Of a stretch of 64,000 nucleotides of DNA, positions 1-64,000 are shown piece after piece. Source of the stretch: an uncultured Nitrospira sp. (GTDB taxonomy: Bacteria; Nitrospirota; Nitrospiria; Nitrospirales; Nitrospiraceae); assembly GCA_902500825.1 (NCBI GenBank), contig CABVRX010000002.1, forward strand, positions 1 through 64,000, read 5' to 3'. The translations under genes and the position numbers were made by a program. The notes under the pieces are model-generated. The model did no database searches, was not told the DNA's origin, and saw only the letters and a program-made list of their open reading frames with translations. Within the stretch, counting starts at the first letter, position 1. Each line of letters starts with the position of its first letter.

Positions 1-1
1 T

Positions 2-406
2 TCCGAGGCCTATCCCAACGGGCGGTGGCATCCGTACGTCGGGATCGGCGTGGGCATGCATCAGATGGCGATGAGGCCAGGTGGATCCCGTGGAGTGAGT
101 GCCTGTTGTGTGCCGGGGGGAAATCTCGAAGCGAACCCCCTCCCCGACCAACGGGATACGTCGGTTGGGTGGATGGCCATGGGCGGAATCAAGGCGCATC
201 TCTTCAAGTACGTGGCGGCGTTTGTGGAGGCGAAGTATCTCCAGGCCCATCACAACGGGATGTTGACGGATCGGTTCGGGCAGTCCGCAGGCCCCACGTT
301 TCCAGCGACGGGAGGGAGTACCCTAGTTCTTAATCAATATTCATCCTCGATCGAGACGATCTTGGTGCATGCGGGCTTGTCGATTCACTTTGATCTCCGG
401 CCGTAG
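2..406 (+). CDS. Outer-membrane beta-barrel protein, copy A (5' cut by window edge)
   Basis: This is the C-terminal 134 residues of a barrel protein whose start lies left of the window. It is read in frame from base 2 (SEAYPNGRWHPYVG) to the TAG at 404-406. Sequence and spacer are identical to the matching part of the next gene (606-1511), so this is a copy of the same protein. Short alternating hydrophobic strands and a C-terminal HAGLSIHFDLRP segment ending in aromatic/hydrophobic alternation fit an outer-membrane barrel. It is the first visible member of a tandem array of four. Substrate or partner is unknown. Confidence 0.8.
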   Translation, partial: SEAYPNGRWHPYVGIGVGMHQMAMRPGGSRGVSACCVPGGNLEANPLPDQRDTSVGWMAMGGIKAHLFKYVAAFVEAKYLQAHHNGMLTDRFGQSAGPTFPATGGSTLVLNQYSSSIETILVHAGLSIHFDLRP

Positions 407-605
407 GGTCGTGCCGGATCAAGGAGTAGGTGGCCACTCTATGTCAATACACTACACGAATCGAACCGGGGATCGAATCGAGTCGCACACAGACGCCATC
501 GTCTCGGATCGCCGCGCTGACCATCGACGAGAGACTGACGGATCGCAGTTTGCGCAACCCAAGTTCGTCGCAGCAGATGGTTGCTTTACCGTGGGAGGAC
601 GCTGA

Positions 606-1511
606 ATGAACGCGAGAATTTCGGCGATGATGTGTCTCCTCTGTGTCCTCGGCTCTGCGGATCTCACTCGGGCGGACGATCCGTACAGCCAACGGGTCGC
701 CGATCCCTATGCGATCTCGCCTGATCCCCCAGGCATGTCCTCCGGGATGCCTGAGCTCTATTTTTCCGTTATGGCGGGCCTGGCGATTCCGTCCACTCGG
801 GACGCCACGTTTCAGGACGGGACCCAGCCGACGGTGATCGAGAATGTCGACTATCAGATGAAACATTCATGGGGGGGCAGCGCGGGGATCTGGTTTCCAA
901 CCAGACACAAGTTGTGGGGATTCGATCTCGGTGTGGAAATCACCGGCTATGTGTGGTATCCGGACGTGGCCTGCTGTCGGGACTTTTATAATAATGACCC
1001 CACGGGGGCTAACCAAGTCAATGGGATCGCCAATCGGGGCACCACGACGGAAGTCGATGGCGTCTACGTCGGCCCCAATTTCCTGATTCGCTACCCCATG
1101 GCGATTTCCGAGGCCTATCCCAACGGGCGGTGGCATCCGTACGTCGGGATCGGCGTGGGCATGCATCAGATGGCGATGAGGCCAGGTGGATCCCGTGGAG
1201 TGAGTGCCTGTTGTGTGCCGGGGGGAAATCTCGAAGCGAACCCCCTCCCCGACCAACGGGATACGTCGGTTGGGTGGATGGCCATGGGCGGAATCAAGGC
1301 GCATCTCTTCAAGTACGTGGCGGCGTTTGTGGAGGCGAAGTATCTCCAGGCCCATCACAACGGGATGTTGACGGATCGGTTCGGGCAGTCCGCAGGCCCC
1401 ACGTTTCCAGCGACGGGAGGGAGTACCCTAGTTCTTAATCAATATTCATCCTCGATCGAGACGATCTTGGTGCATGCGGGCTTGTCGATTCACTTTGATC
1501 TCCGGCCGTAG
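606..1511 (+). CDS. Outer-membrane beta-barrel protein, copy B
   Basis: A 301-residue secreted protein. The N-terminus (MNARISAMMCLLCVLGSADL) is a signal peptide with probable cleavage after TRA near residue 23. The rest has many short amphipathic strands with aromatic girdles (GIWFPTRHKLWGFDLGVEI), a conserved FLIRYPMAISEAYPNGRWHP core and a barrel-like C-terminal strand. The start is set by GGGAGGAC at 593-600, five bases before ATG. I place it in the general OmpA/OmpW-like small-barrel class by look, without a family name I can defend. An adjacent Cys pair (VACC) is kept in copies B, C and D. Its 5' half is base-identical to copy C and its 3' half to copy A, which marks a recent recombination. 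Confidence 0.8.
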   Translation: MNARISAMMCLLCVLGSADLTRADDPYSQRVADPYAISPDPPGMSSGMPELYFSVMAGLAIPSTRDATFQDGTQPTVIENVDYQMKHSWGGSAGIWFPTRHKLWGFDLGVEITGYVWYPDVACCRDFYNNDPTGANQVNGIANRGTTTEVDGVYVGPNFLIRYPMAISEAYPNGRWHPYVGIGVGMHQMAMRPGGSRGVSACCVPGGNLEANPLPDQRDTSVGWMAMGGIKAHLFKYVAAFVEAKYLQAHHNGMLTDRFGQSAGPTFPATGGSTLVLNQYSSSIETILVHAGLSIHFDLRP

Positions 1512-1710
1512 GGTCGTGCCGGATCAAGGAGTAGGTGGCCACTCTATGTCAATACACTACACGAATCGAACCGGGGATCGAATCGAGTCGCACACAGACG
1601 CCATCGTCTCGGATCGCCGCGCTGACCATCGACGAGAGACTGACGGATCGCAGTTTGCGCAACCCAAGTTCGTCGCAGCAGATGGTTGCTTTACCGTGGG
1701 AGGACGCTGA

Positions 1711-2586
1711 ATGAACGCGAGAATTTCGGCGATGATGTGTCTCCTCTGTGTCCTCGGCTCTGCGGATCTCACTCGGGCGGACGATCCGTACAGCCAACGG
1801 GTCGCCGATCCCTATGCGATCTCGCCTGATCCCCCAGGCATGTCCTCCGGGATGCCTGAGCTCTATTTTTCCGTTATGGCGGGCCTGGCGATTCCGTCCA
1901 CTCGGGACGCCACGTTTCAGGACGGGACCCAGCCGACGGTGATCGAGAATGTCGACTATCAGATGAAACATTCATGGGGGGGCAGCGCGGGGATCTGGTT
2001 TCCAACCAGACACAAGTTGTGGGGATTCGATCTCGGTGTGGAAATCACCGGCTATGTGTGGTATCCGGACGTGGCCTGCTGTCGGGACTTTTATAATAAT
2101 GACCCCACGGGGGCTAACCAAGTCAATGGGATCGCCAATCGGGGCACCACGACGGAAGTCGATGGCGTCTACGTCGGCCCCAATTTCCTGATTCGCTACC
2201 CCATGGCGATTTCCGAGGCCTATCCCAACGGGCGGTGGCATCCGTACGTCGGGATCGGCGTGGGCGCGCATCAGATTGGGATGAAGCCAGGGGGATTCCG
2301 GGGGGGGACTCTTACGCACGTCAACACCACCCAACGGGATACGACAATCGGGTTTCAGGGTGTGGGCGGAATCAAGGCGCATCTCTTTAAGTACGTGGCG
2401 GCCTTTGTGGAGGCGAAGTATCTCTATGCCCATCACAACGGGCTATCGTCGGATCGGTTCGGGAACTCCCCCGATGGCAGTCTAGCCATTGGGGCGCCCG
2501 GTCCTTTCGTGAATCCCTATTCATCCACGGTCGATACGATCTTGGTGCATGCGGGTTTGTCGATGCACTTTGACTGGAAGCCGTAG
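1711..2586 (+). CDS. Outer-membrane beta-barrel protein, copy C
   Basis: A 291-residue paralogue of copy B with the same signal peptide and ribosome-binding site. It is base-identical to copy B through the GWHP/VGIGVG region (to about base 2264), then diverges abruptly. The differences cluster in two stretches: after PGGFRGGTLTHVNTTQ, and between RFGNSP and NPYSST. These look like surface loops between conserved strands (KAHLFKYVAAFVEAKYLYAHHNG). This supports a barrel scaffold displaying variable loops. Function is unknown. Confidence 0.8.
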   Translation: MNARISAMMCLLCVLGSADLTRADDPYSQRVADPYAISPDPPGMSSGMPELYFSVMAGLAIPSTRDATFQDGTQPTVIENVDYQMKHSWGGSAGIWFPTRHKLWGFDLGVEITGYVWYPDVACCRDFYNNDPTGANQVNGIANRGTTTEVDGVYVGPNFLIRYPMAISEAYPNGRWHPYVGIGVGAHQIGMKPGGFRGGTLTHVNTTQRDTTIGFQGVGGIKAHLFKYVAAFVEAKYLYAHHNGLSSDRFGNSPDGSLAIGAPGPFVNPYSSTVDTILVHAGLSMHFDWKP

Positions 2587-2665
2587 GGTCGTGCCAGATG
2601 GATTGCAGATTGCGCAACCCAAGTTCGTCGCAGCAGATGGTTGCTTTACCGTGGGAGGACGCTGA

Positions 2666-3514
2666 ATGAACGCGAGAATTTCGGCGATGATGTGTCTCCT
2701 CTGTGTCCTCGGCTCTGCGGATCTCACCCGGGCGGAAGATCCGTCCAGCCAACGGGTCGCCGATCCCTATGCGATTTCGATATCGACTAATCCCCCAACC
2801 ATGTCTTCCGGGACGCTCGAGCCCTATCTGTCCTTTATGGCGGGCATAGCAATTCCGCGCAGTGCGGACGCCACGTTCACGGACGGGACCACGCCGACGG
2901 TGGTCGAGAATGTCGACTATCAGACGAAACACTCAGTCGGGGGCAACGCGGGGATCTGGTTTCCCACCAGAAACAAGTTGGCGGGATTCGATCTCGGTGT
3001 GGAAATCACCGGCTTTATTTGGTATGCGGACGTGGCCTGCTGTCTGGACAATTATAATCGTGATCCCGCAACGGGGTTAGGCACCACGACGGAGATCAAC
3101 GGCATCTACATCGGCACCAATTTCCTGATTCGCTACCCCATGGCGATTTCCGAGGCCTATCCCAACGGGCGGTGGCATCCGTACGTCGGGATCGGCGTGG
3201 GAGCGCATCAGATGGCGATGAAGCCAGGTGGGCAACATGGGGTGAACTTTTTTGACGCCATCACCGAACAACGGGATACGACGGTCGGGTTTATGGGAGT
3301 GGGCGGAATCAAGGCGCATCTCTTCAAGTACGTGGCCGTGTTTGCGGAGGCGAAGTATCTCCGTGCCCATCACAACGGGCTGACGACGGATCGGTTCGGG
3401 AATTCACCCACTTTCTTAACGGCTGGGCCTATGACTCTTAATCCCTATGAATCCACGATCAATACGATCCTTGTGCATGCGGGCATGTCGCTTCACTTTG
3501 ACATCAACCCGTAG
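2666..3514 (+). CDS. Outer-membrane beta-barrel protein, copy D
   Basis: A 282-residue member and the most divergent of the four. The signal peptide and the long core ending SEAYPNGRWHPYVGIGVG are almost unchanged, while it carries its own loops (GQHGVNFFDAITEQ; NSPTFLTAGPMTLNPYEST) and lacks the insertion after the NRDPATG segment. The upstream spacer (2587-2665) is about 120 bases shorter than the spacers before copies B and C but keeps the final 70 bases with the GGGAGGAC ribosome-binding site. It is the last gene of the array and is followed by a strong stem-loop. Confidence 0.8.
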   Translation: MNARISAMMCLLCVLGSADLTRAEDPSSQRVADPYAISISTNPPTMSSGTLEPYLSFMAGIAIPRSADATFTDGTTPTVVENVDYQTKHSVGGNAGIWFPTRNKLAGFDLGVEITGFIWYADVACCLDNYNRDPATGLGTTTEINGIYIGTNFLIRYPMAISEAYPNGRWHPYVGIGVGAHQMAMKPGGQHGVNFFDAITEQRDTTVGFMGVGGIKAHLFKYVAVFAEAKYLRAHHNGLTTDRFGNSPTFLTAGPMTLNPYESTINTILVHAGMSLHFDINP

Positions 3515-3535
3515 GTTCGCGTAGGAATGTGAGGT

Positions 3536-3563
3536 GCTATCCCACCTGGATTGGTGGGATAGC
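3536..3563 (+). terminator. Stem-loop after the barrel array
   Basis: A perfect 11-bp stem (GCTATCCCACC / GGTGGGATAGC) with a six-base loop begins 21 bases after the stop of copy D. There is no clear T-run after it, so it may be a terminator aided by other factors or an mRNA-stabilising hairpin. Confidence 0.55.
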
Positions 3564-3617
3564 GTCTCCCGCTTCTCAACAAGCGAGTCGGCGTTTCAGG
3601 GCCGTTTCAATTCCAGC

Positions 3618-3875
3618 TTAGAAGTCGATCACGTTCACACCCTTCTGTTTGAAGTTGCCACCCAGTCCATCGTTATCAATCATAGACGCGATCACCGTGA
3701 GATATTCGGGCTTGGCCTCTGGTATGTAGAAGTCAAAGCTGAGTTGCACGAGCGCCACCTCATGATGGTGAGCCTCACGCGTACTTACGGACAGGGGCAG
3801 CCCATTCTGCGGTTTTAGCGTTTTGCTTCCGGTGGCGGCCAATTCATTTCCGTGTGTCGACCGCAGTAGTAACAC
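3618..3875 (-). CDS. Possible small protein, start unclear
   Basis: An open frame of up to 85 residues runs out of the 3' end of the neighbouring zinc-ribbon gene. The stretch from about residue 38 (HEVALVQLSFDFYIPEAKPE) to the end (NFKQKGVNVIDF) has balanced, protein-like composition, unlike the arginine/serine-rich frames typical of chance ORFs here. The ATG at 3875 lies inside the previous gene; a GTG at 3758 is an alternative. No ribosome-binding site is obvious for either. I do not recognise the family. It could be the tail of a broken gene. Otherwise 3564-3814 holds nothing I can identify. Confidence 0.3.
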   Translation of the reverse strand: MLLLRSTHGNELAATGSKTLKPQNGLPLSVSTREAHHHEVALVQLSFDFYIPEAKPEYLTVIASMIDNDGLGGNFKQKGVNVIDF

Positions 3876-4219
3876 AAGAGACGGTACCGGGCCTTACGGC
3901 GGGGATTGGGTAAGGAGATGAAGGTAATGGGCGTGTCGTCATAAGGGCACGTCGGCTGTTCGTGCAGGAGATGCGTCTCCGCCATCAAGGTGATGGAGGC
4001 CACATCCCAGGAAGGCTGGTGTTCCTCTTTGCCAGTAATCTTCTCGACGGCGTGACAACGTTCGCAGGCGGCTTCATAAAACTTGATGCGGGCGCTATGT
4101 GGAGTATGGTCGGCCACGGCCATCGCTCCACCGCAGCCAGGTTTCGTGCAGGTGAGATGCTCGTGTTGAAGCGCTTGAACGAACCGATGGTGATGCTCCC
4201 TTTCCTGTTCGGTTTTCAT
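3815..4219 (-). CDS. Zinc-ribbon-like hypothetical protein
   Basis: A 134-residue soluble protein starting MKTEQEREHHHRF. I chose the ATG at 4219 over a frame 31 codons longer because GGAGG lies eight to twelve bases upstream of it. Three metal-binding-like elements are visible: TCTKPGCGG and ACERCHAVEK in the N-terminal half, and LLCYYCGRH near the C-terminus, with CPYDD between. Such paired Cys knuckles suggest zinc or redox-metal binding. I do not recognise a named family. It is followed downstream by the small possible ORF at 3618-3875. Confidence 0.65.
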   Translation of the reverse strand: MKTEQEREHHHRFVQALQHEHLTCTKPGCGGAMAVADHTPHSARIKFYEAACERCHAVEKITGKEEHQPSWDVASITLMAETHLLHEQPTCPYDDTPITFISLPNPRRKARYRLLCYYCGRHTEMNWPPPEAKR

Positions 4220-4403
4220 CAATGCCCCTCCATTTCCTGAACGCCCTGTTCTTTTGTTGTTCCTTTCCTGTCCCTTCTCAGGGACGGCATTCAGGTTAAT
4301 TCCCCTGCGCACGTTGAACGAGCACAGCCCTTCACCAAAAATAAGATTATTCCGAGTGCGCGCTCAGTGAGCAAGGAACTAACCTGGATGCCGTCCCATC
4401 TCC

Positions 4404-5138
4404 TCATATTCCCCAGCCTCCGCTAATCTGGATATTCGCACCGTTCACGTACCGCGCTTCTTCGCTGAGCAAATAACGGACTGCCGCGACCGTGTCATCA
4501 ACGGTTCCGATGTATCCGGCGGGAATGCGTTTGGTCATGGTGGCAAGTTCTTGCGGGGGCGCGCTGCCTGAATCGATAAAACCGGGTGAAATCGCATTCA
4601 CGGTGATGCCGTATGGCGCCAAGAGCTTGGCCAATGTGCGGGTCAGAATGAGTACGCCGGCCTTGGCGATATAATGGGCGGTCACATCCGGCTGGGCCTC
4701 CATCTGATCGGCATTGGCCATGCTGAAGCTGATGATGCGACCGGCCTTGCGGGACTTCATGCCGGGCGCCACGGCCTGCGCGAGATAGAAAATCGGATGC
4801 AGATTGCCGGTAAACATCTCGTTCCAGCCCTCGACGGTTTCGTCGAACAGATTGATTCGATGATAGGGACCGGCGCCGTTGATCAGGACATCGATTCGTC
4901 CCCATCCTTTTTCAACTTGTGCGACCATATCCTTGGTCGCCACTGGATCGGACACATCGCATCGGAGGGCCAGCGCTTGTCCTCCTCGCTGCATGATGTC
5001 CTTCGCCGTGGCTTTGGCCTCAGCTTCGCTGGTTCTGTAGCAGAAGGCGATGTTCCACTGTCGCGATGCGAGGTCGAGCGCAATCCCTCGTCCGATGCCT
5101 TTCGCTCCTCCGGTGATCAGTGCGACGTGCTGGGTCAT
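4404..5138 (-). CDS. SDR-family oxidoreductase with His at the catalytic Tyr position
   Basis: A 244-residue short-chain dehydrogenase/reductase of the FabG type. The Rossmann NAD(P) loop TGGAKGIG is at residues 9-16, NGAG at 87-90, and the C-terminal GGWGI is typical. The active-site region reads VTAHYIAKAG. Relative to the canonical YxxxK, the lysine is K159 and the position of the catalytic tyrosine is H155, with a Tyr one residue later. Activity may therefore be altered or lost. It is the last gene of a minus-strand operon, 30 bases after the glycosyltransferase-family gene at 5169-5921. The substrate cannot be told. Confidence 0.8.
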   Translation of the reverse strand: MTQHVALITGGAKGIGRGIALDLASRQWNIAFCYRTSEAEAKATAKDIMQRGGQALALRCDVSDPVATKDMVAQVEKGWGRIDVLINGAGPYHRINLFDETVEGWNEMFTGNLHPIFYLAQAVAPGMKSRKAGRIISFSMANADQMEAQPDVTAHYIAKAGVLILTRTLAKLLAPYGITVNAISPGFIDSGSAPPQELATMTKRIPAGYIGTVDDTVAAVRYLLSEEARYVNGANIQISGGWGI

Positions 5139-5168
5139 GTGGCTCCTGAATGATCGATTCGTGGGTCA

Positions 5169-5921
5169 TTATGCTCTCGTTCGCAATCGTTTGGCGAGTA
5201 ATTCCAGCACACCCGAGGTGCGGGCTGAAAAAGCTCGCTCGTTTTTCGGTATCTTAGTCTCGGCGGCGCAGGCTTCAATGAAGACTTCAAGATCGGTCAG
5301 GGTATCGATGTCTCGCCACGGATGAATCAATGAGGTCTTCAGTCCGATTCTCGCTGCTTTCTCCTGGGTGAGTCTGAGTACTTGGTCGGTTGACCAGGGA
5401 ATGTCGGCGAACAGTTCCGCCGCCATCCGTTTGAGGCCGATCAGATAATAACCTCCATCGATAGCTGGACCGAGCACAAGATCTTGGTTCTCCAGCGAGG
5501 TGAGGGCCTGTTTGAAATGGTCAAGCGGAAGCGTCGGCACATCTGTCCCCATGAGTACGACCTGTCGGTATCCATGCGCGAACACGGTTTGAAAGGCCTG
5601 GTTCATGCGCGTGCCGAGGTCGTCGCCCACTTGATCGATCAGTTTCACGCCTTGCCGCTCCTCCATGATCTTGAAGAAGACATGTGTTACAGACGGAGCA
5701 CAGGCCAGATATCGATCGATCGGCAGCTTCAGCTTCGCAGCCGCCACCTTTGTTCTCTCCAACGTATCGAGCACGAAACTGCCATGGAGCGTGGCCGCCT
5801 CATCGGGAGTCAACGGCGGGCAGAGACGTGTCTTGACCTGACCCGGGATTGGCGCCTTGGCGAAGATGACCAATGCAGTGCTGAGCGCTGAGTGCTGCGT
5901 GCTGCGGTTAGGGCTTGGCAT
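5169..5921 (-). CDS. TIGR04282-type glycosyltransferase-like protein (DUF2064)
   Basis: A 250-residue nucleotidyl/glycosyltransferase-A-fold protein. IFAKAPIPGQVKTRLCPPL near the N-terminus, VLMGTDVPTLP and GPAIDGGYYLIGL in the middle are hallmarks of the DUF2064/TIGR04282 family, linked by name to arsenosugar biosynthesis and usually paired with a TIGR04283 gene, as here three bases upstream. The ATG at 5921 has GGTGAGG about six bases upstream. The first residues (RSTQHSALST) are encoded by an odd run of short CAGCAC-like repeats and are absent from typical members, so a start near the following Leu (TTG) is possible. Confidence 0.8.
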   Translation of the reverse strand: MPSPNRSTQHSALSTALVIFAKAPIPGQVKTRLCPPLTPDEAATLHGSFVLDTLERTKVAAAKLKLPIDRYLACAPSVTHVFFKIMEERQGVKLIDQVGDDLGTRMNQAFQTVFAHGYRQVVLMGTDVPTLPLDHFKQALTSLENQDLVLGPAIDGGYYLIGLKRMAAELFADIPWSTDQVLRLTQEKAARIGLKTSLIHPWRDIDTLTDLEVFIEACAAETKIPKNERAFSARTSGVLELLAKRLRTRA

Positions 5922-5924
5922 TCA

Positions 5925-6617
5925 CTACCTCACCGGTCGATAGACGCGAGCCAGCTGATGCGGGCTGACGCCCGCCCAATATAAGAACCGCAGAGTCCAC
6001 ATCAAGAAGATGGTCCTCAAGAGACCCTGTTGTTCCCAGCGCCGGAACGATGTGGTGACCTTCTGATGCAGTGCCGCTATCTGTCCAGTGCGCTTCAGTC
6101 TTCGGCTGAATTCAATGTCTTCCATCAGTGGGATGTCAGCGAAGCCGCCGAGCCGTTCAAAGGCATGACGACGAACGAACAGGGCCTGATCGCCCGTGGC
6201 GATACTGCTCAATCGGGAACGAAGATTCATGAGTGTGCTGATCACGGGTGCCAAGATAGAGGGAGAGTTAAAAGTCACATCGAAGCGGCCTCCGACGACC
6301 GTTGGTTCGATGAGCGCCGATTCGATCATCGTTGTTGCGCCGGCCGGCAAGAGCGTATCCGCATGCAAGAAGAGCAAAATGTCACCTTGGCCGGCCTTCG
6401 CCCCTTCGTTCATCTGACCAGCGCGACCCACCGGGGCTGTTACGATAAACGCGTTGGATGTCTTTGCGCAAAAGGCTTCGGCAATCAAGATGGTTTTATC
6501 TGAGCTTCCACCGTCCACGATCACGACTTCGGTGACGTCTGACGTCGATAGGCATGCGAGGGTCTGCGTGAGGCTTCGTTCTTCGTTCAATGTCGGAATG
6601 ATGACGGAGATCATCAT
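5925..6617 (-). CDS. TIGR04283-type glycosyltransferase 2 family protein
   Basis: A 230-residue family-2 glycosyltransferase. The N-terminus ISVIIPTLNEE, IVDGGSSDKT and the metal-binding LHADT are GT2 motifs. GDQALFVRR, PLMEDIEFSRRLK and the C-terminal ARVYRPVR match the TIGR04283 group. It acts in the cytosol or at the inner membrane face on a nucleotide-sugar donor; the acceptor is unknown. First gene of a three-gene operon with the TIGR04282 gene and the SDR. Two adjacent ATGs (6617 and 6614) are possible. A dispersed repeat begins two bases upstream of the start, so no ordinary ribosome-binding site is visible. Confidence 0.8.
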   Translation of the reverse strand: MMISVIIPTLNEERSLTQTLACLSTSDVTEVVIVDGGSSDKTILIAEAFCAKTSNAFIVTAPVGRAGQMNEGAKAGQGDILLFLHADTLLPAGATTMIESALIEPTVVGGRFDVTFNSPSILAPVISTLMNLRSRLSSIATGDQALFVRRHAFERLGGFADIPLMEDIEFSRRLKRTGQIAALHQKVTTSFRRWEQQGLLRTIFLMWTLRFLYWAGVSPHQLARVYRPVR

Positions 6618-6618
6618 C

Positions 6619-6738
6619 GGATGGCGAACATGGTGTCGGGCTTCGTTCTCACATCATTCAGAGGGCTCAACGTACAAAGAAACGTACGCCTCGCCTCTTC
6701 ATTCGTTGTGGCCTTGCCGGACACCATGTTGGCCATCC
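6619..6738. repeat. Dispersed intergenic element, copy 1
   Basis: About 120 bp with terminal inverted repeats: left arm GGATGGCGAACATGGTGTC, right arm its complement with one mismatch. The interior carries CGTAC-8 nt-GTACG followed by a CGCCTCGCCTCTTC stretch shared with copies at 7193, 11564 and 15667. It lies between the start of the GT2 gene and the end of the membrane-protein gene. No ORF inside. Confidence 0.75.
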
Positions 6739-6755
6739 TGCGGGCTTAGTCAAAC

Positions 6756-7169
6756 TCACGGGGCAGGTTTCTTGGGCTCGACGAACATGAAGTACATGAC
6801 AATGATGATGGTGACCCAGAAGAGGATCTGCTTGTGCCAAAAGAGGACTTCTCCGTATTGCACGAGGCCCAAGGCCAAGGCGATCGCAATCGCCATGGCT
6901 CCATAGCGGAAAATCGGAGTTTCAATGGCGGCATTGGCCCAGATCGCAAGGCCAGCGAAGTAGATGAGAAACGGCACGACATTGATTTCGAAACCGCCGC
7001 TGATGGACAGAAAGACATTGAGAAAGCCGATAAACATCAACGCCGTTCCCACCATCAACCCGATGACATGTACCTGATGCTCGTTCCCACTTTCGTGCTC
7101 TCTCGGTGCGGTCGGATGGGACGGGCGCAGAGATTCGTCTTGAGGCGGAGGCAGATCAGACGGAGCCAT
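6756..7169 (-). CDS. Small polytopic membrane protein
   Basis: A 137-residue protein. The first 35 residues are hydrophilic and Pro-rich (MAPSDLPPPQDESLRPSHP), followed by about four hydrophobic segments (VIGLMVGTALMFIGFLNVFL; NVVPFLIYFAGLAIWANAAI; GAMAIAIALALGLVQYG; ILFWVTIIIVMYFMFVEP). Start at 7169 is chosen over a frame 40 codons longer because that extension is encoded by the neighbouring dispersed repeat, and GGAGA lies about nine bases upstream of 7169. I do not recognise a named family. It sits between two copies of the dispersed element. Confidence 0.65.
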   Translation of the reverse strand: MAPSDLPPPQDESLRPSHPTAPREHESGNEHQVHVIGLMVGTALMFIGFLNVFLSISGGFEINVVPFLIYFAGLAIWANAAIETPIFRYGAMAIAIALALGLVQYGEVLFWHKQILFWVTIIIVMYFMFVEPKKPAP

Positions 7170-7192
7170 GGCTAGCAGTCTCCACATAGCTC

Positions 7193-7316
7193 GCAGGATG
7201 TTCAAAAAGGCCGTCCAGCGAGGCCGCAGCGAGCGAAGAGGCGAGGCGTACGCTTCGGTACGTTGAGTCTCTGAGCGATGCGGGAACACAGCTGGAGGAC
7301 TTTTTCAACATCCTGC
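7193..7316. repeat. Dispersed intergenic element, copy 2 (best-preserved)
   Basis: A 124-bp element with about 26-bp imperfect terminal inverted repeats: GCAGGATGTTCAAAAAGG on the left, the complement of GCAGGATGTTGAAAAAG on the right. Inside is CGTAC-6 nt-GTACG and a GCGAGCGAAGAGGCGAGGCG tract. Its right end overlaps the first base of the TAG stop of the dCTP deaminase gene. Confidence 0.8.
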
Positions 7317-8473
7317 TAGACTTTAAAATGTTTACTGAGCGTCAAGGTTTGTTGCTGATAGGAAGACCCCAACGGGGACCCATACAGCCGGGTCGGCATC
7401 CCCATCATCTTGTCATAGACGACCTTGAAAAAGGTCTGTCCATCATGGATCAAGAATGGCACGTCATGTGGGCGAACTTCCAGCACAACCTGCGTGCCTT
7501 TGATCTCTCCCTTCGATCCATAGCCGAACCCGGGGTCGAAGAAGCCGGCATAGTGCGTCCGTAGCTCTCCGCAGGCCGCTTCATAGGCCACCATTTCAGC
7601 GGCGTAGCCGGCCGGCACGCGGATGCGCTCCTTCGAGGCCAGGATATAAAACTCTTCCGGCTCCAAGAGCAAGCTATCGTGGCGATGGCGATGGAGCGGT
7701 TCCCAGAAATCAACCGCAGCATAATGGCCGACTTTGTCGAGGTCAATGACGTGGCTGTTTTTCTTGGCGCGGTACCCGATCACACGAAAGCCTCTCTGAT
7801 CCGTGCCGGCGAGATCAATGCGGAGGAACAGTCCGCGCTCAACACGAAAGTCTCCGTTGCTTACAGCCTTCCGGGATGCCACATTGTGATAGAGCAACGG
7901 CGTGTGTCGATGCAGCGCCTGAAGCGCTCGATCCGGCACCGTGGCCTCGCCGCACACGAACCGGATTTGGTTCAACGACTGTCCCGTGCGGACTTTGACG
8001 GCAAACGAGCGGGGAACGACTTCCAGGAAGAGCCGGCCTCGGTAGCCGGCACGGATTTCGTCGAATCCGGAGGTGAGATCGGTCACCACACGGGTGAAGA
8101 TATCCAGACGGCCCGTCGTACTCTTCGGATTCGCCCGTGCGCGGATCGTCTTCGGAAGGGCCAGTTGTTCCAACAACGGAACGAGATACACATGGCCCTT
8201 CTCCAGAATCGCTCCGTCGGTCAGGTCCATCTCGTACATCACGAGATCGGACTGATAAAAATCCAGCACGTTCAGCCTGGAGGAGATGGCCGATAGTTCC
8301 GGCAAGAAGCTGCTGATCAATCGATAGGCTTTGCGGCCTAGACGGAGATCGAGGCTGGCCGGCTGGATCTGCCGGTCCTCGACTGTCGGCGAGGCGCTGA
8401 TGGCCCGGCTTGCGATCAAGCGCGTGATGTCCTGATAAGGGAGAATGCCGGATCGAGGCGAATGAGTGGTCAC
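7316..8473 (-). CDS. dcd: 2'-deoxycytidine 5'-triphosphate deaminase
   Basis: A 385-residue protein of the long (two-domain) dCTP deaminase family, converting dCTP to dUTP for thymidylate synthesis. Each half shows the trimeric dUTPase/DCD-like beta fold: RQIQPASLDLRLG, RARANPKSTTGRLDIFTRVV and GYRGRLFLEVVPRSF in the first; GYAAEMVAYEAACGELRTHY, FFDPGFG and KGTQVVLEVRPHDVPFLI in the second. The long form is about twice the length of the E. coli enzyme. Its ATG overlaps the stop of the lysine 2,3-aminomutase gene by four bases (ATGA), so the two are translationally coupled. Confidence 0.85.
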   Translation of the reverse strand: MTTHSPRSGILPYQDITRLIASRAISASPTVEDRQIQPASLDLRLGRKAYRLISSFLPELSAISSRLNVLDFYQSDLVMYEMDLTDGAILEKGHVYLVPLLEQLALPKTIRARANPKSTTGRLDIFTRVVTDLTSGFDEIRAGYRGRLFLEVVPRSFAVKVRTGQSLNQIRFVCGEATVPDRALQALHRHTPLLYHNVASRKAVSNGDFRVERGLFLRIDLAGTDQRGFRVIGYRAKKNSHVIDLDKVGHYAAVDFWEPLHRHRHDSLLLEPEEFYILASKERIRVPAGYAAEMVAYEAACGELRTHYAGFFDPGFGYGSKGEIKGTQVVLEVRPHDVPFLIHDGQTFFKVVYDKMMGMPTRLYGSPLGSSYQQQTLTLSKHFKV

Positions 8474-9663
8474 AGGTCGCCCGCATCTCCGCCGCAGCTG
8501 TTACCCCAAGCTGCGTAACCGTCTCGATCAGGGTAGCTGTCACTGCACGCCGCATAGGCTTCTTCCGGATCATCCAGCGGAGCGAGCCCACCAACCATCG
8601 GAAGCTCTCGCCGATTGTCGGATTTCGGTTGGGGATAGTGGAACGTCTTGTCCTCATAATTCCGGAGAATCGCCCCGTTCTCATCAAGATGGACCATATA
8701 GTTGTCGGGTAGCAGCGGGATCTTACCGCCGCCGCCCGGTGCATCGATCACGAAATGGGGCACGGCCATTCCACTCGTATAGCCCTGGAGAGCTTTGATG
8801 ATGTTCAGCCCTGTTTCAATGGTTGTCCTGAAGTGATTGGTCCCTTTGGTCAAGTCTGCCTGATACAGATAATAGGGCTTTACGCGCGCGAGGAGCAACT
8901 GATGGACGAGGCGCTTCATGATGTCCGGATCGTCGTTCACACCTTTGAGAAGCACCGTTTGCGCGCCCAGAGGAATGCCGGCATCCGCGAGCATGCCGCA
9001 GGCGGCTTTGACCTCCTGTGTCAGTTCGTCCGGGTGGTTAAAATGCAGGTTCATATAAATAGGATGGTACTTTTTGACCATCTCACACAGTTTGGGTGTG
9101 ATGCGTTGCGGCAACGACCCGGGAACCCGTGAGCCGATGCGTATGAGCTCCAAATGGGGAATCGTCCGAAGCGCTTTCAACACACGTTCGAGGAGATGAT
9201 CGGGGAGCAGCAGCGGGTCGCCCCCCGAGAGGATGACATCGCGTACCTCCTTATGTTCGCGGAGGTACTGGATGGCGCGATCCAGATCGCCTTTCTTCAG
9301 GAAACCAGGCTTGCCGACGAGTCGTTTTCTCGTGCAGAACCGACAATAGATCGGGCATTGATTCGTCACCATGAGCAACACCCGGTCCGGATAGCGGTGC
9401 ACGAGGTGAGGCACCGGACTCATGAGATCTTCTTCAAGGGGATCGTCGTCGGCTGCAATGTCGTCCAGTTCTGTGGGATCGGGGACCACCTGTTTCCAGA
9501 TCGCGTCATCCTTCGATTTGATCGTCTCCAGTACCGTCGGGGTGATCCGCATAGGGTACGGGCCGACGATCGCTTCGACCTCTTTTTCATCAAGGCCGAA
9601 CCGTTCGGCCAAGTCCTTGGGTTTCACGATGCTCTTGGCCAGGACTTGTCTCCAGTCTTCCAT
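8470..9663 (-). CDS. kamA: Lysine 2,3-aminomutase (KamA-family radical SAM enzyme)
   Basis: A 397-residue PLP-dependent radical SAM aminomutase, interconverting L-alpha-lysine and beta-lysine. The 4Fe-4S motif is CPIYCRFC (CxxxCxxC) following VTNQ. ILSGGDPLLLPDHLLERVL is the typical SAM-binding GGDP segment, and APGGGGKIPLLPDNY near the C-terminus contains the PLP lysine motif. Length matches the family. Distantly related EF-P lysyl-lysine mutases (EpmB) are shorter, so KamA is the better call. It overlaps dcd by four bases. Beta-lysine can feed osmolyte synthesis (N-acetyl-beta-lysine), but no acetyltransferase is adjacent. Confidence 0.85.
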   Translation of the reverse strand: MEDWRQVLAKSIVKPKDLAERFGLDEKEVEAIVGPYPMRITPTVLETIKSKDDAIWKQVVPDPTELDDIAADDDPLEEDLMSPVPHLVHRYPDRVLLMVTNQCPIYCRFCTRKRLVGKPGFLKKGDLDRAIQYLREHKEVRDVILSGGDPLLLPDHLLERVLKALRTIPHLELIRIGSRVPGSLPQRITPKLCEMVKKYHPIYMNLHFNHPDELTQEVKAACGMLADAGIPLGAQTVLLKGVNDDPDIMKRLVHQLLLARVKPYYLYQADLTKGTNHFRTTIETGLNIIKALQGYTSGMAVPHFVIDAPGGGGKIPLLPDNYMVHLDENGAILRNYEDKTFHYPQPKSDNRRELPMVGGLAPLDDPEEAYAACSDSYPDRDGYAAWGNSCGGDAGDL

Positions 9664-9680
9664 GAGTCGTCCTTCGTTGA

Positions 9681-10019
9681 TCAGTTAATCCGGCAAGAGG
9701 GGTGTTCGTCGTCTTCGCCCAACACGTCGGGCGTCGCATGGACTTGCGACTGAAACTCGGTTGCCGCCGAAGCTCCTGCACGGTCGGCACGATACCGCTT
9801 GTCCAGATAAGCCAGAATGTCGGCGGTTTCCGTCAGAACGAGATCGTCGTCCTTGAGGACCGGCACATAGTATTGACCGGAGACCTCATAGACCTGTGTG
9901 CGCATCCGTCTGCTGTCGGGTACGACGACAGCTTCGTAGGTCAGTCCCAAATCAGCCAGTTTTCTGCGGACCACGTGACAGTCAGGGCACCAATCGACAT
10001 GGAAAAGAGTCACAGCCAC
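9681..10019 (-). CDS. Glutaredoxin/GST N-terminal-like thioredoxin-fold protein
   Basis: A 112-residue thioredoxin-fold protein. The redox motif CPDC is at residues 11-14 after a short beta strand (AVTLFHVDW). A cis-Pro region QYYVPVLKDDD and LTETADILAYLDKRY match glutaredoxins and GST N-terminal domains. The last 25 residues are a hydrophilic tail not seen in core glutaredoxins. It is likely a cytosolic thiol-disulfide oxidoreductase. It lies just upstream of kamA (18 bases) and may be co-transcribed. Confidence 0.75.
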   Translation of the reverse strand: MAVTLFHVDWCPDCHVVRRKLADLGLTYEAVVVPDSRRMRTQVYEVSGQYYVPVLKDDDLVLTETADILAYLDKRYRADRAGASAATEFQSQVHATPDVLGEDDEHPSCRIN

Positions 10020-10080
10020 GATGGTATAAGGCTACCAGGAAATGGAAGAAAGTGGAACGCCCATTTTGGAAAGGTGCGCA

Positions 10081-11550
10081 TCAGTTCGGTCGTAGGGCGC
10101 AAGGAACCATAATTGCGTCCTTCATGCCGTGAAGAACCTTCTTGTCGGCTGGGCAGATCGTCGCCAGAATGCCGGTGAGTTCCGCTTTATCGTCTGAGAC
10201 CACATAATAAGGAGACAACCGTGTCCGGCCCGACATGCGTACGATCGTCTGCATGCCTTCATCCAGATAGTCCATTTCGAACAGCCGCCCCTTGTGGAAC
10301 TCTTGTAAGATATAAGGTGTGGTCGGGAAGGATGCAAGCGCGTTCCGGAGGGCCTCAACCCACGCACTCTGGGGCATGTCATGCCCGATCGACACGCCGC
10401 GGCTTCCCCAAGCGAGCGCGGAAAAGCCGGAAGGCTTGATGACGAAATGGCGCTCCTTTTGCGTGGCTGTCTCGAGATCGGACCAATGTGCAACCGCGCG
10501 TCCTCCGATCCGTAGGCCGGGGATCGTCGCAATCGCAGGAAGCGGCGCTGGGTCGAGCAGCCAGGTCTTCGGCATGATTGTGCTCAAATGAAGCATGCAG
10601 TCCGCTCCAAGTTCCTTTTCCCAAAAGGGGTGGAGCATCGGATGGTGGAGCAACGCGAAGGCGGATTTTTCTTCCAGTGACGGCTTGTAGGGCGGCGTGA
10701 CAGACACCCTGCCTTTCTTCGCAGCATATTGAACGAGCTCGGCCTTAGGAATGTTCAACAGATCGAAGAGTTCATAGAAACGGTAGACCGTGCTGATCGG
10801 TTGTTCGCTGCCGTCGATGTGTAATCGAAGACCTTCCTCTGTAAATCGAATTTCCTGAGGCTCGACACACCAAACGGGCGTCCCCGCTTCGCGGAGTTGA
10901 GCGGCCAACCAGGACATTTCCGGCCGATAGTCTTTGGATTCCTCCGAGACCACAATCGCAATGCATCCATTACGCGGACCTTGCACAGATCGCAGCATGC
11001 GGGCAAATCCGCGTACCATTCCGTCTCGTTCCCCGATGAGTTGTGAATCACCGCCATCGAGGTCGTGATAGATGTACGAGAGGCAGGCGGTGAGCCCGAT
11101 GCCGCCCGGAACCGAATCCAACTCGGTGATGACCATGCCGTCCTGTGTGGGGATCACATCGGGCCTGATGACGGCGGGTAAGGCATCGCGAAACCGTTTC
11201 ATCCGGCTGTACTGGACCAAGGCTTCCGGTTTGCCCTGATCCAGATATTTTGATATCCAGGCCGGTTGAGCTCCTTTGACGCTCTCGTTGTAGAGCCGAT
11301 TCAGCGCTCGATAGAACGAGAGGAGGTGTGGTCCCAAGTTGATGAAGAACTGCAGCTGATCGGAAGAGAGATAAAACGGGCAAGGGCTGACCCGCCAAGA
11401 GGTCTCCGCGCCCAAGCCGGAAGACGAAAACGATGCGGTGGGTGAAGATCGAAACAGGTTGGCGTGGGACAATCGCGTGCGAATGGCGGTGCAGCGATCA
11501 CGTGCTGCCTCAGGAGAAAGCGTCGTGTAGGAGGCTTCGGTCTGGGCCAA
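10081..11550 (-). CDS. ATP-grasp-like hypothetical protein
   Basis: A 489-residue soluble protein. ITELDSVPGGIGLTACLSYIY, HFVIKPSGFSALAWGSRGVS and YILQEFHKG recall the nucleotide-binding and metal-binding segments of ATP-grasp ligases, particularly the circularly permuted type. I infer an ATP-dependent carboxylate-amine ligase-like activity, with unknown substrate. The start is a TTG at 11548-11550 with AAGG about eight bases upstream, just downstream of a dispersed-repeat copy. It is transcribed away from the YkgJ/DUF2156 gene across that repeat. Confidence 0.5.
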   Translation of the reverse strand: MAQTEASYTTLSPEAARDRCTAIRTRLSHANLFRSSPTASFSSSGLGAETSWRVSPCPFYLSSDQLQFFINLGPHLLSFYRALNRLYNESVKGAQPAWISKYLDQGKPEALVQYSRMKRFRDALPAVIRPDVIPTQDGMVITELDSVPGGIGLTACLSYIYHDLDGGDSQLIGERDGMVRGFARMLRSVQGPRNGCIAIVVSEESKDYRPEMSWLAAQLREAGTPVWCVEPQEIRFTEEGLRLHIDGSEQPISTVYRFYELFDLLNIPKAELVQYAAKKGRVSVTPPYKPSLEEKSAFALLHHPMLHPFWEKELGADCMLHLSTIMPKTWLLDPAPLPAIATIPGLRIGGRAVAHWSDLETATQKERHFVIKPSGFSALAWGSRGVSIGHDMPQSAWVEALRNALASFPTTPYILQEFHKGRLFEMDYLDEGMQTIVRMSGRTRLSPYYVVSDDKAELTGILATICPADKKVLHGMKDAIMVPCALRPN

Positions 11551-11563
11551 TGTAAAAACCTTA

Positions 11564-11688
11564 GCGGGCTGTTGAAAAAACCCTCCAGCTTCGTTCTCAC
11601 CTCGCTCAGAGGCTCAACGTACGGGACTGAGTATGCCTCGCTTCTTCGCTGGCTGCGGCCTCGCTGGAAGGCTTTTTGAACAGCCTGC
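11564..11688. repeat. Dispersed intergenic element, copy 3
   Basis: About 125 bp between divergent genes. The left arm GCGGGCTGTTGAAAAAACCC pairs imperfectly with the right arm, the complement of GCAGGCTGTTCAAAAAGCC; both continue to CCAGC. The interior again has CTCGCTCAGAGGCTCAACGT and a GCCTCGCTTCTTCGCTGGCT tract. Confidence 0.75.
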
Positions 11689-11867
11689 GGGCTATTGTGA
11701 GAGCGTCTGGCAAAGAAGCCAATGCTAGCACGCGCATCGGAGACCGACAAGAGGCCGGCGGATCGCCTGATGGGGTAGAGTATCGCATGAATGTGGGGAG
11801 GGCGCGAGATGATCGGAAGCGAACCTTCCTTGCCACTGCCCGGCGTGCATCGTATGATTGGGGCTCG

Positions 11868-13358
11868 ATGGATCTTATTACCGTGGATTCCAAACAAACG
11901 ATGCGAGTTCTGCCTCAGCTGGTTCCGGATGCAGCGTGTTTTCGTTGCGATGTGTGTTGTCGTTTCCCGGAGGCCGACAGTTTTCTTCGTCCATACTTTA
12001 CGAGTCCGGAAATCAACGATGCCGTCGCACACGGAATTCCCGAGTCGTTCTTCCCCAACAAGTCCGGATCGCAAGTTGATCTTGTCAAGAACCCGATCGG
12101 CGAAGGGTATCTCTGTCCGGCTTTTGATGCAACGTCAGGCCGGTGCGGTATTTACGACGTTCGCCCCTTGGATTGTCGGCTGTACCCGCTGGCATTGATG
12201 TGGGACGAGTCGGGTCGAGATGTCCTACTTGGCTGGGATTCCAAATGTCCGTTCATGTGCGACGCGCCATCGAGCGCAATTTTCGAGTATGGAGAACATG
12301 TCGCGGCCTTTCTAGCGGATGAGGCGATCGTGGAGGCGATTGTGGCTCATCCTCGCCTCATCGGCCGCTTTCAGGAGGATGTGGTCGTTCTCAGAACACT
12401 CCCGCACCTGACGGTTCGGCTTAGTCCTCAGCAAGTGGATTCTCGGCTCCAGCCACTGACGGCATCGGACGCACCCTGTTTCGCAGAGGCGTTGGAGCGA
12501 GCTCAGGTGCTGCATCACGACACGCCGGCTGCGTTTGCGTTTCCCTACCATTATATATGGTCGTCGCTGCTTCCCTACCGGTGGATGGAGTCTGATCGTA
12601 CGTGGTTTCTTTTTGCCCAGTCTCCGGACGGATGGTTCATGCCGCTTCCCCCGCTTGGAGTCGGCCCTCTGGGTCAGGCCGTGGAGCAGGCCTTCTCGCT
12701 GATGTGTTCGTGGAACGGGCCGTTGCCGGTGAGTCGAATCGAAAACGTGATGGAGTCCCAAAAACGATTGTTGGAGTGCGATGGGCTCCAATTCCGTCGG
12801 AAAGAGGGAGACTATCTCTACCCGGTAGGGGCTCTGGCTGCCTTAGCGGGTGACCGCTATAAGTCCCAACGGGCGCTCTGCAATCGTGCGGCCCGAGAAC
12901 AAGCGATCACGAAAGAACCCTATCGGGCTGACGATCACTCCGACTGCGCCTTGTTGTATCGGCGGTGGGCCGAGCAGAAATGCCAAGGAAATCTCGACCG
13001 GATGGGGACGCTGCTTCTGGAGGACGCAGAAGCGGCCCACGCGCTCGTCTTTCGAGAGCATGAAAGGATCGGCTTGTCGGGGACCGTTATCAGAGTCAAT
13101 CAGGCCATCGCCGCCTATACCTTCGGCTATTGGTTGACTCCGGAAACCTGGTGCATCCTATTGGAAGTGGCGGACCGTTCCATCTCCGGACTGGCTCAGT
13201 GGGTCTTTCGCGACACCTGCCGAACCGCCATGGCGCAAGGGGCCGTCTACATCAATACCATGGAGGATGCGGGCCTCCCCGGATTACGTGCGGCCAAGTC
13301 GGCCTATCGTCCCTCCGCAGTTTTAGACACCTGGGTGATCACGAGGATGACCACATGA
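11868..13358 (+). CDS. YkgJ-type cysteine-cluster protein fused to DUF2156 domain
   Basis: A 496-residue two-domain protein. The N-terminal part has a YkgJ-like cluster: CFRCDVCCRFPEAD and then CPAFDATSGRCGIYDVRPLDC, a Cys-rich metal-binding signature. The C-terminal half (from about ALCNRAAREQAITKEPYRAD) resembles DUF2156, the GNAT-like aminoacyl-transfer domain found in MprF. I chose ATG 11868 because frames reaching further upstream run into a dispersed repeat. A GGGG tract sits just ahead of it. The stop overlaps the histidine kinase ATG by four bases, implying coupled function. Substrate is unknown. Confidence 0.7.
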   Translation: MDLITVDSKQTMRVLPQLVPDAACFRCDVCCRFPEADSFLRPYFTSPEINDAVAHGIPESFFPNKSGSQVDLVKNPIGEGYLCPAFDATSGRCGIYDVRPLDCRLYPLALMWDESGRDVLLGWDSKCPFMCDAPSSAIFEYGEHVAAFLADEAIVEAIVAHPRLIGRFQEDVVVLRTLPHLTVRLSPQQVDSRLQPLTASDAPCFAEALERAQVLHHDTPAAFAFPYHYIWSSLLPYRWMESDRTWFLFAQSPDGWFMPLPPLGVGPLGQAVEQAFSLMCSWNGPLPVSRIENVMESQKRLLECDGLQFRRKEGDYLYPVGALAALAGDRYKSQRALCNRAAREQAITKEPYRADDHSDCALLYRRWAEQKCQGNLDRMGTLLLEDAEAAHALVFREHERIGLSGTVIRVNQAIAAYTFGYWLTPETWCILLEVADRSISGLAQWVFRDTCRTAMAQGAVYINTMEDAGLPGLRAAKSAYRPSAVLDTWVITRMTT

Positions 13359-15667
13359 CCCAACCGGAAGAGCGAACCTCTTCAATAGCTCGCCGATACG
13401 AGTGGTTGATGTTCGTGATGGTCTTGATCACGCTGTTTACGCTGGGCGTGGGAACCTTCCTGCTCGGCCATGTCGAACGCAGCATCGTGGCGGCTGTCTC
13501 GATCCCGCTGTTGGCGCTCTTGTTATGGTCGACGATTCGATTGCGCATTGAATATCGGCAAGCTCAACAGGAAAGCGCCTGGGCGCGGGCTGCGGAAGCC
13601 GCCTTACTGCAAAGCCAGGAACGCAATCGAGCGATCGTCGATACGGCGCTTGACGGAGTCATCACCATTGATGCGGCCGGAATCGTAACGGAATGGAATG
13701 CCCAAGCCACAGCTATCTTCGGGTGGGTACGCGAAGAGGCGATGGGGAAATTGCTTTCGGACACCATCATCCCCCACCGGGATCGGGAGGCGCACGCTCA
13801 AGGGATTCGAGAGTATCTCAAAACCGGGGTCGGCCCGGTGCTGAATCGTCGGATCGAAATCGCTGCGCGACACAAGGAGGGCCACGAGTTTCCGGTCGAA
13901 CTTGCCGTCTCACCGGCGCGTATCGGTGAAGCGTATATCTTCAGCGCGTTCGTGCGCGACATTACGGATCGTCGTCGGGCCGAACGACGGCTGGCGTCCC
14001 AATATGCGGTGACGCGGGTCCTGTCGGAAGCCGTGAAACTCGAAGAGGCGGTCCCGAAAATCATTCAAGCGGTCGGCGAGAGTCTCGAATGGGATCTCGG
14101 TGTATTTTGGAGATTGGATAAACAATCGGGAACATTGCGGTGCCTCGATCACTGGCGAGTCACAAGCCTTCCCGTCAATGAGTTTATTGCGCAGATTCAG
14201 CATCAGACCTTCACGCCCGGTGTGGGATTGCCGGGGCGAATTTGGGAAAGCGGGCACCCGGTGTGGATCAAAGACGTGACGCTCGATCCCGCTTTTGTTC
14301 GAACGGATTTGGCCGCTCAAGTCGGGCTTCATGGCGCGTTCGGGTTCCCGATTCGTATCGGCGGTGAAGTCGAGGGTGTCATCGAGTTTTTCAGCCATCA
14401 GGTCCGTGAGCCGGATAGCGAGCTGCTCAGCATGATCACCGACGTCGGCCTGAAAATCGGGCAATTCGGTGAGCGGACGAGAGCCGAAGAGGCTCTGCGC
14501 TTGACGGAAGCGCAACTGCGACAATCGCAGAAGATGGAGGCGGTGGGGCGGCTCGCCGGCGGCGTCGCCCATGATTTCAACAATCTGCTGACGGTGATTC
14601 GTGGATACAGTGAGTTGGTCCTGAGTCGCCTGGCGCAGGCCGACCCTGCGCGACGCGAGATGGAAGAAGTCAAAAAAGCCGCTGATCGGGCTGCCGGCCT
14701 GACCGGCCAACTGCTGGCATTCAGCCGGCGGCAGTTTGTGGCGGCCAAGATCGTAGACCTGAATGCGGTCGTCATGAACATGGACGGGATGCTGCGGCGG
14801 CTGTTAGGCGAGGATGTCATCGAACTCTGTGCCGACCTCGAGCCACAGTTGGGATCGATCAAGGCCGATCCTGGGCAGGTCGAGCAAGTGATCATGAATT
14901 TGGCCGTGAATGCCCGGGATGCCATGCCGACGGGTGGCCAGCTGACGATTCAGACTCGGAATGTCACCATCGGAAAAGGCCCTCGACGTGAAACCATGAT
15001 GCTCGACGAGGGAACGTACGTGCTCATGGCGATCAGGGATACGGGCCATGGGATGAGCGAAGAAACCCAATCGCATTTATTCGAGCCGTTTTTTACCACA
15101 AAAGAAAAAGGAAAGGGGACGGGGCTGGGGTTGTCCACGGTGTACGGGATCGTGAAGCAAAGCGGTGGAATGATCGGGATCGAAAGCAAGTCGGGACAAG
15201 GAACCACATGCAAAATCTTTTTCCCGAAAGTGGATGAGGCCACGCAAGCCGCGCCGGTCGTCAATGGAGCCGTGGCCAGGGCGATCGGGCGCGAGACGAT
15301 ACTCGTCGTCGAGGACGACCCGTCGGTGCGCGGGCTTGTGCAAGAAGCCCTTCGCCTCAGTGGGTATGAGGTGTTGGTCGCGCGGCACGGCATCGAAGCG
15401 CTCCTGACCGGCGCGAAGCACATGGGCCCGATCCATTTGTTACTGACGGACGTCGCAATGCCGCAGATGAGCGGGCCGGAAGTCGCGGAAAAACTGACGG
15501 TTGTGCACCCCGAGATCAAGGTCTTGTACATGTCCGGATACCCTGACCATCCGGTGTTCGAACAGGGTGGGGTCAAGCGGGATACGGCCTTTCTCCAGAA
15601 ACCTTTCACGCCTATCGTATTGACCGAAAAAGTTCGTGAAGTCCTCGATGGAAAGAAAGTGGCGTAG
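13355..15667 (+). CDS. Hybrid sensor histidine kinase (PAS-GAF-HisKA-HATPase-REC)
   Basis: A 770-residue membrane-anchored hybrid kinase. There are two N-terminal transmembrane helices (MFVMVLITLFTLGVGTFLL; AAVSIPLLALLLW), a PAS domain (ALDGVITIDAAGIVTEWN), a GAF domain (ASQYAVTRVLSEAVKLEEA onward) and a HisKA box with phospho-acceptor His in GGVAHDFNNLL. The ATPase N box is NLAVNARDAMP, with DTGHGM and GTGLGLSTVYG. A C-terminal receiver has ILVVEDDPSV and Asp in LLTDVAMP. No separate response regulator lies beside it, so signalling probably passes through another protein. It starts with ATGA overlap on the previous gene. Confidence 0.85.
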   Translation: MTQPEERTSSIARRYEWLMFVMVLITLFTLGVGTFLLGHVERSIVAAVSIPLLALLLWSTIRLRIEYRQAQQESAWARAAEAALLQSQERNRAIVDTALDGVITIDAAGIVTEWNAQATAIFGWVREEAMGKLLSDTIIPHRDREAHAQGIREYLKTGVGPVLNRRIEIAARHKEGHEFPVELAVSPARIGEAYIFSAFVRDITDRRRAERRLASQYAVTRVLSEAVKLEEAVPKIIQAVGESLEWDLGVFWRLDKQSGTLRCLDHWRVTSLPVNEFIAQIQHQTFTPGVGLPGRIWESGHPVWIKDVTLDPAFVRTDLAAQVGLHGAFGFPIRIGGEVEGVIEFFSHQVREPDSELLSMITDVGLKIGQFGERTRAEEALRLTEAQLRQSQKMEAVGRLAGGVAHDFNNLLTVIRGYSELVLSRLAQADPARREMEEVKKAADRAAGLTGQLLAFSRRQFVAAKIVDLNAVVMNMDGMLRRLLGEDVIELCADLEPQLGSIKADPGQVEQVIMNLAVNARDAMPTGGQLTIQTRNVTIGKGPRRETMMLDEGTYVLMAIRDTGHGMSEETQSHLFEPFFTTKEKGKGTGLGLSTVYGIVKQSGGMIGIESKSGQGTTCKIFFPKVDEATQAAPVVNGAVARAIGRETILVVEDDPSVRGLVQEALRLSGYEVLVARHGIEALLTGAKHMGPIHLLLTDVAMPQMSGPEVAEKLTVVHPEIKVLYMSGYPDHPVFEQGGVKRDTAFLQKPFTPIVLTEKVREVLDGKKVA

Positions 15668-15762
15668 CAGGATGCTGAAAAAGTCCGCCAGCTATGTTCT
15701 CGCATCGCTCAGCGGCTCAACGTACCGAAACGTACATCTCACCCCTTCGCTTGATCTTCGCT
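15667..15762. repeat. Dispersed intergenic element, copy 4 (right end lost)
   Basis: It begins at the last base of the histidine kinase TAG stop with GCAGGATGCTGAAAAAGTC and continues through CGCATCGCTCAGCGGCTCAA and CGTACCGAAACGTAC. The right inverted repeat is missing or strongly diverged after about 15762. Confidence 0.7.
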
Positions 15763-15848
15763 GTTTATTCCGTTTATTGTGCTGGTGATTTGAAATTTGC
15801 CGAGGTCAGGCCGATCGATTTCATGTCCAACCCAGGAATGAATTGTTG

Positions 15849-16664
15849 ATGCAACAGGTACGGGAAGTCGATGTCGCCCAGTATCGTATTGTACGAGAGC
15901 CGTTTTACGCGGAAGTCTGCGGAGAGATCGGCCTGTTCACCATTGCAGCCGAGAAGAAACTGCCGGTGATGCTGAAGGGGCCGACCGGCTGCGGGAAAAC
16001 CCGGTTTGTTCAATACATGGCGCACCAGCTCGGCCGGCCCTTGATCACGGTTGCCTGCCACGAAGATCTCACGGCATCCGACTTGGTGGGCCGGTACCTC
16101 TTGAAGGGGCAGGAAACCGTATGGATGGACGGGCCGTTGACCGCCGGCGTGAAGCACGGGGCTATTGTCTATCTCGACGAGGTCGTGGAAGCCAGAAAGG
16201 ACACGACCGTCATCATTCATCCCCTCAGCGATGACCGGCGAGTGCTCCCGATCGAGAAAAAAGGTCAGATTGTGGAGGCTGCCGACGAGTTCATGCTGGT
16301 CATTTCCTACAACCCCGGCTATCAGAGCGTCCTCAAAGATCTGAAGCAAAGTACGAAACAGCGATTCATCGCGATTGAATTCGACTACCCCGCACCGGAT
16401 ATTGAAACGCTGGTGGTTCAGCGTGAGGCGGGGGTGGAGCCTACAATTGCCGGAAGTCTCGTTAAGCTCGGTCAAAAGGTCCGCAACCTGAGGAATCACG
16501 GGTTGGAAGAAGGAGTCAGCACCAGACTCTTGATCTACGCCGGTACCCTTATCAAGCAAGGCGTACCACCCGAGCGGGCTTGTGATGTGGCCGTCGCCCG
16601 TCCGATCACTGATGATGCGGACATGCAACGCGCGATACTCGAATTCGTCAAAGCGATCTTTTGA
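15849..16664 (+). CDS. CbbQ/NirQ/NorQ-type MoxR AAA+ ATPase
   Basis: A 271-residue MoxR-class ATPase. Walker A is [11 protein letters not shown], the Walker B region [14 protein letters not shown], and sensor-1-like [10 protein letters not shown] is characteristic of the CbbQ/NorQ branch. These ATPases act as remodelling chaperones for metalloenzymes such as Rubisco or NO reductase, together with a von Willebrand-A partner (CbbO/NorD). No such partner or client gene is next to it here. ATG 15849 is chosen; TTG at 15843 fits the AGGA at 15833-15836 slightly better. The stop overlaps the next gene. Confidence 0.8.
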
Positions 16665-16984
16665 ATCCATCGAGTCTCGTGGATTCCCTTCCTGTCATCG
16701 CACGGGACAGTGAGCGCGGGGCGCTCCTGACCGTCTATGTCCAACCAAGGTCTTCACGTACTGAGTGTGTCGGAATTCATGGCGATGCCGTAAAGATCCG
16801 CCTGGCAGCGCGTCCGATTGACGGTGCCGCCAACGACGAACTGATTCGCTTCGTCGCCGAGCGATGTGCTGTGCCGCGCGCGAATGTGCAACTTCATGCT
16901 GGCGCGACGGGGCGGCGTAAGCGCCTGTCCGTGAGGGGGGTCACGGCTGAGTCGCTGGTGGCGCGACTGATGCCAGAGGGCTAG
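16661..16984 (+). CDS. DUF167 (YggU-like) family protein
   Basis: A protein of up to 107 residues. [41 protein letters not shown] and [10 protein letters not shown] are the defining conserved blocks of the small DUF167/YggU family, whose biochemical role is unsettled. The likely start is the TTG overlapping the stop of the AAA+ gene, or the in-frame GTG at 16679; no ATG is available. Translational coupling to the ATPase gene looks likely. Confidence 0.8.
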
Positions 16985-17001
16985 AAAGGAGTGGTGTGGG
17001 T

Positions 17002-17442
17002 ATGATGAAGAAAATGAGTATCGTCATCGTGGTGTTGATGGTCGGCGCATGTTCCAGCGCGCGTCCGGTTCTGTATCCCAATGCACATTTGGAATTAGTC
17101 GGGAAGGAAGGCGCAGAGCAAGATATCGAGGCATGTAAGCAGTCAGCAAAATCGGCTGGCGCGGAGGAAAGCAGCGGCAGCGGCAAGGTAGGGCGTGTCG
17201 CAACGGGTACGGCTGTTGGCGCCGGGGCGGGTGCTGCCAGTGGGGCTCTGGGTGGACTGATTTCCGGCGCATCAGCCGGCCTGGGGTCGATGGTCGGGGC
17301 GGCAAGCGGAGTGGTCTGGGGCCTTCTGACTGGACTCTTTTACGCTGTTGTCGGCCCGTCGAGCCAGCCCAACCAGGCGTACACGAATTTCGTCGACCGC
17401 TGCTTGCAAGAGAAGGGATATGAAGTGACAGGCTGGCAGTGA
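17002..17442 (+). CDS. Glycine-zipper lipoprotein, copy 1
   Basis: A 146-residue predicted lipoprotein. The signal MKKMSIVIVVLMVGACSS has a lipobox ending in Cys. The middle is a Gly/Ala-rich zipper (TAVGAGAGAASGALGGLISG and beyond), typical of membrane-interacting glycine-zipper proteins. The C-terminus YTNFVDRCLQEKGYEVTGWQ is shared with the paralogue at 17869-18303. AAGGAG at 16986-16991 fits ATG 17002; GTG 16996 and ATG 17005 are alternatives. Likely an envelope protein; exact role unknown. Confidence 0.75.
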   Translation: MMKKMSIVIVVLMVGACSSARPVLYPNAHLELVGKEGAEQDIEACKQSAKSAGAEESSGSGKVGRVATGTAVGAGAGAASGALGGLISGASAGLGSMVGAASGVVWGLLTGLFYAVVGPSSQPNQAYTNFVDRCLQEKGYEVTGWQ

Positions 17443-17451
17443 GAGTGGAGG

Positions 17452-17566
17452 CTGTGTGCGGGAGGAGTTCCTGTGCTCGCGCATCGCGCATACGAGACCC
17501 AACCTGAGTAAAAGTTAAGGGCGGTGCTCGATGCATGCGCGCAGAAGGAACTCCTCCCGCACACAG
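17452..17566. repeat. Perfect 21-bp inverted repeat between the two lipoprotein genes
   Basis: The left arm at 17452-17472 begins CTGTGTGCGGGAGGAG and its exact complement is at 17546-17566. The loop is 73 bases. It begins 10 bases after the stop of lipoprotein copy 1. It may form a terminator or protective structure, or be the remnant of a mobile repeat. Confidence 0.65.
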
Positions 17567-17868
17567 CCATAGGGCGGAGGTAAAAGAGTGAAGAAGGGAA
17601 ACCGTCCTTATCGGATGCGCGCAATGGAAACGACCTCGATGCCCAATCTGAGTGGTGAATAGAGGAATGTGTTCGGACAATGCGCGCAGTAGAGTACCCA
17701 CCCATCTGCTCTGAGAGAAAAGGTGAGAAGAGCGGGAGAGAGTAGGGGAAGAGAGACTGAGGCAAGTGAACCAAATCGCTAATGATGTGCACAATTGAAA
17801 AGATCTCGACATTTACTCCAAAGGGTGAGAAGTGAAGAAAAACAAAGAAAGCACCCTAGGAGACTTCT
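17567..17868. other. Gene-free stretch with short degenerate repeats
   Basis: About 300 bases of purine-rich DNA without a credible ORF. The word TGCGCGCA occurs here and in the inverted-repeat loop (near 17535, 17627 and 17677). Two segments with CCCAA-CCTGAGT and CCCAATCTGAGT wording suggest a diverged tandem unit of about 100-150 bases. No promoter is obvious. The AGGAG at 17858-17862 serves the next gene. Confidence 0.4.
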
Positions 17869-18303
17869 TTGGCCAATCGACTATGGCATGGTTGTGTTGT
17901 GTGCGCACTGCTCCTAAGTCTTACTGCCTGTTCGGGACCACAGCCGATCTTACGGTCGAATAAACAGCTCCACTTGTCTGGCAAGCAGTTGGCTCAACAG
18001 GAGATTGAATCCTGTCAGAAGCAAGTTGAAAAGACAGGATTGCGGCATGGGGCCAATCAAAGCACAAACGCTGCAACCGGTGCGGTGCTCGGTCTAACGC
18101 TTGGCGGCGCGGTCGGCGCGTCGGCGGGAGTAGTCGGGGGATTGCCAGGAGTGGCGATCGGAGCCGCCGTCGGTAGCGGGCTTGGGTTGGTTGTTGGAGC
18201 ACTTGGCGGAACATTCAAGCCGCTGGAACCGGAACTGCCCTATGCCGATGCCGTCACGAGCTGTCTAAAGGAAAAGGGCTATGAGGTCAGAGGTTGGGAA
18301 TAG
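17869..18303 (+). CDS. Glycine-zipper lipoprotein, copy 2
   Basis: A 144-residue paralogue of the gene at 17002. Signal and lipobox: VCALLLSLTACSG. A Gly-rich zipper (GAVLGLTLGGAVGASAGVVG onward) follows a polar region with QQEIESCQKQVEK, and the C-terminus is CLKEKGYEVRGWE. Both copies share the order lipobox, LxLxGK-Q-EIE-C, zipper and EKGYEV-GW. Translation starts at TTG 17869, with AGGAG seven bases upstream and no ATG nearby. The duplication left about 420 bp of repeat-containing DNA between the copies. Confidence 0.75.
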   Translation: MANRLWHGCVVCALLLSLTACSGPQPILRSNKQLHLSGKQLAQQEIESCQKQVEKTGLRHGANQSTNAATGAVLGLTLGGAVGASAGVVGGLPGVAIGAAVGSGLGLVVGALGGTFKPLEPELPYADAVTSCLKEKGYEVRGWE

Positions 18304-18431
18304 CGTCGATGGGTGATAGATATGGAAAAGCCTACACCGTCACTACCCTACCGGCACAATCGATAGTTTTCTAGACGAGTCTCTGCCGGTTCTGTTCCGT
18401 ATCTACTTCTCTCCGTGGGATTTCTCCCTGG

Positions 18432-18474
18432 TTGACAATTCACGTAGGAAACTTATAAAACTATATAAGTTTCC
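18432..18474 (+). promoter_or_regulatory. TetR-gene promoter with overlapping palindromic operator
   Basis: TTGACA at 18432-18437 and TATAAA at 18454-18459 are spaced 16 bases. A perfect inverted repeat, GGAAACTTATA (18447-18457) and TATAAGTTTCC (18464-18474) with a six-base spacer, covers the -10 box. It lies 18 bases before the TetR start, so autorepression by the TetR product is the natural reading. Confidence 0.7.
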
Positions 18475-18492
18475 ATGGTACTCATGTGAGTC

Positions 18493-19113
18493 ATGCCCAT
18501 GAAGATGCCAATAGACAAGACCCTCTCTAATCGTCCCTCGGCCAACAGGGTTATCAGCGCGGCCAGGAAACAGTTCTTCGCCCACGGATTCAGAACGGTC
18601 CGCATGGATGATATCGCCGCTGAACTTGGGATGAGCAAGAAAACCTTGTATGCGCATTTCCCCAGCAAGACGGCGCTCGTCCAAACAATCATGCAGGAGA
18701 AGTTCTCGGAAGTCGAAGCGGACCTCTCTCGTTTAGAATCCACTGATGAGCAGAACGTCGAGACGGCGCTCCGTAACATGCTGGATTGCGTGCAGCGACA
18801 CACAGCTGAAATCCAACCACCATTTGTGAGGGACATCGGCCGCGAGCTTCCTGAGCTGTTTCAGGTTATCGAACAGCGCCGACGAGACTTGATCCGCCGG
18901 CATTTCGGCGAACTATTCAAAAAAGGGCAGAGGACTGGGCTCATCAGAAACGATATTCCAGTTCATCTCATCATTGAGATCCTGCTTGGGGCCGTCCAGA
19001 CGATCATGAATCCTCCCAAGTTGGCGGAACTCGGTTTGACGGTGGAAGCCGGATACTCGTCGATCATTAGAATTGTCCTTGAAGGGGCGCTACACAATCA
19101 GCGCAATCGGTGA
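18493..19113 (+). CDS. TetR/AcrR-family transcriptional regulator
   Basis: A 206-residue TetR regulator. The N-terminal helix-turn-helix is clear at about residues 20-60 (AARKQFFAHGFRTVRMDDIA, then AELGMSKKTLYAHFPSK). The rest is a helical ligand-binding domain. It is the first gene of an operon with a membrane-fusion protein, ABC ATPase and permease, and its own promoter is covered by a palindrome, so it probably represses the exporter until a ligand binds. Starts at 18493 and 18499 are both possible; no strong ribosome-binding site is visible. Confidence 0.85.
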   Translation: MPMKMPIDKTLSNRPSANRVISAARKQFFAHGFRTVRMDDIAAELGMSKKTLYAHFPSKTALVQTIMQEKFSEVEADLSRLESTDEQNVETALRNMLDCVQRHTAEIQPPFVRDIGRELPELFQVIEQRRRDLIRRHFGELFKKGQRTGLIRNDIPVHLIIEILLGAVQTIMNPPKLAELGLTVEAGYSSIIRIVLEGALHNQRNR

Positions 19114-19117
19114 ACCG

Positions 19118-20107
19118 ATGAGTAGAGGTTGTACAGAAACCACACGGTGGCTGATGCCGGCATGTTTTCTGGTGATGATCTTGGTCCAGTCGGGCTGCGA
19201 ACAACCTCCGTCAAATCAAGTCCAGGGCTACGTGGAAGGAGAGTACGTCTATGTGGCCGCGCCCTATGCCGGCGCTCTTGCATCCTTGTCGGTACGGCGT
19301 GGGAAACAGGTCAGTGAGGGTGATCCCCTCTTCGCACTGGACCAGGTCTCGGAGAAAGCCGCCCGCGACGAAGCGGAGAAGAAACTCGGTCAGGCACTGG
19401 CCAACTTCGAGGATGCCAAGAAGGGGAAACGTCCCTCTGAGATCGAATCACTCAAGGCGCAACTGAAATACGCGCAGGCAGCGCTGCGTCTTTCAATGCA
19501 AGACGTCGCGCGACAGGAAGGGCTTCAGTCTATGCCCGGTGCCGCAGTGGAAATGGAAATTGATCGCGCTCGTGCGACGCGGGACCAGAATCAACAGCGA
19601 GTGGCGCAACTGAAAGCTGATCTGCACACGGCGTTGTTAGGGGCTCGTGCGGATCAAGTTGCGGCAGCCGACGCAGAGGTTCGTGCAAGGGAAGCGGCGT
19701 TGGCCAAAGCAGAATGGGCTCTCGCGCAGAAACGACAAGCGGCGCCGAAGGCAGGGCTTGTCTTCGACACCCTATACCGTGAAGGAGAATGGGTCGAGGC
19801 CGGACGCCCCGTGATTGTCTTGTTGCCGCCCGATCACATCAAAGTGCGCACGTTTGTATCTGAGACAAAGGTTGGCAGCATCAAAGTCGGTGATGTAGTT
19901 CAGATTACGGTGGATGGCGTGCAGGGCGCGATTCAGGGGAAAGTGAGCTACATTTCACCGCGGGCGGAATATACCCCACCGATCATCTACAGCCAGGAGA
20001 ACCGTAAGAAGCTGGTCTTCTTGGTTGAAGCGCTCTTCGATCAGGATGCTGCACGCAATCTGCATCCCGGTCAGCCGGTGGATGTGCGGTTCAACGGTGC
20101 TTCATGA
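19118..20107 (+). CDS. HlyD-type membrane-fusion (periplasmic adaptor) lipoprotein
   Basis: A 329-residue adaptor of the YbhG/HlyD_D23 kind. The signal ends in a lipobox (ILVQSGC). A split lipoyl-like domain starts with VYVAAPYAGALASLSVRRGK, followed by a long alpha-hairpin rich in Ala/Glu/Lys (EKKLGQALANFEDAKKGKRP onward) and a beta-barrel region (VRTFVSETKVGSIKVGD). It connects the inner-membrane ABC transporter to the outer membrane. Start is ATG 19118, four bases after the TetR stop. The stop overlaps the ATPase ATG by four bases. Confidence 0.85.
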   Translation: MSRGCTETTRWLMPACFLVMILVQSGCEQPPSNQVQGYVEGEYVYVAAPYAGALASLSVRRGKQVSEGDPLFALDQVSEKAARDEAEKKLGQALANFEDAKKGKRPSEIESLKAQLKYAQAALRLSMQDVARQEGLQSMPGAAVEMEIDRARATRDQNQQRVAQLKADLHTALLGARADQVAAADAEVRAREAALAKAEWALAQKRQAAPKAGLVFDTLYREGEWVEAGRPVIVLLPPDHIKVRTFVSETKVGSIKVGDVVQITVDGVQGAIQGKVSYISPRAEYTPPIIYSQENRKKLVFLVEALFDQDAARNLHPGQPVDVRFNGAS

Positions 20108-21045
20108 CTGCTGATAACACCGGACAAGAATTGGCCATTGACGTACACGGCATGACGAAACGGTTTGGGTCACGGACCGTGGTCGACCACATCGGGCTGC
20201 AGATACGTCGTGGCGAGATTTACGGCTTTCTCGGGCCGAATGGCAGCGGCAAGACCACGTTTATCCGCATGCTGTGTGGTCTCTTGCGCCCGGATGAAGG
20301 CAGCGGTACTTGTCTTGGCTACGACGTCATCACCGAAAGCGAAGCCATCAAAGCTGCGGTAGGCTATATGACCCAGCGATTTAGCTTCTATGAAGACCTG
20401 AGCATCGCCGAAAATCTCGATTTCGTCGCCCGGATGTTTGGGGTCGATCATCGTCGCCAGGCCGTTGAGCAGAGCCTTGAACGGTTGGGCCTGGCCGGTC
20501 GACGAGAGCAGTTGGCTGGTCAGTTATCGGGAGGATGGAAGCAGCGACTTGCTTTAGCAGCCTGTCTGATCCATCGACCACAGTTATTGCTCTTGGATGA
20601 GCCGACGGCCGGTGTCGATCCGAAAGCGCGCAGAGAATTTTGGGAACAGATTCATGGATTGGCCGCCGAAGGCCTTACCTTCTTGATCACCACCCACTAT
20701 ATGGATGAAGCCGAGCGCTGCCATCGCCTTGCCTATATCGCCTATGGGAAGTTACTCACCTATGGAACTGTCGCCGATGTCATCACCCAGGCGCAGCTCA
20801 CCACCTGGTCCGTCAGTGGACCGGATCTCCAGCAATTGGCGGAAGTCTTGCGTCGGCAACCCGGCGTGCAACAAGCCGTCGCGTTTGGCGACCGGTTGCA
20901 TGTGAGCGGAGGCGATTCTGTCGCACTCGAAACAACGGTTTCGGCGTTTCGCACTGCACCGTATGAATGGCAGCGCGTGCACACGAGTCTCGAAGACGTG
21001 TTCATCCATCTCATGTATCGATCCTCAAATGAGGTTACAGCATGA
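20104..21045 (+). CDS. ABC transporter ATP-binding protein
   Basis: A 313-residue nucleotide-binding subunit. Walker A GPNGSGKTT is at residues 44-52, Q-loop YMTQRFSFYEDL, signature LSGGWKQR, Walker B LLLLDEPTAGVD and H-loop ITTHYMDEAERC. It is of the ABC-2 (drug/lipid export) type. Unlike E. coli YbhF, which has two ATPase domains, this has one. ATGA overlaps on both sides couple it to the adaptor and permease. Confidence 0.9.
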   Translation: MTADNTGQELAIDVHGMTKRFGSRTVVDHIGLQIRRGEIYGFLGPNGSGKTTFIRMLCGLLRPDEGSGTCLGYDVITESEAIKAAVGYMTQRFSFYEDLSIAENLDFVARMFGVDHRRQAVEQSLERLGLAGRREQLAGQLSGGWKQRLALAACLIHRPQLLLLDEPTAGVDPKARREFWEQIHGLAAEGLTFLITTHYMDEAERCHRLAYIAYGKLLTYGTVADVITQAQLTTWSVSGPDLQQLAEVLRRQPGVQQAVAFGDRLHVSGGDSVALETTVSAFRTAPYEWQRVHTSLEDVFIHLMYRSSNEVTA

Positions 21046-22184
21046 GCCTGCGATGGACATTCTCTCCCTCCCGCTTCTGGGCCATCGTCGTCAAGGAGTT
21101 CATTCAGATGCGCCGGGACCGGGTGACGTTCGGGATGATGATCGGCATTCCGTTGATCCAACTCATTCTCTTCGGCTTTGCCATCAATGCGGACCCGAAG
21201 CACTTGCCGACGGTGGTTCTTCTCGCCGATTACGGTCCTCACGGACGAACCGTCCTCCAGGCGATACGGAACAGCGACTACTTCGAATTCACCCGGCAGG
21301 TGACGAGCGAGCGAGAGGCAGAGGAAGTGCTTGCGCGGGGCGACGTGCAATTCGTGATCAACATTCCGTACAACTTTTCACGTGACGTCGTCCGTGGTGA
21401 CCGACCTGCCATCCTTGTCGAGGCAGATGCAACAGATCCGGCGGCAACCAGCAATGCTATCGGCTCTCTGCGGGTGTTGGCGGCGACGGCGCTCCGTCAC
21501 GATCTCACCGGGCCTCTGGCTTTTCTCTCCCGAGACGATGATCCCATCGAACTGCGAATTCACGCGCGATACAACCCTGAGGCCATCACACAATACAACA
21601 TCGTGCCTGGCTTGATGGGGGTGGTGCTCACGATGACGATGGTGATGATCACAGGCTTGGCGATTACACGCGAGCGCGAACGCGGCACCATGGAAAATTT
21701 GCTCTCGATGCCGACGCGGCCCGTCGAGGTCATGATCGGCAAGGTGCTGCCCTATATTCTTGTGGGGTACGTCCAAGTGGTGCTCATTCTCCTGGCGTCG
21801 CATCTGCTTTTTAAGGTGCCTGTGTACGGCAACGTCGCAATGCTGTTTCTCGCCGCATTGGTCTTCATTACAGCTAACCTGGCGATGGGAATCACTTTTT
21901 CTACCATGGCACAGAACCAGTTGCAGGCCGTGCAACTGTCATTCTTTTTCTTTCTGCCGTCGCTCTTGCTTTCGGGGTTCATGTTCCCGTTCCGCGGTAT
22001 GCCTCAGTGGGCGCAAACGATCGGTGAGGTGCTGCCGCTTACTCACTTTCTTAGAATCGTGCGCGGCATCATGCTCAAAGGAAATGGGCTGGAAGAGATT
22101 GTGCTTCAGTTGTGGCAGATCGCTCTCTTTGCTATCGTCGCCCTGGCAATCGGCGTGAAACGATACCGCCAGACTTTGGACTAG
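21042..22184 (+). CDS. ABC-2 type transporter permease
   Basis: A 380-residue membrane subunit of the YhhJ/YbhS/YbhR kind. An N-terminal helix (MMIGIPLIQLILFGFAINAD) is followed by a large periplasmic domain and five C-terminal helices including IVPGLMGVVLTMTMVMITGL and FFFFLPSLLLSGFMFPFRG, ending at a conserved cytoplasmic VKRYRQTLD. Such systems often have two permeases; here the second is absent and the DNA turns into a lower-GC methyltransferase gene 55 bases later. One permease could homodimerise. Confidence 0.9.
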   Translation: MSLRWTFSPSRFWAIVVKEFIQMRRDRVTFGMMIGIPLIQLILFGFAINADPKHLPTVVLLADYGPHGRTVLQAIRNSDYFEFTRQVTSEREAEEVLARGDVQFVINIPYNFSRDVVRGDRPAILVEADATDPAATSNAIGSLRVLAATALRHDLTGPLAFLSRDDDPIELRIHARYNPEAITQYNIVPGLMGVVLTMTMVMITGLAITRERERGTMENLLSMPTRPVEVMIGKVLPYILVGYVQVVLILLASHLLFKVPVYGNVAMLFLAALVFITANLAMGITFSTMAQNQLQAVQLSFFFFLPSLLLSGFMFPFRGMPQWAQTIGEVLPLTHFLRIVRGIMLKGNGLEEIVLQLWQIALFAIVALAIGVKRYRQTLD

Positions 22185-22209
22185 GGACCATGGAACGATT
22201 CTGTTGATA

Positions 22210-22227
22210 AAGACGTCTAGACGTCTT
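22210..22227. promoter_or_regulatory. Perfect 18-bp palindrome ahead of the methyltransferase gene
   Basis: AAGACGTCTAGACGTCTT is fully self-complementary and contains GACGTC twice. It ends 12 bases before the ATG at 22240, so it would lie in the 5' leader and could be an operator or a self-methylated control site. Confidence 0.5.
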
Positions 22228-22239
22228 ATTCTCCGCCGC

Positions 22240-23406
22240 ATGCACAAACTAACCCTACAACAGAAGCGGCGTCCTGGAGAGGTTCGGGACGCCATTTTGT
22301 CGGTTCTCTCAGCAATGCCAGGTGGCGCGTCCCTCCAAATGATTGAGCAGCATGTTGCTGGTCTCATAGGAGATGGAGCGCGATCAAGCGTCCGGTCTTA
22401 TCTAAGGTTAAATACGCCATCGGTCTTTGTGCGAACTGCGAGGGGGCAGTATGGATTGAAGATTGCCTCGCAATCACGAGCAGATAGGATTGCTGAGAGT
22501 TGTCCTGAGTACCATCGGAGATTTTCCTTTGGAAACGCCGAGATTTTCGAGGCTGACTGCCTAAATTGGTTACGCCAATGGCCGCCCAATACAATTCATG
22601 GCGTTGTCACTGATCCGCCATATGGGTTATTTGAATATACTGCGGAACAGCAGAAAAAGTTGAGGAATGGTAAGGGCGGTGTTTGGCGTATACCTCCCTC
22701 TTTCGATGGAGTTCAACGGTCGCCTCTTCCTAGATTCACTATTCTTTCGCCTCAGGACCTACGTGCTCTAGAGCTTTTCTTTTTTGAGTGGGCGCAGGCA
22801 CTCATCCCAGCATTGGTTCCCGGTGCTAACGTTATTGTCGCTACGAATCCCTTGCTCTCGTATTTGGTGTCAGGTGCTTTGGTGAAGGCCGGTCTCGAAA
22901 GACGCGGAGAACTCGTACGTCTTGTCATGACGATGAGAGGAGGGGATAGGCCCAAAGCGGCACATGAAGAATTTCCTGATGTCAGTGTCATGCCACGTTC
23001 CATGTGGGAGCCGTGGCTGATATTTCGCAAACCATTAGAGGGAAGAGTGCAGGATAATCTGAGAAAGTGGGGAGCTGGGGGATTTAGGAGGCCATCTCCG
23101 GATAAGCCTTTCGGTGACGTTATTGTATCCTCGCCGACGCACAAATCAGAAAGGCAACTTGCACCTCATCCAAGCCTGAAACCTCAGCAATTTTTACGGA
23201 CGTTGGTAAGGGGAGTTCTTCCGCTTGGGCGTGGGATCGTGCTTGATCCATTCTGTGGAACTGGCTCGACTCTTGCTGCTGCTGAAGCAGTGGGATATTC
23301 GAGTATCGGGATCGAAAAAGATCTACACTATTTTGAGATTGCGAAAGAAGCTCTGCCGCGACTGGCGCAACATAAAAATGGCAACCTTTACTCAGTGACC
23401 ATATAG
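22240..23406 (+). CDS. Amino-DNA methyltransferase of a restriction-modification pair (beta class)
   Basis: A 388-residue methyltransferase that modifies adenine N6 or cytosine N4 in DNA. Motif IV, DPPY, is at about residues 125-128. The SAM-binding motif DPFCGTGSTLAAAEAVGYSS comes near the C-terminus; the order IV then I marks the beta group. The first 80 residues look like a winged-helix domain (VRDAILSVLSAMPGGASLQM, then SSVRSYLRLN). ATG 22240 is chosen so the palindrome stays outside the gene; TTG 22204 would put it inside. The A/T-rich codon use differs from its neighbours, a sign of transfer. It converges on a broken nuclease gene, overlapping its end by 19 bases. Confidence 0.85.
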   Translation: MHKLTLQQKRRPGEVRDAILSVLSAMPGGASLQMIEQHVAGLIGDGARSSVRSYLRLNTPSVFVRTARGQYGLKIASQSRADRIAESCPEYHRRFSFGNAEIFEADCLNWLRQWPPNTIHGVVTDPPYGLFEYTAEQQKKLRNGKGGVWRIPPSFDGVQRSPLPRFTILSPQDLRALELFFFEWAQALIPALVPGANVIVATNPLLSYLVSGALVKAGLERRGELVRLVMTMRGGDRPKAAHEEFPDVSVMPRSMWEPWLIFRKPLEGRVQDNLRKWGAGGFRRPSPDKPFGDVIVSSPTHKSERQLAPHPSLKPQQFLRTLVRGVLPLGRGIVLDPFCGTGSTLAAAEAVGYSSIGIEKDLHYFEIAKEALPRLAQHKNGNLYSVTI

Positions 23407-23995
23407 ATCCAGTTCTTTCGAAGTTTTTCTATGCCGGATTTATGAAGTGTCGCAGTGCGAGTTCCTAATTCACCTCTTGCGTTCTTGCGAAAATCATCCA
23501 GTGTCACCTTTCCAAGATAAACCTCGCTGAAAGTCATTGGTGCCCGGTCCTTTGCCGGTTCAGTCAAGCAGTCAACTTCGTACACAAAGACGTACATCCA
23601 TTGGTTGCGAGCTCCATGGGTATCTACCGCGCCGCCTGACTTCCTTGTGGTTTTTATTTCTACCCCTTGTTCTCCGGCTTTGACTCTATTGCCGGATAGA
23701 CTCCGTTGACGATTAAATCAGGATGGCCATTGTGGTAGCAATTTACCGTCAGGCTCCGCGAGTGTTTTGATAAGCTCGCAGTCAGCATGTCTGAGAGAAG
23801 GCCAGACATGATGGCGGGGCGCAATATGTCATCCAGCCGGAGGAGTCCACGCCGGATGATCCCCTTGTTGATATCGTAAAAGAAATCGTAAATATCCTGC
23901 ATTGCCATCTCGAAATCCTTTAATCGCAGGGCATATGGCAGGGTTGCATCGGAGTTGAAACGATCTTGTCTAACGGTATTCCGAGTCACCGGCAT
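23388..23995 (-). pseudogene. Type II restriction endonuclease, PD-(D/E)XK-like, frameshifted
   Basis: Two frames together give one protein of about 202 residues. The first (23995 down to about 23675) begins MPVTRNTVRQDRF and contains CYHNGHPDLIVNGVYP. It then hits a stop, while the next frame continues in register with GEQGVEIKTTRKSGG, then TRTATLHKSGIEKLRKNWIY, to the end. The pair HPD ... 19 residues ... EIK is the catalytic signature of PD-(D/E)XK nucleases. One extra base near 23675-23683 would restore the reading frame. Convergent overlap with the methyltransferase gene supports a restriction-modification pair. It is either inactive by mutation or the victim of a sequence error. Confidence 0.7.
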
Positions 23996-24385
23996 GTCAA
24001 ACTCTCATATGTGTTACCTGAGCCGGCGAGAGTCTAGATAGCGGCTCGATGCAAGTCAACCGGAGTGAACATCCGTCAGAGAGCCAATTCTGAAACTCTA
24101 GCGCATTATTCACGAACGCTTCTGCAGTAATCGCGGATTCGCCGCCACCACAAGCCAGGACGCGATCCAGGAGCGTCCAGGCAGACGCACTCGTCGCTCG
24201 GTCGCCGGGCTAATTTTACGTAGGATTTATGGTGAAGATTTCTTCACGATCTCATCATGGATCATTCATATTCGAACGATATACTTCTTACAGATCAAAG
24301 GAGATGAAGGCCAATGACGACGATGTTCTTAGCGCGCTCACCGACCGTTGGTTTTGGAGTGTTGGATAGAAAGAGGAGATTCGCC
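23996..24385. other. Gene-free stretch upstream of the Slp-like lipoprotein
   Basis: 390 bases, lower in GC than the neighbourhood, without a convincing gene. An ATG at 24314 with AAAGGAG upstream opens a frame that runs into the lipoprotein gene and would add 24 residues; I consider that a less likely start. A short palindrome at 24232-24247 is listed separately. Confidence 0.4.
24232..24247. promoter_or_regulatory. Short palindrome upstream of the Slp-like gene
   Basis: GTGAAGA-TT-TCTTCAC is a perfect inverted repeat about 70 bases before the first possible start. The related word ATGAAGA is repeated in the AT-rich stretch at 27.7 kb. It is a candidate operator. Confidence 0.35.
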
Positions 24386-24994
24386 ATGCGTATGATCGGA
24401 CTGTTTGCGATGTGTGTCCTGTTGGGAGCCTGCACAACCGCACCGATATTTTCTCCCGAGATCATGAAAAACGTCGAAACGAATACGTTTGATGTCGAGG
24501 CCTGGCGGAAGCAGTCCTATCAGCCGTCGAGCGGCAATTTTGTCCCGCACAAAGTGGAATTGGGAGGAGAAATCGTAGAGGTTATTCGAAAACCGGAAGT
24601 CATCGTCCTTCTTGTCGAGAAGCAGCCCATCAAGAATTATGCGGCAGATGGTTCGAAGAGCGCCAAGCGAGGAGACTCATTCTGGTACGCCATTACCTTT
24701 AACGGCGCTCCCGAGCCCAGCATGTTGCGGAGAGGCAACAAACTCGTCGTGGTCGGAATGACTGCGAGACCAGGCACGGAAATAATCGGTGGAGCTCCGA
24801 GAGTGCTGCCGCACCTGACGGCGCAGTGTCTTCACATTTGGAATACCCGAGAATCTGAAATGGCGGACTTTTCTTATTATGGAGGCGCCATGGGACATCA
24901 CCCTCAGGAAGAAGAAACATTTTGCCTGGGAGACGACAATGAGGGATCTTTTCCAGTCGCTCTAGCTCAGGTGGCACGCATGTTCGCTCTGTAG
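24386..24994 (+). CDS. Slp-family outer-membrane lipoprotein
   Basis: A 202-residue lipoprotein. The signal MRMIGLFAMCVLLGACTT has a clear lipobox (LLGAC). The mature part resembles the Slp family (starvation/stationary-phase outer-membrane lipoproteins): FSPEIMKNVETNTFD, a VELGGEIVEVIRKPEVIVLL strand segment, and GNKLVVVGMTARPGTEIIGG. Start at 24386 is preferred because AGAGGAGA lies six bases upstream and it gives a normal signal peptide. It stands alone, convergent with the barrel gene at 25110. Homologues associate with envelope stress, but function is not established. Confidence 0.75.
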   Translation: MRMIGLFAMCVLLGACTTAPIFSPEIMKNVETNTFDVEAWRKQSYQPSSGNFVPHKVELGGEIVEVIRKPEVIVLLVEKQPIKNYAADGSKSAKRGDSFWYAITFNGAPEPSMLRRGNKLVVVGMTARPGTEIIGGAPRVLPHLTAQCLHIWNTRESEMADFSYYGGAMGHHPQEEETFCLGDDNEGSFPVALAQVARMFAL

Positions 24995-25109
24995 TGTGGC
25001 AACCCAGTCCGACACAGTTGTGCTTGGCTTGTGTTGAATGGCGGCCGGTTTGCCGTACGGTTTTGATGTGTTCAGTATGGGGAGTTGGTTGCGATGAACG
25101 TTACGCCGA

Positions 25110-26369
25110 TCAGAAAATATACACAACATCGAGCGAGAGGGTCGGCTGGTAGCTTGTCGCTCGTCCGCCGACCTGGAAGACATTATGGTCGGACTTGTCA
25201 TAGCGGTATTCGAGCCGTGTCTTCACCGACGGAAACGGTCTGTACTCAAGCGTGGCGGTAGCTTCCCACAGGGTCTGCGCGACGGCCGGCGCAGCTTCTG
25301 TTGATGTGGCGCCGAAGCACACATTGGCCTTTGGTTGATAGGCCGTTGTTCCCTGACAGGTGATCAAACCTCCCCTGTCTTCGAAAATCTCTCCTCGTAA
25401 ACGGACGCCCCATTCTTTCGTGAAGTCATGAAACAAATAGCCTGCCACTCCGCCCCAGCGCGCATCTTTCCCAGGGCTGACCAGGCTGCTGTTGGCTTGA
25501 TTCGCGTAGTACGCCTCAACGACCGTCCATGTCTGCGCGCCGAGTTGCCAACTCGCGTATCCGCCACCCAGCAGAAGCGTCCCTCCCGGCGTGCCGGGCG
25601 CAATCTCCCTTGGCCCGGCCAACCCATAGAGCATGACTCTCACCGTGTCAGACGGAAAGAGCATCAGCAGCGTCTCCACCAATGGCTCGTGATGTGTATT
25701 CGCTTGAACCGCGTTGATAAACGTGATCGCCCTGACCGACAACGATACCTGTTTATTGAACTCGTATGTAGCGGAGATGCCGCCCGTCGTGAAGGGTTGT
25801 CCGAAATACAAGTAGGACCGTGAGTAATTTGGGCTGTACGGATTCCCCACCTGTTCATAGCCGACCAGGGCGTTGAACTGGCCGACTGCCAGGTCAAGCC
25901 CATGACCGATGGGAGCGACATAATTGACATAGAATTCCTGGAAGTCCGCGAATGGATTCAGATTCAGTCCGCCGATGAAATCTGAATCTTGCCCCGCGTT
26001 GAATTTCACGCGAAAGCCGAATCGATCGAGAGCGGAACCACCGGTTTTCGCTTGTCGCTCTATCGCAGCCTGGATCACGTTTGCCCGAAACTGATTGGAG
26101 TTGACGTCGAAAATGCGGAGTTCATTGATGTCGTTGGACGGGCGGTTGAAGTTCTGCATATACGAGACTTGGGAATAGCCATTGAACCGTAGTCTCACAA
26201 CTTCCGACAGCAGCCGCCGCACGGTCATCTTCTCCGCTACTCTGGGAATAGGCTCGAACTGATAAGCAAAAGGACTTGGTTTTTTGTCTTCGGCCCGTGC
26301 GTCTGTCAGGAGAACGCATCCAAAGGTGAGAATCACACCAACGAAGGCTAGGCCCGCGCGACTGAGCAT
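25110..26369 (-). CDS. OmpL-like beta-barrel porin (BBP2 type), copy 1
   Basis: A 419-residue outer-membrane protein. The signal MLSRAGLAFVGVILTFGCVL is followed by cleavage near DARA. Barrel features include GYSQVSYMQNFNRPSNDINE at the start, LRIFDVNSNQF, repeated alternating strands and a terminal LSLDVVYIF with C-terminal Phe. It strongly resembles the gene at 44508-45791 (shared RWGGVAGYL-HDF-KEWG-R-R-EIF, CQGTTAYQP-ANVCFGATST). These fit the putative OmpL-like porin family. The start is the second ATG (26369) with AGGA eight bases upstream. Probably a porin; substrate unknown. Confidence 0.75.
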   Translation of the reverse strand: MLSRAGLAFVGVILTFGCVLLTDARAEDKKPSPFAYQFEPIPRVAEKMTVRRLLSEVVRLRFNGYSQVSYMQNFNRPSNDINELRIFDVNSNQFRANVIQAAIERQAKTGGSALDRFGFRVKFNAGQDSDFIGGLNLNPFADFQEFYVNYVAPIGHGLDLAVGQFNALVGYEQVGNPYSPNYSRSYLYFGQPFTTGGISATYEFNKQVSLSVRAITFINAVQANTHHEPLVETLLMLFPSDTVRVMLYGLAGPREIAPGTPGGTLLLGGGYASWQLGAQTWTVVEAYYANQANSSLVSPGKDARWGGVAGYLFHDFTKEWGVRLRGEIFEDRGGLITCQGTTAYQPKANVCFGATSTEAAPAVAQTLWEATATLEYRPFPSVKTRLEYRYDKSDHNVFQVGGRATSYQPTLSLDVVYIF

Positions 26370-26691
26370 GTGATGGTTCCTGAATTCATGCAGCACAATG
26401 CTCTTCTGCCTCTTGCTCCGGAGGCCGCGCCGAAGAAGCCCACTGCAGCGCGATTCGTAGGAAGCTCGCGCTCTTTACATCAGTGGTCGTCTGACAGAAC
26501 TGCCGGAGTACTCCAAACCAAATTTGAATGAATAAAAGAGAGAGTTCAGCAGGCCGCATGGCAGATCAAGCAGGCAGCCGCCATGCTCCGCCACTGCTAC
26601 GCCGCCTATCACAAAAGAAGAGCCGGAGAATCGCCCCTTCTCGAATGTGACCCGGCCGCGTGCCTTTGGTAGAGCTGATATTGAGCCGATA
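26370..26691. other. Intergenic stretch, nothing recognised
   Basis: 322 bases between the barrel gene start and the end of the next minus-strand gene. A minus-strand frame running through it overlaps the neighbouring gene's 3' end and looks like chance. I see no clear promoter or stem-loop. Confidence 0.3.
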
Positions 26692-27624
26692 TCACTGCGA
26701 CGAGACAAAATTCTGGCTCCTGGCTCTTTGCAGTGCGATCTGGCTGGTTATGGAGGTTATGGGCGGCAACTTGTCGGTTGTAATTCCTTGTTTACTGGCG
26801 AGCCGAATGTCGCACCCTTTGAAGTGTGGACCATCAATGAAGCCTCTCAAACCCTTCCCCTGCGAATCTCGCGCAATGTCGAATCGGAACGGAACAAGCT
26901 CGGCTTTGGCTGCGACGACCTTTGCCGCATATTCCTCTGCCTTCGCTTTTCGCCGGAGAGTCTCCCGTGTCTCAAGTTCCTCCAGCGCCTTCCTGTTCCG
27001 TTCTGCCTGCTCTACATTTTCTATGCCCCAAGGTCCACGTGGGCCGTACGTCACCTCATTCGAGGCAAGTTCTATATCCACCCCTGCATTGTCACGTAGG
27101 CGGTATTCTTCTTCCATTTCCTCTTTCGTTGGAATAACGGGCCTTGGGGTGGCCTCCATACTAAGAATTCCTTCATGATAGTTGAAGGTTCCCTTTAATC
27201 CAGTCTCGATTATTCGCGGTTGTGACTGTGTTGAGTGATCCACGGCTCTGAACGTTCCGATGACATCAGCCGGCTCAACATACTTACTGAAAGGAGCTTC
27301 GTGATTGGCGGTGGCAAGTTCGACTTCAATGAGAACTCGTTCATGACAGGCGCTGCCTGCCCAGGAACCTTGGAGGAGTGCCTGCCCATACATTTGCGGA
27401 ATGATCTCGCCTATCTTAATAGATGTTTGAGTCGCAAGAGCTTCTTGCTCCTTCACCGTGATCTCAGCTAAAGTCTTTTCGAGTTGTTCCTGTGCCGCTA
27501 TACGTTCGTGCCTCTCCAGCTCAAGCAGGACTGTCCGGTGCAATCCGCAGGCATCAAGAGCTAATGTGCATCCAGTCAACACGAGCAAACAGCACAAGCG
27601 GATACAGTAGATCTTACGTAGCGG
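26692..27624 (-). CDS. Hypothetical lipoprotein or secreted protein
   Basis: A 310-residue protein, start chosen at MPLRKIYCIRLCCLLVLTGC. The N-terminus is a signal with lipobox (VLTGC). A helical Glu/Ala-rich stretch (QEQLEKTLAEITVKEQEALA) is followed by a beta-rich central domain (GTFNYHEGILSMEATPRPVI), a second charged helical region (AERNRKALEELETRETLRRK) and a C-terminal segment FIDGPHFKGCDIRLASKQG. Codon use is richer in A/T than the surrounding genes. I do not recognise a family. No good ribosome-binding site precedes either start. Confidence 0.6.
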   Translation of the reverse strand, partial: PLRKIYCIRLCCLLVLTGCTLALDACGLHRTVLLELERHERIAAQEQLEKTLAEITVKEQEALATQTSIKIGEIIPQMYGQALLQGSWAGSACHERVLIEVELATANHEAPFSKYVEPADVIGTFRAVDHSTQSQPRIIETGLKGTFNYHEGILSMEATPRPVIPTKEEMEEEYRLRDNAGVDIELASNEVTYGPRGPWGIENVEQAERNRKALEELETRETLRRKAKAEEYAAKVVAAKAELVPFRFDIARDSQGKGLRGFIDGPHFKGCDIRLASKQGITTDKLPPITSITSQIALQRARSQNFVSSQ

Positions 27625-28125
27625 CATGATGGTTGTGATCACCTCATCATTCCTGGATTGAGCGTGCGAACGAAATAGGACACCTTAAATTATGAATAAA
27701 TCATCATGAAGAGATCGTAATGAAAAAAGTATAACGATGAAATCATGAAGAAATCATGAAGAAGCAATGAAGAGTTTTTCATATCATAGAGATCGAACCA
27801 AATCTGAAGCACCTCTTTCCAAAGATGCCAATAGCCAGCATAGACGCCGACTATTCGGCACCGTGCCGTTAATTCGACACTGACGTACGCCTTCCTTTTT
27901 CTCTAATCAGTGATGCCATCCAACGAATTTTAATTAGATGCAGCGTAGTTACAGCAGGATCGCGGCCTCCAAGCTGAAGATGCCCGGCTGGAATACAAGT
28001 TGCCAAGGTGAGATCCATGGTCGCGGGGTGTTCACGACCTGTTGTGAGGTGATTTACAATCAAAGACTGTGGCAGCATCGTGCAGTGGTGCTTACTGACA
28101 GTCAGCACGAAAAGGAGGACTCATC
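27625..28125. other. AT-rich intergenic stretch with ATGAAGA repeats
   Basis: About 500 bases. At 27741-27762 the 11-mer AATCATGAAGA occurs twice in tandem, followed by a degenerate third (27763-27773), and another ATGAAGAG is at 27706. The remainder leads to the ribosome-binding site AAGGAGG before the gene at 28126. No gene is seen. Confidence 0.45.
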
Positions 28126-28983
28126 ATGTTTGTTGTTATAGGTGCGACAGGGAATACAGGAACTTCGGTCGTAGAGACCTTACTCAGTAAAAAACAAGCG
28201 GTGAGGGTTATCGTTCGTTCGGCTGAGAAGGGTGCCGGTTGGAAAGCCAAAGGTGCGGAGGTGGCCGTGGCGTCGCTTGACGATGTATCGGCATTAACCA
28301 AGGCGTTCCAAGGAGCGAAAGGGGTCTATTTGTTGGTACCGCCGAATTATGGCGCTGAGGCCTGGTTGGCGGATCAACGAGGGCGGATGGATCGTGCTGC
28401 AGAAGCCGTCCAAAAGAGTGAGGCGTCGCATGTTGTCTTTCTGTCATCGGTCGGCGGACATATTGCCGGAGGGACGGGTCCGATTCGAGCCGCGAGTTAT
28501 GGCGAGCATGCGCTTGAGGCTGTGGCCAAAAACATCACGATTCTTCGCCCCAGCTACTTCATGGAAAACTGGGCGTCGGTCATCGGTGCGGCGAAGGCCG
28601 AGGGAGTTCTTCCGACATTCATCGCGCCTCAGGCTAAGATTCCCATGACTTCGTCCAAGGATATCGGACGGATTGGAGCAGAGCATCTGATGGCCGGTGG
28701 ACGGGGGAAGCAGATCGTGGAAATGGCAGGTCCGGCAGAGTACAGTCCGGATGAAGTCGCTTCAGCGCTCGGTCAGATCTTGGGGAAGACGGTAACGACC
28801 CAACATGCGCCCCTGAGTGCCGTTGTTCCGACATTTAAGTCGTTTGGGTTTTCAGACGAGGCAGCAAAGTTATTCGAAGAAATGTACGCCGCCTTCTCAA
28901 AAGGCGCGATCGGGTACGAGCACCCGGCAAAGTTGGTACGGGGTACGGTCACGCTGCATGAGGCGTTACGGAAGATGGTGTGA
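28126..28983 (+). CDS. NmrA-family NAD(P)-binding protein
   Basis: A 285-residue atypical SDR of the NmrA/QorB type. The Rossmann motif GATGNTGTSVVETLL starts at residue 6. The hallmark VRVIVRSAEKG, ASLDDVSALTKAFQGAKGVY and HVVFLSSVGG follow. It lacks a classical YxxxK. Relatives act as quinone reductases, azoreductases or redox sensors. AAGGAGG precedes the ATG. It is followed seven bases later by a DsbA-family gene, opening a run of small redox and detoxification genes that are probably one operon. Confidence 0.8.
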   Translation: MFVVIGATGNTGTSVVETLLSKKQAVRVIVRSAEKGAGWKAKGAEVAVASLDDVSALTKAFQGAKGVYLLVPPNYGAEAWLADQRGRMDRAAEAVQKSEASHVVFLSSVGGHIAGGTGPIRAASYGEHALEAVAKNITILRPSYFMENWASVIGAAKAEGVLPTFIAPQAKIPMTSSKDIGRIGAEHLMAGGRGKQIVEMAGPAEYSPDEVASALGQILGKTVTTQHAPLSAVVPTFKSFGFSDEAAKLFEEMYAAFSKGAIGYEHPAKLVRGTVTLHEALRKMV

Positions 28984-28990
28984 GGAGGGC

Positions 28991-29671
28991 ATGAACCAAT
29001 CGACTGCGAAACTTTGTATCGAAGTGTATTCAGATGTCATCTGTCCCTGGTGTTATGTCGGAAAACGGCGGCTTGAACGGGCGCTCAAGGAACGGCGTGA
29101 TGACGTGCCGGTGGACGTGAAATGGAGGCCGTTTCAATTGAACCCGACCATGCCCAAGAACGGGATGGATCGAACAGTTTATCTCGAGACCAAGTTCGGC
29201 AGTCTGAATGTCTTCGGAGAAATGGAGCAGCGGCTACTGGAGGCCGGAAAGACCGAGCAGATATCTTTTGCGTTTCAGAAAATCATGAGGACGCCGAACA
29301 CCTTCCTGGCCCATCGATTGATTTGGCACGCCGGGACCAACGGCCGCCAAGATGCGGTGGTCGAGCAACTCTTTAAAGGCTACTTTGAAGAAGGTCTCGA
29401 TATCGGCTCTATATCGATATTGGTAGAGTTGGCCGATCGAGCAGGATTAAAAGTGAACGAGTTTCTCACGAGCGAAGAGGGAATTGCGGAGGTCAAAGCC
29501 GAGGAGTCAGTTGGTCACAAGTTGGGCATTCGAGGAGTGCCGTACTTCATCCTCAATGGAGCCTATGGAATCTCCGGCGCACAACCAGCCGACGTGTTTG
29601 TTTCTGCCATAGAAAAGGCTCGGATCAGCCCAATTACTGCTGATAGATCTAGAAACCCAGGAGGGAAGTGA
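28991..29671 (+). CDS. DsbA-family (FrnE-like) oxidoreductase
   Basis: A 226-residue cytosolic thioredoxin-fold protein. CPWC is at residues 18-21 in YSDVICPWCYVGKRRLERAL, and WRPFQLNPTMP is typical of FrnE-like proteins and 2-hydroxychromene isomerase relatives. The C-terminal cis-Pro segment is GIRGVPYFILNGAYGISGAQ. No signal peptide is present. The ATG at 28991 has GGAGGG immediately upstream, so much longer readings starting inside the previous gene are rejected. FrnE proteins have been linked to oxidative stress tolerance. Confidence 0.85.
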   Translation: MNQSTAKLCIEVYSDVICPWCYVGKRRLERALKERRDDVPVDVKWRPFQLNPTMPKNGMDRTVYLETKFGSLNVFGEMEQRLLEAGKTEQISFAFQKIMRTPNTFLAHRLIWHAGTNGRQDAVVEQLFKGYFEEGLDIGSISILVELADRAGLKVNEFLTSEEGIAEVKAEESVGHKLGIRGVPYFILNGAYGISGAQPADVFVSAIEKARISPITADRSRNPGGK

Positions 29672-29674
29672 TCG

Positions 29675-30109
29675 ATGTCCGTCCAAGTATATGGCTGCAA
29701 CCACGTAGTCATTGAAGTCACCGATGCGAAGAAAGCGGTGAAGTTTTACCAGGACGTGTTTGGATTGAAGCTGCTGCGCGGCGGGGAAGGAGCCGCCTGG
29801 TGCAAGCTCGGCGAGCATCAGTTCATGGCGATTTTTGTAGTCGAGCAATTGCAGCCGGATCGTACGAAACACTTTGGACTCATGGTCCGTGATGCGAAGC
29901 AGATTCAGGAAGTCCGTAAGAAACTGACGAAGAAGTACAAGTTGAAGCTTCATCCTGACTTCCGTTGCGACTTTCGAGATCCGTGGGGCAATCGGATTCA
30001 AGTCGGCGACCTCAGCGATGAATCGTTGGTGTGGCTGCTGCCGTACCAAGAAGTGCAAAAATCGGGAATTGTATTTACCTCCAAACAAAACAAGAAGGGA
30101 GTTCGATGA
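29675..30109 (+). CDS. VOC (glyoxalase/bleomycin-resistance) family protein
   Basis: A 144-residue single-domain vicinal-oxygen-chelate protein. HVVIEVTDAKKAVKFYQDVF and KHFGLMVRD contribute the two halves, and DFRDPWGNRIQVGDL is the usual C-terminal block. Metal ligands would be His10, a central His/Glu and Gln near the end. The substrate is unknown; glyoxalase, fosfomycin and dioxygenase types share this fold. It is four bases after the DsbA-family gene, and its stop overlaps the next start. Confidence 0.8.
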   Translation: MSVQVYGCNHVVIEVTDAKKAVKFYQDVFGLKLLRGGEGAAWCKLGEHQFMAIFVVEQLQPDRTKHFGLMVRDAKQIQEVRKKLTKKYKLKLHPDFRCDFRDPWGNRIQVGDLSDESLVWLLPYQEVQKSGIVFTSKQNKKGVR

Positions 30110-30477
30110 TGAGCGATCAGAATTTGCAACAACGACTGAACGACCTGTTCGGTTATATTCGCCAGGGCAAGATCATCGAGGCGATGAACGAGTTCTACGA
30201 CAAGGACACGGTCATGCAAGACAACGCGAATCCACCGACGAAGGGGTTAGCCGCCAACATCGAGCGAGAAAAGCAATTCCTGAGCGGGGTGAAGGAATGG
30301 AAGGGTTTTGACGTCAAAGCCAGCGGCACGGGTGACAATGTCACGTTCTACGAAGGCACGTTGGATTTCATCGCCACCAACGGACAGCCGGTTCATCTGG
30401 AGCAAGTCTCAGTCGCGAAGTGGAAGAACGGGAAGATCGTCCACGAGCGGTTCTATTATGATACGGGAAAGAAGTGA
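30106..30477 (+). CDS. SnoaL-like / NTF2-fold protein
   Basis: A 123-residue cone-shaped alpha/beta-barrel protein of the SnoaL-like group. EAMNEFYDKDTVMQDNANPP is the signature helix-strand, and VAKWKNGKIVHERFYYD is the typical C-terminal strand pair. Members are isomerases, hydrolases or non-enzymatic. The start ATGATG at 30106/30109 overlaps the stop of the VOC gene and has GAAGGGAG upstream. Confidence 0.8.
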   Translation: MMSDQNLQQRLNDLFGYIRQGKIIEAMNEFYDKDTVMQDNANPPTKGLAANIEREKQFLSGVKEWKGFDVKASGTGDNVTFYEGTLDFIATNGQPVHLEQVSVAKWKNGKIVHERFYYDTGKK

Positions 30478-30605
30478 GCGCATCTGATCCAGGCATCGTA
30501 ACGACAGTCAAAGCCTTTTCAAACTCGACCTGGCCACCATACAGCCGTAGGGCGGGAGCCACGATGGCCGAAGAGTGGCTGTTCTGAAGCCTGAAGGAGC
30601 CTGTC

Positions 30606-31712
30606 ATGCCGGATGCCAAGTGGACCGAGGTGGGACATGTGGACGAGCTTAAGCGGAAGCCGCTGCAGGAGATCATGTGCGGCACGACGCCGATCGCGCT
30701 GACGTACCGGAACGGCTCGTTCGCTGCGATCTCCGGCGTCTGCAACCATGTGGGCGGTCCGTTGGGGGAAGGGACGCTCGACGGCGACTATATCGTCTGT
30801 CCCTGGCACTATTGGAAGTTTCATCATCGGACCGGTCACGGAGAGCCCGGCTGTGAACAAGATCAGGTGCCAGCCTATGCGACAAAAGTGGAGAACGACC
30901 GGTTGTATGTCGATCTTTCCTCGGCCACGACGCGCAAGAAGCAGGCTCACAAGGCACATCCCTTAGCTCGGCCAGTCGTCCGTCAGACAGGGCCTATCCG
31001 GGTTCTGGGTCTCTCCACCACTGCCATGACGCTCGACCATCCGCGCTACAGCGGATCGGATGCGTTGCTCGAAACAGCGTTGGAGCACGCACGGGGCGAG
31101 CTACAACTTGAGACTCAGTCCATCAAGCTACGGGAGCTGAACTTTCGTCCATGCGAAGGGTTCTATTCGAAATCCGCGCAGGCCTGTACGTGGCCCTGTT
31201 CAATCACGCAAATGGACCCTACGGATCAGCTTGATCGTGTGTACGAAGCGATCGTGCATTGGGCTGATGTGATTCTCATTGCCACGCCGATTCGCTGGGG
31301 CAATGCCAGCAGCTTGTATTACAAGATGGTCGAGCGGATGAACTGCATCCAGAATCAGGAAACGATTGCGAACAAACATTTGCTCAAGAATAAGGTGGCG
31401 GCCTTCATCATCATGGGCGGACAAGACAATGTGCAGGGCGTGGCGGGTCAGCTCATGACGTTTTTTTCTGAAGTCGGCTGCCAGTTCCCGCAGTTCCCCT
31501 TCATTGCCCATTCGAGAGGGTGGAGCGCCGAGGACATGGAACGCAATGTCATCGAGGTGCAGAACAGCCGGCAGCTCCGTGAAGGAGCCCAGGAGCTTGT
31601 CGCGCGAGCGGCGGCGATGGCGAGGCTCATGGTCGAAGGACAATTGCCCGACCATCCGCTTGTGCGTGGCGGGCGCAAGGCGCATCAGCTTGACAGTGAA
31701 CCGACTGGGTAA
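30606..31712 (+). CDS. Rieske ferredoxin fused to an NADPH-dependent FMN-reductase-like domain
   Basis: A 368-residue fusion. Residues 1-110 form a Rieske [2Fe-2S] domain: CNHVGG (Cys46, His48) and CPWHYWKF (Cys65, His68). After a linker, residues from about 125 form a flavodoxin-like FMN-reductase domain (IRVLGLSTTAMT, VILIATPIRWGNASSLYYKM, FIIMGGQDNVQGVAGQLMTF). The natural inference is electron flow from a flavin to an iron-sulfur centre within one chain, toward an unknown acceptor. GAAGGAGCC precedes the ATG. It is followed by a small unknown gene whose broken paralogue lies at 47342. Confidence 0.8.
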   Translation: MPDAKWTEVGHVDELKRKPLQEIMCGTTPIALTYRNGSFAAISGVCNHVGGPLGEGTLDGDYIVCPWHYWKFHHRTGHGEPGCEQDQVPAYATKVENDRLYVDLSSATTRKKQAHKAHPLARPVVRQTGPIRVLGLSTTAMTLDHPRYSGSDALLETALEHARGELQLETQSIKLRELNFRPCEGFYSKSAQACTWPCSITQMDPTDQLDRVYEAIVHWADVILIATPIRWGNASSLYYKMVERMNCIQNQETIANKHLLKNKVAAFIIMGGQDNVQGVAGQLMTFFSEVGCQFPQFPFIAHSRGWSAEDMERNVIEVQNSRQLREGAQELVARAAAMARLMVEGQLPDHPLVRGGRKAHQLDSEPTG

Positions 31713-31727
31713 CGGGGACGCGCCATC

Positions 31728-32141
31728 ATGCCGGAGCCAAGAAGTAGGGCGGTCTACCTAGACAATCTTTTTCGCGCTCTGCTGCGTTTGCACAAAGCCT
31801 TGTTGGATGACGAGCGGATATCCTATGAACGTGTGCATGGACGTGTCCCATCCAACGGAGCGTTTTTGCAGCTGGTGTTGAACGACGCCTGGTTCGCCTG
31901 GTTGCGGCCATTGTCCCAACTGATAGCCAAGCTGGATGAACTCACCGAAACGGATGATTCCTCAACCTCTGAGGACGTCTCAGCTTTGCTTGCGTCTGCG
32001 CAGAGACTCTTGATGCCGACGGAAGAGGGGGAGGGATTCGGCAGGCAGTATCACGACGTGCTCCAACGAAGTCCTGATGTCGTGCTGGCGCACGCGGCGG
32101 TCAGAGCCTTGCTGAGGCAGGCCGTTCCTAACAAGGGGTGA
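31728..32141 (+). CDS. Small hypothetical protein with a paralogue in the window
   Basis: A 137-residue helical soluble protein: LFRALLRLHKALLDDERISY, LQLVLNDAWFAWLRPLSQL and a C-terminal HDVLQRSPDVVLAHAAVR segment. No signal, Cys motif or recognised domain. The same protein in two pieces is encoded at 47342-47735, so it belongs to a small family in this genome. It lies 15 bases after the Rieske-flavodoxin gene and the next ORF overlaps its end, so it is likely in one operon. The name and function are unknown. Confidence 0.65.
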   Translation: MPEPRSRAVYLDNLFRALLRLHKALLDDERISYERVHGRVPSNGAFLQLVLNDAWFAWLRPLSQLIAKLDELTETDDSSTSEDVSALLASAQRLLMPTEEGEGFGRQYHDVLQRSPDVVLAHAAVRALLRQAVPNKG

Positions 32142-32146
32142 ATCGG

Positions 32147-32980
32147 ATGAAGGTCATTACCTTAGCGGAGGCGGGTAGCTTCATGGCGAGAAACGCATCA
32201 CGCAAGGCGCGGAGGCCTCAATGGACGCCCTCGCGAATCAAGGACGACGGCAGGACACCTCGCCGCTCTCTTAAAGTGTTGGTCATCGACGTGGGTGGGA
32301 CCAACGTGAAAATCCTTGCCACCGGCAAACAAACTCCGCGCAAGATCCCATCAGGTTCGAACATGACCGCGCGAGCCATGGTGGCAGCGGTTAGACAACT
32401 CGCCGCGGATTGGTCCTATGATGCCGTCGCGCTGGGTTATCCAGGTGCAGTACGGGCCGGACGGCCTGCTGCAGAGCCCAAGAACTTGGGAAATGGATGG
32501 AGAAGGCTCGATTTTGAAAAGGCTTTTGGTTGTCCCGTCAAAGTGATCAACGATGCGGCGATGCAGGCCCTCGGCAGCTATGATGGCGGTCGCATGCTGT
32601 TTCTGGGACTCGGGACCGGTCTGGGCTCCGCATTGATCACTGATGGTGTGCTGGTGCCGATGGAACTTGCACACTTGAGGTATCGGAAAGGCCGCACGTA
32701 CGAGGACTATATCGGCTTGCGCGGGCTCAAACGGCTTGGTAAGAAGAAATGGCGTCGATATGTCATGGATATCGTGACGGCGCTGAAGCATGCGTTGCAG
32801 GCCGACCACGTCGTGTTGGGCGGCGGCAATGCCAAGCGGCTCAAGCGTCTGCCGAACGACGTGCGCCTCGGAAATAACGATCACGCCTTCACCGGCGGGT
32901 TTCGTCTCTGGGACAAGGCCTGGGAAGATGAACGCCCTGCTTGCTTAGTATGGAATGGTCCTGCACCCATCGTCGTATAA
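32147..32980 (+). CDS. ROK-family sugar kinase (polyphosphate glucokinase-like)
   Basis: A 277-residue kinase of the actin-like ATPase fold. The phosphate-1 motif VLVIDVGGTNVKILA lies behind an Arg/Lys-rich N-terminal extension of about 45 residues. GYPGAVRAGRPAAEPKNLG, INDAAMQALGSYDGG and LFLGLGTGLGSALI are the substrate and phosphate-2 regions. Such enzymes phosphorylate glucose using ATP or polyphosphate; which donor cannot be told here. The start at ATG 32147 has AAGGGG eight bases upstream; GTG 32138 overlaps the previous stop and is an alternative. Confidence 0.75.
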   Translation: MKVITLAEAGSFMARNASRKARRPQWTPSRIKDDGRTPRRSLKVLVIDVGGTNVKILATGKQTPRKIPSGSNMTARAMVAAVRQLAADWSYDAVALGYPGAVRAGRPAAEPKNLGNGWRRLDFEKAFGCPVKVINDAAMQALGSYDGGRMLFLGLGTGLGSALITDGVLVPMELAHLRYRKGRTYEDYIGLRGLKRLGKKKWRRYVMDIVTALKHALQADHVVLGGGNAKRLKRLPNDVRLGNNDHAFTGGFRLWDKAWEDERPACLVWNGPAPIVV

Positions 32981-33071
32981 GGTTGCCATACGGAATTGGG
33001 TGATGAAGCTGGACCTCGTAAGAATCGTTCCTTCGATGTCGGGTATCAATACTCATTCAAGGAGGTGCGCA

Positions 33072-33410
33072 ATGATTCGTGTCGTTGTGGTGTCGCTGCT
33101 GACGGGCCTGTTGTCATTGGGCGTCGGTCTAGTCGGTTGGGCAGCGGATAACGATGGCAGCAAGCTTGCGATCGTAAGCCCGACGCAGGGCGCAGTGATA
33201 AAGGGCGATTCTGTCGAAGTGCGGTACAAGCTGTCGAATGGCGTTCAAGCAACGCACATCCATTGTTATGTGGATGGAGAGTATCAAAAAGGGTTTAAGG
33301 GTGTGGTCAAAGGGCTCACGCGCGGCTCGCATGAGATCAAGCTTGTGGCGGCGAGTCACGATCACGACGCGCTGGGCGCCGAAGCGGTGGTTACGATTGA
33401 GGTGGAATGA
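33072..33410 (+). CDS. Secreted Ig-like small protein
   Basis: A 112-residue secreted protein. The signal is MIRVVVVSLLTGLLSLGVGL, probable cleavage after GWAA. The mature part is one immunoglobulin-like beta sandwich: KLAIVSPTQGAVIKGDSVEV, HIHCYVDGEYQKGFKGVVKG and GSHEIKLVAASHDHDAL. A His-rich pattern (HIHC, SHDHD) could bind metal, which is speculative. An ideal AAGGAGG precedes the ATG. A frame 39 codons longer is rejected on that basis. Confidence 0.7.
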   Translation: MIRVVVVSLLTGLLSLGVGLVGWAADNDGSKLAIVSPTQGAVIKGDSVEVRYKLSNGVQATHIHCYVDGEYQKGFKGVVKGLTRGSHEIKLVAASHDHDALGAEAVVTIEVE

Positions 33411-33518
33411 TGCCGACGAGGTAGCGGTTTCCACGTTCTTGTATATTTCGGGCCAGGGGTCCGGCATCCGGAGCGTGGACGCGGTTCGGGGACAGGCATT
33501 GCGACAATCTGGGGCTCG

Positions 33519-34103
33519 ATGAGTACAACAACTGAAAAGGCGAAGATGCTGGCCGGCGAGCTCTATCGCTCGACTGATCCAGAGCTCGTTGCAGATGCGC
33601 AACGGGCGCAACGCCTGGTGGCTCAGTATAATGCCGCCTCAAGCGAGGCGGCAGAGGGTCGTCTCGCGCTGCTACGTCAGCTCTGTCGTTCGGTCGGGGA
33701 CGGCACAGTCATCAGGCCGTTCTTCGCCTGCGACTATGGGTATAACATCCGGCTCGGACGGAACGCCTTCATCAATTTTAACTGCGTCTTTCTCGACTGC
33801 GCGCCGATCGAGATCGGGGATAACCTCCAAATGGGACCAGCTGTGCAGATCTATACCGCGGCGCATCCGCTTGAGGCGGATGTACGGCGATCCGGCCTTG
33901 AATATGCTCGCCCGATCCGTATCGGAAACGATGTGTGGATCGGAGGCGGTGCGATCATTCTTCCAGGCGTGACCATCGGCGACCGCAGCGTCATTGGCGC
34001 AGGCAGCGTTGTGGTGCGCGACGTCCCGGCGGCCAGGGTTGTTGCGGGTAATCCAGCGCGTATCATTCGCTCCTTGGATGGCAGCAACGGCGTGGATGTG
34101 TGA
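33519..34103 (+). CDS. Maltose/galactoside O-acetyltransferase-type protein
   Basis: A 194-residue left-handed beta-helix acetyltransferase of the LacA/Maa type. The N-terminal Mac helix reads MLAGELYRSTDPELVADAQR. The hexapeptide region includes GYNIRLGRNAFINFNCVFLD and VWIGGGAIILPGVTIGDRSV, ending VVAGNPARII. The catalytic His is in YTAAHPLEAD. It transfers acetyl from acetyl-CoA to a sugar. Preceded by GTCGGGGCTCG with only a weak ribosome-binding site. Confidence 0.85.
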   Translation: MSTTTEKAKMLAGELYRSTDPELVADAQRAQRLVAQYNAASSEAAEGRLALLRQLCRSVGDGTVIRPFFACDYGYNIRLGRNAFINFNCVFLDCAPIEIGDNLQMGPAVQIYTAAHPLEADVRRSGLEYARPIRIGNDVWIGGGAIILPGVTIGDRSVIGAGSVVVRDVPAARVVAGNPARIIRSLDGSNGVDV

Positions 34104-34156
34104 AAGAAATCTGAAGCGAACAACGACCTTATAGTTTAGCAACAGCGCCTGAGTGT

Positions 34157-34835
34157 GTGGAGCCTGAAGAAGCGCAGACCGCCGGGTGGTGGGTTGATCA
34201 CTTGTTCATGGCCGCCGTGCAGACGGTGAAGGGACTATCCAACAGCAGGGGTGGGGCCTCACTACGACGGGAGGACCCGGAATTCGTCCAATTGGTCAAG
34301 CCCCTCCGGCGGATCCAGGAGTCCGCTTCGGTGGGGTTACGCGCCGATGTCACCAAAGATAAGAAGGGCGAAAGGCCTCGTGATGTTTTTTGCGATGAAA
34401 AAGGTTCCACCGGAGATTCAGAAGAGATGGAAGCCGTGAAACGTCTCCTCGGCTTGAGCCGGGAGAAGACGGAGTTTTCTGTGGTGTATGGCGCGGCGCC
34501 GGACCGGGATGATGTCATTGCTTTGCATACTCGTTCAGGATTCCAGATCCTGTATGAGTTGGCGACTTTCGTGGAGGTTCCCGAAGCGCATGAGAGAGAG
34601 CAGCGCGCCTATCCGCATCTTCCAACTCCACCAGTGGGTCAGGAAACCCCGTCCGCCGTTGATTCGTATCGTGAGCGGCGAAACGAAGCCGACGGATGCC
34701 TTCGCCAAGGTGTACTATAACGACCGATGGTATTGGGTCGAGAATCGTGATCTCGCGTCGAAGGGATTATTCTCCTTCCTCCTCGTCAACCCTGGTTGCG
34801 TCTTCGGACCACCACCTTTTTCTTGGGAGGCCTGA
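34157..34835 (+). pseudogene. Conserved hypothetical gene, frameshifted
   Basis: Two frames encode one conserved protein. The first (from GTG 34157) ends sensibly with ALHTRSGFQILYELATFVEV and PEAHERE, then turns into unlikely sequence. A second frame picks up with RIFQLHQWVRKPRPPLIRIV and SGETKPTDAFAKVYYND, then RWYWVENRDLASKGLFSFLL. From memory, a family of hypothetical proteins has the order TRS-x-ILxxLS-x-VEVP then A-V-YR-x-WFWIDDRDxxSKxxF in one chain, so a one-base shift near 34590-34600 is inferred. The C-terminus after FLL also looks wrong. It may be a real lesion or a sequencing error. Confidence 0.6.
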
Positions 34836-34906
34836 GCCTGTTGGCGTCGCTCTTGAGAATCGGTAATTCGGGAGATCATACTGAGCATCTCTGGGTGGGC
34901 GCGATC

Positions 34907-36100
34907 ATGCATGAGATGACCCGCAAGAGACTTACGTTAGGCCTCGTTCTTTTCATAGGAGCATCCGGCCTGTTCGGGTGCAAGGGCGAAGCCGGCTCTT
35001 CCGCGCCTCGTCCGATTCCAGAAGTCCAGGTCGTCGAAATCACCACTCAGACTGTTCCCGATGAACCGGAGTTTATCGGGCAAGCCGAAGCATCGAGCAT
35101 CGTCGAGATCCGCCCGCAAGTCACCGGCATCATCAAGCAACGGTTTTTTCCCGAGGGGCGCGACGTCAAGCAAGGCGATCGTCTCTACGAGATCGATCCC
35201 GTACCCTTTCGGGCGGCATTCGTGAGCGCGAAAGGACGAGTCGCGCAAGCCGAGGCGCGGGTCGTCCAAGCCAAGCAAGATCTGGCGCGCGTCAAGCCGT
35301 TGCTTGTCGAAGATGCCGTCAGCCAGAAAGATGTCGACGATGCGATCGCGGAAGACCTTGCCGCGCGGGCGGCGCTGGAGGCGGCGAGGGGAGACCTGAT
35401 CAAGGCGAAATTCGATCTGGACAATACGCTCATCGTGGCTCCGGTCGACGGCTTGATCGAGCGAACGCGTTACTACCAGGGCCGGCTGGTCACCGCGCAG
35501 ACGGACCTCCTGACCGTCATTCATCAAGTCGATCCCATATACGTGATCGTGAGCGCGCCTGAGAGTTTTCTCCTCAAGCGGAGACGTGACACCCTCTCGA
35601 AACGGATTCAGCACCCGGGGATCTACAAGTTGACGGGCACCATCATCTTCGTAGACGGAACGACCTATGCGCATGAGGGCGTGTTGGATTTTGCGGATAT
35701 CGGATTGCAGGTCCAGACTGGTTCCCGGCAAGCGCGGGTGGTGTTCCCGAACCCCGATCGGGTGTTGTTGCCCGGACAGTTCGTGACCGTGCGTTTTCAC
35801 GGAGTGTCGAAGCCCAATGCCATTCTTGTTCCGCAACGCGCGGTCCAGCAGGGACCGAAGGGGGCCGTCGTCTATGTCGTCAGTCAGGGGAACCAAGTGG
35901 AAGTCCGAGACGTGAAGGCGACGGATTGGCAAGGCGATTGGTGGATCATCGAGGAAGGGCTTCGGGCTGGGGAGCAGGTCATGGTGGAGGGATTCCAGCG
36001 AGTCGTACCAGGAGCCCAGGTCAAGCCTGTCACGGTTGCCTCGACGGCATTCAAAACACCGCCATCGTCGGCCGTCGGTGATGCGGAACAGCCGAAATGA
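34907..36100 (+). CDS. RND efflux periplasmic adaptor lipoprotein (operon 1)
   Basis: A 397-residue membrane-fusion protein of the AcrA/MexE type. The signal ends in lipobox GLFGCKG. Barrel-sandwich (VEIRPQVTGIIKQRFFPEGR), alpha-hairpin (AQAEARVVQAKQDLARVKPL, VSQKDVDDAIAEDLAARAAL), the second lipoyl half (APVDGLIERTRYYQGRLV) and beta-barrel/membrane-proximal domains are in normal order. ATG 34907 is chosen; 34916 is possible. Its stop overlaps the pump ATG by four bases. It is a close paralogue of the adaptor at 59374. Confidence 0.85.
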   Translation: MHEMTRKRLTLGLVLFIGASGLFGCKGEAGSSAPRPIPEVQVVEITTQTVPDEPEFIGQAEASSIVEIRPQVTGIIKQRFFPEGRDVKQGDRLYEIDPVPFRAAFVSAKGRVAQAEARVVQAKQDLARVKPLLVEDAVSQKDVDDAIAEDLAARAALEAARGDLIKAKFDLDNTLIVAPVDGLIERTRYYQGRLVTAQTDLLTVIHQVDPIYVIVSAPESFLLKRRRDTLSKRIQHPGIYKLTGTIIFVDGTTYAHEGVLDFADIGLQVQTGSRQARVVFPNPDRVLLPGQFVTVRFHGVSKPNAILVPQRAVQQGPKGAVVYVVSQGNQVEVRDVKATDWQGDWWIIEEGLRAGEQVMVEGFQRVVPGAQVKPVTVASTAFKTPPSSAVGDAEQPK

Positions 36101-39100
36101 ACCTTGGTTTTTTTATCGACCGGCCGATTTTTGCCTCGGTCCTTTCCATCATTGTCGTGGTGGTAGGGCTCGTGGCGATGCTGGCCCTGCCCATCGCTCA
36201 ATTTCCTGAAATCACTCCCCCGGTGGTACAGATCGAGGCCGACTATCCCGGCGCGAGCGCGGAAGTCGTGGCGGAATCGGTCGCCCGTCCCATCGAATTG
36301 CAGCTTCCCGGAATCGACCATCTTCTCTACTTCGATTCGACGAGTACGAACGACGGTCACATGACCATCAAACTGACCTTCGAAATCGGCACGAACGTCG
36401 ATATCGCGCAAGTCCAGGCGCAGAATCGCCAGAAGCTGGCCGAGCCGCAGCTTCCGCCGGAAGTCATTCGTCAAGGCGTGACCGTTAAAAAAATGTCGCC
36501 GGATTTGCTGACCGTCATGGTGCTTCACTCCGACGACCCGCAGCAAGATGCGCTCTTTCTCTCGAATTTCGCGATTCTACGCGTCCTCGACAATATCAAG
36601 CGGCTGCCCGGCGTCGGCGATGCGCTGGTCTTCGGACAACAAAACTACAGCATGCGTCTTGTCCTCGATCCGGTGCGCATGGCGCAGTTGGGTCTGACAC
36701 CGACCGACATCGCGACGGTCGTGCGTGAACAGAACCGTGACTTTCCGGCCGGAACCGTGGGACGAGAGCCCATGCCGATCTCCACGGAACTCACTCTTCC
36801 ACTCTTTGCCGACGGACGTATGTCCGACGTGCACGAATTCGAGAACATGATCGTTCGAGCGCTGCCGAACGGGTCGATGGTTCGCCTTAAAGATGTCGCG
36901 CGGGTCGAGTTGGGGGCGCAATCCTACGTGCTCGAAGGCCGCTATAACCGCAAACCCACCGCGCTGCTTCTCACCTTTCTGTTACCCGGCGCCAACGCTC
37001 TCGACACCGTCAAGGGAATTCGCGGGGAAATGGACAGGCTGAGCAAGATTTTTCCACCCGGCGTCACGTATGACATTCCCTACGACACGACACGCTTTGT
37101 CGATGTCTCCATCAAGGAAGTGGTCAAGACCTTGGGAGAAGCCATGGTCTTGGTGGTGCTGGTGGTGTACCTCTTTCTTCAAAGCTGGCGTGCCACATTG
37201 ATTCCCGTCCTGGCGGTTCCGGTCTCACTGATCGGAACCTTTGCGGGGATGGCGGCTCTCGGGTTCTCGATCAATACCCTCACCCTCTTCGGTCTGGTGC
37301 TCGCCATCGGGATTGTGGTGGATGATGCCATCGTGGTCGTGGAAAACGTGGAGCGCCACATGGCGAATGGACTGTCACAGAAAGATGCGGCTAAGAAGGC
37401 CATGGGGGAGGTGGCCGGCCCTGTGATCGCCATCGTGCTGGTGCTGTGCGCGGTCTTTGTGCCTGTGGGATTTCTCGGAGGGATTATCGGTCAATTGTAC
37501 AAGCAGTTTGCGATCACGATTGCGGTCTCCGTCGCGATTTCCGGGTTTGTTGCACTGACGCTGAGTCCGGCCCTCTGTGCTCTCGTGCTGAAGCCGAGCC
37601 ATGGACCACGCACAGGCTTCTTCGGACTATTTAACCGGCTGTTCGAATGGGTCCAAATTCGGTACTCGACAAGCGTGGGGTTCACGTTGAAACACATGGC
37701 GCTCTCGCTGGCGCTATGCGTGGTCGTGATCGGGGTCGCAGTCAAATTGTTCACGGTGATTCCCGTAGCCTTCTTGCCGGAAGAAGACCAGGGGTATTTT
37801 ATTACCGTCGTTCAGCTGCCGGATGGAGCGTCGAAAAAACGGACGGACGCAGTCGTCGATCGAATCGAGCAGTACTACCATACCCTGCCCGCGATCTATG
37901 GAACAGAGGCGTTGTCGGGGCAGAATTTCGTCTTTGGCACCAGAGGAACTAATACGGCGACCCTCTTTGCGCCTCTCAAACACTGGGACGAACGTACGAG
38001 CCGACAGGATCATGTCAAGGCTCTGATCGGTGGCGCGTTCGGAGAGTTTGCGAAAATTCCCGGCGCGCTGCTCCTGGCGTTTAATGCTCCCTCGATTCGT
38101 GGTCTGGGCGCTACCGGCGGCTTTTCCGTGCAACTGCAAGACCCGAGCGGCGGGGATTTTAAGCGGTTCGGCGCGGTCGCTCAGGAGTTCGTCGAAAAGG
38201 CGAGGCAGGACCCGGCGATCGGGGCGGTCAGTACCAGTTTTCGCGTGAGCGCACCCCGCGTACACGCCAAGATCAATCGAGAGAGGGCCAAGACGCTCGG
38301 TGTGCCGATCTCCGAAGTATTCGACACGCTTCAGGCCTACTTCGGTAACATGTACGTCAACGATTTCGTGAAGTTCGGTCGTGTCTATCGGGTCCAGACC
38401 GAAGCGGAGCCGCAGTATCGATCGCGTCCGGCCGATATCAGCAAGATCTACGTTCGGGCATCGAACGGCCGAGACTCAACGATGATCCCCCTGGACACGG
38501 TGGTTACCACGACCTATTCCAGCGGGCCTGACCCCGTGACCCATTTTAATGGATTCAATACCGCGCTTGTCTTGGGGGCAGCGGCGCCGGGCTACAGTTC
38601 CGGGCAAGCGCTCGATGCGTTGGCACGGGTGGCGCAAGAGGTCTTGGCTCCTCAGGGGTTCGATATCGATTGGAGCGGCATTTCTTATCAGGAACGGAAG
38701 GCCGGCTCTCAGTCTGTGGTTGCGTTCGGATTCGGCTTGCTCATGGTGTTCCTGGTGCTGGCTGCTCAGTACGAGAGCTGGACAGTCCCGTTTGCCGTGA
38801 TCCTGGCCGTGCCGTTCGGGGTGTTCGGCGCCCTGTCGGCGGTGTGGTTGTCGGGGATGGCCAACGATATTTATTTCCAGATCGGCCTCGTCACACTCAT
38901 CGGGCTTGCGGCCAAGAACGCCATTCTCATCGTGGAGTTTGCGAATCAACGATACCAGCACGGTCTCTCGTTGAGAGATGCGACGATCGAAGCGGCGCGA
39001 CTTCGGTTTCGCCCCATCCTCATGACCTCATTGGCGTTTATTCTCGGCGTGGTGCCCTTGGTCGTTGCCGGTGGCGCCGGCGCGGCCAGCCGACATTCGA

Positions 39101-39279
39101 TCGGCACGGGCGTGTTCGGAGGGATGATCGCCGCGACGATTCTTTCCGTCTTGTTTGTCCCCTTGTTCTTCCTGTTGATCCGAAGATTGGGAAAGCCGGT
39201 TACCGGACCTGTCCAACGAGACAGAATCGGAGAGGACCGTACCGGACTCACTTCGAGTTCCGCGCAAGGGGAACATTGA
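36097..39279 (+). CDS. RND multidrug efflux pump, HAE1/AcrB family (operon 1)
   Basis: A 1,060-residue inner-membrane proton-driven pump, the usual length. It starts MNLGFFIDRPIFASVLSIIV, the family hallmark. Proton-relay residues are visible: Asp-Asp in LAIGIVVDDAIVVVENVERH (TM4) and Lys in GLVTLIGLAAKNAILIVEFA (TM10). Large periplasmic porter loops include QNFVFGTRGTNTATLFAPL. Typical substrates are drugs, detergents or solvents, but specificity cannot be read from sequence. Followed two bases later by an outer-membrane factor, giving a complete tripartite system. Confidence 0.95.
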   Translation: MNLGFFIDRPIFASVLSIIVVVVGLVAMLALPIAQFPEITPPVVQIEADYPGASAEVVAESVARPIELQLPGIDHLLYFDSTSTNDGHMTIKLTFEIGTNVDIAQVQAQNRQKLAEPQLPPEVIRQGVTVKKMSPDLLTVMVLHSDDPQQDALFLSNFAILRVLDNIKRLPGVGDALVFGQQNYSMRLVLDPVRMAQLGLTPTDIATVVREQNRDFPAGTVGREPMPISTELTLPLFADGRMSDVHEFENMIVRALPNGSMVRLKDVARVELGAQSYVLEGRYNRKPTALLLTFLLPGANALDTVKGIRGEMDRLSKIFPPGVTYDIPYDTTRFVDVSIKEVVKTLGEAMVLVVLVVYLFLQSWRATLIPVLAVPVSLIGTFAGMAALGFSINTLTLFGLVLAIGIVVDDAIVVVENVERHMANGLSQKDAAKKAMGEVAGPVIAIVLVLCAVFVPVGFLGGIIGQLYKQFAITIAVSVAISGFVALTLSPALCALVLKPSHGPRTGFFGLFNRLFEWVQIRYSTSVGFTLKHMALSLALCVVVIGVAVKLFTVIPVAFLPEEDQGYFITVVQLPDGASKKRTDAVVDRIEQYYHTLPAIYGTEALSGQNFVFGTRGTNTATLFAPLKHWDERTSRQDHVKALIGGAFGEFAKIPGALLLAFNAPSIRGLGATGGFSVQLQDPSGGDFKRFGAVAQEFVEKARQDPAIGAVSTSFRVSAPRVHAKINRERAKTLGVPISEVFDTLQAYFGNMYVNDFVKFGRVYRVQTEAEPQYRSRPADISKIYVRASNGRDSTMIPLDTVVTTTYSSGPDPVTHFNGFNTALVLGAAAPGYSSGQALDALARVAQEVLAPQGFDIDWSGISYQERKAGSQSVVAFGFGLLMVFLVLAAQYESWTVPFAVILAVPFGVFGALSAVWLSGMANDIYFQIGLVTLIGLAAKNAILIVEFANQRYQHGLSLRDATIEAARLRFRPILMTSLAFILGVVPLVVAGGAGAASRHSIGTGVFGGMIAATILSVLFVPLFFLLIRRLGKPVTGPVQRDRIGEDRTGLTSSSAQGEH

Positions 39280-39280
39280 A

Positions 39281-40714
39281 ATGCGTCTCTTCGCATTGAT
39301 AGGGGCCTCAGGGCTGGTGCTCTCCTGTGCGGTAGGGCCAGATTATTCCCGTCCCGATATTCCTGCCAAGGAGTCGTTCCGCATGGCCAACGAGTCGGCT
39401 GATTTACCGTCTCTGGCCAACATGCCCTGGTGGGAACTCTATCAGGACGAGGAGCTTCAACAGCTCATCCGTATTGCCTTGGAGGAAAACAAAGATCTCG
39501 AACGCGCGATTGCGACGATTGAAGAGTTTGAGGCTCGGCTGTTCATCGCGAAGACCGACTACATTCCTCAGATGACGGGTACCACCAACCTTCCTTTTGC
39601 AAGGTCGGGCGGCGTCCGTTTCCCGGGATTCCCCAGCCCCTTCAGTTATTACTTGCAGGGGAATCTCGCCTGGGAGATCGACGTGTGGGGACGAATTCGC
39701 CGGTCGAACGAAGCGGCTCGCGGCGACCTGCTGGCTCGGGAAGAAAACCGGCGCGCGATCATTTTGCAGCTGGTCGGCGGAGTCGCTCAAGCCTATTTCG
39801 AGCTACGGCAGTTCGATCTGCAATTGGAAATCGCCGAACGCACGTTGAAGGCATGGGAGGAATCCGTGCGAATCAGCCAGGCGCGGCACCGGCAAGGCCT
39901 GATTCACGGATTGGACCTTGAACAGTTCCAAGCCGAACGGGAAAACGCGGCGGCTCGCATCGCGGATTTGAAGCGCCAAGTGATCCTGAAAGAGAACGAG
40001 CTGAGTGTGTTGTTAGGGAGGAATCCCGGCCAGATCGTTCGAGGACAATCGCTGACCGACCAGGTGATGCCGCCCGTCGTGCCGGCCGGCCTTCCCTCCG
40101 AACTGCTGCGTCGACGGCCGGATGTCGTGCAGGCTGAACAGCAACTGGCTGCTGCGACGGCCAGGATCGGGGCGGCCAAAGCCGATCGCTTTCCAAAAGT
40201 TTCTCTTACGGGACTCCTCGGCATTGCGAATCCCAGCCTGTCCAAACTCTTCACCGCCGGGGGTGACTTCGGGGTCTTTGGCCCCACCCTGACCAGTCCT
40301 CTGCTGAATGCGGTGAGTCTCGGGTTTCAGCAAGACGCCGCTGAGGCTCAAGCCAGGCAAGCGGTGGCCCAATACAAACAGGCGATTCTCGTCGCCTTCA
40401 AAGAGGTTGAAGATGCGCTGGCGGGCGTCGCTATGGCACGTGAGCAAGCGGCTGCGCAGGAGAGACAGGTCAATGCGTTGAAAGCGGCCCTGCGCCTTGC
40501 GAATCTGCGGTACAAGGGCGGCCTCGCGAACTATTTGGACGTGCTGATCGCGCAACGAAACCTGTTCGACGCGGAATTGGCGCTCGCGACGACTCGCCGC
40601 CTGTACCTGACGTCGGTGGTCCAGCTCTACAAAGCCTTGGGCGGCGGATGGTTGCCCAGCGACCACAGTCGGGAACAACCGGGTGCCGAAGCTGTGAAAG
40701 TCGGGAATAACTGA
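39281..40714 (+). CDS. RND outer-membrane factor lipoprotein, NodT family (operon 1)
   Basis: A 477-residue TolC/OprM-like channel. The signal ends in a lipobox (GLVLSCAVGPDY), followed by the family entry YSRPDIPAKESFR and MPWWELYQDEELQQLIRIAL. Two repeated OEP domains follow, the first with ENKDLERAIATIEEFEARLF and the second with LLRRRPDVVQAEQQLAAATA and RIGAAKADRFPKVSLTG. It forms the outer-membrane exit duct for the pump encoded upstream. Length is normal. Confidence 0.9.
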   Translation: MRLFALIGASGLVLSCAVGPDYSRPDIPAKESFRMANESADLPSLANMPWWELYQDEELQQLIRIALEENKDLERAIATIEEFEARLFIAKTDYIPQMTGTTNLPFARSGGVRFPGFPSPFSYYLQGNLAWEIDVWGRIRRSNEAARGDLLAREENRRAIILQLVGGVAQAYFELRQFDLQLEIAERTLKAWEESVRISQARHRQGLIHGLDLEQFQAERENAAARIADLKRQVILKENELSVLLGRNPGQIVRGQSLTDQVMPPVVPAGLPSELLRRRPDVVQAEQQLAAATARIGAAKADRFPKVSLTGLLGIANPSLSKLFTAGGDFGVFGPTLTSPLLNAVSLGFQQDAAEAQARQAVAQYKQAILVAFKEVEDALAGVAMAREQAAAQERQVNALKAALRLANLRYKGGLANYLDVLIAQRNLFDAELALATTRRLYLTSVVQLYKALGGGWLPSDHSREQPGAEAVKVGNN

Positions 40715-40777
40715 CGTCGATGGTGGCGGATCTTCGGTGCTGAGACCATCTCCGTCTAACCTCTCTCATATAGGAAC

Positions 40778-41392
40778 ATGACGCACCAACTGATTGCATG
40801 CGAAGAATGCGATGCCCTCCACCGCCGGATCGCGTTGAACGCCGGATCTGCCGCGCACTGTACCCGCTGCGGCGCGGAGTTGTTCCGCTCTCGTGCATTC
40901 CACATCGATACGGTTCTGGCATTGACAGTCGGCAGCCTCGTGGTGTTTGTGTTGGCGAACGCATTCCCCATCGTGACTCTTGAAATGAAAGGAGTACGCA
41001 ACGGGTCGACGCTCTTGGGGGCGATTGTGACGCTCTACCGTGAAGGGATGCCGATCGTATCCGGGCTTGTGCTGGCGACGACGATCCTCTTCCCACTTAC
41101 GGAATTGATGATCCTCCTCTACCTGCTCGTTCCCTTGAGACAAGGCCGACTTCCGGCCCAGCTCCACCTCTTCACACGTGTCATTCAGACCATACGGCCG
41201 TGGGGAATGATCGAGGTGTTTCTGCTGGGCGTACTCGTTTCACTCGCGAAGCTGTCGAGTACAGCCAGTGTCCTGCCCGGTGTGGCTTTGTGGGCTTTTG
41301 CGGCGCTCACGGTGCTGCTCGCCGCCATTCTGATGTTTGACCCGCGCCACTTTCGGGATCTTGCGGAAGAGCTTGCAGGGAGTCATGCATGA
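40778..41392 (+). CDS. pqiA: PqiA-like inner-membrane protein, first half-size copy
   Basis: A 204-residue protein corresponding to one half of E. coli PqiA. An N-terminal zinc ribbon (CEECDALHRR ... CTRCGAEL) precedes four membrane helices, among them TVLALTVGSLVVFVLANAFP, LVLATTILFPLTELMILLYL and MIEVFLLGVLVSLAKLSSTA. PqiA is the membrane partner of the PqiB MCE protein in envelope lipid transport. It overlaps the second half-size copy by four bases (ATGA). Confidence 0.85.
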   Translation: MTHQLIACEECDALHRRIALNAGSAAHCTRCGAELFRSRAFHIDTVLALTVGSLVVFVLANAFPIVTLEMKGVRNGSTLLGAIVTLYREGMPIVSGLVLATTILFPLTELMILLYLLVPLRQGRLPAQLHLFTRVIQTIRPWGMIEVFLLGVLVSLAKLSSTASVLPGVALWAFAALTVLLAAILMFDPRHFRDLAEELAGSHA

Positions 41393-42024
41393 TGACCGCC
41401 GCCGACAAGGGGCTCATGGTGTGTCGCACGTGTGGGGCATTGTGCCGACGCGTCCGATCCATCTCTCAGACGCGATGCCCGCGCTGTTTTGACGCGGTCC
41501 GGTTCCGTAAACGGGACAGTATCGGCAGAACCTGGGCCTTCCTCATTGCGGCCTTGATCCTTTACATCCCGGCAAACGTGCTGCCGGTGACCGAGAGTCA
41601 TACATTATTTGGCACGCAACGGGATACCATCATGAGCGGGATCGTGCTGTTCTGGACCACTGGGTCGCCGTTCATCGCCGCCGTCATCTTCGCCGCGAGC
41701 GTGATGATCCCGATATTGAAATGTATCGCGCTTGCCCTCTTGGCCATCACGGCACAGCGGCGTTCGCGCTGGCGTCCTCAGCAGCGTGCGAAACTCTACC
41801 GGCTAATTGAATGGATCGGTCGCTGGTCGATGCTCGATGTCTTTGTGGTGGCCATCGTGGTCGCGCTCGTCCATCTCCGGTCGCTTGCGACGATCCATGC
41901 CGGCCCCGGCGTCGCGGCATTCGGAGCGGTCGTCGTCCTCACGATGCTGGCGTCCAAAAGTTTTGATCCCCGACTGATCTGGGATCCTGTCGAGACCAAC
42001 CATGACTCCAGACAACCACGATAA
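41389..42024 (+). CDS. pqiA: PqiA-like inner-membrane protein, second half-size copy
   Basis: A 211-residue homologue of the preceding gene: zinc ribbon CRTCGALCRRV ... CPRCFDAV, then helices TWAFLIAALILYIPANVLPV, GSPFIAAVIFAASVMIPILK and MLDVFVVAIVVALVHLRSLA. E. coli PqiA carries both modules in one chain of about 417 residues; here they are separate, overlapping genes. Overlaps pqiB by 23 bases. Confidence 0.85.
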   Translation: MMTAADKGLMVCRTCGALCRRVRSISQTRCPRCFDAVRFRKRDSIGRTWAFLIAALILYIPANVLPVTESHTLFGTQRDTIMSGIVLFWTTGSPFIAAVIFAASVMIPILKCIALALLAITAQRRSRWRPQQRAKLYRLIEWIGRWSMLDVFVVAIVVALVHLRSLATIHAGPGVAAFGAVVVLTMLASKSFDPRLIWDPVETNHDSRQPR

Positions 42025-43618
42025 GCTGCCCGACATTCCTGATCCGATCGTTGTGAAGACAACGCGGTGGGTCCCCTCATTGGTATGGGCGATTCCGATT
42101 CTCGCCGCTCTGATCGGGCTGTCACTCATTGTCACCATGGTGTTGGAACGGGGACCGACCATCACGATTCGCTTCCAGACGGCGGAAGGCCTCGAGGCTG
42201 GAAAAACCAAAGTGAAATACAAGGACGTGGATATCGGCGAAGTCAAGACGATCACCTTGAGCAAGGATTTGAGTCATGTTCTCATCCATCTGGAGTTGGT
42301 GAAAGGCACGGAACGATTCGCGGTTTCGGACACCCGCTTTTGGGTCGTCAAGCCCAGGGTGGCTGCGAGCGGTGTGTCAGGCCTGGGCACGCTCTTCTCC
42401 GGCGCCTATATCGGTGCCGACCCAGGGCAATCGTCTGAAGAGCAGGAAGAATTTATCGGGCTTGAGGGGCCGCCGATTGTGACGACAGATCTGATCGGAC
42501 GCCAGTTCACCCTCCACGCGGGCGACGGAGAATCTTTGGACATTGCCTCCCCCGTCTACTATCACCATGTTCAAGTGGGTCAAGTGGTCGCATTTGATCT
42601 GGATCAGGACGGGAGAGGGGTGACCCTGAAGATTTTTGTGCAGACTCCCTATGACCGTTTTGTCACGTCCGAGACACGCTTCTGGCATACCAGCGGTGTG
42701 GATGTCAGGATGGATGCAAACGGCGTCAAAATGAGGACATCGTCGCTGGTCTCGCTGTTGCTTGGCGGGATCGCTTTTGACGCGCCGCAGGACAGCCCGA
42801 CAACGACTCCGGCGGAGGAAGGCACTGCCTACGTGCTGGCGGTAGACCACGAGCAGGCCATGAAACGGCAGAACGAGAAGGCGGAGTTGGTCGTCCTGTA
42901 TTTTGATCAGTCCGTGCGGGGACTGAGTCCGGGTGCGCCGGTCGATTTTCGTGGCCTGCCGCTCGGCGACGTGAAATCGATCGGCGTCGAGTTCGACCCG
43001 GAGACAAGAGAATTCCGGATACCGGTCACCATTGAAGTCTACCTTGAACGTCTTGGCGAGCGGTATCGTGAGACGATTCTACGGGGCGAGCCGACAACGA
43101 GGACGTCGTTATTTGAAGCCATGGTCCACCGCGGCTTTCGCGCCCAACTCCGAACGGGAAATGTTTTGGCCGGTCAACTCTATGTCGCTCTCGACTTTTT
43201 CCCGCATGCGTTGCCGGTTCGGCTTGATCCAAACAGAACGCCTCGCGAGATACCCACGGTCGTCAGCGGAATAGAAGATCTGCAGTCTCAGTTGGCCGAG
43301 ATCGCCCAAAAATTGAACAAGGTCCCGTTCGACAGCATCGCCGTGAATCTCGACAAAAGCCTGATAGGGTTGAAGAGCATGCTGGGGAATGCGGAGAAAC
43401 TGTTCAGACAAGTCAATGAGGTGACACCGGAGGCCAAAGCGGCACTCGCTGAAGCGCGCAAATCGTTCACTGCGGCTCAGCACACCTTGTCGCACGATGC
43501 ACCACTTGTGCACGATGCGCGGCAAGCCGTGCAAGAACTGACTCGCTCCGCCCAATCGTTGCGAGTATTGGCCGATTATCTCGAGCGTCATCCTGAGTCC
43601 TTACTTCGAGGAAAATAG
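42002..43618 (+). CDS. pqiB: PqiB-like MCE-domain protein
   Basis: A 538-residue protein. The N-terminus (WVPSLVWAIPILAALIGLSL) is one membrane anchor. Three MCE domains follow, beginning RGPTITIRFQTAEGLEAGKT, GRQFTLHAGDGESLDIASPV and AELVVLYFDQSVRGLSPGAP, each with the typical V-Y/VDFRG-x-V-G turn. The C-terminal region is helical (MLGNAEKLFRQVNEVTPEAK). E. coli PqiB is 546 residues and forms a periplasm-spanning tube. Co-operonic with two PqiA halves and PqiC. Confidence 0.9.
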   Translation: MTPDNHDKLPDIPDPIVVKTTRWVPSLVWAIPILAALIGLSLIVTMVLERGPTITIRFQTAEGLEAGKTKVKYKDVDIGEVKTITLSKDLSHVLIHLELVKGTERFAVSDTRFWVVKPRVAASGVSGLGTLFSGAYIGADPGQSSEEQEEFIGLEGPPIVTTDLIGRQFTLHAGDGESLDIASPVYYHHVQVGQVVAFDLDQDGRGVTLKIFVQTPYDRFVTSETRFWHTSGVDVRMDANGVKMRTSSLVSLLLGGIAFDAPQDSPTTTPAEEGTAYVLAVDHEQAMKRQNEKAELVVLYFDQSVRGLSPGAPVDFRGLPLGDVKSIGVEFDPETREFRIPVTIEVYLERLGERYRETILRGEPTTRTSLFEAMVHRGFRAQLRTGNVLAGQLYVALDFFPHALPVRLDPNRTPREIPTVVSGIEDLQSQLAEIAQKLNKVPFDSIAVNLDKSLIGLKSMLGNAEKLFRQVNEVTPEAKAALAEARKSFTAAQHTLSHDAPLVHDARQAVQELTRSAQSLRVLADYLERHPESLLRGK

Positions 43619-43632
43619 AAAGCGGAGTTGAC

Positions 43633-44286
43633 GTGAGCACACCGACTCAACGGGCTGTTGTCCTGTTCATTCTTGGAATGGTCATGAGCGCCGTGGGATG
43701 TGCCCGTGCGACTCAGGAGCGGTTCTATACGCTCTCTGATTCGATGCCGGATGGGACAGAGGATGCGCCGATCGGGAACAACTTCGTAGAAATCCTGCCT
43801 GTATCCCTGCCGGAATTACTCGACCGCCCTCAGGTCGTGCTGTACGACGAGGCCGGCCGAGTACACATTCTGGAGGAAGATCGATGGGCGGCGACGCTCA
43901 AAAGCGAGATTCGCCAATCCATCGGCGAGCAGGTGAGACACCGGCTCGGGATGATCGATGTGTATCACACGCCTGCCCCTCACGGGGAATCGGCCAAAGG
44001 CAAAACCTACCGCATCATCGTCAGTATCGAGTCGTTCAAGGTCGCTCCGGGTCATGGGACGATGATGCAAGCAGTCTGGGCGGTCCGCTCGATCGATGGC
44101 AGCGCAGACGTCGTTTGCCGCTCGGCGTATCGAACGGAATTGGACGACCGGAGTCTCAGCCACGCTATCCTTGCCTATCGAAAAGCCGTTGATGCGCTCG
44201 GGACTCATATCGCGCACAGTATTCGAAAAACGGCGCAGGGGCCTCGGGATGGAGGAGCCGAACAAGGCGAGTGTGTCCCACGATGA
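43633..44286 (+). CDS. pqiC: PqiC-like outer-membrane lipoprotein
   Basis: A 217-residue ABC-type transport auxiliary lipoprotein. The signal VVLFILGMVMSAVGCAR has its lipobox Cys near residue 24. ERFYTLSD at the mature start, VEILPVSLPELLDRPQVVLY and LEEDRWAATLKSEIRQSIGE are typical of PqiC/YmbA. The start is GTG 43633, 14 bases after pqiB. It completes the Pqi operon by tethering the PqiB tube to the outer membrane. Confidence 0.85.
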   Translation: MSTPTQRAVVLFILGMVMSAVGCARATQERFYTLSDSMPDGTEDAPIGNNFVEILPVSLPELLDRPQVVLYDEAGRVHILEEDRWAATLKSEIRQSIGEQVRHRLGMIDVYHTPAPHGESAKGKTYRIIVSIESFKVAPGHGTMMQAVWAVRSIDGSADVVCRSAYRTELDDRSLSHAILAYRKAVDALGTHIAHSIRKTAQGPRDGGAEQGECVPR

Positions 44287-44439
44287 GACCGGCGTAAGAT
44301 GCAGGTCTCCTCCTTCCTCCTCGTCATGTTGACCCTAGCCGAATCCAGCCGCAAAGCCCCATTGCCGTTCGTCACCATTCAGGCCAACTGATGGGTGCGC
44401 GGCCTGCATGACCGCACAGAATATTCAGACAGATCATGT

Positions 44440-44491
44440 GCTACAAAAAGTGGACAACCTAAGTTGCCTTCTACACTCCTGATTTTGTAGC
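44440..44491. repeat. Inverted repeat ahead of the second OmpL-like gene
   Basis: GCTACAAAA at 44440-44448 pairs exactly with TTTTGTAGC at 44483-44491, with a 34-base loop. It lies 17 bases upstream of the GTG start, so it may form a leader structure or operator. The rest of 44287-44507 shows nothing else. Confidence 0.35.
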
Positions 44492-44507
44492 TTGTCGAGA
44501 AAGTCCC

Positions 44508-45791
44508 GTGAGCCCTCGATATTGTTCTCGATTCCTCGTCCTCAGATTGGCGGTATGCCTGTTCGTTCTGTGTCCTCCTGATAATGTATCTGCTGCAGAT
44601 CCACCGACTTCTCCCATCGAGGAATCTGAACACCGGATGCTTCGCCTCAAGGCTGCGGAACAAGCTGTCCAGAAACGATTGCTCTTTGAGCGTCTCAACC
44701 TACACGTCTATGGCTATCTCGATGGCTCTTACACACAAAATTTCAATCATCCAGCCAACACAATCAATGAACTGAGGGTCTTCGACGTCAATTCCAATCA
44801 GTTTCGACCCAACCTCGCTCAAATAGTGCTCGACCGAGACGCAACAGCGGGGTCTGTGACCGACCGTATCGGGTTTCGGGTGAAGGCCAATGTGGGCAGA
44901 GACTCCGCATTTGTCGGAGGCACCAATCTGAGCGAACTTAACCAGTGGGCGGACTTCCAGGAATTTTATCTCCAATACCTTATTCCACAAGGGAATGGTA
45001 TCGATGTGAAAGTGGGGCAGATGAATACCTTGATCGGATATGAAACGATTGAGAGCCCATATAACGCGAACTATTCGCGATCCTGGCTCTTCGGACTTGG
45101 GCAACCCTTCACGACTCGTGGCGTACGAGTGTCCTACCGATTCAACAATCGGGTATGGGCCGCGTTGGGAGTCATCAATCAGATCAACGGCAATCTCCTT
45201 ACTGATGCGACGACACCGTGGATCGAGTCATCCGTCACCCTTGTCTTCTCAGACCATGTCAAGCTGACCCTGTACGGATTTACTGGGCCAGGAATAGGAC
45301 CCAACAAAGTCAGCTGGGGAAACAATCTTTTTGGCGGAGGATTCCTCTCCGTGCAAGCGACCACACGCATGTCGATGGTCCTCGAAGCCTACTATGCCAC
45401 CATTGCGAACGGCAGTTTGGTGCAAAATGGTAAAAACGAGCGATGGGGTGGAGTTGCCGGCTATCTGCTCTATGATTTCAGCAAAGAATGGGGGATGCGG
45501 TTTCGAAGCGAGATCTTTAACGATACCGGTGGTTTTTTCTCCTGTCGAGGGACCACCGCGTATCAACCTCAAGCGAACGTCTGTTTCGGCGCCACGTCGA
45601 CTCAGCCAGCTCCTCCAGTGTCTCAAACGTTGTGGGAGGTTACGGCGACGCTACAGTACAAGCCTGTCTCCTGGTTGATCACTCGCCTGGAATATCGCTA
45701 TGACAAGTCCAACCACAACGTGTTTCAGCTCGGGAACCGAGCGACAAACTACCAGCCGACGCTCTCCTTCGAAGTGATTTACTTGTTTTGA
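44508..45791 (+). CDS. OmpL-like beta-barrel porin (BBP2 type), copy 2
   Basis: A 427-residue outer-membrane protein, GTG start at 44508 with only a weak ribosome-binding site. A signal (SRFLVLRLAVCLFVLCPPDN) is followed by a short coiled region (EESEHRMLRLKAAEQAVQKR) that the paralogue at 25110 lacks. The barrel begins NLHVYGYLDGSYTQNFNHP and ends PTLSFEVIYLF. Conserved internal blocks are shared with copy 1 (NELRVFDVNSNQF; CRGTTAYQPQANVCFGATST). Probable porin of unknown specificity. Confidence 0.75.
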   Translation: MSPRYCSRFLVLRLAVCLFVLCPPDNVSAADPPTSPIEESEHRMLRLKAAEQAVQKRLLFERLNLHVYGYLDGSYTQNFNHPANTINELRVFDVNSNQFRPNLAQIVLDRDATAGSVTDRIGFRVKANVGRDSAFVGGTNLSELNQWADFQEFYLQYLIPQGNGIDVKVGQMNTLIGYETIESPYNANYSRSWLFGLGQPFTTRGVRVSYRFNNRVWAALGVINQINGNLLTDATTPWIESSVTLVFSDHVKLTLYGFTGPGIGPNKVSWGNNLFGGGFLSVQATTRMSMVLEAYYATIANGSLVQNGKNERWGGVAGYLLYDFSKEWGMRFRSEIFNDTGGFFSCRGTTAYQPQANVCFGATSTQPAPPVSQTLWEVTATLQYKPVSWLITRLEYRYDKSNHNVFQLGNRATNYQPTLSFEVIYLF

Positions 45792-46584
45792 GTGACCTAT
45801 CGCGAGGATTCTCACTGTCATGGGCATGGCTCTATGTTGCCCCAATCAATATCAGAGGAGAGGTCTCGACAGAAGACACGGCCGCCCTAATGCCTGAGAG
45901 TCGTTGTCTCTCCGTCATGCACCGATCTGGTATGTCTCTCATCGATCCATCTATCATCACTATCGAACCAAACTATGATTGGTGCGCAGAGGCTCTGAAC
46001 GAGCTTTCTCTTGGTTCAGCAGAGTGATCCCGGCAGCAAGTCGACGGCGCAGCGCCACCGCAAGCCAGCGCCTGGTTGAAGCGCAATACGGACATCCGTT
46101 CGGTGACGACATCCATGGGCAGCGATGACCGGTTTGGGCAGCCAAACAAGCATGGCGTTCTCGGCGATGCGGAACTCGAACTCGGTCAGCGATTCGTCTC
46201 CCTGAGGCCCTCACGCACCTACGCGGACACCTCCGAGGCTGGAGGATCTCTCACGAGAGAGAGGAAACAGATAGGCGATACGCCACGTTTCGCTTTGGCG
46301 TCTCGCTCCATGATAACTCGCTGGCGCGAGTGAGTTTGCCGCGCAGGCCTCGGTCACTTCTTTGGCGGAGCTTGACGACCTGACTCGATTCGCAAATGGA
46401 GGGAGTTGCATAGATCGTCTGACCTCATGTATTGGATAGAACAGAAAAGCGGTGAACGAACGTTCATCATGGACATCGCAGCGCGTACGGGAGAATCGAT
46501 CCTGCCGTCAATCGATTGTTCGAAGCTCTCTCGATGGGCATGCGCCGATGATTTCGCGCTCGCATCAGGTACGGCATTTTCATT
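45792..46584. other. Gene-poor, apparently degraded stretch
   Basis: About 790 bases with only short frames of mixed, Arg/Ser-rich composition on both strands and no ribosome-binding sites that fit. It precedes two frameshifted genes, so it may be the remains of older genes. I cannot name any. Confidence 0.35.
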
Positions 46585-47321
46585 TTGAATATAGCGAGCC
46601 GACGGAATAGAGACGGCAACCCAAAGGGAACAGTCGTGCTGATTGCCGGAGGATCCGGCGCGCTGGGCCGTACGGTCACACCGGTCTTTGTGCAATCCGG
46701 TGCGCGTGTCATCACCGCAGACCGAATCCGCCGCCTGACCAGGTGGCAGCGGGGAATGCGATGCGAGCCGATGTCACCGATGAGACGGCTTTCCGTCGTC
46801 TCGTCGATGACGTGATCAAAACGGCGGGCCGCCTCGATGTGTTGGTGAACTTGGTCGGCGGCTTTGCGATGGGGCGCGTCGTGGACACCGATGTGTCGTT
46901 GTGGCAGCGGATGTTGACGATGAACGTGACGTCGGCGTTCCTCCTGTCGAAAGCCGTCCTGCCCCATATGCTGGAACGCGGAACCGGTCGCATTCTGCAC
47001 GTGGCGGCTTGGACGGCGGTCGAGCCGTTTCCCGGCGCCGCCGCCTATCTCGTCGCCAAGTCGAGCCTGCTCGCGCTGATCCGCGTGTCGGCGCTCGAGC
47101 TGAAAGGCTCGGGCGTGACGGTCAACGGGGTGCTGCCCACCACCATCGATACGCTGGCCAACCACGCGAGTATGCCTCACACTGATCCGTCGATGTGGAC
47201 GAAGCCGGAGTCCATCGCCGACACGCTGCTCTTTCTCGCTTCGGACGAAGCCCGTCAGATCAATGGGGCAATGATTCCGATCGGCACCGGCGGCGGCGCA
47301 ATATCGGCGGGCAAGCCATAG
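46585..47321 (+). pseudogene. SDR-family oxidoreductase, frameshifted
   Basis: The first frame carries the Rossmann entry GTVVLIAGGSGALGRTVTPV and then ARVITADR. The second, entering near 46724, continues DQVAAGNAMRADVTDETAFR, LDVLVNLVGGFAMGRVVDTD, the active-site AAAYLVAKSSLL (YxxxK present) and SDEARQINGAMIPIGTGGG. Reading across with one extra base near 46723-46725 gives a continuous SDR of normal length. So one conserved gene is split by a single-base shift. The 5' start is unclear (TTG 46585 or later). Confidence 0.75.
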
Positions 47322-47341
47322 CAACAACATGAGGTTGGATC

Positions 47342-47735
47342 ATGTCGGGTTGGGATCGCGAACGGGCGCACCTCAACAATCTTTCTCGGGCACTGCTCCG
47401 GTTGCACAAAGCGTTGTTTGGACGCGGAGGGGCTGTCTTATGAGCGGGTCCATGGCCGCATCGCGTCCAACGGAGAATTTCTTCAATTGGTGCTGGGGGA
47501 TTCCTGGTTTGCATGGTTGCGGCCGTTGTCCCGCTATGTAGCCGGCCTTGATGAACTCACCGAAGGGCGCCGGATCGCGTCCGGCACCGAGATCACCGCT
47601 CTGCTTGATGCGGTACGGAGCCTGCTGAGGCCGTCGGAAGGGAGTGAAGGATTCGGCGGGCAGTATTACGATGCGTTGCAACGGGTACCTGAAGTCGGGT
47701 TGGCTCATGCTCAAGTCAAGGCGCTGCTCGGGTAG
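47342..47735 (+). pseudogene. Frameshifted paralogue of the small protein at 31728
   Basis: From ATG 47342 the frame reads MSGWDRERAHLNNLSRALLR, LHKALF, then a stop follows shortly. Skipping one T in the TTT at 47417-47419 restores register with LDAEGLSYERVHGRIASNG, GDSWFAWLRPLSRYVAGLDE and FGGQYYDALQRVPEVGLAHA, collinear with the intact gene at 31728-32141. It follows the frameshifted SDR by 20 bases. Confidence 0.75.
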
Positions 47736-47820
47736 CCCGCATTATCATGACAGTCCGTTGCGAAATTGCGGAGTCGCCAAGCGAGACGGGTGCACGGAGC
47801 CGCGAGGAAGGGAGGCAGAC

Positions 47821-47934
47821 TTGAAACAGCCTGTTGATAGACCGAGCGCCGAGTCCGCCCGCCAACATGCCACCGAAGCCGCATATTGGCTTGTCGCAGC
47901 GGCGAATCCACAATTGCAGCAGGAGTGCTCATGA
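47821..47934 (+). CDS. Possible 37-residue small protein
   Basis: TTG 47821 with GGGAGG six bases upstream opens MKQPVDRPSAESARQHATEA, AYWLVAAANPQLQQECS, ending TGA at 47932-47934. An Ala-rich helix is plausible. I see no family. It may be chance. Confidence 0.3.
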   Translation: MKQPVDRPSAESARQHATEAAYWLVAAANPQLQQECS

Positions 47935-47972
47935 ATGATGCGAGCTAGGAGATACACACACAGGGAGGCCGC

Positions 47973-48437
47973 ATGATGAAGACTGATCTCGAAAAGGTGA
48001 AGGCATTGGCCAAGGATCTTCGGAAGAGTTATCCACGCAGCCCGCGAGAGAAGCTGGGTGGGTACGTGATTGCGGCTCGATGTGCGGATAAGTGTCGGGC
48101 CTTTTTGCTGGACATGAACGGCGAATACAATTACTGGCCCTGTTCACTGGCGAGCCAATGGTTTGCGTTTACAGGGATCAAACCGGAACAGTTCAAGGAC
48201 GTCGTTGCGACGGGAGCCACCGATGAAGAGCTCGCGTCGTGGATTGCCGGTCATTCCCAGGTCAAGGATCCGGACGACGTGTTGAAGTGGAACAACGCGA
48301 TGCGCGACACAAGGGTGAGCGACATGAGTCTCCAGGCGCAGCAATATCTTGAAGAATACATTCCCAGGTTCGTGCCGGACCACCGTCCGGTCTATGTGTG
48401 GTTTGACGTGTACGACTTGGAAGAAAAACGGTTCTAG
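47973..48437 (+). CDS. DUF5069 domain protein
   Basis: A 154-residue soluble protein. LAKDLRKSYPRSPREKLGGY at the start and a RCADKCRAFLL segment are typical of DUF5069; the family's function is unknown. The C-terminus is EYIPRFVPDHRPVYVWFDVY. AGGGAGG sits eight bases before the first of two adjacent ATGs. It appears intact, unlike the genes just upstream. Confidence 0.7.
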   Translation: MMKTDLEKVKALAKDLRKSYPRSPREKLGGYVIAARCADKCRAFLLDMNGEYNYWPCSLASQWFAFTGIKPEQFKDVVATGATDEELASWIAGHSQVKDPDDVLKWNNAMRDTRVSDMSLQAQQYLEEYIPRFVPDHRPVYVWFDVYDLEEKRF

Positions 48438-48541
48438 AAAACCGCTCATCGGCGGTATCCATTTTCAGCGATCCGATGTCCAATCAACAGACCGTCGAGT
48501 TCTTGCACATGGCTGATTAGAATAGGTAATAGGCATAAGAT

Positions 48542-50386
48542 ATGGCGTATCTCCCGATTAAAGATTACGGCTTGATTGGCAACATGCGCACGGCGGCGCT
48601 CGTCGGCCTGAACGGATCGATCGATTGGCTGTGCTTTCCTCATTTTGACTCACCCAGCGTGTTTGCGGCCATTCTCGACGATGAGAAGGGCGGTCGGTTC
48701 GAGATCACCGCCGTCGACACAGACATCTCTCCGAAGCAGTTTTACTGGCCGGATACCAACGTGCTCGTGACGCGCTTCCATGCGCCGACCGGCGTCGCCG
48801 AAATTCTGGATTTTATGCCGGCCGGCCTGCCTCCGGAATCATCTTGGCACAATCAACTCATCCGCCGGGTCCGTGTGACGCAGGGCAGTATGGAGTTTCG
48901 AGCCCATTGCCATCCCGCCTTCAACTACGCGCGAACGCCGCATCAAACGCGGGTGACGAAGCAAGGAGCCGGTTTTCATTCGCCGGATCTCAGTCTAGGG
49001 CTGGCGACTAATATTTCTCTGACACCGGATGAGCGAGGAGTCCGGTCGGTATTTGCTCTGCGAGAAGGGGAGTCTGCGGTGTTTGTCTTACGGTCTATTG
49101 AAGCAGACGGAAGTTGCGGCTCCTGGCCGTCGTCTGCCGAAGCCGACGAAATGTTCGAGCACACCGTGAAATATTGGCGTCATTGGCTTTCTCGCTGTAC
49201 CTACACCGGGCGGTGGCGGGAAATGGTACACCGCTCCGCCCTCTGTCTGAAGCTTCTCACGTTCGAGCCGACCGGCGCCATCGTGGCTGCGCCGACCTGT
49301 AGTTTGCCCGAAAGCCCAGGCGGCGTGCGCAACTGGGACTATCGGTACACCTGGATACGCGACGCCGCGTTCACCGTCTACGGCTTCCTGAAAATTGGAT
49401 TCACGGAGGAAGCGGACCGCTTTTTGACGTGGTTGGCGGCACGCGCCAAGGAGGTCGAGGCGGACGGCTCGCTGCAAATCGTCTATGGAATCGACGGCCG
49501 GCACGATTTGACGGAGCAGACGCTGGACCATTTGGACGGCTACTGCGGAGCGAAGCCTGTGAGGATCGGCAACGGCGCGTACAATCAGTTGCAGTTGGAC
49601 ATCTACGGCGAACTACTCGACGCCGTCTATCTGTACAACAAACATGTGATGCCGATCGGTCACGACACGTGGATGAGAATCAGACATCGGCTCGACTGGC
49701 TGTGCGACCACTGGCAACTGCCGGATGAAGGAATTTGGGAAACCAGAGGAGGGCGTCGACAGTTCGTCTACTCCAAGTTGATGTGTTGGGTCGCGATGGA
49801 TCGAGGTCTTCGCCTGGCCGACAAGCGCTCTTTCCCCGCCGACCGTGCTCGTTGGCTGCGTGTTCGAGATCAGATTTACGAGGAGATCATGCAGCGGGGA
49901 TGGAATGCCAAGCGTGGGGCATTCGTTCAACATTACGACAGCGATTCGTTGGACGCCTCGAATCTCATCATGCCGCTCGTGTTTTTTCTTTCACCCAACG
50001 ACCCGAGGATGCTCGATACCTTGGCGGCGATTGCGCGCTCGCCGAAATCCGGCGGACTGGTCTCGGATGGGTTGGTCTATCGGTACGACAGCGAAGCGGG
50101 GGAGGACGGCCTGCACGGGAAAGAGGGAACCTTCAATATGTGCACGTTTTGGCTGGTGGAAGCCCTGGCCAGGGCCGGACGCGTCGATCGCGCCAAGCTT
50201 GAAGAAGCGCGCTTCCTGTTCGAACGGATGTTGGGTTATGCCAACCACGTGGGACTGTATGCCGAAGAGACCGGAATCGGCGGGGAAGCACTCGGCAACT
50301 TTCCCCAAGCCTTCACCCACTTGGCGCTGATCAGTGCCGCCTTCAATCTCAATCGTACGCTGGACGCCAGACCGAAGGCAGGATGA
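48542..50386 (+). CDS. Glycoside hydrolase family 15 protein (glucoamylase/trehalase-like)
   Basis: A 614-residue cytosolic GH15 enzyme. The N-terminal beta-sandwich opens [20 protein letters not shown] and [20 protein letters not shown]. The catalytic (alpha/alpha)6 barrel contains the signature [39 protein letters not shown] and [19 protein letters not shown]. There is no signal peptide, consistent with glycogen or trehalose turnover inside the cell. Which substrate it cleaves cannot be read from sequence. Only a weak TAGG precedes the ATG. Confidence 0.85.
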
Positions 50387-50530
50387 TACCCTGACGACGA
50401 ATCCCTTCCGCCGGGGGCGAGGGCCGGTTGTAGCAGGAAGCTGATCTATCATATAAGTATGGCGAACCAGTAGGCACATGTGCAACATGAAGGAAGATAG
50501 ATTTCGTCCATTAACCAAGAGGAGGGTATC

Positions 50531-51496
50531 GTGAACGGTTCATTGAGAGAGAGACAGAGATCGACCATCGATTCGGGGAGAAGCGTCCTGCCGCGCCATC
50601 TGATTCTGCTCGGTTCGATCGCATTGACCCTGTTGTTTGCGCCCTACGGGTTCGCTGATGAGAGCAACAGCCAAGGCGCCGCGACTCATCTGAAAGTCAC
50701 CGGCGTCGTCACCAAAGTCCAGGGGACCCATGTTGCCATCAAGACTCCCTGGGGACAGATGAAGATCGCCGCTCAGGTGCTCCCCAAGGGTCTCCTCGTT
50801 GGAGAAAAAGTCGAGATGTGGGTGAACGAAAACAATGCCGTGGTCGATGTGCACCGCAAGGGCGATCCGAGTCATTCCCATAAGTTCGTGACGGGCAATC
50901 TGGCTTATACCTCCATGGACAAGACGGAAATCAAGCTACATACCCCCGAAGGCGAGAAGAACTTCGACGTGCAGACCGGCAAGTCGAAGCTGTCCGTCAT
51001 CGCGGAGGGAACCCCGATCACCGTTGAGGTCAACGAAGAAGGCAAGGTCATCGACGTGCATCGGTTTGACGTGGAGTTGACGTTCAATAGCCGGCCGCGC
51101 ACCAAGCCGGGCTATCACATCACGGCGCACGGCATTGTGGACAAGATTCAGTCCGGTGTCGTCGCCATCAAGACTCCCACCGCAACGTATCGCCTCAACC
51201 AAAAGTCCATACCTTCCGGCATCAAGGTCGGGGACGAGATCTCGTTGTGGATCAACGAAGAGGGAATGGTCGTCGATCACCACATGCAGGGCCATGTTCA
51301 CGCGCACCGGCTGGTCTCCGGGAAGTTGATCTACGTGGGCCGAACCAAGAAAGAGATTAAGCTCTGGACGCCGGAGGGCGAGAAGGTGTTTCCGCTCGAA
51401 CGACTCGAAGTGAAGGCCAAACCAATCAAGGAAGGCTCGACGATCACCATCGAACTGAACGAAGAAGGGACGGTCGTCAATCTCTGGAAGTCGTGA
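50531..51496 (+). CDS. Secreted protein made of two similar halves, unknown family
   Basis: A 321-residue secreted protein, GTG start with GAGGAGGG six bases upstream. A signal-like segment (HLILLGSIALTLLFAPYGFA) is followed by two homologous units. Unit 1 runs VVTKVQGTHVAIKTPWGQMK ... VGEKVEMWVNENNAVVDVHR ... KTEIKLHTPEGEKNFDVQTG. Unit 2 runs IVDKIQSGVVAIKTPTATYR ... VGDEISLWINEEGMVVDHHM ... KKEIKLWTPEGEKVFPLERL. Each has two small beta-barrel-like repeats. This suggests a periplasmic OB- or SH3-like tandem. I do not recognise a named family. Confidence 0.65.
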   Translation: MNGSLRERQRSTIDSGRSVLPRHLILLGSIALTLLFAPYGFADESNSQGAATHLKVTGVVTKVQGTHVAIKTPWGQMKIAAQVLPKGLLVGEKVEMWVNENNAVVDVHRKGDPSHSHKFVTGNLAYTSMDKTEIKLHTPEGEKNFDVQTGKSKLSVIAEGTPITVEVNEEGKVIDVHRFDVELTFNSRPRTKPGYHITAHGIVDKIQSGVVAIKTPTATYRLNQKSIPSGIKVGDEISLWINEEGMVVDHHMQGHVHAHRLVSGKLIYVGRTKKEIKLWTPEGEKVFPLERLEVKAKPIKEGSTITIELNEEGTVVNLWKS

Positions 51497-51612
51497 CCTG
51501 TTATTCGCCTGTCCTGAAATATGAGCATGCTGCTCGAATGCAGGGAGCGTGCGCATGCGCTGCATAGGTATCGTGCAGTGCAGGTGGCTTCTACGCGTGG
51601 CCCGGAACATTC

Positions 51613-52203
51613 ATGAGTGAGCCACGCCAAGAACTCTGGCTGATTCGGCATGGGGAGACTGAATGGAGCGCGGCCAAGCGGCATACGGGCCGAACCGACA
51701 TCGCGCTGACGCCGACCGGTGAGCGCCAGGCTGCCTCATTGGGGCAGGTTCTGGCCGGCCGACGATTTGGATTGGTGCTTTGCAGCCCGTTACGCCGAGC
51801 AAGTGAGACCTGCCGGCTGGCCGGGTATGGCCAGGCAGCCGAAGTGACCGATGACCTACTCGAATGGGACTATGGCGTCTATGAAGGGAAAATGACTGAG
51901 GAGATCAGGTTGGAACAGCCTGGGTGGTCGATCTGGACGGCTTCCGTCACCAGGGGCGAGTCGATCGAGCAGGTCGGGCACCGCGCCGAACGGGTGATCC
52001 AGCGGGCGCTGGCGGTCGACGGCGACGTGGTGCTGTTCGCACATGCCCATATCCTGAGAATACTGACCGCGTGCTGGCTCGGTCTGCCGCCCGATGCTGG
52101 ACGGTTGTTCGTGCTCCGCACCGCCTCGATAAGCGTGCTCGGATTCGAGCGTGAAACGCGCGTCATCACTCAGTGGAACTTCCTCCATGAGGAGCGGATA
52201 TGA
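51613..52203 (+). CDS. Histidine phosphatase family protein
   Basis: A 196-residue phosphoglycerate-mutase-like phosphatase. RHGE at residues 12-15 contains the catalytic His, and FGLVLCSPLRRASETCRLAG plus FAHAHILRILTACWLGLP are the other conserved blocks. Substrate is unknown; sugar phosphates are common for the family. The stop overlaps the VOC start (ATGA), so both are translated together. Confidence 0.85.
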   Translation: MSEPRQELWLIRHGETEWSAAKRHTGRTDIALTPTGERQAASLGQVLAGRRFGLVLCSPLRRASETCRLAGYGQAAEVTDDLLEWDYGVYEGKMTEEIRLEQPGWSIWTASVTRGESIEQVGHRAERVIQRALAVDGDVVLFAHAHILRILTACWLGLPPDAGRLFVLRTASISVLGFERETRVITQWNFLHEERI

Positions 52204-52646
52204 AGGCACACTATTTGGGTCACGTGGTCTTCTATGTGAAGGATCTTGAACGATCGCTCGGCTTCTATCGAGACCTGTTGGGCTTCAAAGAAGTCGGGCG
52301 GATCTTCAAGGGAAGTGCCGCCGCTCTGACATCGGGCCGGACGCATCACGAATTGTTGTTGATCCAAGTCGGCGATGCTCCGGGACCGCCGAAAGGATCT
52401 CGCCGAGGGCTGTATCATATCGGCATTAAGGTGGGAGACAGTTTGGATGAACTCCGACGCGCCAAGCAAGAACTTGAACAGGCCGGCGTATCGATCGACG
52501 GCATGAGCGATCATACGGTGAGTCAGAGTCTCTATCTCAAAGATCCCGACGGCAATGAAGTGGAACTCTACATCGACGCCGATGAGTCGGTGTGGAAAAA
52601 CGACCCAGCGGCAGTTCTCTCGCCGATCAAGCCGTTGCGCTTATAA
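52200..52646 (+). CDS. VOC-family dioxygenase or glyoxalase-like protein
   Basis: A 148-residue VOC protein. LGHVVFYVKDLERSLGFYRD and GRTHHELLLIQVGD form the first half, LYHIGIKVGDSLDEL and LYLKDPDGNEVELYID the second. Metal ligands His5, His/Glu in the centre and Glu near the C-terminus are present. This layout resembles extradiol dioxygenase-type VOC proteins. Coupled to the histidine phosphatase gene upstream; convergent with the antiporter gene. Confidence 0.8.
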   Translation: MKAHYLGHVVFYVKDLERSLGFYRDLLGFKEVGRIFKGSAAALTSGRTHHELLLIQVGDAPGPPKGSRRGLYHIGIKVGDSLDELRRAKQELEQAGVSIDGMSDHTVSQSLYLKDPDGNEVELYIDADESVWKNDPAAVLSPIKPLRL

Positions 52647-52733
52647 CTCACACGACGATCGTTCATTGTCAATTCTTGCTCACGTCGGCTGCGTCGATTA
52701 GAGCGATGGATCATGAACGTCTTGCCCGATCAA

Positions 52734-54434
52734 TCAATTCGACTGCCGCTTCTTTTCCATGGACCGCCGGTACTGTTCCACATGATCAAGAATGCTGTCC
52801 TTCGGTACTCCGAACCAGGTCAAGGCATGCCGGATCAATGTCGCAGATGCCTCAACTTCAGGCTGAATCACCTCGGTTGCTCCAACCGCGCCGAGTCGTT
52901 CCGCTTCCGCTACGCCATGTGCTCGGGCTAAGATCGGAACTTTCTCATTGACGGCACGGATGCGATGGACCGTCAGTGCAGCAGGCTCAATTTCAGGTAG
53001 TGCCACGATGATCAGAGACGCGTCCTCCACGCGAGCCTTCATGAGCAGCTCGCGGTGGGAGGCATCGCCATAGAGGCAGGCAGTGTGCTTGGCCTGTAAC
53101 CGGCGAATGATGTCGGGATTCCGGTCGATCACTACATACGGAAAATTGAAGGCCTCCAATGCTTTGCCGAGTGCACTGCCGACTCGGCCGAAGCCGCATA
53201 GCACCACATGCTGCCGGGGCGGTTCGCTTTCTGGCGGCCAGGGCTCGGCCTCGCGCGGAACACGGGCAAGACTACGCTGTCCAAGCCAACCGGGTACATA
53301 CCGGACGAGAGCGGCATTTGCGAGAATCGTGAGGAGAGAGGCGGCGAGCGTCGCATTGTACACTTCGCTGCCGACGTGGCCTGCGGCCTTCGCCACTTGC
53401 ACCAGGACAAATGAAAATTCACCGATTTGGGTAAGACCGATGCCCACGAGGAATGCGGTCGCCCAGGGGTAGCCGAAAAGTCCCACGACAGTCGTCCAAA
53501 TCACGAGCTTCCCGACGATAACCAAGGCGATAATCGTGGCGAGAAGGGGAAGATTATCGATGATGACGCGTGGGTCGATCAGAATGCCGATGGTGACGAA
53601 GAAGAGGGCGACGAAGGCGTCGCGCAACGAGAGGAGCCTAGCCAAGGTTTCATGCCCATAATCGGACGCGCTGATAATGAGGCCGGCCAGGAAGGCCCCC
53701 AAGGCGAGGGAGAGTCCGACCATCTGCGTGACGGCGGCGGTCCCAAGACTAATTGCCAGGGTGACCAACAGGAAGAGTTCTTGGTTTTGGGTCCTGGCGA
53801 CATGCGTCATGATAGTTGGAATGACTTTGGCGGCCAAATAGCCGAAGGGGGCCAGGATCAGGAAAGCCTTCAACAAGGCTTGCCCGATCAGAAGCAATCG
53901 TCCCGAGTTGAATTCACCGAGGGCCGGCACAAGCACAGTCATCACCACGACTGCAACGTCTTCGACCAGCGTAATGCCGATCATCACACGTCCATGCTTT
54001 GTATGGAGCTCGCCCCGATCGAGGAGCAGACGTGCAAGCACCATGGTGCTTGCCATGGAAATAACCGCTCCAATCACGATGCTTTGGGTCGTTGGCCACC
54101 CGATCAAGCTTCCCGCCATCACGGCCAATCCAATGGACATGAGAATGCCGAGCGGCCCGCCGGCGAGGGCGACCCATTTGACCCGCATCAGATCCTTGAC
54201 GGAAAACTCAAGTCCGATCGAAAACATCAGAAGAATGACGCCGATTTCGGCAAAGAGGTCGAACGTGTGAGATTCCGAGATGGTAGGTCCAGGAGTAAAT
54301 GGACCGATCGCGATACCGCCCAAGACATAGCCGAGAATCAACGGCTGCCCGGCAATTCTGGCGAGTACGCCTCCTGCGACAGCCGCAAGGAAGACGATGG
54401 CAAGGTCTTGAAAGAAGATGGAATCAGGCTGCAA
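52734..54434 (-). CDS. Kef/YbaL-type monovalent cation:proton antiporter with TrkA-N domain
   Basis: A 566-residue CPA2-family transporter. About twelve helices come first, including LILGYVLGGIAIGPFTPGPT, LFAEIGVILLMFSIGLEFSV, AVISMASTMVLARLLLDRGE and ITLVEDVAVVVMTVLVPALG. Then a cytosolic RCK/TrkA nucleotide-binding domain begins HVVLCGFGRVGSALGKALEA. The C-terminus lacks an obvious TrkA-C domain. It likely exchanges K+ or Na+ for protons in the inner membrane. No ribosome-binding site upstream is striking. Confidence 0.9.
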   Translation of the reverse strand: MQPDSIFFQDLAIVFLAAVAGGVLARIAGQPLILGYVLGGIAIGPFTPGPTISESHTFDLFAEIGVILLMFSIGLEFSVKDLMRVKWVALAGGPLGILMSIGLAVMAGSLIGWPTTQSIVIGAVISMASTMVLARLLLDRGELHTKHGRVMIGITLVEDVAVVVMTVLVPALGEFNSGRLLLIGQALLKAFLILAPFGYLAAKVIPTIMTHVARTQNQELFLLVTLAISLGTAAVTQMVGLSLALGAFLAGLIISASDYGHETLARLLSLRDAFVALFFVTIGILIDPRVIIDNLPLLATIIALVIVGKLVIWTTVVGLFGYPWATAFLVGIGLTQIGEFSFVLVQVAKAAGHVGSEVYNATLAASLLTILANAALVRYVPGWLGQRSLARVPREAEPWPPESEPPRQHVVLCGFGRVGSALGKALEAFNFPYVVIDRNPDIIRRLQAKHTACLYGDASHRELLMKARVEDASLIIVALPEIEPAALTVHRIRAVNEKVPILARAHGVAEAERLGAVGATEVIQPEVEASATLIRHALTWFGVPKDSILDHVEQYRRSMEKKRQSN

Positions 54435-54977
54435 CGAGCACCTCGTAAGGAAAACTCAATTCCAATGTCGGCCGTGGCGATCGGCGGCAAGACCGGGGAA
54501 CGAAAATACCATAGACGATGTGAATAATACCGCTACTTCAATTAAGTGCTGACTGGCCTGACAGTTCTTCGCTGTCCGTTCAAAATCTCTTCCCAAACCA
54601 GAAGAAAGGACGGCACTACAGTCGATAAGCCAAGATGAAGTCGTTCGCTGGTTGCAGAGCGAAGTCACAGGGAACCAGCACCACTTGAATGGGCATTTCG
54701 AGCCGTCTTCCTGGCGCGCCACCATCGAAGTAGTCAGTACATTTTTAGTTTTCACCAAATGAAGGAAATGATGATGAGAGGGCTAACTAAAACAATGGGG
54801 GAATGTGGTGAAGTGTGTCGTCAACGACTTCCGTTGGTAGGGCTACTGGGTAGGGGAACCGTATTGAACCGGGACATCTTTAGAGTCGAAGCATTCCTGG
54901 AGGAGCTCCCGATAGTTCAATGGAGCTCCTCCCGTCGGAGTGCCTGAAAACAGTGAGAGGAATAGGCGGTGATTACC
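54435..54977. other. Intergenic stretch with one hairpin
   Basis: About 540 bases without a convincing gene; short frames exist on both strands but lack family-like composition. A perfect inverted repeat, GAGGAGCTCC at 54900-54909 and GGAGCTCCTC at 54922-54931, may be a terminator for the minus-strand gene at 54978 or a structured remnant. Confidence 0.4.
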
Positions 54978-55511
54978 CTACGGTAACGTATAGGTCATAT
55001 TCGGCCAGACCGCATACCCGATCGCTTGACCGGTTTTCCCTTCCTGCTGCTCAAAAATGATACTGGTCTGAAAGGGAGTGGTGCCTGACATTCCGGCGAA
55101 TCCTCCAGACCCACCTGTAAACGTGAAATCGCCCGTACACTCTTTCAAATTTCCAGCGCACTTCCAGTGGGCATATCCGATGTCCTTGCCTTCATGCGCC
55201 ACGATCGTGCAGAGGCCTTCTATCGCCTGATAATCTTTGTTTCTGTTGAGATTCACGCGTACCGGACAGGCCAGTTTTGACGAATGGACGATCATCTTGC
55301 CTCCGTCCTTGTGACGGGAGATCAACATCCCTTTGACAACTCCGTTGACGACTTGTTCTCCATTTCCAAGTTCCAAGAACTCGCCGGTTCCGTTCCAACT
55401 CGAACTGGAGTCGCCTGCGTCAACGGTCTTCGCATCAGCCGAAGATGCCGTCAGCTGACCCAGGGCTAGAACGACTCCGATCACACCAGCTATGAAAAAG
55501 CTTTTCTTCAT
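54978..55511 (-). CDS. Secreted hypothetical protein
   Basis: A 177-residue exported protein. The signal is KKSFFIAGVIGVVLALGQLT, cleavage probably after ADA. The mature part is beta-rich with CPVRVNLNRNKDYQAIEGLC, YAHWKCAGNLKEC and FTFTGGSGGFAGMSGTTPF, four Cys that could form two disulfides. It resembles, in layout, allene-oxide-cyclase-barrel-like or other small lipocalin-type secreted proteins, but I cannot assign it. ATG 55511 has AGGA eight bases upstream; an ATG five codons earlier is less likely. Confidence 0.65.
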   Translation of the reverse strand: MKKSFFIAGVIGVVLALGQLTASSADAKTVDAGDSSSSWNGTGEFLELGNGEQVVNGVVKGMLISRHKDGGKMIVHSSKLACPVRVNLNRNKDYQAIEGLCTIVAHEGKDIGYAHWKCAGNLKECTGDFTFTGGSGGFAGMSGTTPFQTSIIFEQQEGKTGQAIGYAVWPNMTYTLP

Positions 55512-55679
55512 GTCATATCCTTTCAATGATGAAACTCGCCGAAGCTCAGCTGCAACACTAGACCAAACTTATATAACGAGTAATTAAGCGCTAGCAAGAG
55601 GACGTGCGAAGTTCGTGATGAAACGATATACTTCAGCTCCGTAGTCCGAATCCTAACCATGACCGAGGGAGGAACATCC

Positions 55680-55916
55680 ATGGGACAACCACGCATTGCA
55701 GCCAAAGAGCCGGCCGTGATTTCGCTGGACCCGGGAACCTATTACTGGTGTTCGTGCGGGCGTTCGCGGGATCAACCGTTCTGTGACGGGTCACACGAAG
55801 GAACCGGGTTTGAGCCGGTTGAGTTTACGGTGGATGCAAAGAAAGAGGTTGCCTTGTGCCAATGTAAGCACACCAAGACTCCGCCGTTCTGCGACGGGAC
55901 GCATCAGACGCTCTAG
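55680..55916 (+). CDS. CDGSH iron-sulfur domain protein (two motifs)
   Basis: A 78-residue small [2Fe-2S] protein. The first motif is CSCGRSRDQPFCDGSH and the second CQCKHTKTPPFCDGTH, each the 3Cys-1His CDGSH ligand set. Bacterial tandem-CDGSH proteins of this size are known; they may handle electron transfer or cluster storage. ATG 55680 is chosen with GGAGGAAC immediately upstream over a start seven codons earlier. Its TAG stop runs into a sequence that resembles the left end of the dispersed element. Confidence 0.85.
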   Translation: MGQPRIAAKEPAVISLDPGTYYWCSCGRSRDQPFCDGSHEGTGFEPVEFTVDAKKEVALCQCKHTKTPPFCDGTHQTL

Positions 55917-56012
55917 CAGGCTCTTGTGAAATGGTCTAAGACTTCTGGATCTCCTACTTTTTGCCGGGTCTCTGTTGCCCCTTGAGCAGTCGTTGATCGA
56001 TAGTCCATACTT

Positions 56013-57560
56013 GTGAGTATGGATCGGCCCGTCACAATTCCCTGCGAGACGCTGGCGGAACGGTATCAAGCCCTTTTAGAGGTCGCACAGGCGATCTCCG
56101 CACAGCGCGACCTTGATCAACTCTTCCATGATTTGGCGCACCGGCTCCCTCGTGTCGTCCAGGTCAACTATGTGGATTTGTCCCTCCACGATCCCGTCAA
56201 GAAGGTGATGCGGTTGCATACGATCCAGGCCAATGTGCCGGCTGACCTGGTGGGGGGGCATGAGGTGGCCATTGAAGATTGTCCTGCCGGATGGGTGTGG
56301 CAAATGCAGCAGGCCCTGTTGGTGCCGAACCTATCGGAGGAACCACGCTGGCCGAAGGTCCTCGGCTATATGAGAGAGGATGGGACGCAGTCGTTTTGTT
56401 TCATCCCCTTGACCACCGCGAGAGGGCGATTGGGCGCGATGGGGTTTTTGAGTTTGCAGAAGGAGGCCTATAGCGACACCGAGTTAGAATTTCTCCAGCA
56501 AGTCGCCAAACAGGTGGCTGTTGCGGTGGAGAATGCGTTAGCTTTTCAACAAATCGCCGAGCTCAAAGATAAGCTGGCGAAAGAGAAACTCTATCTCGAA
56601 GAGGAGCTTCGTATTGAGCATGGGTTTGAGGATATCATCGGCGACAGCCACGCGCTCATGCAGGTGTTGAAACAAGTCGAGGTCGTGGCTCCGACGGATT
56701 CGACGGTATTAATCCAAGGGGAAACAGGGACCGGTAAAGAACTTATTGCCCGTGCCGTCCATCGGCTGAGCGGCCGCAAGGAGCGCACGTTCGTCAAGCT
56801 GAACTGCGCCGCCATTCCGACCGGTCTGCTGGAGAGCGAACTCTTCGGACATGAGCGGGGGGCCTTCACGGGCGCTATTGCGCAGAAAGCCGGTCGATTC
56901 GAGCTGGCCGATAAAGGCACCATCTTCCTCGACGAAGTGGGGGAAATCCCGTTGGAGTTACAGTCCAAGCTGCTTCGGGTATTACAGGAGCAGGAGTTCG
57001 AACGATTGGGCAGCACGAAGACTATTCGTGTCGACGTGCGGTTGGTGGCCGCCACAAACCGAGATCTCAAGAGTTTGGTCGAAGCGAAGCAGTTTCGGAG
57101 CGACTTGTATTATCGTCTCAATGTCTTCCCGGTCACCTTACCGCCTTTGCGTGAACGGAGAGAAGACATCCCCATCCTTGTCCGCTACTTCACGCAACAT
57201 TATGCCGTCCGTATGAAGAAAAATATCCAAACGGTTCCTGCGAAAACGCTTGAAATGCTCTCTCACTATGCCTGGCCCGGCAACATTCGCGAATTGGAAA
57301 ATCTCGTCGAGCGTTCCGTTATTCTGACGCAAGGGACGGATCTACAAGTACCTATCAGAGAGCTTCAGACTGACCATCCGCTTTCTCTCAACTCTCCGGC
57401 GACGCTTGAAGAGGCAGAGCGTGAGCAGATCGTACGCGCCCTGCGCGAGACAAAGTGGGTGATCGGTGGCCCCTCGGGCGCCGCAGCTCGATTGGGGATC
57501 AAGCGAACAACGCTTCAATCAAAGATGCAGAAGCTCGGTATTACCCGCCCTGTCGAGTGA
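56013..57560 (+). CDS. Sigma-54-dependent transcriptional activator (GAF, AAA+, Fis-type HTH)
   Basis: A 515-residue enhancer-binding protein of the FhlA type. The N-terminal GAF domain covers about residues 15-185. The AAA+ core has Walker A GETGTGKELIARAVH, the sigma-54 contact loop GAFTGA, Walker B GTIFLDEVGEIPLELQSKLL and WPGNIRELENLVERS. The C-terminal helix-turn-helix is AAARLGIKRTTLQSKMQKLG. No receiver domain is present, so the signal is likely a small molecule bound by GAF. GTG 56013 or ATG 56019 is the start. Inverted repeats and a GG-N10-GC promoter lie just downstream. Confidence 0.9.
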   Translation: MSMDRPVTIPCETLAERYQALLEVAQAISAQRDLDQLFHDLAHRLPRVVQVNYVDLSLHDPVKKVMRLHTIQANVPADLVGGHEVAIEDCPAGWVWQMQQALLVPNLSEEPRWPKVLGYMREDGTQSFCFIPLTTARGRLGAMGFLSLQKEAYSDTELEFLQQVAKQVAVAVENALAFQQIAELKDKLAKEKLYLEEELRIEHGFEDIIGDSHALMQVLKQVEVVAPTDSTVLIQGETGTGKELIARAVHRLSGRKERTFVKLNCAAIPTGLLESELFGHERGAFTGAIAQKAGRFELADKGTIFLDEVGEIPLELQSKLLRVLQEQEFERLGSTKTIRVDVRLVAATNRDLKSLVEAKQFRSDLYYRLNVFPVTLPPLRERREDIPILVRYFTQHYAVRMKKNIQTVPAKTLEMLSHYAWPGNIRELENLVERSVILTQGTDLQVPIRELQTDHPLSLNSPATLEEAEREQIVRALRETKWVIGGPSGAAARLGIKRTTLQSKMQKLGITRPVE

Positions 57561-57686
57561 CGATCCGCCTTGTCATCTGACGATCAGCTGTCGACGTGAT
57601 CGGCCTCCACTCTCCTTCCGGTACGTGGACGCTGCGCGAGCTTTCTAAACTAGACACAACGGCCCTGGAGTTCCCTGCATCGCTCT

Positions 57687-57741
57687 CATGTGACGAACCA
57701 TTTCGTCACATGACGAACCGTCGTCTTCATGGTTTCGTCAT
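57687..57741. promoter_or_regulatory. Candidate activator-binding enhancer: four TGACGAA half-sites
   Basis: A perfect inverted repeat (CATGTGACGAA, four-base spacer, TTCGTCACATG) at 57687-57712 is followed by a second imperfect one (ATGACGAACC ... GGTTTCGTCAT) at 57710-57741. Together they give four TGACGAA half-sites in alternating orientation. They lie about 100-150 bases upstream of a sigma-54-like promoter, the usual place for an enhancer. Confidence 0.55.
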
Positions 57742-57835
57742 ATCACAGTCGGCCTGTTGATCCCTTAACGGAAACCGACACAATTTCATCATGAAAACGA
57801 CCGGTTAGTGCACGGGCTCATCCAGGCTGTAGCCA

Positions 57836-57849
57836 GGAATGCCTCTTGC
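57836..57849 (+). promoter_or_regulatory. Candidate sigma-54 (-24/-12) promoter
   Basis: AGGAATGCCTCTTGCC places GG at 57836-57837 and GC at 57848-57849, separated by exactly ten bases, with TTGC at the -12 box. The -24 region is not a perfect TGGCAC. It lies 45 bases before the small ORF and DoxX gene. Confidence 0.45.
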
Positions 57850-57894
57850 CATGAAGAGTATTAGCATTAGTTTGAGGGAACTGGAGGTGACGTC

Positions 57895-58038
57895 ATGAAA
57901 GATGTGACTCTGTGGAACTTGTGGTATGCCGCGCTCGTCGGGTTGCCGTTGGTCATGACACGGATGTTGATCAAGCATGCGATGGTCAGGGCGGTCGAAC
58001 GTCGTCGAGCGCGCTCATCCATCGATCGCAGATCGTGA
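57895..58038 (+). CDS. 47-residue protein upstream of DoxX
   Basis: A small ORF beginning [20 protein letters not shown] and ending in an Arg-rich tail ([13 protein letters not shown]). GGAGGTGACGTC is an excellent ribosome-binding site ahead of the ATG. One possible membrane helix ([14 protein letters not shown]) precedes a positive C-terminus, so it could be a small single-pass membrane protein with the tail inside. Spaced 11 bases before the DoxX start, so likely co-translated. Unknown family. Confidence 0.6.
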
Positions 58039-58049
58039 GGAGGTGTGCC

Positions 58050-58535
58050 ATGTCATTCTTTAAGACCGATGATTCATGGGCAGGTCTGATTTTGCGGGTT
58101 GGGCTCGGCACGGTGATGTTTGCACATGGTGCGCAGAAGCTCTTCGGCTGGTTCGGTGGAAACGGGTTCGACGGGACGATGGGATTCTTCACGCAGAAAA
58201 TGGGGTTGCCGTGGCTCGTGGCCTTTCTTGTCATCATGGGGGAGTCTCTCGGCAGTCTGGGATTAATCGCTGGGTTTCTTACCCGGTTCACGGCGGCAAG
58301 TTTTGTCGTGATCATGATCGGGGCGATCGCCACGGTGCATTGGCCACAGGGGTTTTTCATGAATTGGTTCGGGCAGCAGCAAGGAGAGGGCTACGAATAT
58401 CACGTGTTGGTCATTGCCATGAGCGCAGCGCTTGTCGTGATCGGGGGGGGAAAGTGGGCCTTGGACACGGTCATCGCTCGAAAGCTTGAGAAAAGCGAGC
58501 GAGTTTCAGGCCAACCCGTAATGAGGACAGCATAA
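58050..58535 (+). CDS. DoxX-family membrane protein
   Basis: A 161-residue inner-membrane protein of four helices. [40 protein letters not shown] and [20 protein letters not shown] are the DoxX signature order. AGGAGGTGTGCC precedes the ATG. DoxX/DoxD-like proteins are associated with quinone-linked or thiol-redox chemistry in several bacteria; its exact role here is unknown. It is the main gene downstream of the proposed sigma-54 promoter. Confidence 0.85.
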
Positions 58536-58656
58536 GGGTGACGGTTGTTGTGGTCGGAGCAGAGGACTGAACGAACAGTGTCCGGCTCATCAGGCTTTTC
58601 TGAAACGTAACGAGGCTGATTGGAAACAGATGAACCCGTAACAGGGGAGGTCGCAC

Positions 58657-58917
58657 ATGACGACGGCGGAATTACATGAGAAAACGCTGGGGCGGCGGGA
58701 GAATCCCGCCGGTTCGATTCCATGCTTCAGGTGCAGGGGACTTATGATCGTTGAAGAGTCTTTCGATTCGATACCCCGTAGTGCTGGCACCGATTGCTTG
58801 GTCAGACGGTGCGTGCAATGTGGAGAAGTGGTTGATCCGGTTATTCTGCAAAATCGGCGGTCACAATTCCGAAATGACTTGGGTGGAATCTCAGAAGGAA
58901 GACCGTTGCGCGGGTGA
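58657..58917 (+). CDS. Small zinc-ribbon protein
   Basis: An 86-residue protein with CFRCRGLMIVEESFD and RCVQCGEVVDPVIL, two CxxC knuckles that would bind one zinc ion (or another metal). The N-terminus (MTTAELHEKTLGRREN) and C-terminus are polar. GGGGAGG precedes the ATG. I do not recognise a named family. Position between DoxX and a STAS protein suggests a regulatory or metal-linked partner in the sigma-54 module. Confidence 0.65.
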   Translation: MTTAELHEKTLGRRENPAGSIPCFRCRGLMIVEESFDSIPRSAGTDCLVRRCVQCGEVVDPVILQNRRSQFRNDLGGISEGRPLRG

Positions 58918-58921
58918 GTTG

Positions 58922-59197
58922 ATGTTGAAAATTACCGGCCATCCGTATGCGGCGCGGCACGGAATGTTGCTCGTTGTTGAGGGGCGTCTTGCCGGTCCTT
59001 GGGTAAAGGAACTCGAGATCCATTGCCTCGAGATGTCTGAAAATCAGCAGCAATGCGTGATGATCGATTTGACCAATGTGACGTTTATTGATGCCGAGGG
59101 CAAAGCGCTCTTGACTCGTCTGTGGCAAGAAGGGGTGGAGCTGCGGGCATCCGGCTGTTTGACCCGATGCGTCGTCGAAGAGATCCAGAAGAAATGA
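58922..59197 (+). CDS. STAS-like single-domain protein
   Basis: A 91-residue protein resembling anti-sigma-factor antagonist/STAS domains: GMLLVVEGRLAGPWVKELEI, CVMIDLTNVTFIDAEGKALL and a helix LWQEGVELRAS. The classical phosphorylatable Ser of SpoIIAA-type STAS (usually DxSG) is replaced by the sequence FIDAEG, so phospho-switching is doubtful. The start (58922, or 58919 TTG) lies four bases after the zinc-ribbon stop; the ribosome-binding site is weak. Confidence 0.65.
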   Translation: MLKITGHPYAARHGMLLVVEGRLAGPWVKELEIHCLEMSENQQQCVMIDLTNVTFIDAEGKALLTRLWQEGVELRASGCLTRCVVEEIQKK

Positions 59198-59373
59198 GCC
59201 ATGGGGACCTGCAGAAAGAATCGTGGCCAGCTCAGTGAGGAGTTGATGAAAGCGGGTGCCGGCGATTCATCGTTGCCACAGTGTCGGCAGCCTGTGTTCG
59301 TTCGGGCTTGCCGCCATATCACCGGCGTCGGTACAATGACACATTTATCTTTAGAGAGGGACATTTGATTAGG

Positions 59374-60639
59374 ATGAGGCGCAGGGCAGATTATATGAGT
59401 GTCGGGGATGATGACTTCTTCAGATGCATTGTCGCGCTGATCGTATCGGTTGCGATAGCCGGGGTACTCGGTTGCAAAGATGATGCGGGCTCGACGCCTT
59501 CAGCTCCTCCTCCGATCCCACGTGTGGAAGTCGTTACTGTGGTGGCTCAAAGCGTGCCGGATGAACCGGTATTCATTGGGCAGGCGGAAGCGTCTCGTCC
59601 GGTTGAAATTCGCCCACAGGTCACGGGGATCCTGAAAGCGGTGCTGTTTGCAGAAGGACGAGAGATCAAAAAGGGTGAGGAGCTTTACCAAATAGATCCT
59701 GTGCCGTTTGAAGGGGCGTACCAGAGCGCGAAGGCCAGGATCGCGGAGGCGGAAGCGCGCTTGGTTCAAGCCAAGCAGGATCTCGCCCGTGTCAAGCCGC
59801 TGCTTGAAGCGCAGGCCGTCAGTCAAAAAGATGTGGACGATGCCATTGCCGAAGACCTGACGGCGAAAGCCGCTCTCCAAAGGGCTAAGGCCGACTTGAT
59901 CAAAGCCAAGTTCGACTTCGACAATACCACCATCACCGCTCCGATCAAAGGGCTCATCGAGCGAAGTCGATACTACGAGGGGCGACTGGTCTCGGCCCAA
60001 ACCGATTTGCTGACCGTGATTCATCGCATCGACCCGATGTATGTGATTGTCAACGTGCCGGAAAGTTTTCTGCTCAAACGGCGGCAGGATACCATCGCGG
60101 TGAGTCTTCAACATCCAGGCCTCGCGCAGCTGAAAGGCACCGTCATCTTTGCCGACGGCAGCACGTACAATCGCGAAGGCTTCCTCGACTTCACAGACGT
60201 CGGTCTGCGGACCGAAACAGGAACTAGGCGAGCCCGATTCGTCGTTGCCAATCCTGATGGAGTGTTGCTGCCCGGACAATTTGTCAGGGTGCGCTTTAAA
60301 GGAACGATGAAAGACCATGCTCTATTGGTGCCGCAGCGAGCGGTCCATCAAGGGCCCCAGGGCCAGATCGTATTCGTCGTGGGTGAAGGCGACAAGGTCG
60401 AAATTCGGCCGGTCAAGGCGAGCAGCTGGCAAGGCCAGGAATGGATCATCGAGTCGGGTGTGCGGTCCGGCGAGCGGGTGGTCGTGAGCGGCTTCCATAT
60501 GGTGGCGCCGGGCGCGCCCGTCCAACCGATTCCGGCTGCCGAACCCACGGGCAATGGAAAGCTGGACAACCAGACGTCCGTCGGCGTCGTCGACCATGCC
60601 GCGGACACGACGCCCGAGGCCCTGAAGGACCAACAGTGA
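59374..60639 (+). CDS. RND efflux periplasmic adaptor lipoprotein (operon 2)
   Basis: A 421-residue membrane-fusion protein, close paralogue of the one at 34907. Signal and lipobox: ALIVSVAIAGVLGCKDD. Conserved lipoyl halves (VEIRPQVTGILKAVLFAEGR; APIKGLIERSRYYEGRLVSA), alpha hairpin (QAVSQKDVDDAIAEDLTAKA) and barrel domains match operon 1 almost block for block. Starts at ATG 59374 or 59395 are possible; I prefer 59374. The stop overlaps the GTG start of the pump (GTGA). Confidence 0.8.
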   Translation: MRRRADYMSVGDDDFFRCIVALIVSVAIAGVLGCKDDAGSTPSAPPPIPRVEVVTVVAQSVPDEPVFIGQAEASRPVEIRPQVTGILKAVLFAEGREIKKGEELYQIDPVPFEGAYQSAKARIAEAEARLVQAKQDLARVKPLLEAQAVSQKDVDDAIAEDLTAKAALQRAKADLIKAKFDFDNTTITAPIKGLIERSRYYEGRLVSAQTDLLTVIHRIDPMYVIVNVPESFLLKRRQDTIAVSLQHPGLAQLKGTVIFADGSTYNREGFLDFTDVGLRTETGTRRARFVVANPDGVLLPGQFVRVRFKGTMKDHALLVPQRAVHQGPQGQIVFVVGEGDKVEIRPVKASSWQGQEWIIESGVRSGERVVVSGFHMVAPGAPVQPIPAAEPTGNGKLDNQTSVGVVDHAADTTPEALKDQQ

Positions 60640-63600
60640 GTTCGCGCTTTTTCATCGAACGGCCGATCTTTGCCTCGGTCCTCTCCATTGTCATCGTCGT
60701 CATCGGGCTTGTCGCGCTCATCAAGCTCCCCATTGCCCAATTCCCGGATATCAGTCCGCCCGTCGTCCAAATCGAGGCCGACTATCCCGGGGCCAGCGCG
60801 GAAGTCGCGGCTGATTCGGTGGCTCGGACGATCGAAGTGCAGCTGCCGGGCATCGACAATCTGCTCTATTACGACTCGACCAGCACGAACGACGGCCACG
60901 TCAGCATCAGGCTCACGTTTGAAATCGGCACCAACGTGGATATCGCGCAGGTGCAGACGCAGAACCGAGTGAAGCTAGCCGAACCGCAGATCCCGCCGGA
61001 AGTCGTCCGGCAGGGAATCAGTGTCTTGAAATTTTCTCCCGACCTCTTGGCGGTCGTTGCGCTGAGCTCAAGCGACCCCACTCACGACACGGTGTTTATC
61101 TCGAATTATGCGTTGTTGCGCGTCCTTGACAACCTCAAGCGCATTCCGGGTGTCGGGCAGGCCATGGTCTTTGGACAGCAAAATTACTCGATGCGCCTGG
61201 TTTTGAACCCGGTGCGCATGGCGCAGTTGGGTCTGACACCGGGCGACATCGCCACTGTCGTTCGCGAACAAAACCGCGACTTTCCGGCAGGGCAAGTCGG
61301 CCGCGAGCCGGCTCCCAAGGGGACGGAACTGACGATCCCGATTATGACCCAGGGCCGGTTGACCGAAGTCAGTGACTTCGAAAATCTCATTGTTCGAGCC
61401 ATGCCGGACGGGTCGATGATCCGTCTGAAAGATGTCGCGCGAGTCGAGTTGGGAGCCCTGTCGTACGTCATGCAAGGGCGATGGAACGGAAAGCCGAACG
61501 TGTTCCTGATCACCTTCCTGGCTCCCGGTGCCAATGCGCTCGACACGGTTAAACACATTCGCGCTGAACTGGACGACCTGGCTGAGTCGTTCCCGCCGGG
61601 GCTGAAGTACGACATTCCTTACGATACGACCAAGTTCATCGAGGTGTCGATCAAGGAAGTGCTCAAGACGCTGGCCGAGGCAATGACCCTGGTCATTCTC
61701 GTCGTCTATCTCTTTTTGCAGAGTTGGCGCGCCACCTTGATTCCCGCCACCGCGGTTCCGGTTTCGCTGATCGGCACGTTCGCCGGGATGCAGGCGTTGG
61801 GATTTTCGATCAATACGCTCACTCTGTTCGGCATGGTGTTGGCCATCGGTATCGTGGTGGACGATGCCATCGTGGTGGTTGAGAACGTCGAGCGACACAT
61901 CCGCGAAAGCAGGTTGTCGCCCAGGGAAGCCGCGAAGAAAGCCATGGAAGAAGTCACCCGGCCGGTCATCGCGATCGTCCTGGTTCTCTGTGCCGTGTTC
62001 GTGCCGGTCGCGTTCCTCGGCGGGATCATCGGCGAACTCTATAAACAGTTTGCCATCACAATCGCCATGGCGGTGACGATTTCAGGGGTCGTGGCTCTGA
62101 CGCTCAGTCCCGCGTTGTCGGCGCTGGTGTTGAAGCCGGGCGGCGAACATCACGAGACGGGATTTTTCGCGCTGTTCAACAGATTGTTCGATTGGACAAG
62201 GGAACGCTATTCCAGGGCCGTGGATGGCATGATCAAATGGCGGGTCTTGTCCTTCTCGGTCTTTGTGGTGATCGGACTGGCGACGTTCGGGCTCTTCCGC
62301 GTGATTCCTCCCGCCTTTTTGCCTGAAGAGGACCAAGGGTATTTCATCACGATCGTGCAGCTGCCCGATGGCGCTTCCAAGCAACGGACCGATGAGGTCC
62401 TCAAGAAGATCGAACGGTATTTCCTCTCGGTCCCTGCTGTTCATTCGACCGACGCGATGTCCGGCATGAACTTCGTCTTCAATACGCGGGGTCCCAATTC
62501 CGCCACCATGTTCCTTCCATTGCACCACTGGGACGAGCGCAAGCAGGGTGAACATGTCCAGGCCTTGGTCGGCGCGGCCTACGGAGAATTCGCCAAAATA
62601 CCGGAGGCGCTCATTCTCGCCTTCAATGCCCCGCCGATTCGCGGGATCGGCGCGACGGGCGGGTTCTCGCTGCAAGTTCAGGATCCGAGCGGGGGAGATT
62701 TCCGGAAGTTGGCCGAAGCCACCCAGGAATTTGCCGCGAAAGCCAAGGAGAATCCCGCCATCGGCGGAATCGGATCCAATTTTCGCATCACGGCGCCCAG
62801 ATTGTTCGCCCATGTTAACCGAGAACGGGCGAAGGCGTTGGGGGTGCCGATTTCCGAGATCTTCGATACCATGCAGGCGTACTTCGGCAATTTCTATATC
62901 AACGACTTTCTCAAGTTCGGCCGGGTCTATCGCGTGCAGACGGAGGCCGAGGCCGAGTTCCGATCGGATCCTGCCGACATCGGGAAGGTGTACGTGCGAT
63001 CGATGAATCCTTCTGCCACCGCGTTCAGTGGAAGAGGCGGCGCGTCAGGTCTGGGCGGTACCGGCCCGGGCGGCGTGATGATCCCGCTCGATACGGTGGT
63101 CGAGACCGAGTTCACGAGCGGCCCTGATCCGGTGACACATTTCAACGGGTTCAACACCGCGTGGGTGCTGGGGGCTGCGGCTCCCGGCTATAGCTCGGGT
63201 CAGGCGCTTGAGGCGTTGGAACGAACGGCGCGAGAAGTGTTGGCCCCGAAAGGCTACACCCTGGAATGGAGCGGCATTTCCTACCAGGAAGCGAAAGTCG
63301 GAGGGCAGTCCGGGCTGGCATTTGGGTTCGGCTTGCTGATGGTCTTTCTCGTTCTCGCGGCGCAGTTTGAAAGTTGGACCGTGCCGCTCGCCGTCATCCT
63401 CGCGGTGCCGTTCGGAGTCTTCGGCGCCATGTCCACTGTGTGGCTGCGAGGAATGACGAACGACATCTATTTCCAGATCGGCTTGGTCACGCTGATCGGA
63501 TTGGCAGCTAAAAACGCCATCCTGATCGTGGAATTCGCCAACCATCGACGAACCGAGGGCATGCCGCTGCTTCAGGCGGCGGCGGAAGCCGCCCGGTTGC

Positions 63601-63890
63601 GGTTTCGAGCGATCATCATGACCTCAATGGCATTCGTCGGCGGCGTGTTGCCGTTGGCGATCGCCACCGGAGCGGGTGCGGCCAGCCGTCAATCCATCGG
63701 AACCGGTGTATTGGGCGGGATGTTGACGGCGACGTTCCTGGCTATCTTTTTTGTTCCGTTGTTCTTCGTCACGGTGCGGAAGATCGGTGAGCGATGGGCG
63801 CCTGTGAATAAACGAACCGAATTGTCGGAGGCGACGCCCGATGGGGTTCGCCAAGAGGACGCCGAGACTTCGGTGGACGGAAAACATTGA
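60636..63890 (+). CDS. RND multidrug efflux pump, HAE1/AcrB family (operon 2)
   Basis: A 1,084-residue pump starting at GTG 60636 (SSRFFIERPIFASVLSIVIV). Proton-relay Asp-Asp (LAIGIVVDDAIVVVENVERH) and Lys (LIGLAAKNAILIVEFA) are conserved. It differs from the operon 1 pump by a Gly-rich insertion (SATAFSGRGGASGLGGTGPG) before the IPLDTVVETEFTSGP strand, making it 24 residues longer. It probably has related but not identical specificity. Confidence 0.9.
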   Translation: MSSRFFIERPIFASVLSIVIVVIGLVALIKLPIAQFPDISPPVVQIEADYPGASAEVAADSVARTIEVQLPGIDNLLYYDSTSTNDGHVSIRLTFEIGTNVDIAQVQTQNRVKLAEPQIPPEVVRQGISVLKFSPDLLAVVALSSSDPTHDTVFISNYALLRVLDNLKRIPGVGQAMVFGQQNYSMRLVLNPVRMAQLGLTPGDIATVVREQNRDFPAGQVGREPAPKGTELTIPIMTQGRLTEVSDFENLIVRAMPDGSMIRLKDVARVELGALSYVMQGRWNGKPNVFLITFLAPGANALDTVKHIRAELDDLAESFPPGLKYDIPYDTTKFIEVSIKEVLKTLAEAMTLVILVVYLFLQSWRATLIPATAVPVSLIGTFAGMQALGFSINTLTLFGMVLAIGIVVDDAIVVVENVERHIRESRLSPREAAKKAMEEVTRPVIAIVLVLCAVFVPVAFLGGIIGELYKQFAITIAMAVTISGVVALTLSPALSALVLKPGGEHHETGFFALFNRLFDWTRERYSRAVDGMIKWRVLSFSVFVVIGLATFGLFRVIPPAFLPEEDQGYFITIVQLPDGASKQRTDEVLKKIERYFLSVPAVHSTDAMSGMNFVFNTRGPNSATMFLPLHHWDERKQGEHVQALVGAAYGEFAKIPEALILAFNAPPIRGIGATGGFSLQVQDPSGGDFRKLAEATQEFAAKAKENPAIGGIGSNFRITAPRLFAHVNRERAKALGVPISEIFDTMQAYFGNFYINDFLKFGRVYRVQTEAEAEFRSDPADIGKVYVRSMNPSATAFSGRGGASGLGGTGPGGVMIPLDTVVETEFTSGPDPVTHFNGFNTAWVLGAAAPGYSSGQALEALERTAREVLAPKGYTLEWSGISYQEAKVGGQSGLAFGFGLLMVFLVLAAQFESWTVPLAVILAVPFGVFGAMSTVWLRGMTNDIYFQIGLVTLIGLAAKNAILIVEFANHRRTEGMPLLQAAAEAARLRFRAIIMTSMAFVGGVLPLAIATGAGAASRQSIGTGVLGGMLTATFLAIFFVPLFFVTVRKIGERWAPVNKRTELSEATPDGVRQEDAETSVDGKH

Positions 63891-64000
63891 TGCTGTTTCC
63901 CTCGATCTGCCGTTGCCTATGTGTGCTGATGATCGGCGCGGTAGTGACCTCCTGTGCCATGGGTCCGGATTACAAGCGGCCACAGACCGATGTGGACGAT
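63890..64000 (+). CDS. RND outer-membrane factor lipoprotein (operon 2), cut by window edge
   Basis: The first 37 codons only: MLFPSICRCLCVLMIGAVVT, then a lipobox ending SCAMGPDYKRP. The entry GPDYKRPQTD matches NodT-family outer-membrane factors such as the gene at 39281. ATG 63890 overlaps the pump stop by one base. The right end is outside the window. Confidence 0.8.
   Translation, partial: MLFPSICRCLCVLMIGAVVTSCAMGPDYKRPQTDVDD

Follow-up and report, generated by a model that had tools for sequence, protein, structure and literature searches.

Results

The window, the whole stretch of DNA that was analyzed, comprises 64,000 nucleotides from an uncultured Nitrospira sp. (contig CABVRX010000002.1, positions 1 to 64,000). 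At 22203..24062 (no strand assigned), it carries a restriction-modification (R-M) cassette composed of the promoter of a DNA methyltransferase gene (M), M itself, a convergent restriction endonuclease gene (R) and the promoter of R; the right edge varies between 24062 and 24099 depending on the relative, and the limits were set by blastn homology edges and empty sites. M (22240..23406, plus strand), recognized by its ORF, its Pfam and PADLOC matches and alignment, is an intact gene for a beta-class DNA methyltransferase of 388 aa. Its single ORF extends to 23406 and has in-frame starts at TTG 22204 (400 aa) or ATG 22240 (388 aa), and the protein matches N6_N4_Mtase of Pfam (2.7e-16) and the type II MTase of PADLOC (4.5e-111). 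Both the catalytic motif DPPY (22612..22623, plus strand; residues 125-128 of 388, columns 125-128 being invariant) and the AdoMet motif DPFCGTGST (23245..23271, plus strand; residues 336-344, columns largely invariant) contain invariant columns among 54 relatives, and M is assigned to the beta class because DPPY (motif IV) precedes DPFCGTGST (motif I, FxGxG-like). The DPPY motif suggests that the product is m6A rather than m4C. A DNA alignment with three close relatives revealed no internal indel in M, and we infer that M is catalytically active. In pairs including R-less copies, the dN/dS of M was 0.06-0.10; M appears to be under purifying selection in these pairs, although the pairwise values also cover the time before R was lost.

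Within the first codons of M, at 22268-22293, the sequence contains a terminator-like hairpin of 11 bp that is followed by a T-rich tail. In two relatives, M occupies two frames adjoining an intact R (L064:2711-3849 and L067:5016-6184); these split genes are probably assembly errors, because M loss beside an intact R should be lethal.

R (23388..23995, minus strand; about 202 codons), delineated by alignment and fold, encodes a PD-(D/E)XK restriction endonuclease in a broken frame. It consists of two minus-strand frames, one at 23995-23660 and the other reaching up to 23693-23388, which were read for searches as one protein with an X at the junction. The active-site HPD codons (23717..23725, minus strand; residues 91-93) lie before the break, and the EIK codons (23652..23660, minus strand; residues 113-115) lie after it in the other frame. 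HPD, E113 and K115 do not vary among the 50 intact R proteins that were aligned, in agreement with the sequence-only reading of this locus, which had recognized an HPD followed by an EIK with 19 residues between D and E.

The pieces of R matched no family in Pfam or NCBIfam, and an R profile gave only chance-level matches to PDB sequences. An AlphaFold2 model was made of an intact relative that is 96% identical to the R of the window (pLDDT 89.9). The top Foldseek matches of this model were the restriction endonucleases NaeI, BglI, EcoRV and SfiI (best E 0.012), and VIA-align gave Z scores of 9.1 for NaeI, 6.2 for SwaI, 5.9 for EcoRV, 5.8 for SfiI, 5.5 for BglI and 5.0 for HincII. With the invariant HPD and E-x-K residues and a restriction-enzyme fold in the prediction, the placement of R among PD-(D/E)XK restriction enzymes of the EcoRV/NaeI structural branch is well supported by the model. 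The likeness to this branch lies in the predicted fold and the PD-(D/E)XK residues; identity is about 13%, with no sequence relation found, and R is shorter than NaeI and lacks its second domain. The earlier proposal that the restored protein is a nuclease is thus upheld by fold, yet R falls outside the sequence families of Pfam and the PDB. A sigma70-like R promoter (TTGACT, 17-bp spacer, TAGACT) was found by promoter scan at 24031..24059 on the minus strand, and its sequence is kept in the nearest relatives.

The frame of R is broken at 23693..23694 (minus strand), where a DNA alignment with three relatives places one base fewer than in intact copies, so that the nuclease is indeed split in the assembly by a single missing base, as had been read from the letters. 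The break, at about 23694, falls in a G run that has three residues in the three nearest intact copies and two in the window. Because it falls between HPD and EIK, each piece is left with an incomplete active site. The dN/dS of R to its nearest copy (0.037) is similar to intact-intact values, and neither a second lesion nor relaxed selection was found in the R of the window; because R is otherwise undecayed, the lesion would be recent at most, or an assembly artefact. ORFs of relatives cover about 27 kb of the window, and within this portion no second frame break is backed by three relatives, a result that speaks against an assembly riddled with indels throughout. Programmed frameshifting was ruled out, since the relatives encode R in one frame. 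Elsewhere in the window, a gene at 29946-30474 is read in two frames here and in one frame in L131 and L132, with no such break against the closest relative.

Disruption of R is not peculiar to this genome. Among 55 loci with an intact M and enough flanking sequence, R is intact in 44 and frameshifted, truncated or gone in 11, and the M tree requires 11 changes of R-status label, at least nine of them forced by supported branches. Within Nitrospira, the breaks in R lie at differing positions (G000, G004, L014, L016 and N. moscoviensis). Comparison of these loci indicates that R loss beside an intact M recurs among relatives and that the broken R of the window is in itself ordinary.

The segment from 22203 to about 24062 is confirmed as a compact, mobile Type II R-M cassette of 1.9-kb in a variable spot of the Nitrospira chromosome. 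A motif-bearing methyltransferase adjoins a nuclease gene as its convergent neighbor, as expected of a Type II system; an intact nuclease gene is lacking from this assembly, in which the frame is interrupted near 23694, and is present in relatives. M and R genes converge on each other at about 50 other loci, far above chance, and in public genomes a relative of R follows directly behind M on the opposite strand for most M relatives. These homologous pairs, together with the coordinates and the motif order, substantiate the initial description of a beta-class methyltransferase converging on two nuclease frames. The ORF list of the cassette contains no separate small controller ORF ahead of R of the kind found in C-protein-controlled R-M systems. 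A distant relative on an Acidiphilium plasmid (L144:2453-4323; M 51%, R 33%) has a small, C-protein-like HTH gene ahead of R, and has neither the winged helix nor the twin site described below.

The GC content of the cassette (49.9%) is below that of the window (56.5%) and of the left (56.3%) and right (54.4%) flanks. The earlier remark that the segment is lower in GC than its surroundings holds to this extent, but such a low value is not unique, since the 27-28 kb region of the window is lower still (47.2%). The variable spot spans 18303-28110 of the window and contains three blocks that are present, absent or reordered among sister genomes: an HlyD/ABC exporter (18.4-22.2 kb), the R-M cassette and a lipoprotein/porin block (24.2-27.8 kb).

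Homology ends at 22203 on the left in six genomes and at 24062-24099 on the right in several of the closest relatives, and these edges coincide with the outer edges of both scanned promoters. Empty sites, in which the surrounding genes occur without the cassette, were found in G033, G056, G031, G053, G064 and G057. The R-M pair is present in 8 of 79 congeneric genomes, five of which have a full-length R (77-96% identity), and it extends over several phyla, to plasmids of Klebsiella, Rhizobium and Gordonia and to viral contigs; the M family reaches a haloarchaeal virus. This distribution shows the pair to be horizontally mobile, and its horizontal acquisition, suspected from the sequence alone, is borne out by the occurrence of homologous pairs in different phyla, on plasmids and in viral contigs and by the empty sites in sister genomes. 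A phage or plasmid source of the copy in the window was sought and rejected, there being no close match in either and the plasmid relatives of M being at most about 67% identical; a viral scan with an R fragment as query gave no match. A complete pair is carried by a small, mobilizable ColRNAI plasmid of Klebsiella (L139, 4938-bp), in which R is annotated as a hypothetical protein, and akin small plasmids were found in Citrobacter and Raoultella.

M is preceded by a sigma70-like promoter (22204..22232, plus strand; TTGATA, 17-bp spacer, TATTCT), identified by promoter scan and by its conserved architecture. Its spacer is filled by a twin site, GACGTC-TA-GACGTC (22212..22225, no strand assigned), which locus comparison marks as a probable operator, the whole region 22204-22232 reading TTGATA-AA-GACGTC-TA-GACGTC-T-TATTCT. 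The twin site was found in 67 of 68 scanned loci and in three further viral loci, across many phyla and with all 12 positions fixed, whereas the central dinucleotide takes 10 different values. Around it, -35/-10-like hexamers have a mean best score of 9.07 of 12 over 67 loci, versus 6.29 in flank shuffles. The sequence GACGTCNNGACGTC has a single occurrence in the 3.79-Mb genome, at the M promoter. All eight carriers in the genus have the twin site at the M promoter, and elsewhere in 77 genomes its frequency is near that expected by chance according to our own arithmetic. Upstream of R, GACGTC was present in only 1 of 39 regions.

The N terminus of M is predicted to form a winged-helix domain of about 75 residues (22249..22479, plus strand; AlphaFold2 pLDDT 82). 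Among its structural matches are linker histones, Rok and repressors of the Fur type, as well as structures of the RNA polymerase delta subunit, which were matched by Foldseek and which belong to HARE-HTH. Pfam HARE-HTH (PF05066), with which the domain has the winged-helix fold in common, scored weakly (5 of 54 members, best E 0.019, no match above the curated cut-off), and a winged-helix profile gave chance-level matches only to PDB sequences. Every relative that bears the winged helix (about 70 loci) has the twin site, and none of the eight relatives without the domain has it (L058, L143, L144 and the viral L149-L153). R is present despite the missing domain in L150, L151, L153 and the distant L144, L150 and L153 apparently being two copies of one locus. 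In the M tree, most domain-less relatives fall outside the main clade and L058 falls inside it; on this tree, the association between winged helix and twin site counts as two or three independent contrasts rather than eight. In three actinobacterial plasmids (L140, L141 and L142), the winged helix has a reading frame of its own, which lies downstream of the twin site and just ahead of M.

Discussion

We infer that these comparisons are best explained if the winged helix, bound to the twin site, acts as a repressor of the gene that encodes it, M. The N-terminal domain of M would occupy both GACGTC palindromes between the -35 and -10 elements of the sigma70 promoter of M and block RNA polymerase, so that the level of M is probably set by negative feedback, while R would be expressed from its own promoter, which has no GACGTC sites. 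The intact M would methylate a short palindrome, probably at N6-adenine; the missing base would make a full-length R product impossible, and the cell would most likely modify without restricting. Taken as a whole, we consider it likely that the locus is a mobile cassette with an intact M and a broken R, in which M is autorepressed through the winged helix and the twin site.

Precedents exist for such a mode of control. The N-terminal domain of M.SsoII represses its own gene at its own operator (PMC6100179), and SsoII/Ecl18kI-type R-M systems likewise combine a Type II methyltransferase bearing an N-terminal DNA-binding domain of similar size with an inverted-repeat site within the promoter region of its gene and no separate controller gene. 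The cassette of the window resembles these systems in the predicted fusion of a DNA-binding domain to M and departs from them in other respects: M.SsoII is a C5-cytosine enzyme whereas M is of the beta class, the SsoII genes are divergent whereas M and R converge, and the SsoII operator is a 15-bp site downstream of the transcription start, in contrast to two GACGTC palindromes inside the promoter spacer. Repeated 6-bp palindromes serve as operators in an R-M promoter in the case of RptR (PMC12255303), a repressor of Type I R-M islands with which its site is conserved, as it is here. RptR is, however, a stand-alone protein that tolerates variants of its site TAGCTA, whereas the domain here is fused to M and no variant of its site was seen.

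Whether GACGTC is also the sequence modified by M and cut by R seems to us evenly balanced. AatII and ZraI are GACGTC restriction enzymes, with which the target would be in common only if GACGTC is the cognate site. If M and R were such isoschizomers, the promoter might be controlled at their own target, by methylation of GACGTC or by binding of the catalytic domain there, and the winged helix would play no part. Each half of the twin site is a 6-bp palindrome with an adenine, the 12 positions show no deviation in 67 loci, and CfrBI and LlaDII, as cited in PMC3874152, are precedents in which short palindromic cognate sites lie in the M promoter. In Halobacterium NMX12-1, moreover, GACGTC carries m4C or m6A assigned to ABSL23_01420 (PMC11556058), and the M family extends to haloarchaeal viruses; GACGTC is absent from the main text of Fullmer et al. 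2019 (PMC6471742). We nevertheless regard control without the winged helix as improbable, because the R-M pairs L150, L151 and L153, whose enzymes are 60-68% identical, have no winged helix and no twin site; the twin site of this family tracks the domain, not the presence of R, in which it differs from the CfrBI and LlaDII cases as cited there, and its strict 2-bp spacing suggests a composite operator. The same domain-less pairs weaken any reading of the twin site as a recognition site only. GACGTC is also not depleted in carrier genomes, a point that counts against GACGTC as the target but is uninformative on specificity because M protects its sites. A combination of both functions, in which the winged helix reads the methylation state of the twin GACGTC while M methylates and R cuts the same sequence, strikes us as rather unlikely.

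With regard to the frame break, an assembly or sequencing error would leave an intact, active Type II R-M system, and the short homopolymer, the single lesion, the absence of relaxed selection on R and the intact R of five congeneric genomes are all compatible with it. We hold such an error to be unlikely, as no other frame break in the about 27 kb compared has the support of three relatives and as independent breaks of R are common among relatives of the pair. The low local indel background favors a real mutation, and the frameshift is probably present in the cell. A further reading is that M persists as an orphan methyltransferase that serves the host in epigenetic regulation. Intact M genes beside a lost R in a fifth of the loci (11/55) with their recurrent, tree-supported changes of status (at least nine forced), the low dN/dS of M in pairs including R-less copies and the preservation of the M promoter element in R-less loci would fit such a role, yet R seems to have been lost recently and at scattered points, M has a patchy distribution in the genus (8/79), the dN/dS covers time preceding R loss, and the twin site occurs elsewhere at about chance level only, so that no other target promoter is apparent. 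We therefore find this role very improbable.

A broken R-M pair is ordinary; the main addition is the cross-phylum twin site linked to a winged-helix methyltransferase. For an R-M cassette to become established in many phyla, M has to come before R whenever a new host is entered. The twin site, with 12 of 12 positions unchanged across about 70 loci, lies exactly between the -35 and -10 elements and is linked to one domain of M, which makes it a compact candidate solution to this timing problem. The twin site also offers a candidate recognition sequence for the endonuclease family of R, a family that lies outside Pfam and the PDB and that annotated plasmid records list as a hypothetical protein. 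If the winged helix does read the methylation of its own site, then the promoter would be a methylation thermostat, open while unmethylated in a new host and shut once the genome is protected, contained in one 1.9-kb cassette and working across phyla with no separate controller gene.
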